This document shows, in pieces, positions 1 through 23,076 of a DNA stretch of 23,076 bases. Made by a program: the position numbers and the translations under genes. The notes beneath the pieces are model-generated. The model saw nothing but the letters and a program-made list of their open reading frames with translations. It searched no databases and was not told the DNA's origin. The stretch spans positions 1 to 23,076 of the IMG/VR virus record IMGVR_UViG_3300043775_002937; one strand, written 5' to 3'. Each line of letters starts with the position of its first letter. Positions within the stretch are counted from its first letter, which is position 1. This stretch comes from a virus.

Positions 1-550
1 CATTCATCCCAGCATCAATTGCACGAACCACGTCGGTATCATTGCCATCGGCGGCTGAAAAGGTCAGGTGGTAGTTAGTGATCGCTGACACCTTACGCCC
101 GAGGATTTTGGTGTAATCGTAAAAGGTAACCTCAGGGAAGGCCAGGAAGACATTATCATACATTACACCACCACGAACCACCGGGTACTTTTCCCATGCA
201 ATATCAGAGGTGCCATTCAGACGAAAGACAGGAATAAAACCAGTCTTGGCGCATTGTTTAATTGCCAGTTCAATATCAGCCACCAGGGTATCCAGAAAGC
301 CAGCCCGATTCTCGAAGAAAAACCGAGTCTTACGCTTACGGGCTTCCTGAATCACATTAGTGGATTCGCCTTTACGGAACATGCCACCACGCCCGGCCGT
401 ATTGAGGCAGGCCAAGGTGCAACCTTCAGTCCGTTTCGGGCACGTTTCATAACCCGAGACATTAGCAGGAGCCAAGTGCAGGATGTAGGTCATATAACCT
501 TGATTCATACCTTTGAGAACCTTAGGATTACCCACCGAGAGAAGTTTCAT
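1..550 (-). CDS. GP88-family phage protein, 3' end cut by the window edge
   Basis: The reading frame opens at an ATG at 550, preceded by GGAAAACGGT, and stays open to the left edge, giving the first 183 residues. The N-terminus (MKLLSVGNPKVLKGMNQGY) and the cluster C37-x6-C44-x3-C48 followed by LNTAGRGGMF match the phage GP88 family as I remember it. Later blocks (RLNGTSDIAWE, FYDYTK, NYHLTFS) also fit that family. Its function is unknown; the three cysteines could bind a metal, which is inference. It is the first gene after promoter module P1, whose -10 box ends 35 bases upstream, so a leader of about 30 bases is expected. Family assignment is from memory of the motifs, not a search. Confidence 0.85.
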   Translation of the reverse strand, partial: MKLLSVGNPKVLKGMNQGYMTYILHLAPANVSGYETCPKRTEGCTLACLNTAGRGGMFRKGESTNVIQEARKRKTRFFFENRAGFLDTLVADIELAIKQCAKTGFIPVFRLNGTSDIAWEKYPVVRGGVMYDNVFLAFPEVTFYDYTKILGRKVSAITNYHLTFSAADGNDTDVVRAIDAGMN

Positions 551-585
551 ACCGTTTTCCAATCAATCAATCGTTCAATGTTGGT

Positions 586-644
586 ATCTTACAGGTACCA
601 CCGAGAATGGCAACCATCAGCCAATGTGTTGTATCGGTACAACA
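586..644 (-). promoter_or_regulatory. Promoter module P1 with upstream dyad
   Basis: Read on the minus strand, TTGCCA (608-613) and TAAGAT (586-591) are 16 bp apart, and CCTG directly precedes the -10 box. The dyad TGTTGTATCGGTACAACA (627-644) has 7-bp perfect arms and lies 13 bp upstream of the -35 box. It overlaps the last codons of the gene at 617-793. It should drive the GP88 gene. One of seven such modules in 1-3650. Confidence 0.75.
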
Positions 645-793
645 TAGCCCGCGGTGGTGTAGAATGAACCAGCACCACCGGGCACCAAGGACAATTCTAG
701 TATATCTCCAGCCACCGAGACAATCCAGAATTCGGAGCCTTTACACTGCACCTGAGTTCCGATATACCGCACCTGTATTCCGACCTTATACAT
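617..793 (-). CDS. Small phage protein, 58 aa, unknown function
   Basis: The ATG at 793 follows a strong ribosome binding site, GGAGG with 5 bases between. The 58 residues begin MYKVGIQVRYIGTQVQCKGS and are rich in valine, glycine and alternating beta-type residues, which suggests a small beta-barrel fold; this is inference. A longer frame open to 1033 exists, but it would overlap the gene at 807-1049, and the Shine-Dalgarno supports the shorter start. The gene starts 13 bases after the stop of the upstream gene, so it is third in a short operon (1231 down to 617). Its last codons overlap the dyad of module P1. Confidence 0.75.
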   Translation of the reverse strand: MYKVGIQVRYIGTQVQCKGSEFWIVSVAGDILELSLVPGGAGSFYTTAGYVVPIQHIG

Positions 794-806
794 TCCAACC
801 CTCCTA

Positions 807-1049
807 TCAGTATGCATACACCGAAAAGCATACAGCATCCGCCCGAGTACAATCCAACTGGCGTAGAAAAGGGCTCCGATCCAGTCTATGCTTTCGAGGA
901 CCACGCCAGCGGAGTTTATAGTTCCGCCCTTTATATCGCGCCTTGAATTCATCCAGATATTGAATCGGAATATGCTCGAACACCAAAGCCTGTGATTTAC
1001 CCCAGGCCAGAATATCTGCCCGGTGAGGTGCATAGACTGAAAAGTCCAT
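807..1049 (-). CDS. Small basic phage protein with RGPR motif, 80 aa
   Basis: The ATG at 1049 overlaps the stop of the previous gene (TAATG arrangement), so translation is probably coupled. The C-terminal half has a pattern I recognise from small phage and mobile-element proteins: an LRWRGPRKH block, then a cysteine-alanine-aspartate stretch and a terminal aromatic FSVYAY. It is basic overall. Function is not known. The competing frame (617-1033, same strand) is rejected over this stretch because it lacks a Shine-Dalgarno at its own first ATG and this frame carries the family-like pattern. Confidence 0.75.
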   Translation of the reverse strand: MDFSVYAPHRADILAWGKSQALVFEHIPIQYLDEFKARYKGRNYKLRWRGPRKHRLDRSPFLRQLDCTRADAVCFSVYAY

Positions 1050-1231
1050 TAGACTCCACTCCTTTCGATTATCTCCAAAACAATCGAAAATTGTTTATCG
1101 GACAAGTGCCCGGTCCTGTTGTATTGTTCCAACATCTTGCCAGCGAAGATATTATCTCGCCGAGGCAGGCTGGAAATAACCTGCTCAAGGAGAGCCATGG
1201 CTTCGAATTGTTCCTCAATGAAAATCAACAC
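1049..1231 (-). CDS. Small phage protein, 60 aa (GTG start) or 71 aa (ATG start)
   Basis: Two starts are possible. The GTG at 1231 follows GAAGGA at good spacing and gives 60 residues beginning MLIFIEEQFEAM. An in-frame ATG at 1264 gives 71 residues, but it lies only 7 bases after the -10 box of module P2, so it would be almost leaderless. I prefer the GTG. The protein is acidic in front, with an IEEQFEAMALLE helix and a conserved-looking LSDKQFSIV segment near the end. It is the first gene of the operon 1231-617 and overlaps its successor by the TAATG junction. Function unknown. Confidence 0.7.
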   Translation of the reverse strand: MLIFIEEQFEAMALLEQVISSLPRRDNIFAGKMLEQYNRTGHLSDKQFSIVLEIIERSGV

Positions 1232-1271
1232 CGTTTTTCCTTCGTTGGTTGCTTCGCTCAACATGTTGCCA

Positions 1272-1330
1272 AGTATACAGGGGCCAGAGGGTATGGCAAA
1301 CAAGGGAAAAACCGTTGTATCCGTGCAACA
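1272..1330 (-). promoter_or_regulatory. Promoter module P2 with upstream dyad
   Basis: Minus-strand TTGCCA (1294-1299), a 16-bp spacer containing CCTCTGG and ending in CCTG, then TATACT (1272-1277). The dyad CGTTG-N8-CAACA (1313-1330) starts 13 bp upstream of the -35 box, as in P1. It drives the operon 1231-617. Confidence 0.75.
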
Positions 1331-1361
1331 AGGAGAATGCTACCGCCCGGCTCAGCCACAG

Positions 1362-1575
1362 CCCTAGTGCCTGAAGGTGTGGAGTACGCTAGGGGTAGTG
1401 TACCGCTTCGCCCCGTCGCTGCACTTGTCGCGGAACGGTGCTAGTGGGTGGATGAGAATCATTCTCAGCCGCAGGCAGAACCTTTCAGCCAACCTTAGCC
1501 CGAGCACCAGAGGCGCTCAAAAATCCGAACGATTCCTAGCGTCTCCAGGCGCCTCAGAGGACCGCAGGAAGGTCC
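1362..1575 (-). ncRNA. Candidate structured RNA: abutting perfect stems, no supported gene
   Basis: No convincing gene lies between 1265 and 1846. Inside that gap I find consecutive perfect inverted repeats that almost abut: CCCTAG 1362-1367 with 1389-1394; CCGC 1403-1406 with 1430-1433; GGTGCT 1437-1442 with 1503-1508; GAGGCGC 1510-1516 with 1549-1555; GGACC 1559-1563 with 1571-1575. The 72-base GGTGCT unit is tRNA-sized but has no T-loop motif. Module P3 points into the region from the right, so the minus strand is the likelier transcript, though the stems exist on either strand. No U-tract terminator was seen. Calling it an RNA gene is inference from structure. Confidence 0.35.
1453..1467. 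promoter_or_regulatory. Fur-box-like palindrome
   Basis: TGAGAATCATTCTCA is a perfect 7-1-7 palindrome and closely resembles known Fur operators of proteobacteria. It lies inside the 72-base stem unit at 1437-1508, so it may instead be an RNA hairpin. No promoter overlaps it. Resemblance only. Confidence 0.3.
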
Positions 1576-1622
1576 CAGTACCATTCCAACATTCCGTCGA
1601 TCCTGGCGCGATCCTGCCAGTT

Positions 1623-1684
1623 TGTTGTATCCACACAACATCGCACCGCATTGGTTGCCTCTATGGCGCTCCGCATGTTACAAT
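1623..1684 (+). promoter_or_regulatory. Possible plus-strand promoter with dyad
   Basis: The dyad TGTTGTATCCACACAACA (1623-1640) has the same shape as those of the minus-strand modules. Downstream on the plus strand, 14 bp on, are TTGCCT (1655-1660) and, 18 bp later, TACAAT (1679-1684) with TGT before it (extended -10). It would transcribe antisense to the P3 region. No plus-strand gene follows. Confidence 0.3.
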
Positions 1685-1707
1685 GGTCCAAACGTTTCGC
1701 GCCGGAG

Positions 1708-1725
1708 TGTTGTGTGGAAACAACA
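1708..1725. repeat. Extra dyad of the TGTTG-N8-CAACA family
   Basis: TGTTGTGTGGAAACAACA has perfect 6-bp arms and the 18-bp size of the promoter-linked dyads. No -35 or -10 box of the module type lies on its minus-strand side. It sits just downstream of the possible plus-strand start near 1691, where a bound protein could block transcription; that is inference. Confidence 0.5.
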
Positions 1726-1737
1726 AATTGGCGTCAA

Positions 1738-1791
1738 GCAGGGGCGGATTAGAGCCTCGGTGCGCCAGTGCTATGGACTGAATTCTACAGG
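1738..1791 (-). repeat. 54-bp perfect direct repeat, copy A
   Basis: Positions 1738-1791 and 2360-2413 are identical over all 54 bases. Each copy covers the -10 box of a promoter module (P3 here) and roughly the first 37 transcribed bases. Within it CAGT/ACTG and GGCG/CGCC can pair on the minus strand. Confidence 0.9.
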
Positions 1792-1840
1792 TACCAGAGC
1801 CGGTGGCAACCAGCCCTGGACCTGTTGGCTTTACGCAACA
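1782..1840 (-). promoter_or_regulatory. Promoter module P3 with upstream dyad
   Basis: Minus-strand TTGCCA (1804-1809), 16-bp spacer ending in CCTG, TAGAAT (1782-1787). The dyad TGTTG-N8-CAACA (1823-1840), extended to CCTGTTG/CAACAGG, lies 13 bp upstream. It fires into the 1265-1780 stretch that has no supported gene. A 13-bp direct repeat (GCTTTACGCAACA at 1828-1840 and 1844-1856) duplicates one dyad half and contains the stop codon of the upstream gene. Confidence 0.7.
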
Positions 1841-1846
1841 GGCGCT

Positions 1847-2053
1847 TTACGCAACATCCCATTCCGTGTCAGGGAATTCCGTCTCATAGAATGCATGGAG
1901 CATAGTGTCGATCCACTCCATGTAGGCCATCTCGGCTTCCTGTTCTGCTACCTGCTCCGCAATCTCGCGGCACTCTCGGTTAGCCTCTTCCATTCTCACC
2001 TCTTCGGTTGGTTGGTCGTGGTAGAATCGGTCGGAATCATTAGGCGAAAGCAT
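1847..2053 (-). CDS. Acidic helical phage protein, 68 aa
   Basis: The ATG at 2053 follows GGAG with 7 bases between and gives 68 residues beginning MLSPNDSDRF. A longer frame from 2074 lacks a good ribosome binding site. The gene overlaps the end of its upstream neighbour (stop at 2040), so the two are probably translated together. The middle is a glutamate-rich helical stretch of EEANRECREIAEQVAEQEAE type, likely a short coiled coil. The protein is strongly acidic. I do not recognise the family and infer no function. Confidence 0.65.
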   Translation of the reverse strand: MLSPNDSDRFYHDQPTEEVRMEEANRECREIAEQVAEQEAEMAYMEWIDTMLHAFYETEFPDTEWDVA

Positions 2054-2282
2054 ATTCAGTCTCCAGATGGTCAAGTAGATTCCAAAGGTCTTGAAGCCCT
2101 TCCACGTCGCTTAAGGCTTGCTGGTAGACTTCGTTCGAACCAGGTTGGCCACTAAACCTGTAGGACTCGGCTAGGGACCGACGATATTCCATCTCACGCT
2201 CCAGACGGTCCTTATCAAGGACCAGACGGAGGGCGGCTGCGGTACGTAGGTTCATCGTGCTATTCGCTTTCATCGTTGACAT
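2040..2282 (-). CDS. Small helical phage protein, up to 80 aa
   Basis: Three in-frame ATGs are available: 2282, 2273 and 2255. The one at 2282 begins about 7 bases after the -10 box of module P4, so its message would be leaderless or nearly so; the one at 2255 gives 71 residues starting MNLRTAAALRLVLDKD. No strong Shine-Dalgarno precedes any of them. The frame extends upstream to 2435, but that part crosses promoters P4 and P5 and is not believable. The sequence is rich in charged helix formers and ends ETEYAFA. Function unknown. The stop overlaps the next gene. Confidence 0.65.
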   Translation of the reverse strand: MSTMKANSTMNLRTAAALRLVLDKDRLEREMEYRRSLAESYRFSGQPGSNEVYQQALSDVEGLQDLWNLLDHLETEYAFA

Positions 2283-2288
2283 GCGCAA

Positions 2289-2347
2289 AGTATACAGGAG
2301 CCAGAGGCGGTGGCAAGAGGGGCTCGAACCGTTGTATGGGCGCAACG
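2289..2347 (-). promoter_or_regulatory. Promoter module P4 with upstream dyad
   Basis: Minus-strand TTGCCA (2311-2316), 16-bp spacer with CCTCTGG and a final CCTG, TATACT (2289-2294). The dyad CGTTG-N8-CAACG (2330-2347), extended to CCGTTG/CAACGG, is 13 bp upstream. It drives the genes at 2282-1847. Confidence 0.75.
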
Positions 2348-2359
2348 GATTAATAACGC

Positions 2360-2413
2360 GCAGGGGCGGATTAGAGCCTCGGTGCGCCAGTGCTATGGAC
2401 TGAATTCTACAGG
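2360..2413 (-). repeat. 54-bp perfect direct repeat, copy B
   Basis: Identical to 1738-1791. It covers the -10 box of module P5 and the start of its transcript. Between this copy and P4 there is no gene, so P5 and P4 are in tandem with a short leader between them. Confidence 0.9.
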
Positions 2414-2462
2414 CACCCCAGAGGCTGGCAACCAACCCCTGGGGTGTTGCATTAATCCAACA
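2404..2462 (-). promoter_or_regulatory. Promoter module P5 with upstream dyad
   Basis: Minus-strand TTGCCA (2426-2431), 16-bp spacer ending in CCTG, TAGAAT (2404-2409). The dyad TGTTGCATTAATCCAACA (2445-2462) is 13 bp upstream and overlaps the stop codon of the gene at 2452-2670. Confidence 0.7.
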
Positions 2463-2670
2463 GGACCATGTACTCTTTCGGAAAGTACCGACGGAACCAA
2501 TCCAAGCCCTTCCGCATGGTCTTATAGTCCCCGAACCGTTCGCACCCTATGATGGTGTCATATACGGCTACGGCGTCAGGAGGAAGGGTTACCGACTCAC
2601 CCGTGAAACGGTTGGCGATCACCTCTGGTTCGGTGCCCAGGATGCATTGAAAGGGAAGCTTGCGGCTCAT
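2452..2670 (-). CDS. Small phage protein, 72 aa
   Basis: The ATG at 2670 overlaps the stop of the upstream gene (ATGA) and follows GGAGG at 7 bases, so this start is well supported. The N-terminal half reads as a short beta region, with VTLPPDAVAVYDTIIG in the middle, and the C-terminal half is an amphipathic helix (MRKGLDWFRRYFPKEY). Small proteins with this YDTIxG-then-basic-helix look are common in early regions of phages, but I do not know a function. It is last in the operon that begins at 3155; module P5 begins within its 3' end. Confidence 0.75.
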   Translation of the reverse strand: MSRKLPFQCILGTEPEVIANRFTGESVTLPPDAVAVYDTIIGCERFGDYKTMRKGLDWFRRYFPKEYMVLLD

Positions 2671-2876
2671 TGTAGGACCTCCATAATTTTATCATCGTCA
2701 ACCAGCAGGATATCCGCTGGCTCGGTACGCCAGCGCATGGCCAACGGTACGTCCAACTTGATTCGGTGCTGCACAGCCCCACCATACTTTACACGGGACT
2801 CCAGCACCATACCGGTGAGAGGCATATCCACCAGATAGGTAGCCCGGACTCGCTTACCTTCAAGATTCCAGGTCAT
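2667..2876 (-). CDS. Conserved phage beta-barrel-type protein, 69 aa
   Basis: The ATG at 2876 has AAAGG 8 bases upstream; a GTG at 2885 is the alternative, but it overlaps that ribosome binding site. The protein begins MTWNLEGKRVRATYL and continues with a GMVLESRVKYGGAVQHRIKLDVP block, a pattern I associate with a family of small SH3-like proteins in myoviruses. The C-terminus is acidic (LLVDDDKIMEVLQ). Function is unknown; the fold is inference from the strand pattern. It is closely packed between neighbours, with an ATGA overlap downstream. Confidence 0.75.
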   Translation of the reverse strand: MTWNLEGKRVRATYLVDMPLTGMVLESRVKYGGAVQHRIKLDVPLAMRWRTEPADILLVDDDKIMEVLQ

Positions 2877-2881
2877 ATCGA

Positions 2882-3067
2882 TCACCTTTCGCTGGGTTGG
2901 ATGCTGGTGAAGACCACGCCAGCGGCATCATAGAATTGGTCGTAATCGAATCGCGGATTAAACTTGCCAACCGCATGGGCTACAGCCACGGCGGCTTGCA
3001 ACCGCGCATGGGGGTCCATAATGCACCGGATGGAATCTGCTAGGGCTTCGAAGTGTTTTTTCGTCAT
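2882..3067 (-). CDS. Small conserved phage protein, 61 aa
   Basis: Translation from the ATG at 3067 gives a 61-residue protein starting MTKKHFEALADSIR and containing KFNPRFDYDQFYDAAG. This KKHFEAxA ... FNPRFDxxxF pattern recurs in very small proteins of phages and integrative elements. Function unknown. The upstream frame open to 3109 covers the end of another small gene and is not used. The Shine-Dalgarno is weak. The stop TGA lies 5 bases before the next start. Confidence 0.75.
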   Translation of the reverse strand: MTKKHFEALADSIRCIMDPHARLQAAVAVAHAVGKFNPRFDYDQFYDAAGVVFTSIQPSER

Positions 3068-3077
3068 GGTGTTTTGC

Positions 3078-3155
3078 TCAGATGGAAAAGGCGACAATGG
3101 CGACCGCACCGGTCAGAAGGAGGAAGAGGTCAAAGGCTTTGTCTAGGATGCTCAT
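3078..3155 (-). CDS. Membrane microprotein, 25 aa
   Basis: A 26-codon frame from the ATG at 3155 to the TGA at 3078 encodes MSILDKAFDLFLLLTG followed by AVAIVAFSI. It is one predicted transmembrane helix with a short charged N-terminus. It fills the space between module P6 and the next gene, ends 10 bases before that gene, and would be the first gene transcribed from P6 (-10 box ends at 3190). The Shine-Dalgarno is poor. The position and the hydrophobic run support it; chance cannot be excluded at this length. Confidence 0.5.
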   Translation of the reverse strand: MSILDKAFDLFLLLTGAVAIVAFSI

Positions 3156-3189
3156 CGTTTCGCTTTCGTTTCGTTTCAGTATGGAATGG

Positions 3190-3236
3190 AGTATACAGGG
3201 GCCAGAGGTTGTGGCAAGTGTTGCATCCTTACAACA
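3190..3236 (-). promoter_or_regulatory. Promoter module P6, dyad moved closer
   Basis: Minus-strand TTGCCA (3212-3217), 16-bp spacer with CCTCTGG and a final CCTG, TATACT (3190-3195). The dyad TGTTGCATCCTTACAACA (3219-3236), extended to AGTGTTG/CAACACT, begins only 1 bp upstream of the -35 box instead of 13. A 27-bp stretch (3173-3199) is identical to 3576-3602 of P7. Confidence 0.75.
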
Positions 3237-3239
3237 CTA

Positions 3240-3338
3240 TCACGGCCTCCAGATAAACAGGTCAAGTACCGCAACCAGGGCTACCAAAATGTAGGTGGCG
3301 ACCATCGCATAGGGATACAGGTTTTCGAATCGGCTCAT
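3240..3338 (-). CDS. Membrane microprotein, 32 aa
   Basis: The ATG at 3338 follows CAGGAG at good spacing and the frame closes with TGA at 3240. The product begins MSRFENLYPYAMVATY and continues into a hydrophobic helix with final LFIWRP, so it is probably a single-pass membrane protein. It starts 3 bases after the stop of the gene at 3342-3563, forming a two-gene operon from module P7. Its stop is directly next to the dyad of P6. Function unknown. Confidence 0.65.
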   Translation of the reverse strand: MSRFENLYPYAMVATYILVALVAVLDLFIWRP

Positions 3339-3341
3339 GCT

Positions 3342-3563
3342 TTACTCCTGGCTGGCGTGGGCTTGCATCCGCTCTACTACCTCAGCCATCACCTTAGGGT
3401 TGGACGCCATCAACCCTGCTAGGAAGGACTCAAGATAGCCCAGACTGTAGGCGTTCACCTGATCAATCTCGGTGGTGTTGATGCTTTTGGACGCCTTGCG
3501 CTTAACGCCAAGGACGAAGGTTTTCGAGAGGGAATCTGCTAGTTCACGTTTCGCTTTGCTCAC
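3342..3563 (-). CDS. Small basic phage protein, 73 aa (GTG start)
   Basis: The start is a GTG at 3563 with GGAG 6 bases upstream and a leader of about 22 bases from module P7. The protein begins MSKAKRELADSLSKTF, is lysine-rich in the first third, and then forms an amphipathic helical region (YLESFLAGLMASN, VMAEVVERMQAHA). I do not recognise a family. It is the first gene of the GC-rich block in transcription order and is followed immediately by the membrane microprotein at 3240-3338. Confidence 0.7.
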   Translation of the reverse strand: MSKAKRELADSLSKTFVLGVKRKASKSINTTEIDQVNAYSLGYLESFLAGLMASNPKVMAEVVERMQAHASQE

Positions 3564-3592
3564 TGTTTTCTCCGTGTTTCAGTATGGAATGG

Positions 3593-3651
3593 AGTATACA
3601 GGAGGTGGTGCTTGTGGCAACAATGTGGGGTGGTGTTGTTTTTTGGCGACA
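3593..3651 (-). promoter_or_regulatory. Promoter module P7 with degenerate dyad
   Basis: Minus-strand TTGCCA (3615-3620), 16-bp spacer ending in CCTG, TATACT (3593-3598). The dyad TGTTG-N8-CGACA (3634-3651) is 13 bp upstream but has one mismatch. It is the last module before the AT-rich part of the window and drives 3563-3240. Confidence 0.7.
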
Positions 3652-3664
3652 GCTTAAAATTAGG

Positions 3665-3715
3665 GGGCCAGTTGCGTAAAAATTACGTGGTGTAAGTAAT
3701 TTTGTGCTATGGCCC
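3665..3715. repeat. Nested hairpin in the boundary region
   Basis: GGGCCA (3665-3670) pairs with TGGCCC (3710-3715), and inside it AAAATTAC (3679-3686) pairs with GTAATTTT (3696-3703) around a 9-base loop. On the minus strand the outer arm is followed by CCCTAATTTT, so a weak terminator for the genes to the right is possible. No gene lies in 3652-3814. Confidence 0.5.
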
Positions 3716-3741
3716 AAACTCTTTTTTTTAAAAATTTATTT

Positions 3742-3803
3742 TCTGGGGCCCCTCACAAATTTTCGATTTTTCCTAACATGGAATTTTTTTCAGGGGCCCC
3801 AGA
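3742..3803. repeat. 12-bp perfect inverted repeat around a 38-base AT-rich loop
   Basis: TCTGGGGCCCCT (3742-3753) and AGGGGCCCCAGA (3792-3803) are perfect reverse complements. Each arm contains the self-complementary GGGGCCCC. The loop is A/T-rich. It lies just after the stop of the gene at 3815 in transcription order. Neither strand has a clean U-tract directly after the stem, so a plain intrinsic terminator is not the obvious reading. Confidence 0.7.
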
Positions 3804-3814
3804 GCAGCCCAGAG

Positions 3815-4033
3815 TTATTCAGCGGAAGCTACATCACCCATCAGCATTTCACCAGAGACATGTTCGGCGACGAGCAGTTCATTTCCTTTTTCTTCGGCTT
3901 TCTCTACTGTTGAGAATGCTCCAGCCATTACTGCGAGTTCACCATTGATAAATTCTACTACATACGTACCATTCACATCTTGATAGATTTTGCAGGTTTT
4001 TGTTTCGGTTGAGATATCGTTAACTTCGGTCAT
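3815..4033 (-). CDS. Hypothetical phage protein, 72 aa
   Basis: The ATG at 4033 follows AGGAG. The protein is acidic and contains CKIYQDVNGTYVVEFINGE, which looks like a short two-strand beta hairpin, and then a helical AFSTVEKAEEKGNELLV stretch. I do not recognise a family. It is the last gene of the AT-rich part in transcription order, 12 bases after the gene at 4046-4243 and just before the structured boundary at 3665-3803. Confidence 0.7.
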   Translation of the reverse strand: MTEVNDISTETKTCKIYQDVNGTYVVEFINGELAVMAGAFSTVEKAEEKGNELLVAEHVSGEMLMGDVASAE

Positions 4034-4045
4034 TTCTTTTTACTC

Positions 4046-4243
4046 CTAGTAGTTACTATTGATTAGATTGAATCGTTTTCGTATATCACGTATAAATCTC
4101 TGGCGGGTGTATTCTACCAGTGAGGTATCGTAGGATGTACGGGCTGTATCACCAAGGTTGGTACTTTCAATCACTTTAATGCATTCTTCTACTATTTCAC
4201 GGAGTTGATCATCGCTTTTATCGTCAGCTTTAACATCAGTCAT
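4046..4243 (-). CDS. Hypothetical phage protein, 65 aa
   Basis: The ATG at 4243 has GAGGAAAAG upstream and overlaps the end of the preceding gene (stop at 4236) by 8 bases, which suggests translational coupling. The protein is helical and charged: an acidic N-terminus (MTDVKADDKSDDQLREIVEE) and a basic C-terminal helix (RQRFIRDIRKRFN). No family recognised and no function inferred. Confidence 0.7.
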   Translation of the reverse strand: MTDVKADDKSDDQLREIVEECIKVIESTNLGDTARTSYDTSLVEYTRQRFIRDIRKRFNLINSNY

Positions 4244-4661
4244 TTTTCTTTTCCTCGGGTTTTCTCTTTGGATTACCTTTAATCCATTCCTTGACTCTAA
4301 AGTATTCTCTGGTACGGGCTTGGGCTTCTTTTATATCCAGCGCAAGGATTCGTATTGAAAGGAGATTACCGTCTTCGACTGTAAAGTAAAAGGGGCAGTT
4401 TGGTTTTAAAATGTAAGGTTCATCTAGGGTTGCTTTGAGTTTGAAAAACTTACCATATCTTGCTCTGGCAATAAGGTCGTTTGTTTGAGTGTGGATTTCC
4501 ATGACTTCTTTGAACCATATCTCGGCATCTTCTTGGTTTAGAAAGTCGCCTGATATCTTTCTACCTGTAGAAGGATGAATCCAGAACCAGATATAATCCT
4601 CTGAGTCTGGATCACGGTACCTAATCAGATGAGCTTTGAAATATTTCTGATCGTCGGGCAT
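4236..4661 (-). CDS. Hypothetical phage protein, 141 aa
   Basis: The ATG at 4661 starts 6 bases after the stop of the oxygenase gene at 4668. There is no strong Shine-Dalgarno. The sequence has alternating aromatic and charged strands in the first half (YIWFWIHPSTGRKISGDF), a middle with KLKATLDEPYILKPN, and a lysine-rich tail (KGNPKRKPEEKKND). I do not recognise the family. The tail suggests nucleic-acid or protein binding, but this is speculation. Confidence 0.7.
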   Translation of the reverse strand: MPDDQKYFKAHLIRYRDPDSEDYIWFWIHPSTGRKISGDFLNQEDAEIWFKEVMEIHTQTNDLIARARYGKFFKLKATLDEPYILKPNCPFYFTVEDGNLLSIRILALDIKEAQARTREYFRVKEWIKGNPKRKPEEKKND

Positions 4662-4667
4662 TATGGT

Positions 4668-5219
4668 TTATGACTTTTTTGAGAACCAAAGTTGAATCGA
4701 ATATCTAACTGGTGCTTTTGGTGAAATGGGTGTCGTACAATGCCACTCGGTGTTCGTCGAATGTATGGCTGAATTGTAACTGGGTACAAAAAACTTACCA
4801 TACGGAACATTAAACGCTGGTTGCGTCAGATCATTTCCGGCTCGCTCATCGGTCCATGCAAACCAACCACCCCAATTTGAATCCCACTCTTTACTTAGAT
4901 AAATCGACATTGCATCATAGTCGGGAAAGTCTGGATGCCAGTTTACACAGGAAAGCGGAAACCCCATGTAAAAAAGCGCCGATGTAGTATGCGGCATCCA
5001 ATCAATCTTACCTCTTTGATAAAGATCATTGAAAATGTCGTTCTTAAAATTGTCGGGCAAAACTCTGGAAAGAATCGTTCCCGTCGTAGCATACTTCAGA
5101 ACATCCAACCATTTGGCCTGATTGGATGCCCATACGTCACCACCTTTTGTTTCTTCGTTCCACTTAAACAGTCTGTCGATGAGTTCATCCGACAATACAT
5201 TTCGATGAATATAAATCAT
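4668..5219 (-). CDS. 2OG-Fe(II) oxygenase, 183 aa
   Basis: Probable 2-oxoglutarate and iron-dependent dioxygenase of the prolyl-4-hydroxylase-like type. The ATG at 5219 follows AGGAAAATT; an ATG at 5234 would add five residues and overlap the upstream gene. The iron triad is visible as H95-x-D97 (NWHPDFPDYD) and H160 (EWHCTTP), with R172 as the 2-oxoglutarate contact (VRYSIQLWF). The WGGWFAW segment fits the core strand of the fold. The substrate is unknown; phage members may modify proteins or nucleic acids. It follows the VWA gene by 7 bases and is probably co-transcribed with it. Confidence 0.85.
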   Translation of the reverse strand: MIYIHRNVLSDELIDRLFKWNEETKGGDVWASNQAKWLDVLKYATTGTILSRVLPDNFKNDIFNDLYQRGKIDWMPHTTSALFYMGFPLSCVNWHPDFPDYDAMSIYLSKEWDSNWGGWFAWTDERAGNDLTQPAFNVPYGKFFVPSYNSAIHSTNTEWHCTTPISPKAPVRYSIQLWFSKKS

Positions 5220-5226
5220 AATTTTC

Positions 5227-7380
5227 CTATGCAATCAATTGAATAAAACGATTAAGTACAATACGATTTGTAATTCGATTGGTCGTATATTTAGAGAATG
5301 CGCTGACCAATGCTCGGGTTGTCGTTGATGATACTTCAAAATCATTTTCATCATCGATAGCCAGATCGTTTGAACGAAGAAAGTAATACTCATCAAATCC
5401 AGCATTCTGCAAGATCGCATATTTGTTTCGGCGAAACTCCGACATAAAAGTATCAAGTGACTTCTTTTCTTCTCTTGTAATGAAGTTCGAAATTGAAGCG
5501 CGAGCATCTTGGCTTGAAGTGATATAGAAACCAACGATGTTACTGTCGGTCCGCTGTTTCAACAATCTCAAAAGCGCAATCGATTGGTCAGTACCCTGCG
5601 TGGAAGGATTACCAATCGTATCATACACTTCTGCAATTGCTTTTGTCACCGGATCACGAAAGATGATTCGATCACGGTAAGTATTGAAGCCCTTTAACTT
5701 TCTCGCATTTTGCTCCTCATAATATCCATAAATGGTCGAACCTTCACCATCAGTCAGAAACACCGTATTGACAACCTGTACCTTATTGTCTGACTTGAAT
5801 TTTGGAATAATTTCAAAACAAGCAAGAATGGCTTCGTTCAAAGGAGTGCCCGACAACGAAAGAATGTTTGGAACCGACATGTCCAAACCATTTTCAAGTG
5901 GCTTACCAATCTGTGTACGTGAAAGCTTCGCACCAAGCCCAAGCAGAATTGAACACATTTTGGTAAATTCACGAACTTTCATTTTACTTGAAAGCAAATG
6001 GAGAAGAGAAAAAGGATTTGGGCTAAGATCACCAATCTTTACTTCTTTGCTCAAGATATTTTCATTATCACCAAGTCTCATACTTCTTTCAAGTGTAAGG
6101 TGAGTTGAGAAGCCATATACATCAAACGGAATATTGATTTTCTTGCAGAACAAAACAAGATTCAAAAGTTGCCTTACCGTATTATTCATATGATTAGTCA
6201 TCGAGCCAGACCAATCAATGAACATAATAAGCCCATGTGACTTACCATTGGGCACTGATGCTAGACGCGCAAAGATATCATCGGTCAATTTATACTCATG
6301 AATACGATTCATGTTCAAATCGCCAGTCTTAGAAATGCGAACTTTCGATTGTTGTTCCGCATTCTTACGAAGTTCAAACTCTTTGACAAGGTAAGAAACA
6401 ACTTTACTACTTTCGTTTTTGAATTTGTTGAAGTTTGAAATATATTCGTTTAGTGAATAAAAAGAATATTTTTTGTTTTCATTGTCAAACTCATTCATCA
6501 AATAGGAATATGGAACGATGATATTTTCCAAGTTCAATTTTGGAATATTAGCATAGACTGAACCATAACGTGATGAAGAATCACGAAGAAGGTTTTCCTT
6601 TTCACGGAAAGTTTTGTCGGTTTCTGAATCGATTGAACCGTCAAGCCCAGCACCACGGAGTTTGGATTTCTTATCTTCTTTACTCTTATTCTCTTTGCTG
6701 TTGCTTTTTGAGCCGCCTACTTCAAAAACATCCTCATAAAAGTCATCACCCTCATCATAATCTGATTCTTCGAGTTCATTCAGGTCGATGAATTTATCAG
6801 TCAAAGAAAGATTCTTTTCTTCTTCGGCCGATTGTTTCATATACTCTTGAATTTTAAGCGCGACTTTGACAACTTCATCGAAGGTTTCTGTTTCTTCAAC
6901 CTCGCGTAGAAGTTCTTCTTCAACAGGAAGAAATTCAATCCCCTGCGCTGAACCGCCTTTAGTGTACAGGTTGAGCCTGTCAATAAAGTTAAGATAATTC
7001 AGATCATGCCCTTTAACACCAAAAAAGTCCATATCCATGAGTTCGCGGTAACCTTTCAGAAAGGATGGGCGAATTCCAGGAAATTTGCGTTTGATTTTTT
7101 TCTCGATACGCGCATCTTCGCATACGTTGAGTATGGTACGATTGACTTTTAGATCGACAACAGAATGATGCCAGCCTTCTTTTGGAGTTTCCAGCGCATG
7201 CCCGACTTCATGCCCAAGCAAAAGGTCATAAAGTTCAGCGGAGAGTTTTCCGTTTAGCACAGGAATTGTCAAAGTGCGATTTTCTAGGTCAAAAAAGGCT
7301 GTTGGGACTTTTTTTTGCTCGATGAAAATGTTTTCCGTAGCCATCAGACGAGCAAGATTTGATTTTGATTGAAGAAGCAT
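5227..7380 (-). CDS. Zinc metallopeptidase plus VWA domain protein, CobT-like, 717 aa
   Basis: A large two-domain protein. The N-terminal part has the zincin motif HEVGH at residues 57-61, followed by NVCEDARIEKKIK near 86-98, where the acidic residues could give the third ligand. The middle (about 200-260) is acidic, with a lysine/serine linker. The C-terminal part is a von Willebrand A domain with a full-looking MIDAS: DWSGS from D389, a GTPLNEA threonine, and TDGEGS with D544. This resembles CobT/VWA proteins that work with MoxR- or CobS-type AAA+ ATPases. Start chosen: ATG at 7380 after AAGGAAAAGTG. It has its own promoter at 7416-7444. No AAA+ partner is in the window. The substrate is unknown. 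Confidence 0.85.
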   Translation of the reverse strand: MLLQSKSNLARLMATENIFIEQKKVPTAFFDLENRTLTIPVLNGKLSAELYDLLLGHEVGHALETPKEGWHHSVVDLKVNRTILNVCEDARIEKKIKRKFPGIRPSFLKGYRELMDMDFFGVKGHDLNYLNFIDRLNLYTKGGSAQGIEFLPVEEELLREVEETETFDEVVKVALKIQEYMKQSAEEEKNLSLTDKFIDLNELEESDYDEGDDFYEDVFEVGGSKSNSKENKSKEDKKSKLRGAGLDGSIDSETDKTFREKENLLRDSSSRYGSVYANIPKLNLENIIVPYSYLMNEFDNENKKYSFYSLNEYISNFNKFKNESSKVVSYLVKEFELRKNAEQQSKVRISKTGDLNMNRIHEYKLTDDIFARLASVPNGKSHGLIMFIDWSGSMTNHMNNTVRQLLNLVLFCKKINIPFDVYGFSTHLTLERSMRLGDNENILSKEVKIGDLSPNPFSLLHLLSSKMKVREFTKMCSILLGLGAKLSRTQIGKPLENGLDMSVPNILSLSGTPLNEAILACFEIIPKFKSDNKVQVVNTVFLTDGEGSTIYGYYEEQNARKLKGFNTYRDRIIFRDPVTKAIAEVYDTIGNPSTQGTDQSIALLRLLKQRTDSNIVGFYITSSQDARASISNFITREEKKSLDTFMSEFRRNKYAILQNAGFDEYYFLRSNDLAIDDENDFEVSSTTTRALVSAFSKYTTNRITNRIVLNRFIQLIA

Positions 7381-7394
7381 CACTTTTCCTTGTT

Positions 7395-7444
7395 AAAATT
7401 GCTTACTTGAGTGAAATTTTAGCAATTTTCGACAAAAAAGTCAA
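7395..7444 (-). promoter_or_regulatory. Sigma-70-like promoter overlapping an inverted repeat
   Basis: Minus-strand TTGACT (7439-7444), 17-bp spacer, TAAAAT (7416-7421) with TGC before it (extended -10). The inverted repeat AAAATTGCT (7395-7403) / AGCAATTTT (7421-7429) spans the -10 box and the start site, so a repressor could block it. It drives the metallopeptidase-VWA gene. Confidence 0.75.
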
Positions 7445-7466
7445 GTTTTTTGAGTTTTTACGAGTT

Positions 7467-7703
7467 TTACTGTTGTTTTTTTGTCAAAACAAGCGTTCCG
7501 TCACCTGGGGCTTCAATATTTATTGTGTCTCCTTCTTCCCAGCCCACTTTTTCACAGAATCCATCAGGGAAAGTCAGAATTCCGTCGCCAGAACCGTCAG
7601 GTGCATCTTCAATAGTACAAAAGCCCACAAAAGGATTGATCCAAGAATCAATAATTTGTGTCAATTGTTGCCAGGGTTGCATATCTTCAAAATTTTCGTT
7701 CAT
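7467..7703 (-). CDS. AbrB/SpoVT-like small protein, 78 aa
   Basis: The ATG at 7703 follows AGGAGGTAAC, an excellent ribosome binding site. The C-terminal half (DGSGDGILTFPDGFCEKVGW, then EEGDTINIEAPGDGTLVLTKK) matches the pattern of swapped-hairpin AbrB-type domains, which bind DNA as dimers in antitoxins and regulators: a GxGxxxLxxP start, an LGW turn, an EGD, and a final strand. The N-terminal half is helical. It could be a DNA-binding regulator, but no toxin partner is seen. It follows the gene at 7705 directly, and the next promoter begins 22 bases on from its stop. Confidence 0.65.
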   Translation of the reverse strand: MNENFEDMQPWQQLTQIIDSWINPFVGFCTIEDAPDGSGDGILTFPDGFCEKVGWEEGDTINIEAPGDGTLVLTKKQQ

Positions 7704-7704
7704 G

Positions 7705-8037
7705 TTACCTCCTCATTTTAGCAATATCTTTGGCTTCTTCATCGGAAAAAATTGGAACAGCATTGGATTTGTGCAAAGTGCCGATTCCGATGATTTTATC
7801 TCCAGTGTAAACTTTGCGAGGTGCAGCAGCCGCAAAGGAAAGCCCAGAATCCACAGATGGAATGTGTTTTGTCGTAGACCGACCAGGAGGTACTTTTAGT
7901 TCATATTTTGGTTTTGCAGTAATAGGTTTAATAACCCGATTGGTCTGATGTTTTTTGAGCCAAGCATCATATTCTTCTCGCTCTTTTTTAGGCGCGAGTT
8001 TGTGCTTTGACTTTTGAGTCGCAGTGTAGATTAGCAT
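7705..8037 (-). CDS. Conserved T4-like phage protein, 110 aa
   Basis: The ATG at 8037 has GGAG 8 bases upstream and is the first gene after the promoter at 8061-8089. I recognise the C-terminal pattern, KVYTGDKIIGIGTLHKSN followed by AVPIFSDEEAKDIAKMRR, from conserved proteins of T4-like phages of aquatic bacteria. The N-terminus is basic (QKSKHKLAPKKEREEYDAWLKKH). Function has not been assigned as far as I know. The next gene starts 1 base after its stop. Confidence 0.8.
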   Translation of the reverse strand: MLIYTATQKSKHKLAPKKEREEYDAWLKKHQTNRVIKPITAKPKYELKVPPGRSTTKHIPSVDSGLSFAAAAPRKVYTGDKIIGIGTLHKSNAVPIFSDEEAKDIAKMRR

Positions 8038-8046
8038 AATGTATTC

Positions 8047-8089
8047 TCCGTCGAACTGCTATTTTAGCACGCCCGACGGATCCTGTCAA
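8047..8089 (-). promoter_or_regulatory. Strong sigma-70-like promoter inside a nested dyad
   Basis: Minus-strand TTGACA (8084-8089), 17-bp spacer, TAAAAT (8061-8066), with TGC before the -10 box. A dyad TCCGTCG (8047-8053) / CGACGGA (8074-8080) encloses the -10 box, and inside it TGCTATTTTAGCA is a second palindrome on the same centre. This looks like an operator. It drives 8037-7467. Confidence 0.8.
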
Positions 8090-8100
8090 GTGTTGTTTTT

Positions 8101-8298
8101 TTAATACGTTTTCATTCGTTTTGGTGTTTCATTTTCATCATAACCGTATGCGTCATCTTCTTGACTTCGCATCTTCATTTTACGCATTTCTCGATATTCA
8201 TCTTTTTTGCGTTTTTTATTTTTAGAGAAGCCCTTTGAATAATCATCATCGTCCATATAGTTACGATTTTGACGAAACTTTCCAACGAATTTTGACAC
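8101..8298 (-). CDS. Small charged phage protein, 65 aa (GTG start)
   Basis: The start is a GTG at 8298 with GGAG 8 bases before it. The protein is extremely charged: KKRKKDEYREMRKMKMRSQEDD in the middle, and an aspartate cluster (YMDDDDYSKGF) near the start. Similar short lysine/aspartate-rich proteins occur in T4-like phages of aquatic bacteria at comparable positions. It is probably disordered and may bind nucleic acid; that is inference. It lies 21 bases after the stop of the gene at 8320-8742. Confidence 0.7.
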   Translation of the reverse strand: MSKFVGKFRQNRNYMDDDDYSKGFSKNKKRKKDEYREMRKMKMRSQEDDAYGYDENETPKRMKTY

Positions 8299-8319
8299 TT
8301 ATTATACTCCGTAGTTAAT

Positions 8320-8742
8320 TTACAAGACTCCTGGAATGTTATCACGGATAAACTTAACTGTCAATCCTTTCACACCCAGATCCTTTTTAAAAATATTCAT
8401 GACAACATCCGCTTCACGTGGTTCAAGAGATTCTAGAACCAAAATAAGAAGTTCTTTACTTCTTTTTTCGGTTAGTTTCTCTGCGGTTGGATTTCCTTTT
8501 TGAAAAATATACAGCCTCTTTAGTTCTGTATCAAGTGATGCAAAAGAAATTCCTTCTACAGTGCTTTGAGGTCGGTATTCTTCCGGATATTTGTTGTACT
8601 TCCACTGAACTTCTGGTCGATATGCAAGTTGCAAAACCAGTTTAAGTGTTGGCGACCAATGTTTTGCTAGAACATCAATTTTATCTTTTTTTGTTTTTGC
8701 GAGTTCAAACTCATCAAAAATTTCATAAATGTTTTTTCTCAT
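8320..8742 (-). CDS. Conserved phage protein, DUF6433-like, 140 aa
   Basis: The ATG at 8742 overlaps the stop of the RNase H gene (TAATG) and follows GAGGAATTTTA. It is a helical protein beginning MRKNIYEIFDEFELAKTKKD, with FASLDTELKRLYIFQKGNPT and a C-terminal VKFIRDNIPGVL. I associate this pattern with the DUF6433 family of T4-like phages; that label is from memory. Its fixed place after the replication nuclease suggests a replication-linked role, which is inference from position only. Confidence 0.75.
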   Translation of the reverse strand: MRKNIYEIFDEFELAKTKKDKIDVLAKHWSPTLKLVLQLAYRPEVQWKYNKYPEEYRPQSTVEGISFASLDTELKRLYIFQKGNPTAEKLTEKRSKELLILVLESLEPREADVVMNIFKKDLGVKGLTVKFIRDNIPGVL

Positions 8743-9584
8743 TAAAATTCCTCGATAACATCCATTAGGTTTTTAAGTTTCTTTTCCATGAAGTAATTAA
8801 TCAAAGCAGACTTGGGTGCCGGCTTTGTGTTTTCAAAAGCTTCATTGATTTGGTCTTTGATATTTTGTGGTGTAAAACTAAGATCAATCAATGTTTGATT
8901 GCGGGAAAAACCGAGCCTTGCAGATTCTTCGTAAAAAGAATGGTGCGTATCAAGAAAATCACTCAGTTTGTTTTTAGTGATGGGCTTTTGCCGTTGTTCT
9001 ATAATGAAACAATTAGAAGGTGAAATGATGTTTGGAATACCATCGCCTTTGTCACCCTTGATAATCTTTTCTTTTAGATCAAGAACGGGATTATCCGACT
9101 TGATGTATTTTTTCATTACAGGATTATATTGCTTAACATTCTTGTTTACTTGCAGTTGAAGAAAATCGCCATCACTTGAGATGATGAGTACCTTTTCTCG
9201 TGTTGCATATTTTGCGGCAAGTGTGCCAATGATATCGTCGGCTTCTGCACCATCAATATCAAGTACGCGATATGGGAAATAAAGTTTCAATTCTTTTTTA
9301 ATTTCACCAAGAATTTGAAAAATCAGATGCCAGTCAAGATCGGTCTTTTCTCGCGCTTTTTTGCGCCCAGCTTTATAATAAGGAAAGTATTCTTTGCGCC
9401 AATAGTTTTTATTATCACAACAGAGAATAACATCACCATATTCAGTTTTGAATTGTTTGATATGTGTGCGAAGTACATTCAAAACAAGATGGCGAACAAG
9501 CCCTTCTTCGATTTTGGTTTTGTTGTCGGAAATTTGTGCCATGATGCCAGACAATAAAACCTGATTGAGATCAATTAAAATCAT
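8742..9584 (-). CDS. rnh: T4-type RNase H, 5'-3' FEN-family nuclease, 280 aa
   Basis: Member of the FEN/5'-3' exonuclease family, like T4 RNase H, which removes RNA primers from lagging-strand fragments. Acidic metal-binding residues are in place: D5 (MILIDLN), D57 (CCDNKNYWRK), the DGAEADDIIG block around 111-120, D138 and D140 (SSDGDFLQL), and GDKGDGIPN near 180, the usual helix-hairpin segment. Arginine and lysine in KNYWRKEYFPYYKAGR match the helical arch. Length is close to the roughly 300 residues of T4 Rnh. The ATG at 9584 follows AAAGG. The start is 8 bases after the stop of the gene at 9593, and its end is coupled to the next gene. Confidence 0.9.
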   Translation of the reverse strand: MILIDLNQVLLSGIMAQISDNKTKIEEGLVRHLVLNVLRTHIKQFKTEYGDVILCCDNKNYWRKEYFPYYKAGRKKAREKTDLDWHLIFQILGEIKKELKLYFPYRVLDIDGAEADDIIGTLAAKYATREKVLIISSDGDFLQLQVNKNVKQYNPVMKKYIKSDNPVLDLKEKIIKGDKGDGIPNIISPSNCFIIEQRQKPITKNKLSDFLDTHHSFYEESARLGFSRNQTLIDLSFTPQNIKDQINEAFENTKPAPKSALINYFMEKKLKNLMDVIEEF

Positions 9585-9592
9585 GATAACCT

Positions 9593-10681
9593 TTATTTGA
9601 TAATCCTGACAAGAATAGTATCAGAATTAATTCTTCCTGTCAATGTCTGTTCGACTGCATTGATATTACTCAAAAATTTACGGAGTGTAACTTTACCAGC
9701 TTTGATAAGTTCTGGAAGAGACACTTCAGGCTTTCTAAGAGTTTTTTGTACAGATGTTGATTCGTTGAAATTAATGATTGTAGTGCCCTTTACCGAAAGC
9801 CCAGCATCGTCGATTGAATTGTATACACCGACCTTACGAGTCTTTGTACTAAACACCCAAAGTTGAGTGCAGCCTACAATATCCGCTGGGTTCACCGATG
9901 CGACTTTGTATTCTGAGTCTTCTTTTTTGAATTGCAATTTCGAAATCACTTTATCGACAGGCTTAGCTTTTTTCTTTCGAGGAGCCCGTGTCAACTTGTT
10001 TACATGAGTGATTCGTTCTGCATCAGAAATGATTCTTTTAAGATATGCAAGATATTGTTTGAGTTCACTTTTCGAAAAGTTTGAATAACCTTCAATCAAT
10101 TGCGAATCTTTACTTGAAAGCACTTCTTCAAATTCAGATACACGACTCTTAAAAAAGGAAATGATATGATTGGCGTGAACACCTTTTACGGAGAGTGTTT
10201 GCATGATTTCATACGGATCAACTGCATCAAAATCACGAACAGAAAAACAATCGTCGATGACGCTTTCAAGTTCACCAATTATTTCTTTTGATTTTTCTTG
10301 AATGCGGTCTTGAATTGAAATTGTTTTAACTTCTTCTGTCTTTACTTTTACAGCAGGTTTAATTTTCTTTGAGATAGATTCAATTGTCGTATCAATCCAT
10401 TTCTGATTATTTTCAGTAATTGGACCGCCACGCATTTTAATACGGCAAACAAAACCAAGATTTGAAAAAAGGTCCTCTGGAGCCTTTTCGATCAAATCGA
10501 GTGTTTCTTTTTTGGTTTTATTTTCTTTGAGATATTGAATAGTGTACTTTTTACTATCTTTTGAATCTGAATGATAGTTGTACCAATTCAATGCTTTGAC
10601 AATAGATGATTCGCCATTCTTCCAGGTAGGTTCACCACCTGAAAGTACCTTTTCATAATCTTTAACGGATGTGAGTCTCAT
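9593..10681 (-). CDS. Conserved T4-like phage protein, 362 aa, unknown function
   Basis: A long protein with no recognised catalytic motif. The N-terminal part (MRLTSVKDYEKVLSGGEPTW, then ALNWYNYHSDSKDSKKYTIQ) and a central coiled-coil-like helix (NFSKSELKQYLAYLKRIISDAE) lead to a basic segment (TRAPRKKKAKP) and a C-terminal beta-rich domain (DIVGCTQLWVFSTKTRKVGV). I associate this layout with proteins of T4-like phages of aquatic bacteria, where no function is assigned. The ATG at 10681 overlaps the upstream gene by 20 bases; the Shine-Dalgarno is weak. Position next to RNase H could hint at DNA metabolism or a virion role; unresolved. Confidence 0.8.
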   Translation of the reverse strand: MRLTSVKDYEKVLSGGEPTWKNGESSIVKALNWYNYHSDSKDSKKYTIQYLKENKTKKETLDLIEKAPEDLFSNLGFVCRIKMRGGPITENNQKWIDTTIESISKKIKPAVKVKTEEVKTISIQDRIQEKSKEIIGELESVIDDCFSVRDFDAVDPYEIMQTLSVKGVHANHIISFFKSRVSEFEEVLSSKDSQLIEGYSNFSKSELKQYLAYLKRIISDAERITHVNKLTRAPRKKKAKPVDKVISKLQFKKEDSEYKVASVNPADIVGCTQLWVFSTKTRKVGVYNSIDDAGLSVKGTTIINFNESTSVQKTLRKPEVSLPELIKAGKVTLRKFLSNINAVEQTLTGRINSDTILVRIIK

Positions 10682-10940
10682 TTTTAGTTACAGTCTTTAC
10701 AGAGTCAATACGGAATGAACGCCAACCATTGCTTTCTACGTCCCATACAGATATGGTATTAGGATTTTCAGCTTTTGGCAAGCTTTCTGTCAAAAGTTGT
10801 TGCTTTTCTGCAACAACTTGTGGAATGTATTCCGGGAGCAACGTACAATTCATTACTCTTTCTGTTCCGTCAACCTTCGTGAAAACAACAGTAACAACCG
10901 AATTCTGCAAAACTTCTTTAAGTTCATACTTATTTAACAT
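10662..10940 (-). CDS. SH3-like phage protein, DUF2693-type, 92 aa
   Basis: The ATG at 10940 has AGGA 8 bases before it; an ATG at 10955 would add five residues. The sequence shows VVTVVFTKVDGTERVMNCTL, then LPEYIPQV, and later ISVWDVESNGWRSFRIDSVK. This is the pattern of the small DUF2693 family of T4-like phages, which is thought to have an SH3-like barrel. Function unknown. It overlaps the upstream gene by 11 bases and the downstream one by 20, so the group is tightly coupled. Confidence 0.8.
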   Translation of the reverse strand: MLNKYELKEVLQNSVVTVVFTKVDGTERVMNCTLLPEYIPQVVAEKQQLLTESLPKAENPNTISVWDVESNGWRSFRIDSVKTVTKNETHIR

Positions 10941-11307
10941 TTTCACGTTCCTCATAGTTTTTAATACAAGTAATCATATTTTCATTAATTTCATCGAAAA
11001 CTTCTTTCATGTAGTCATCAGAGGTGTCTGTTGCTCGCACAACAACACCAAGAAAACCACTTTCAACCATTCTTTCCACATAATCTAAAGGTGAAGTTAA
11101 TATTGCTTGAAATCTTTCGGGCAAAGAAGGTTTTTTGTTTACATCAGGAAATATAATAATATCATACAAATCACCCATTGGCGAGCCGTCTTTTTTATTA
11201 CCTGTTTTTATTAGTTTAAATGCCGAAATGTTAATTGATTGATTGTCTTGACGATAAAAATCAACACCATCATATAAACTAGGATCAATCCTTTTTAAGT
11301 CTGTCAT
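10930..11307 (-). CDS. Hypothetical phage protein, 125 aa
   Basis: The ATG at 11307 follows AAAAGG and overlaps the upstream stop at 11304 (ATGA-type junction). The protein has NISAFKLIKTGNKKDGSPMG and LYDIIIFPDVNKKPSL strands, then a helix-rich C-terminal half (ERFQAILTSPLDYVERMVES, EVFDEINENMITCIKNYEE). No family recognised. It lies between the GIY-YIG nuclease gene and the DUF2693-type gene. Confidence 0.7.
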   Translation of the reverse strand: MTDLKRIDPSLYDGVDFYRQDNQSINISAFKLIKTGNKKDGSPMGDLYDIIIFPDVNKKPSLPERFQAILTSPLDYVERMVESGFLGVVVRATDTSDDYMKEVFDEINENMITCIKNYEERENVK

Positions 11308-11714
11308 TTATTACCTTTTAGGTGATTCTTTCTAACTCTCACCATTATCCAAGTATTGTAGTATTCGTTCGATTCAAGAACACATCTTTGAAACTGTTCT
11401 TTTGCTTCCATATAACCGCATTCGCCTTTTGTTTTACAGAGATAAATTATTTCTCTCCTGAACAAACTTTGTCCAAGTAGTTTAACATCATTTTGTAGTT
11501 CTGTGTTAGAACCAAAATATGTTTTCCAATCCGAAGGTAACTTTTGCCTTTTTTTCTTACCTTTAATAACTTTTGTTTTTAACGAGTAAAAAAACTTTTT
11601 CCCGATATATTTTTTACCGGTCTGTAAATTTGTAATTACATATACAAAGCCATAGTTATCCTCTATCTGCTCTTCAGAAAAATCTTTATCTTCGTAAATC
11701 CAATTTATTTCCAT
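11304..11714 (-). CDS. Putative GIY-YIG endonuclease, 136 aa
   Basis: The motif YGFVYVITNLQTGKKYIGKK at about 21-40 is a GIY-YIG signature (VYVI ... KYIG). The later WKTYFGSN, FRREIIYLC and YMEAKEQF segments match a group of short free-standing GIY-YIG proteins in T4-like phages, where members are often homing (Seg-type) endonucleases. The glutamate of AKEQF is the probable metal ligand; this is by analogy. The C-terminus ends in a basic tail. The ATG at 11714 overlaps the upstream gene by 10 bases. Whether it is an active homing enzyme or a resident phage protein cannot be told here. Confidence 0.8.
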   Translation of the reverse strand: MEINWIYEDKDFSEEQIEDNYGFVYVITNLQTGKKYIGKKFFYSLKTKVIKGKKKRQKLPSDWKTYFGSNTELQNDVKLLGQSLFRREIIYLCKTKGECGYMEAKEQFQRCVLESNEYYNTWIMVRVRKNHLKGNK

Positions 11715-11890
11715 CCCTCTATCTCATCATCAAAGTCATCCTGATCTATATATTCTTCTTGGATGTCCTCGATTTTCTCGCCACAGAATGGGCAAAAACT
11801 TGGCGTATCGTCAGATACTAGTTCTTCTTCATAGACTAACTCAAAAGATGATTCACATTCCGAACATTCCGCCGTTACTACTTTTTCCAT
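11705..11890 (-). CDS. Small zinc-ribbon protein, 61 aa
   Basis: Two cysteine pairs, C9-x2-C12 (AECSEC) and C33-x2-C36 (FCPFCGEK), form a zinc ribbon. The C-terminus is very acidic (EEYIDQDDFDDEIEGW). Similar small acidic zinc proteins occur in T4-like phages; function is not assigned. The ATG at 11890 follows GGAGATTAA directly after the stop of the gene at 11891, and the end overlaps the GIY-YIG gene. Confidence 0.8.
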   Translation of the reverse strand: MEKVVTAECSECESSFELVYEEELVSDDTPSFCPFCGEKIEDIQEEYIDQDDFDDEIEGWK

Positions 11891-12292
11891 TTAATCTCCT
11901 CTCCATTCGTTACCGTTTTCATCTGTTAGTTTAAGAGGTCCTGAATAATATGTATCTATGTAATGAAGTGACCATCCATTCTCTTCAAGCTCTTCATCAT
12001 CCATATATTGAAGCTGCTCTTTTTCGTCTTCGGTCAATTCATCGCAAAAATTATTAAATGACCAACAGCCATCATCGGAATACATATCTGGATATTCTAA
12101 ATCTTCTGTGACATTAAAACCATGTTCATTTTTCAAATCGATATCAGGAAATTCTTCAGATTCAAATGATGCAGAACCCCAGCGCCAACCATACTCTCGC
12201 TCAAACCAAAGTTTTCTTTCACCATCTTCTTTAAACCAGTTTTGAATGTCTGTTACTGATTTTTTCCAAATAGGTTCTAATGTGTATCTCAT
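11891..12292 (-). CDS. Acidic conserved phage protein, 133 aa
   Basis: The ATG at 12292 follows GAGG at 6 bases; an in-frame start at 12304 lies across the end of pstS and is less likely. The protein is acidic and tryptophan-rich: EPIWKKSVTDIQNWFKEDG, FEREYGWRWGSASF, a DEELEENGWSLHYIDTYY segment, and a final LTDENGNEWRG. I have seen similar proteins in cyanophage-like genomes without an assigned function. It follows pstS by 8 bases and probably shares its transcript. Confidence 0.75.
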   Translation of the reverse strand: MRYTLEPIWKKSVTDIQNWFKEDGERKLWFEREYGWRWGSASFESEEFPDIDLKNEHGFNVTEDLEYPDMYSDDGCWSFNNFCDELTEDEKEQLQYMDDEELEENGWSLHYIDTYYSGPLKLTDENGNEWRGD

Positions 12293-12300
12293 AATCAACC

Positions 12301-13308
12301 TCAATTTTTAATTTGCGACCATACACGTTTGCGAATTTCGTTTTGCAGAGACTCTGGTAGGTGAACATAGTCCAATTCTTCGCTCATTTTGGAGCCATTC
12401 TTAAACGCCCAATCGAAGAATTTTAGTACATCATCACTGGCCTTCTTGTCTTTGGGTTCCTTGTACATAATAATAAAACTTGCTGTGCTGATAGGCCAAG
12501 TATTTTTTCCTGGTTGTTCAACAATGCTTAGTCCCATACCTGGAACACTAAACCAATCTGCACCAGCAGCAGCGGCAGCAAATGCGGTATCATCGGGATC
12601 TACAAAAACACCATCTTTGTTTTGCAATTTCATATATGTCATGTTGTTTTTCTTAACATATGCATATTCAACATAACCAATCGAACCTTTAATTCTATCA
12701 ACATTTGCTGCAACGCCTTCATTACCTTTACCACCAACTGAGCTTGCGCCTGGCCATTTTACAGCAGCACCACGCCCAACTTTTTCTTCCCATTCTTTAC
12801 TTACAACAGTCAAGTAGTCGGTGAAGTTAAATGTGGTGCCCGATCCATCTGCTCGGTGAACTACAGTAATTGCAGAATTCGGAAGATTTTTTCCTGGGTT
12901 TAATTCTCTAAGTTGAGGATCGTTCCAACGAGTAATTGTACCCATAAAGACTCTTGCAAGGACTTGACCAGTAATCTGCAATTCGCCAGGTTTAAATCCA
13001 TCTAAATTGACGATTGGCACTGTGCCACCAATGATTGCAGGAAATTGTACCTGGCCTCTCTTTTCCAACTCATCTCCTTTTACAGGTGCATCTGATGCAC
13101 CAAATGTAACTGTACCGGAGTTAATTTGTCGAATGCCACCTGAACTGCCGATGCTCTGATAATTTAGACCTACGCCTGTTTCTTTCTTGTAAGCTTCAGC
13201 CCATTTTGCATAAATGGGATAAGGAAATGTGGCTCCTGCGCCGGTAATAATCTGCGCATTTAGTGACAACGAAAAAGTAGCAATCAATAAAAATAATAGT
13301 TTCTTCAT
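12301..13308 (-). CDS. pstS: PstS-like periplasmic phosphate-binding protein, 335 aa
   Basis: Substrate-binding protein of the PstSCAB phosphate ABC transporter. The ATG at 13308 follows GAAAGGAAAAAA and gives a cleavable signal peptide (MKKLLFLLIATFSLSLNAQ). The phosphate-site signature is intact: ITGAGATFPYPIYAKWAEAY, YQSIGSSGGIRQI, TFGASDAPV and HRADGSGTTFNFTDYL. Length agrees with bacterial PstS. The frame can be extended to 13425, but that overlaps nrdB and loses the signal peptide at the N-terminus. Phages of phosphorus-poor waters carry this gene as a host-derived auxiliary gene. It would work with the host PstCAB, whose genes are not here. It lies directly after nrdB, with no space for a Pho box. 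Confidence 0.95.
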   Translation of the reverse strand: MKKLLFLLIATFSLSLNAQIITGAGATFPYPIYAKWAEAYKKETGVGLNYQSIGSSGGIRQINSGTVTFGASDAPVKGDELEKRGQVQFPAIIGGTVPIVNLDGFKPGELQITGQVLARVFMGTITRWNDPQLRELNPGKNLPNSAITVVHRADGSGTTFNFTDYLTVVSKEWEEKVGRGAAVKWPGASSVGGKGNEGVAANVDRIKGSIGYVEYAYVKKNNMTYMKLQNKDGVFVDPDDTAFAAAAAGADWFSVPGMGLSIVEQPGKNTWPISTASFIIMYKEPKDKKASDDVLKFFDWAFKNGSKMSEELDYVHLPESLQNEIRKRVWSQIKN

Positions 13309-13324
13309 TTTTTTCCTTTCAAAA

Positions 13325-14314
13325 TTAAGCGGCTTTCCCCCAAACTTCGTCCCATGTTCCAGACAATGCACCCTTTGCATAATCAGTAGCACGATTTTCA
13401 AAGAAGTTAGTATGTGTCGGAGCATTAATCATTTCTTCGACCCAAGGCAATGGATTCTTTTTCACTTTCATTATGCCCTTGAGACCAAGACTAATAAGGC
13501 GACGATCAGTAATGTAACGAATATAGGTTTTAACGTCATCAGAAGATAGATTATGCATATCGCCCATGCCGAATGATAAATCAATAAAACGATCTTCGAG
13601 GTCAACCATTCTTGTTGCAATAGTGTAGATTTCAGATTTGAGAGTATCGTTCCAAATTTCACGATTTTCCTCTATGTAGGTTCTAAACAATTTAATCATT
13701 GACTCGGCATGCATAGTTTCATCAACAATCGACCAAGTTACGATTTGACCCATACCTTTCATTTTTCCTTGACGCGGAAAATTCAGCAGCATAATAAATG
13801 AACTAAACAATTGCATACCTTCAGTAAAAGCGGAGAATAATGCAATATTTTTTGCTACAGATGATGTGTTCACTAAGCTATTAGATTGATTCAAAACGTA
13901 ATCATGTTTATCACGCATCTCTTGATATTCAAAGAATTGATTATATGTAGTTTCTGGTAGCCCAAGAGTTTCAATCAAATGACTATATGCAGCAATATGT
14001 AAAGCTTCTCGCGCAGCAAAACCAGATAACATCATACGAATTTCAGGCTGAGGAAAATGAGGTAAGTAATTACGGACGTAACCGCCAGCAACATCAATAT
14101 CTCCCTGCGTAAAAAATCTAAAAATATGCGTAAGAAATTCTTTTTCATTTTGTGTCAACTTGTTTTTCCAATCTTTAACATCTTCGATCATTGGAACTTC
14201 AGTGTGTAGCCAATGACTTTGTTCATGTTTAAGCCATGAATCATATGCCCAAGGATATGTGAAAGGTTTAAAATAATTTCGTTCATCTGTTAGTTTTAGT
14301 TTCTTTTTAACCAT
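13325..14314 (-). CDS. nrdB: Ribonucleotide reductase class Ia, small subunit NrdB, 329 aa
   Basis: Beta subunit that holds the di-iron centre and the tyrosyl radical for NDP reduction. The ligands are visible: D72 (by spacing), E103 and H106 in AREALH, the radical tyrosine Y110 in HIAAY, E165 in FTEGMQLF, and E199 and H202 in DETMHAES. All residues of the iron site and the tyrosine are present, so a canonical class Ia enzyme is expected. Its ATG at 14314 overlaps the thioredoxin gene by 8 bases, so thioredoxin, nrdB and the upstream nrdA are one operon. Confidence 0.95.
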   Translation of the reverse strand: MVKKKLKLTDERNYFKPFTYPWAYDSWLKHEQSHWLHTEVPMIEDVKDWKNKLTQNEKEFLTHIFRFFTQGDIDVAGGYVRNYLPHFPQPEIRMMLSGFAAREALHIAAYSHLIETLGLPETTYNQFFEYQEMRDKHDYVLNQSNSLVNTSSVAKNIALFSAFTEGMQLFSSFIMLLNFPRQGKMKGMGQIVTWSIVDETMHAESMIKLFRTYIEENREIWNDTLKSEIYTIATRMVDLEDRFIDLSFGMGDMHNLSSDDVKTYIRYITDRRLISLGLKGIMKVKKNPLPWVEEMINAPTHTNFFENRATDYAKGALSGTWDEVWGKAA

Positions 14315-14549
14315 TTACCCACTCTCTTATTTGTTCTGGTGTGTGAACACCAATCAATCGTTTTTGTGTTCCTTCATTCTTTAAAACTAAAGTAGGAACA
14401 GATCGAATTCCATATTCTACTGCAACATCTTCAAAAACATCAATGTCGATAACTTCGATTGGAATTTCTAAATTTGCTGCTTCTAAATTTTTGGCTAGTG
14501 CTTTGCATGGTTGACACCATGAAGCTGTAAATCTATAGATTTTTTTCAT
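14307..14549 (-). CDS. Small thioredoxin, 80 aa
   Basis: Short thioredoxin-fold protein with the redox pair C12-Q-P-C15 (TASWCQPCKAL) and the cis-proline segment SVPTL. It would reduce the C-terminal disulfide of NrdA, as T4 NrdC does. The 80-residue length is close to that of T4 NrdC and glutaredoxin-like proteins, and shorter than cellular thioredoxins. It sits between nrdA (stop 4 bases upstream) and nrdB (8-base overlap), the expected place for the electron donor of this reductase. Confidence 0.9.
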   Translation of the reverse strand: MKKIYRFTASWCQPCKALAKNLEAANLEIPIEVIDIDVFEDVAVEYGIRSVPTLVLKNEGTQKRLIGVHTPEQIREWVNG

Positions 14550-14552
14550 TTT

Positions 14553-16340
14553 TTATCCTTCGCAAGCTAAACAGTTATCACCTTCTGCTAATGCTTTCAA
14601 ATCAACTTCTTGAATAATCTTTCGTTCAATTCTATTAGATACTTTATCAGCCTTAGCTAACTTCTCACTACGACAATAATATAAAGTCTTCAGCCCTTGT
14701 TTCCATGCCTGAAAGTGTACAGCATGGAGATATTTAATGTCTACATCTGGTCTGAAAAAGAGGTTAATGGATTGCGCTTGGTCAATGAAACTCTGTCGGT
14801 GACTTGCGTGTTCCACAATCCATCGCTGGTCAATCTCCATAGACGTTTTGAATACGTCTTTTTCCCAGTCAGATAGTATGCTAAGGTGCTGAACTGATCC
14901 GTCGTTTGCAATAATACTTGACCAGATGTCTTGGTAGTCCACTGATTGTTCATCAACCTTCTCCTTGATAATTTTATCCAGAAACTTATTCTTATTCAGG
15001 AAAGATCCCGATAAAGTATCTTGACGATAAGCATTAGCGCGATAAGGCTCAACGCTAGGGCTGGTATTACCCATAATAATAGATGAACTTGCATTGGGAG
15101 CAATAGCCATAAGATGGGCAAAACGATTGCCAGAGCCAGCGCAATCAGGGGCTTCACCTCGTTCAGTACCCAATTGTTTATTTGCAACATCAAGTTTACC
15201 TCTTATATTATTAAAGATTTTTTTATTCACACCAACTGCTAGTGATGATTCCCAAGGTATGTTTTTCTTTTGTAGATATGCATGAAAACCGAGGGCACCA
15301 ATACCAATAGAGCGTTCCATAGAAGCAGAATATCTTGCTCGTGAAATGCTATCAGGAGCATTATCAATGAAATACTGTAGAACGTTATCAAGCATCTCGG
15401 CCACGTCCCGAAGAAAAAGTTCGTTATCTTTCCAATCATCATAATACTCCAGATTTAATGAGGACAAACAACATACTGCGGTTCGATTTTTATCTGTTGG
15501 CAATACAATCTCACTACAAAGATTGGATTGTTTAATCGATAGACCCTTTTCTTTTTGATACCAAGGCAAGTGACGATTGCTTGTATCAATGAAGTGAATG
15601 TAAGGTTCACCGGTGAGCATTCTCGTTTCAAGAATTTTTTGCCACAGTTCTCTGGCTGAAACTGTGTCTCTAACTTCACCATTATTTGGATCAACTAGAT
15701 TCCAAGAATCATCAGCACTTGAATCTAGCATACACTTCTCAATAATCTGCATAAAATCATCAGTGATATTAATACCATGATGCAGATTTAATGCTCGCAT
15801 ATTAGGATCGCCTGTTGGTTTCCGCATTTCAAGGAAGAGATGAATATCAGGGTGGGAAACATTAAGATATGCAGCATAAGAACCGCGGCGAGTGCGACCT
15901 TGACGATATGCCAACGAGGAGGCATCGTAAGTACGAAGGTGAGGCATAATGCCAACAGACTTGTCATCAGCAGAACGTATTCCAAGACCAATTCCAATTC
16001 CGCCTCCTAACATTGATAGCCAGTTTACCTCTGAAAGACAGTCCACCAAACCTTCTGCACTATCATGTAAGTACGGTAGAAAACATGAAATAGGCAGGCC
16101 ACGACGAGAACGCCCAAAAGACAAAATGGGAGTAGAATAACTGAGCCAATGCTGACTGCTGTACTCATATAACCTTTGAGCGTGTTCCGGCGAGGAAGAG
16201 AATGCTTTTGATACATACGCAAACCTATGTTGTGGTGATGTTTCGTTTTCCATCATATAGGATTCTTGCAATCTTTTTATTCCAAGAGTGTCGAATAAAC
16301 TATCCCTGCTTAAATCTATGTTAATACCCAAATACTGCAT
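14553..16340 (-). CDS. nrdA: Ribonucleotide reductase class Ia, large subunit NrdA, lacks ATP cone, 595 aa
   Basis: Alpha subunit that reduces NDPs to dNDPs. Active-site residues are in order: C86 (PISCF), N273-C275-E277 (QSNLCSEIV), the second redox cysteine C290 (TAVCCLSSLNL), the radical-transfer tyrosine pair in LKTLYYCRSE near 555, and the C-terminal redox pair C590/C593 (CLACEG). The protein starts near the 10-stranded barrel (MQYLGINIDLSRDSLFDTLG) and is about 150 residues shorter than E. coli or T4 NrdA: the N-terminal ATP-cone is missing, so dATP feedback at that site should be absent. The ATG at 16340 follows AAGGAAAAACC. It lies between the MazG-like gene and the thioredoxin. Confidence 0.95.
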   Translation of the reverse strand: MQYLGINIDLSRDSLFDTLGIKRLQESYMMENETSPQHRFAYVSKAFSSSPEHAQRLYEYSSQHWLSYSTPILSFGRSRRGLPISCFLPYLHDSAEGLVDCLSEVNWLSMLGGGIGIGLGIRSADDKSVGIMPHLRTYDASSLAYRQGRTRRGSYAAYLNVSHPDIHLFLEMRKPTGDPNMRALNLHHGINITDDFMQIIEKCMLDSSADDSWNLVDPNNGEVRDTVSARELWQKILETRMLTGEPYIHFIDTSNRHLPWYQKEKGLSIKQSNLCSEIVLPTDKNRTAVCCLSSLNLEYYDDWKDNELFLRDVAEMLDNVLQYFIDNAPDSISRARYSASMERSIGIGALGFHAYLQKKNIPWESSLAVGVNKKIFNNIRGKLDVANKQLGTERGEAPDCAGSGNRFAHLMAIAPNASSSIIMGNTSPSVEPYRANAYRQDTLSGSFLNKNKFLDKIIKEKVDEQSVDYQDIWSSIIANDGSVQHLSILSDWEKDVFKTSMEIDQRWIVEHASHRQSFIDQAQSINLFFRPDVDIKYLHAVHFQAWKQGLKTLYYCRSEKLAKADKVSNRIERKIIQEVDLKALAEGDNCLACEG

Positions 16341-16349
16341 GGTTTTTCC

Positions 16350-16685
16350 TTATACAAACAATTCTAGTTGTGGTGGTTTCCATCCTTCTGGCTTCAAAAC
16401 TTTACCATCATCACGTTTTTTAACTTTGCCCGTCACAGGATCTATTTTAGACAAATTTGAATCGGCAACTTCTTTCCACGCTCCTTCTACATTATAACCT
16501 CTCATGTAACAATAACCTAATACAACCCAAATTAGATCCATACATGCATCCAATTCTTCGGTCCTTTGAGAAGAATTCATCAATTCAGTATATTCTTCTG
16601 TTATCAATTTCAAATAAAGATTCACGTTTTCAAGTGTCTTTTTTTGCTCACAAGCTTCAATAAATTTAACCACATCATTATACAT
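16350..16685 (-). CDS. MazG-like nucleotide pyrophosphohydrolase, 111 aa
   Basis: All-alpha NTP pyrophosphatase-like protein. The ATG at 16685 has AAGGAG at 7 bases. The motif KLITEEYTELMNS followed by RTEELDACMDLIWVVLGYCY matches the E-E-x-x-E ... E-x-x-D metal site of the MazG/HisE-like fold. The C-terminal part has DPVTGKVKKRDDGKVLKPEGW, a pattern typical of phage members. It may hydrolyse a non-canonical or regulatory nucleotide; the substrate cannot be told. The gene overlaps the end of thyX by 8 bases. Confidence 0.85.
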   Translation of the reverse strand: MYNDVVKFIEACEQKKTLENVNLYLKLITEEYTELMNSSQRTEELDACMDLIWVVLGYCYMRGYNVEGAWKEVADSNLSKIDPVTGKVKKRDDGKVLKPEGWKPPQLELFV

Positions 16686-17343
16686 TAACAAACTCCTTAA
16701 TCATTGGGAAAATAGGCTCAAGTGCATTTGCACAAGCAAGTGCTATTTCACGATGTTCTTTTTGTGTCCCGTTTGCAGAGCGGAGTTGTATGTAGTGAAC
16801 CCAGGACCTAATAGTTCCTGCCATATAAATTCTAGATACTGTTATTTCAGGTAGAACACCTCTTGCTTGCTCCTTTGCAATACCTTTATCGATAGCCCAT
16901 TCATAAGCACTTTTTGCCTCCGTAAGAACTCTTTGTTGCATCATCTCCCATTGATAAGCAAGCTGCCTTTCCTTGTCGTTATTGAAATCAATTTCTACAG
17001 AGTTTTGCCTATTTTTCGTATCTTGCAATCTTGCTTCTTTTAGTTTAAATCCCATATCAGCTACCGCATATCGCTGACTAAACTCTTGAAAAGAGAAAGA
17101 ACGATGCCTGATGATTTGTCTTGCAATATCTCTTGTTGTATTGATTTCAAGACAAGCGGAAACCATTTCAAGAGGAGACCAGTGATTATTTTTAATCAGA
17201 TAACGAACTAACTTTTCTGCTGTTGCATCGTTGTTTTGATTAGATGGATTTGAGACTCTTGCAACAAAAGCAATTTGTTCCAATAAATTTTTACCATCTT
17301 CACCTCTTGAGTAACTAATTAACTTTACTAAATTTTCTTCCAT
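16678..17343 (-). CDS. thyX: Flavin-dependent thymidylate synthase ThyX, 221 aa
   Basis: Makes dTMP from dUMP with methylene-tetrahydrofolate and FAD. The ThyX signature RHRxxSxxxxSxR is present as R79-H80-R81, S84, S89 and R91 (RHRSFSFQEFSQRY). The nearby NNHWSPLEM block and the C-terminal SWVHYIQLRSANGTQKEHRE also fit. Length is normal. The ATG at 17343 overlaps the primase gene by 16 bases. T4 itself uses ThyA-type synthase, so ThyX here is typical of other T4-like groups. Confidence 0.95.
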   Translation of the reverse strand: MEENLVKLISYSRGEDGKNLLEQIAFVARVSNPSNQNNDATAEKLVRYLIKNNHWSPLEMVSACLEINTTRDIARQIIRHRSFSFQEFSQRYAVADMGFKLKEARLQDTKNRQNSVEIDFNNDKERQLAYQWEMMQQRVLTEAKSAYEWAIDKGIAKEQARGVLPEITVSRIYMAGTIRSWVHYIQLRSANGTQKEHREIALACANALEPIFPMIKEFVNV

Positions 17344-18353
17344 TGTATATACTCCATTTTCGCTCTTAAATTCACAAAGGTATTTTTGTCAATTATATCA
17401 ATTAATTCTTCTTGTGTAAATCCGCTTAAAATCATCTCATTTATATCTTTTTCTTCAATCATCTCTGGCCAAATACATATTGAAAAATGATTTTCGATTG
17501 CTTTATCCATCATTTTACAAATATCTTTATTTCTTGGTTCATTATCAAAAATCAATACTATATTTTCTTTAGGAATATACTTCGATGAATTTGTTAAATT
17601 TGCATCAGCAGTTGCTACAGCATTTGGTAAAAATAAAGAGTCAATAGGGCCCTCAGTAACATAGACCTTTTCGTTTTTGTTTACTTTGTTTAAACCAAAT
17701 ACTTTTATAGAATCTTCATTAAATTTAATTGTAATGTATCTGATTTTTGAATCACGTAATGCTCTACCTTGAACCGCTAAAAGAGAACCATCTTCATCAT
17801 AAAAGGGTATTACAAGTCTAGGATCATCGTCTTTTAAATCCTTTTCATTATCAGGAAAGATTTCGTTTACGAAAGATTTAAAATCTTCAGCATAGTATAG
17901 ATTATCATATGTATCCTGTGGAATTTTTCTTCCTATGCAATACTGTCTTGCAAAATGCTCTTCTGACAAATTTTTGATGTTAGGAAGATTAATTACCATT
18001 TTCTTTTTGGTAAATACTGGCGCTTCAAATTTTATTTCTGGTTTTTCTGGTTTGGGATAATTATGATTTTTTGTCTCGCCATTTGTGAATCTTTCCAATG
18101 CATAATCTTTTGCAAGATTACCATCTAGTAAATTGATAAGATTATACATTGTGTGCCCGACACCACAATTCTGGCATTTATAATAATAATCATTTTTCTT
18201 TCTGTAAACATAACCTCTAGCCTTGAGTTGATTCTTTTTGGAATCACCGCAAAAGGGGCACCTAAAATTGTACAGGTCCTCTTTTTTCTCGGAGAACCTA
18301 CTCAATTTTGGTGAAAGGAGTTTTAAGAATTTTCGATCAATGTATATTGACAT
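17328..18353 (-). CDS. DNA primase, T4 gp61-like, 341 aa
   Basis: Synthesises RNA primers for lagging-strand replication. The N-terminal zinc ribbon is visible: C32-x2-C35 (FRCPFCGDSKKN) and C60-x2-C63 (YKCQNCGVGH). The toprim region follows with YVTEGPIDSLFLPNAVATAD and the acidic LIFDNEPRNKDICK block, the hallmark of gp61-type phage primases. Length equals that of T4 gp61 (about 340 residues). A helicase partner (gp41) is not in the window. The gene starts at an ATG at 18353 and its 3' end overlaps thyX. Confidence 0.92.
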   Translation of the reverse strand: MSIYIDRKFLKLLSPKLSRFSEKKEDLYNFRCPFCGDSKKNQLKARGYVYRKKNDYYYKCQNCGVGHTMYNLINLLDGNLAKDYALERFTNGETKNHNYPKPEKPEIKFEAPVFTKKKMVINLPNIKNLSEEHFARQYCIGRKIPQDTYDNLYYAEDFKSFVNEIFPDNEKDLKDDDPRLVIPFYDEDGSLLAVQGRALRDSKIRYITIKFNEDSIKVFGLNKVNKNEKVYVTEGPIDSLFLPNAVATADANLTNSSKYIPKENIVLIFDNEPRNKDICKMMDKAIENHFSICIWPEMIEEKDINEMILSGFTQEELIDIIDKNTFVNLRAKMEYIQWKKI

Positions 18354-18371
18354 AACAAAGTTGTAAGAGTT

Positions 18372-18806
18372 TTATTTGAACATTCTGCTAATCATATCAA
18401 GATTTACATTAGAAATCAACCATGCCAAGGCAACAATACCTCCTGCTGCCATCCATTTCCATTCTAATATTTTTTTAATTTCACCATCTTCCTTTTTATT
18501 ATGTTCTTCAATATGCTCACGTAAAGATTTGAATTCTTCCATAATTCTTCGTTCAGTCAACTCTATTTTATCAGATAGGTTTCTATCAACTGTTGTTATT
18601 CTAGAATGTAATTCTTTTATATCCATGACCGTATCATTTTTTCTTTTATCCATGTCTGAATATATTTGATTGATATTTTTGTCTTGATTGTCCATAAGTT
18701 TTTCTATTACTTTGTCCATTTTATCACATAGTTGAGTCAGTGAGGCTACTTGTGTTTTAAGTATACCTACATCTACCTTCATTTGTACTGACTCTTTTTC
18801 ATCCAT
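18372..18806 (-). CDS. Coiled-coil protein with C-terminal membrane helix, 144 aa
   Basis: Starts at the ATG at 18806, overlapping the previous stop (TAATG). Residues about 10-110 are long heptad-rich helices (VASLTQLCDKMDKVIEKLMD, SRITTVDRNLSDKIELTERR). A single transmembrane segment follows near the C-terminus (WMAAGGIVALAWLIS). The layout is like XhlA-type phage lysis-associated proteins, which have a coiled coil and a C-terminal anchor; a tail-associated role is the alternative. Downstream of it comes the primase, so it is the last gene of the lysis group in transcription order. Confidence 0.7.
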   Translation of the reverse strand: MDEKESVQMKVDVGILKTQVASLTQLCDKMDKVIEKLMDNQDKNINQIYSDMDKRKNDTVMDIKELHSRITTVDRNLSDKIELTERRIMEEFKSLREHIEEHNKKEDGEIKKILEWKWMAAGGIVALAWLISNVNLDMISRMFK

Positions 18807-19024
18807 TATTTTTTCTCTGGAACTTTTGTGCCTTCTAGTTTTTGGTGCACTTTGATTTCTTTACATTCTTGAACAGGTTTACCATCTTTATCTAAAACTT
18901 TTTTGCCATCATTTGTTACTTTATCGACACAAACTTTTTTCACTTCTGCTGCGGCAAATGAAATATTATGATAACTTAGCAGAGGAATTAAACCTATGAT
19001 TGCTGCTGTTATGATTAGTTTCAT
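18806..19024 (-). CDS. Small secreted cysteine-pair protein, 72 aa
   Basis: The ATG at 19024 follows AAAGGG; the frame extends to 19075 but the signal peptide (MKLIITAAIIGLIPLLSYHN, ending near ISFAAA) fixes this start. The mature part has two cysteines (KKVCVDKV and VQECKEIKVH) and ends in KLEGTKVPEKK. Similar secreted proteins occur in the lysis region of T4-like phages of aquatic bacteria. It should act in the periplasm; its role is unknown. A link to superinfection or lysis timing would be guesswork. Confidence 0.75.
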   Translation of the reverse strand: MKLIITAAIIGLIPLLSYHNISFAAAEVKKVCVDKVTNDGKKVLDKDGKPVQECKEIKVHQKLEGTKVPEKK

Positions 19025-19034
19025 ATTTAGCCCT

Positions 19035-19280
19035 TTATTTAAGTAATGGTTGTGGTGTAGGTGTCTTAGGTGCAAATCTTTCTGCTACTGTTACACCTAA
19101 TCCTGCAATTGCGATATACATCATACCATCAAAAAGATGTGTATCTATTTTAAATCCAAAAAATAGATTCGCTAAAAAGGCGACACTGCAAAGTATAAAA
19201 GCGAGAAATGTAACTATTCTTTTACTACTCAATCCATCATCGTTTATGCTTGATTGAAAAATACTTACAATTGGTGGCAT
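19035..19280 (-). CDS. Holin-like membrane protein, 81 aa
   Basis: The ATG at 19280 follows GGAGATTTAAA. Two hydrophobic helices, IVTFLAFILCSVAFLANLFF and MMYIAIAGLGVTVA, are linked by FKIDTHLFDG, and a short polar tail (RFAPKTPTPQPLLK) follows. Size and layout suit a class II holin-type protein, and the gene lies in the same tight group as the endolysin. Sequence identity with a named holin family was not established. The upstream frame to 19316 overlaps the neighbouring gene and has no Shine-Dalgarno. Confidence 0.7.
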   Translation of the reverse strand: MPPIVSIFQSSINDDGLSSKRIVTFLAFILCSVAFLANLFFGFKIDTHLFDGMMYIAIAGLGVTVAERFAPKTPTPQPLLK

Positions 19281-19281
19281 T

Positions 19282-19734
19282 TTAAATCTCCGGTTGTGGT
19301 GCAGGGGGAGGCGCAAGTTTACCTCCGAAACCTGGTGCAGGTTGTTGTACAGCAGATTGTAAACCTAATGTTGGCTCTTTCTTTTCAGGTCTCGGTTCTG
19401 GTGCTTGCTTTCTTGTTTCTTCCATTGTAGTTTTGAAAGATTCAGTAGCCTGTTTCTGTGCAGCAAGCATTGCCTCTTGTTCTTCTTTTGGTCGACCTGC
19501 TAACATAATACCTGATAACGTACCAGTTAGGAATGTTGCAATCGGTACAATCAACTCGAAAAATTTCTGGTCGATGGGTGACATTGCATTCAATGGTTGT
19601 GTTACAAAAATAATTGAATACAATACAACGAATACGATACCTGTGAGTGTTAGCGCAAGACAAACTCCAATAAAGAATTTCAATCTTGCCATCAACTGAT
19701 CTTCAGTATATACAAATGGCGTATTATTTTGCAT
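19282..19734 (-). CDS. Two-helix membrane protein with proline-rich tail, 150 aa
   Basis: Begins MQNNTPFVYTEDQLMARLKF, then two transmembrane helices (FIGVCLALTLTGIVFVVLYS and IVPIATFLTGTLSGIMLAG), then a charged helix (EEQEAMLAAQKQATESFKTT) and a proline-rich tail (GGKLAPPPAPQPEI). It may be a holin, antiholin or another lysis membrane protein; the pair with the 81-residue holin-like neighbour is suggestive. The ATG at 19734 overlaps the upstream gene by 11 bases. The next gene starts 1 base after its stop. Confidence 0.7.
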   Translation of the reverse strand: MQNNTPFVYTEDQLMARLKFFIGVCLALTLTGIVFVVLYSIIFVTQPLNAMSPIDQKFFELIVPIATFLTGTLSGIMLAGRPKEEQEAMLAAQKQATESFKTTMEETRKQAPEPRPEKKEPTLGLQSAVQQPAPGFGGKLAPPPAPQPEI

Positions 19735-20017
19735 TATTCACTCCTTGCGGTGGGCAAGCTTGGCATGTTTGCCCAGTTTGTGACATTGGTTGATTTCTTG
19801 TCTCTGGTGGTCCTAATCTTGGATCACGTTGACCTTTAAATATATGTTCGGGGCATGTTCTTGTCACATCACAATGCGGCATCTTACACATTTCTTTGTC
19901 CCAATTTTTAGGATCTTGGCAAGGATATCTGAAACGATCTCCACCAAATACTGCTAGGGTAAGAGGAAGTAATAATAAAACAAGAAGCCCAAGAAAAAGT
20001 TTTCTATCGCTCACCAT
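19724..20017 (-). CDS. Single-pass cysteine-rich protein, 97 aa
   Basis: The N-terminus has one membrane helix or an uncleaved signal (KLFLGLLVLLLLPLTLAVFG). After it, four cysteines occur in FRYPCQDPKNWDKEMCKMPH and HCDVTRTCPEHIF, and two more in QTCQACPPQG. Conserved in lysis regions of similar phages, as I recall, without assigned function. Disulfides are possible because the domain should face the periplasm. It starts directly after the endolysin stop. Confidence 0.75.
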   Translation of the reverse strand: MVSDRKLFLGLLVLLLLPLTLAVFGGDRFRYPCQDPKNWDKEMCKMPHCDVTRTCPEHIFKGQRDPRLGPPETRNQPMSQTGQTCQACPPQGVNNAK

Positions 20018-20638
20018 TTATACCCCCAGAACGTGTAGAGCATGTTCGTAATGTTTAATACGATCATCTAAACCTATCGTCCCACCATTGATTCTTTTTG
20101 TTAGTGTAAGAATGTCACCTTTGTCTGCCCATTGATTCAGTTTATTGCTTTCCCAAAACCAACAAGCAGATTGTGCTGCACCTTCAAATGTTGTTAGATA
20201 TTCTGATGCTTCTTCTGGAGTTATTTCTAGTGATGCAGCGAACCACGTATAGTTACTTCTACCTGTCAGTTGTATCAATCCTCTTCCGCGATAACGATAT
20301 CCGTCACCTGATTCTTCCGGACCGTTACCCATACGACTTGCATAAATCCTATTCGCTATTGCTTCTTGTTTGTTTGGGCGTGAAGCATAATCTTGTGCGA
20401 TTGCATCATCAGGAAAATACTTGGGAAATATTTTTCTAAGTGATTGCCAACGATAATTTAAATTTTCTGTTAGAACCATAAAGCCACCAGATTCGTGGGC
20501 ACACTGTGCTATGAATGCAGCCATTCTTTGTGGCGTATTAATTTCATAATCTGGAAATAATTGTTCTAATGCTTTATGCCAATGCGAAACGTAAGGATTT
20601 TTTGGTAGTAATTGTTTTAATTGTTCTTGTGTTATCAT
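20018..20638 (-). CDS. GH19 chitinase-like endolysin, 206 aa
   Basis: Peptidoglycan-cutting lysozyme of glycoside hydrolase family 19. The first catalytic glutamate is E49 in IAQCAHESGGF, and the second acid is probably E58 in LTENLNYRW. The conserved GRGLIQLTGRSNY segment and ITKRINGGxxGLxDR-like end (LTKRINGGTIGLDDRIKHYE) are intact. No signal peptide is seen, so export depends on a holin. The ATG at 20638 overlaps the spanin gene by 4 bases. A single GH19 domain without a binding domain is typical of Gram-negative phages. Confidence 0.93.
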   Translation of the reverse strand: MITQEQLKQLLPKNPYVSHWHKALEQLFPDYEINTPQRMAAFIAQCAHESGGFMVLTENLNYRWQSLRKIFPKYFPDDAIAQDYASRPNKQEAIANRIYASRMGNGPEESGDGYRYRGRGLIQLTGRSNYTWFAASLEITPEEASEYLTTFEGAAQSACWFWESNKLNQWADKGDILTLTKRINGGTIGLDDRIKHYEHALHVLGV

Positions 20639-20898
20639 TTTGCATCCTCAAAAATTTTTTTCTGTACTTTATACCATTCAGCCCACGCACGACTTTTCAG
20701 AGAGCAATCATGATAAAATGCATAATTTTCGGATACTGTTTTAGCCACATCACTTAACTTTGCATCATTTTCTAATCTTTTTAATTCAAGACACGGTTCC
20801 ATTAGCATTGCTGGTGCTTCTGGAAACTTAGGTTTAATTGGAACAGGAGTTGAACATCCTGCAACAAATACTAACAGAGTAAGTACAACATATTTCAT
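20635..20898 (-). CDS. Outer-membrane lipoprotein, o-spanin-like (Rz1 role), 87 aa
   Basis: The signal peptide ends in a lipobox, VFVAGCSTP, with the lipid-bearing cysteine at about 15. The mature part begins proline-rich (TPVPIKPKFPEAPA), as in Rz1-type outer-membrane spanin subunits, and ends in a helical region with WAEWYKVQKKIFEDAK. It overlaps the upstream membrane gene by 4 bases and the endolysin by 4 bases. Its position between an inner-membrane coiled-coil protein and the endolysin supports a spanin role. Length is greater than lambda Rz1. Confidence 0.78.
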   Translation of the reverse strand: MKYVVLTLLVFVAGCSTPVPIKPKFPEAPAMLMEPCLELKRLENDAKLSDVAKTVSENYAFYHDCSLKSRAWAEWYKVQKKIFEDAK

Positions 20899-21329
20899 TG
20901 TATTTTTTCTGCTGCTTTATTATGCGCTTCTACAAAAGGTGGAGGTATCTCACATCTATTATCATATTTAACAACTTCTCTATCGACATACTTAACTATG
21001 TCTTGACCTCTCTCTTTTATAACTTGTTTTTGCACTACAACTTTTTCAACAATTTTAACAGTTTCTTGCGCACCTTTTGCTTCAGCTTCAGCTAGTTTTT
21101 TTTCTACTTCTTTCACTTTCGCCAACCATGATTCATTATTTGCTATTGAACCGGCCATATAAACACCAAACACGATCATTATCACCGAAACAATTTGTAT
21201 AGGTGTTCTGTAAATGTATAATGCAGGAATTGGAATAAATTTAAGAAGATAGGTTACTAAAAACGCTATCAAACCTAAAAGAAGTATCACATAAAATAAC
21301 CAATTTGGTAACCATTGCAGTATCCACAT
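20895..21329 (-). CDS. Inner-membrane coiled-coil protein, i-spanin-like, 144 aa
   Basis: Two hydrophobic segments (WLFYVILLLGLIAFLVTYLL and IVSVIMIVFGVYMAGSI) are followed by a long helix (VKEVEKKLAEAEAKGAQETV) with heptads to about 125, and a tail with one cysteine (NRCEIPPPF). An i-spanin normally has one membrane helix and a periplasmic coiled coil; two helices here make the topology uncertain. The directly following lipoprotein, in a 4-base overlap, makes the spanin pair the best reading. Gene start at an ATG at 21329. Confidence 0.68.
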   Translation of the reverse strand: MWILQWLPNWLFYVILLLGLIAFLVTYLLKFIPIPALYIYRTPIQIVSVIMIVFGVYMAGSIANNESWLAKVKEVEKKLAEAEAKGAQETVKIVEKVVVQKQVIKERGQDIVKYVDREVVKYDNRCEIPPPFVEAHNKAAEKIQ

Positions 21330-21330
21330 T

Positions 21331-21513
21331 TTATGCTATTTTTGGTGGCTTTCTCTTAGCCATTGGTTGAATTATTACTGCTCTTTTTCTTTTTAAATGC
21401 ACACCAGGTTCACCACCTTTTTCACCAGAACCGGCTATAGCACCCGTAGATACTACGTTTGTAGGTCCTGCTGATGCCATTGCATCTTCATTGAATTGTT
21501 TGAATGTTTTCAT
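21331..21513 (-). CDS. Small phage protein with MKTFKQFNEDA start, 60 aa
   Basis: The ATG at 21513 follows GAGGAAAAT and overlaps the previous stop (ATATGA). The N-terminus MKTFKQFNEDA resembles a short leader-like motif that recurs at the start of many proteins of T4-like phages of aquatic bacteria; the rest is glycine-rich (GAIAGSGEKGGEPG) with a basic tail (HLKRKRAVIIQPMAKRKPPK). It is probably disordered. Function unknown. Confidence 0.7.
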   Translation of the reverse strand: MKTFKQFNEDAMASAGPTNVVSTGAIAGSGEKGGEPGVHLKRKRAVIIQPMAKRKPPKIA

Positions 21514-21896
21514 ATTTTCCTCAAAACTTCTGCAACATTCATGTCAATTAATATATCAGAAGAGTGAATGTCTTTTCCTTTTATACCTTTAACTTTTTCA
21601 GGCATGTAATTCAAATATATTAAAAATGTTTTTAATATGTCATAATCAATTTCATCTACTCTGAAAAATAAAATTCTTGTTGCTGCTTCGACACCAAAAA
21701 CATTGTAAAGTAGTATTAAATGATTCAGAATCAATCTCTCTTTTAATACTTTTGTAATCTTATATCTTCTAAAGAGCCTTTTTAAATACTTGGTCCTCTT
21801 TAAATCTCCTTCAAATTCACTCATGATACAGTGAGGTGAATTGTACGCTTTCATTGCGTATAGTATAAAATTATCTTCGTTCAAATCCTCAAACAT
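21510..21896 (-). CDS. Conserved T4-like phage protein, 128 aa
   Basis: Begins MFEDLNEDNFILYAMKAYNS and has DLKRTKYLKRLFRRYKITKV, LKERLILNHLILLYNVFGVE and AATRILFFRV segments. I recognise this helical pattern from T4-like phages, where it lies near lysis or late genes; no function is known to me. The ATG at 21896 lies just after the U-tract of the terminator at 21901-21925, which leaves almost no room for a separate promoter or a normal ribosome binding site. Confidence 0.75.
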   Translation of the reverse strand: MFEDLNEDNFILYAMKAYNSPHCIMSEFEGDLKRTKYLKRLFRRYKITKVLKERLILNHLILLYNVFGVEAATRILFFRVDEIDYDILKTFLIYLNYMPEKVKGIKGKDIHSSDILIDMNVAEVLRKI

Positions 21897-21925
21897 TATT
21901 AAAAAACCGCTCCCGAAGGAGCGGT
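21894..21925 (-). terminator. Strong intrinsic terminator
   Basis: On the minus strand ACCGCTCC, a TTCG tetraloop and GGAGCGGT (21906-21925) form a perfect 8-bp stem, followed by a run of six U and then AAUAAU. It ends the virion-protein gene whose stop is at 21937. The next start codon (21896) is within its tail. Confidence 0.92.
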
Positions 21926-21936
21926 CCTATATTATA

Positions 21937-22623
21937 TTAAAGTAGAGTTATACGTGCATTTGAAGAGGTGTAAACTGTGTTGGAATTTGCCAAGTTGTTG
22001 CTTGCAGTAACTTGTACGCGATAGTAATAAAGATTTGCATCTTTGTTTGTTGCATACACTGTTAGCGAACCTGTTGTGTTTCCAACATATGTTGTATTTG
22101 CTGTTACACCATTTGCTGCTGTTGCATATGTTGTACCATCTGTCGAATATTGCCACAGATATGCAAGAGAAGCATTTGGAGGAACAACATCTGTTGTAAC
22201 AGTGAACGATCCATTATTTCCTGCGCCTGCAACATATTGAACTGCTGTTGGCGAAGTTAGGAAGGTCAGAGTTGTATCAACAAGAGTTGCATCTTCTGTT
22301 GCAGAGGTATCATTTTGAACTTCTGCAACACAAGCCAGAACTTCCCATGTTACACGCCCTGCGCGCCCACCACTTCCCGTTGTTTTGAGTACCCAGCCGG
22401 TTGCTGGGATAGAACTATCGGCGGCTTGAACTTCAAACTTGTCAGCCATGAAAAGGCCAACAGTTTCATTTGTTACATAAACATCGGATGTAGTATTTCC
22501 GTAAAGTAACGCAACGTTTGCCGCTGTAGGAGCGGCAGCGGCTTTATTGACACCTGTAGATACTGTGCTTACAGCCCAGTATGGTGCATTTGCTGCATTA
22601 TCGTAATTTCCCCATGAGGACAT
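21937..22623 (-). CDS. Virion-type protein with Ig-like C-terminus, 228 aa
   Basis: Begins MSSWGNYDNAANAPYWAVST and contains repeated alanine, threonine, glycine and asparagine-rich stretches. The first half includes DKFEVQAADSS and ATGWVLKTTGSGGRAGRV, a pattern I associate with structural proteins of T4-like phages. The second half (SFTVTTDVVPPNASLAYLWQ, then YYYRVQVTASNNLANS) reads as an Ig-like beta-sandwich of the kind displayed on phage virions. The low charge and few cysteines fit a capsid or neck component. The ATG at 22623 follows AAGGAG. The terminator follows 12 bases after the stop. Confidence 0.8.
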   Translation of the reverse strand: MSSWGNYDNAANAPYWAVSTVSTGVNKAAAAPTAANVALLYGNTTSDVYVTNETVGLFMADKFEVQAADSSIPATGWVLKTTGSGGRAGRVTWEVLACVAEVQNDTSATEDATLVDTTLTFLTSPTAVQYVAGAGNNGSFTVTTDVVPPNASLAYLWQYSTDGTTYATAANGVTANTTYVGNTTGSLTVYATNKDANLYYYRVQVTASNNLANSNTVYTSSNARITLL

Positions 22624-22635
22624 TTTTAACTCCTT

Positions 22636-22656
22636 AAAAGAATCTATTTACTATTT
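22636..22656 (-). promoter_or_regulatory. Possible T4-type late promoter
   Basis: Minus-strand AATAAATAG and a second TAAATAG lie 13-33 bases before the start of the virion-type gene at 22623. T4 late promoters have TATAAATA; this is one mismatch away and well placed. A late sigma-like factor would be needed. Low information, so it may be chance in AT-rich DNA. Confidence 0.35.
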
Positions 22657-22660
22657 ATTA

Positions 22661-23076
22661 TTAATTGGGTCTACCATTCGGGCTGTTCAATTTGGTCTTG
22701 AGTACAGGGTCGATTTCAACCGTATCTCTTTCTTGACCAGTCATAGTTTTACCACCTTTAATGATAATTTTTGCATCAGCTTCTTTTGAACCACCTTTTT
22801 CTGATTTTTCCCAATCGTACAGTGTTTCTTTGATGCCTTTTTTCCTGTAAATAGCTTTTATAATTCTGGCGGATTTAGATTTCTCTTTAGCCATTCTAGA
22901 TTCCATAGCTTTTACAGAATTTGTTGCGGACATTGGTGAGTCTTCTATACCATAAATGCCCTCATTTATTTTCTTTTTTAATTTATCACCATGCTTTTGC
23001 ATTAATCTTCTTTTGAGTTTATCAAGATTTGAAACCCTCTTAAATGATCCGTCTGGCTGCTTTTCAAAAGTACCTG
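22661..23076 (-). CDS. C-terminal part of a lysine-rich phage protein, start outside the window
   Basis: An ATG at 23002 exists, but the frame stays open through it to the right edge without a stop (reading FEKQPDGSFKRVSNLDKL before that ATG), so the gene almost certainly starts beyond the window. About 137 residues are visible. They are basic and helical (LKRRLMQKHGDKLKKKINEG, ARIIKAIYRKKGIKETLYDW) and end in a looser tail (TMTGQERDTVEIDPVLK). I do not recognise it. It is followed by a 37-base gap with a possible late promoter for the next gene. Confidence 0.75.
   Translation of the reverse strand, partial: GTFEKQPDGSFKRVSNLDKLKRRLMQKHGDKLKKKINEGIYGIEDSPMSATNSVKAMESRMAKEKSKSARIIKAIYRKKGIKETLYDWEKSEKGGSKEADAKIIIKGGKTMTGQERDTVEIDPVLKTKLNSPNGRPN

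Follow-up and report, generated by a model that had tools for sequence, protein, structure and literature searches.

The seven promoters repeated on the minus strand between positions 586 and 3651 of the window, that is, of the whole 23,076-nucleotide stretch of virus DNA analysed here (IMG/VR record IMGVR_UViG_3300043775_002937), are by their sequence instances of a phage promoter class shared across a clade; in this class a near-consensus sigma-70 promoter is joined to a putative upstream operator, TGTTGY-N6-RCAACA. The likeliest protein to bind this operator, and our best candidate as judged from sequence, belongs to a winged-helix family designated A1.

Seven promoters and their dyads in the window

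The block consists of small genes of unknown function and adjoins conserved phage genes. Its seven minus-strand promoters all have the form TTGCCA-N16-TANNNT. The spacer is exactly 16 bp long and ends in CCTG in every case, and it contains CTCTGG in five of the seven; the −10 box is TATACT in four promoters, TAGAAT in two and TAAGAT in one. A preliminary description of this DNA had reported these promoters, together with a dyad at each of them placed 13 bp from the −35 box in six, and both observations were verified. The dyads, of the form TGTTG-N8-CAACA, are exact at four promoters and carry one mismatch at two and two mismatches at one; they are separated from the −35 box by 13 bp at six promoters and by 1 bp at the one at 3217. 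With a transcription start assumed 7 nt past the −10 box, a gap of 13 bp puts the dyad centre at −56.5.

All of the elements that follow lie on the minus strand. Promoter 1 (3593..3620, N16 ending in CCTG, TATACT) is preceded by dyad 1, TGTCGCCAAAAAACAACA (3634..3651, one mismatch, gap 13), which is identical in L005-L008. Promoter 2 (3190..3217, TATACT) has the exact dyad 2, TGTTGTAAGGATGCAACA, at 3219..3236, and the gap of 1 bp is retained in L005 and L007, where the dyad centre differs. Promoter 3 (2404..2431, TAGAAT) has the exact dyad 3, TGTTGGATTAATGCAACA, at 2445..2462 (gap 13) and runs into the first copy of a conserved non-coding leader, CCATAGCACTGG-N4-CCGAGGCTCTAATCCGCCCCTGC (2360..2403). 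Promoter 4 (2289..2316, TATACT) follows dyad 4, CGTTGCGCCCATACAACG (2330..2347, gap 13), whose two mismatches are symmetric. Promoter 5 (1782..1809, TAGAAT), with the exact dyad 5, TGTTGCGTAAAGCCAACA, at 1823..1840 (gap 13), runs into the second copy of the leader (1738..1781). Promoter 6 (1272..1299, TATACT) has dyad 6, TGTTGCACGGATACAACG, at 1313..1330, with one mismatch and a gap of 13 bp (24 bp in L005). Promoter 7 (586..613, TAAGAT) lies 5′ of a GP88-like gene, and its exact dyad 7, TGTTGTACCGATACAACA, is at 627..644 (gap 13). Three further dyads, at 1117..1134, 1623..1640 and 1708..1725, have no matching promoter; the latter two are present in contig G009 as well. The earlier suggestion that every small operon of the block is controlled together was too strong, since these three dyads lack a promoter and the promoters at 2404 and 1782 precede the non-coding leader and not directly an open reading frame. 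The block also contains a 134-nt near-repeat (1709-1842 versus 2331-2464, 78%).

The G+C content changes in a step near 3.66 kb, and an assembly chimera at this step was considered and rejected: the adjacent promoter with its upstream flank was found in four other contigs, and G007 and G005 show synteny with the block. A DNA search against cultured phages gave no match.

The dyad–promoter pair recurs across T4-like phages

The pair of dyad and promoter was found in at least 120 IMG/VR stretches, where the same scan with a permuted palindrome yielded 9, and is neither local nor due to chance. The carriers are T4-like phages in which gp23 is present, while no dyad was found in four cultured T4-like relatives. 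Among 72 distinct promoters, taken from related contigs and the window with up to one mismatch allowed in the dyad, 57 had a dyad within 35 bp upstream, two had one in the next 36 bp and none had one downstream; with the arm letters rearranged in each of the nine remaining ways, the same test gave 0 or 1 match. A genome search in which the dyad was not linked to TTGCCA boxes had been named beforehand as an outcome that would speak against a common control site, and in the search that was made the linkage held.

In 80 loci gathered by the presence of the winged-helix gene, TGTTG-N8-CAACA was the commonest of the 1024 N8 palindromes, with 92 occurrences (next 40, median 0), and arms at any separation other than exactly 8 bp occurred only 1-14 times. 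The central 8 bases, which had been proposed to be free, are not wholly so: position 6 is C or T and position 13 is A or G in more than 95% of sites.

The distance between dyad and promoter is periodic. The gaps have maxima at 3-7, 13-16 and 24-28 bp (n = 100, R = 0.41, Rayleigh p ~5e-8), forming clusters near 6, 15 and 26 bp with a period of about 10.5 bp. The phasing appeared again (R = 0.74, n = 26, p ~8e-7) in a set of loci gathered by the winged-helix gene only, from which shared contigs had been removed. In this set, 47 of 60 dyads had a promoter downstream, versus 4% of random positions. The sites thus lie upstream and on one preferred face of the helix, as expected of a class I-type upstream regulator. 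The registers of the window lineage, 1, 13 and 24, are about 2–4 bp off the main phase. The fixed spacing of the preliminary description applies to the window lineage, mostly at 13 bp but also at 1 and 24, whereas across the whole class there are several registers, each a helical turn from the next.

The dyad as a DNA site

The arms of the dyad are conserved in sequence without base-pairing covariation: C6-A13 occurs 71 times versus 20 for C6-G13, and pairing is near or below expectation. The dyads are predicted to form weak hairpins, with a mean of −4.2 kcal/mol, and are not followed by a T run (2.6 T in 9); a terminator, sought at the seven promoter dyads, was not found. Because the arms are conserved in sequence and not in pairing, and no terminator accompanies them, the dyad points to a symmetric DNA-binding protein, and the reading as an RNA hairpin or terminator was rejected. 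These observations bear equally on a resemblance to PeSL (promoter-early stem-loop) cassettes, which are cited in PMC4503421 and are characterised by a plastic region of T4-type phages with a strong sigma-70-like promoter, a terminator stem-loop and recombination between copies. The block does lie in a plastic, small-gene region of a T4-type phage, its repeated early promoters are strong and sigma-70-like, and the 134-nt near-repeat would suit repeats that serve gene shuffling. The dyad would then be the terminator stem-loop 5′ of each early promoter, but its sequence does not look like one, and helical phasing would be meaningless for a terminator; we give this reading the smallest probability of all. 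It is also very unlikely that no dedicated protein is involved and that the polymerase alpha subunit itself reads the dyad as an architectural or UP-element-like feature; the dyad's position at −45 to −70 and its A/T-rich centre would fit, but invariant symmetric arms containing G/C and set exactly 8 bp apart are unlike an UP element.

A winged-helix family as the candidate dyad-binding protein

Of 35 dyad contigs, 23 hold a single copy of family A1, and among these are all 11 tested contigs of at least 100 kb; the family is absent from the four cultured dyad-less relatives. The window, the near-identical contig G009 and contigs G004, G008 and G010 are fragments without an A1 gene, and G019 (88 kb) has dyads and no A1 copy on the fragment. 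As all carriers are related T4-like phages, part of this co-occurrence may reflect shared ancestry. Fifteen distinct genes were present in four dyad genomes and in none of three dyad-less genomes, and of these A1 alone looked, from its sequence, like a plausible DNA-binding protein. DsbA-like and RegA proteins were set aside as binders, on the grounds that T4 proteins of both types occur in phages lacking this dyad.

The A1 proteins are about 107-180 residues long (for example L014:656-1024). An AlphaFold model predicts a winged helix with the order helix, helix, recognition helix and beta hairpin, and a pLDDT of about 80-96 over the domain. Foldseek matches of the model were mostly winged-helix DNA binders, with weak E-values in the PDB (at best 0.08). 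Helix 3 carries an RLST motif that does not vary among three divergent A1 subfamilies, just as the arms of the dyad do not. Sequence searches with A1 gave nothing in the PDB and no match to Pfam MotA; among PHROGs profiles the best E-value was 0.0048, for one member, and no match was annotated as a transcription regulator. A search of whole contigs with PF09114 gave zero matches anywhere, the controls included. A dyad lies directly upstream of the A1 gene in 5 of 79 loci, and its absence there from most loci speaks against the candidate. Contigs in which a dyad precedes the gene are G002, G005, G007, G014 and G028. In G007 and G005, which are syntenic with the window block, this dyad accompanies a TTGCC(A/G)-N17-TATAAT promoter with a gap of 13 bp. 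The earlier proposal of a dimeric protein is well supported at the level of sequence by the conserved arms without covariation, the strict upstream placement, the helical phasing in two sets and a phage-coded candidate.

Proposed mechanism and alternatives

We give slightly better than even weight to the explanation that an A1 winged-helix dimer acts on RNA polymerase from the dyad. A dimer of the phage-coded protein would bind the dyad upstream of the promoter, on a face of the helix fixed relative to the polymerase, and would touch the polymerase, most simply at the alpha C-terminal domain or sigma region 4. This contact, which like the binding itself we infer, would set the output of all small early operons jointly and, in the nearest relatives of the window, the output of the A1 gene as well. 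We lean modestly towards activation over repression as the effect; core promoters so close to consensus speak against a strict need for an activator.

The same protein and site might instead serve early shut-off, with A1, once made from these promoters, holding the polymerase there or blocking its escape. The promoters appear strong on their own and are obliged to fire with host polymerase only, and a dyad ahead of the A1 gene itself would fit negative feedback. Many repressor sites overlap or follow the core promoter, but no dyad does so here. There is a precedent for repression from upstream in phi29 p4, which represses the early A2c promoter and activates A3 via the polymerase alpha subunit (PMC4461284), and we regard shut-off as unlikely but deserving real weight. 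A host transcription factor as the reader of the dyad seems to us improbable. The phages would have copied the site of a host regulon, by which their early genes would be read at once, and early promoters do have to function before any phage protein is made. The dyad is lacking from cultured T4-like relatives that grow on other hosts, and the stretch GTTCTTTAAAAA after some promoters resembles boxA of host rRNA leaders. Against a host factor, a dyad with a TTGACA promoter was found in only 6 of 398 Pseudomonadota genomes, a sample outside which the true host perhaps lies; the scan of genome contigs gave 6 matches with scattered gaps, and the phage A1 gene closely tracks the dyad. Two of the host-scan matches, in G074, are near an AAA ATPase gene and the gene of a recombinase-like protein.

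Returning to the A1 dimer, we hold the chances to be evenly balanced for the wider proposal that a large uncultured T4-like clade runs its early operons by a regulon of its own, in which an undescribed winged-helix family would use helically phased TGTTGY-N6-RCAACA sites upstream of intact sigma-70 promoters, unlike MotA/AsiA. To our knowledge, the timing of pre-late transcription in T4-like phages beyond T4 and its close kin is largely unknown. The promoter class described here, with an operator that can be read from sequence and a single concrete candidate protein, makes the question testable for this clade; if the proposal is true, early genes could be marked by sequence alone in hundreds of metagenomic phage contigs.

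Comparison with known systems

The proposed scheme resembles that of phi29 p4 at A2c and A3 in that the protein is phage-coded, acts upstream of the −35 box, touches alpha and may activate or repress (PMC4461284). It differs in the many promoters and several registers, in its occurrence in T4-like phages and in the winged-helix model, and the A1 candidate yielded no family match. With PeSL the block shares repeated strong early promoters in plastic T4-like gene blocks, but the upstream element here is a sequence-conserved DNA dyad and that of PeSL is a terminator stem-loop. As in class I activation of the CRP type, the dyads favour one face of the helix upstream of the promoter, and their positions peak near −59 and −70, whereas the recognition sequence and protein are different and positions near −49 and −44 are used too. 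The early promoters of T4, which use UP elements and TGn (PMC2988021), are likewise strong sigma-70 promoters with extra conserved upstream sequence, but T4 is without the dyad operator. The middle promoters of T4 offer a further parallel, a phage DNA-binding protein (here a candidate) acting over a set of sigma-70 promoters before the late stage. There the −35 element gives way to the MotA box, whose centre lies at −30 (PMC2988021), whereas all seven promoters of the window keep a −35 hexamer and the dyad lies upstream of it, at −45 to −70.

Seven promoters and their dyads

The seven minus-strand promoters and upstream dyads of the preliminary description were located again at 586-3651 of the window, a 23,076-base IMG/VR fragment of a T4-like phage, and that account was correct in its main points. 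Each promoter reads TTGCCA-N12-CCTG-TANNNT and has a TGTTG-N8-CAACA dyad upstream, separated from the -35 box by 13 bp in six cases and by 1 bp in the seventh. A 134-nt near-repeat (78%; 1709-1842 and 2331-2464) contains dyad, promoter and leader. The leader, CCATAGCACTGG-N4-CCGAGGCTCTAATCCRCCCCTGC, is non-coding and directly follows the two TAGAAT promoters on the minus strand (2403-2360 and 1781-1738). It also occurs in five further loci (L005, L010, L012, L020 and L061) and is nearly invariant across lineages with differing flanks. It is possibly a small RNA or regulatory leader; comparison with Rfam and tRNA gave no match, and a search for covariation supporting a fold found none. GTTCTTTAAAAA, a sequence similar to the boxA antitermination signal of bacterial rRNA leaders, comes within about 10-25 nt after several dyad promoters (loci L096, L112, L147, L158, L102, L092 and L159).

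The promoter block is bordered, at about 3500-4000, by a drop in G+C content from >50% to about 40% or lower; four other contigs share the promoter at this border together with its upstream flank. A dyad within a coding frame (10798-10815; ORF 10662-10955) has TTGCCA at a gap of 16 on the minus strand, and contigs G004, G008, G009 and G010 carry a matching or near-matching dyad. ORFs read by eye resemble PstS phosphate-binding protein (12301-13425), the ribonucleotide reductase small (13325-14314, the only one of the four compared) and large subunits (14553-16340) and ThyX (16678-17343).

Recurrence in related phages

Five more IMG/VR contigs carry the CTCTGG-containing promoter form, and some of them have additional copies past the window's end. 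Proteins of one of the five, G009, were 100% identical for eleven window ORFs, those of G008 were 72-100% identical, and G007 and G005 had many window genes in common, most at 52-79%. A broadened dyad-promoter pattern found 38 IMG/VR stretches and a still wider one at least 120, against 9 for a permuted palindrome in the latter scan. The T4-type capsid gene gp23 was present in 9 of 20 larger carrier contigs; searches of the cultured relatives whose gp23 is closest (Methylophilales phage Melnitz-3, Stenotrophomonas phage DLP6, Pelagibacter phage HTVC008M and Synechococcus phage S-SKS1) found neither the dyad, the strict promoter nor the candidate gene described below. In one bacterial genome (G074; loci L201 and L202), dyads of the TTGTTGC type precede TTGACA promoters by about 26 bp; genes encoding an AAA ATPase and a recombinase-like protein are close by.

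Placement and helical phasing

Among 72 distinct promoters from the window and 14 related contigs, with at most one mismatch allowed, a dyad lay within 35 bp upstream in 57, a proportion that is not a census since the contigs were originally reached via dyad or promoter. The next 36 bp held a dyad in 2 and the downstream side in none, and each of the nine alternative orders of the arm letters scored 0 or 1. In a dyad-ascertained set of 99 non-redundant promoters the gaps peaked at 3-7, 13-16 and 24-28 bp, phased at 10.5 bp (R = 0.41, Rayleigh p about 5e-8; matched by 0 of 5000 smoothed resamples). The peaks appeared again, at 3-6, 14-17 and 26-30 bp (R = 0.74, n = 26, p about 8e-7), in 69 loci gathered through the candidate protein alone, from which contigs common to the first set had been removed. 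There, 47 of 60 dyads had a promoter within 70 bp downstream, as against 4% of random positions. Gaps in the window lineage (1, 13 and 24) are offset by about 2-4 bp from the main phase.

Evidence that the dyad is a DNA element

The site consensus is TGTTGY-N6-RCAACA with nearly information-free flanks; the search fixed GTTG and CAAC, leaving just the outer and inner positions freely estimated. Positions 6 (C/T) and 13 (A/G) show no pairing: C6-A13 was counted 71 times and C6-G13 20 times. Pairing was near or below expectation for 1-18, 6-13 and 7-12. The hairpins average -4.2 kcal/mol and lack a T run, and no terminator-like site was found at the dyads of the seven window promoters. The absent pairing, weak hairpins, missing T run and lack of such a site indicate that the dyad is a DNA element and speak against an RNA hairpin or terminator.

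A candidate winged-helix protein

Clustering of 2,964 ORFs from dyad loci gave a candidate family of 107-180 residues. A single copy of its gene was present in 23 of the 35 contigs with dyads, and none of the 11 tested that measured 100 kb or more lacked it, a co-occurrence that partly reflects descent because all carriers are related; the window, a fragment, does not hold it. In 80 loci gathered through this protein only, TGTTG-N8-CAACA ranked first of 1024 N8 palindromes (92 copies, median 0), and arm spacing 8 stood alone. The second commonest near the gene was CCACA-N8-TGTGG (40 copies, L223-L302). Ten more contigs of 108-180 kb reached via the protein had 3-12 dyads each (reversed pattern: 0-1 in nine, 4 in G446), and one 106-kb contig with the protein had a single dyad. 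Among gp23 relatives without it, the three largest (83, 56 and 112 kb) had 0-1 dyads and one 32-kb fragment had 3. When four genomes with dyads were set against three without, 16 ORFs (15 distinct) were confined to the dyad side; judged by sequence, the candidate alone among these is a plausible DNA binder.

AlphaFold models it as a winged helix, the domain ordered and the tail disordered; PDB matches had weak E-values and were for the most part winged-helix proteins. RLST in helix 3 is invariant across three divergent subfamilies. The top viral match was an unnamed phage protein (72% identical); a PHROG search with the first family member (E 0.01 cut-off) and tblastn of the family in cultured phages gave no match. 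Ahead of the gene in G007 and G005 stand a dyad, at gap 13, and TTGCC(A/G)-N17-TATAAT; in G002, G014 and G028 the distance from the gene to the dyads upstream is 74-97 bp.

Possible mode of action

The confinement of the sites to the upstream side and their preference for one helix face suggest a protein that would act by contact with polymerase. We infer every step beyond the dyad being a protein site. In the likely reading, early transcription would begin with host polymerase, after which the winged-helix product would reset all dyad promoters jointly; a host factor may bind the dyad instead. Site position alone favours activation. The dyad-binding protein may instead repress, as the core promoters are strong and the candidate gene has, in some contigs, a dyad of its own. 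Protein p4 of phi29 is a precedent for activation and repression alike.
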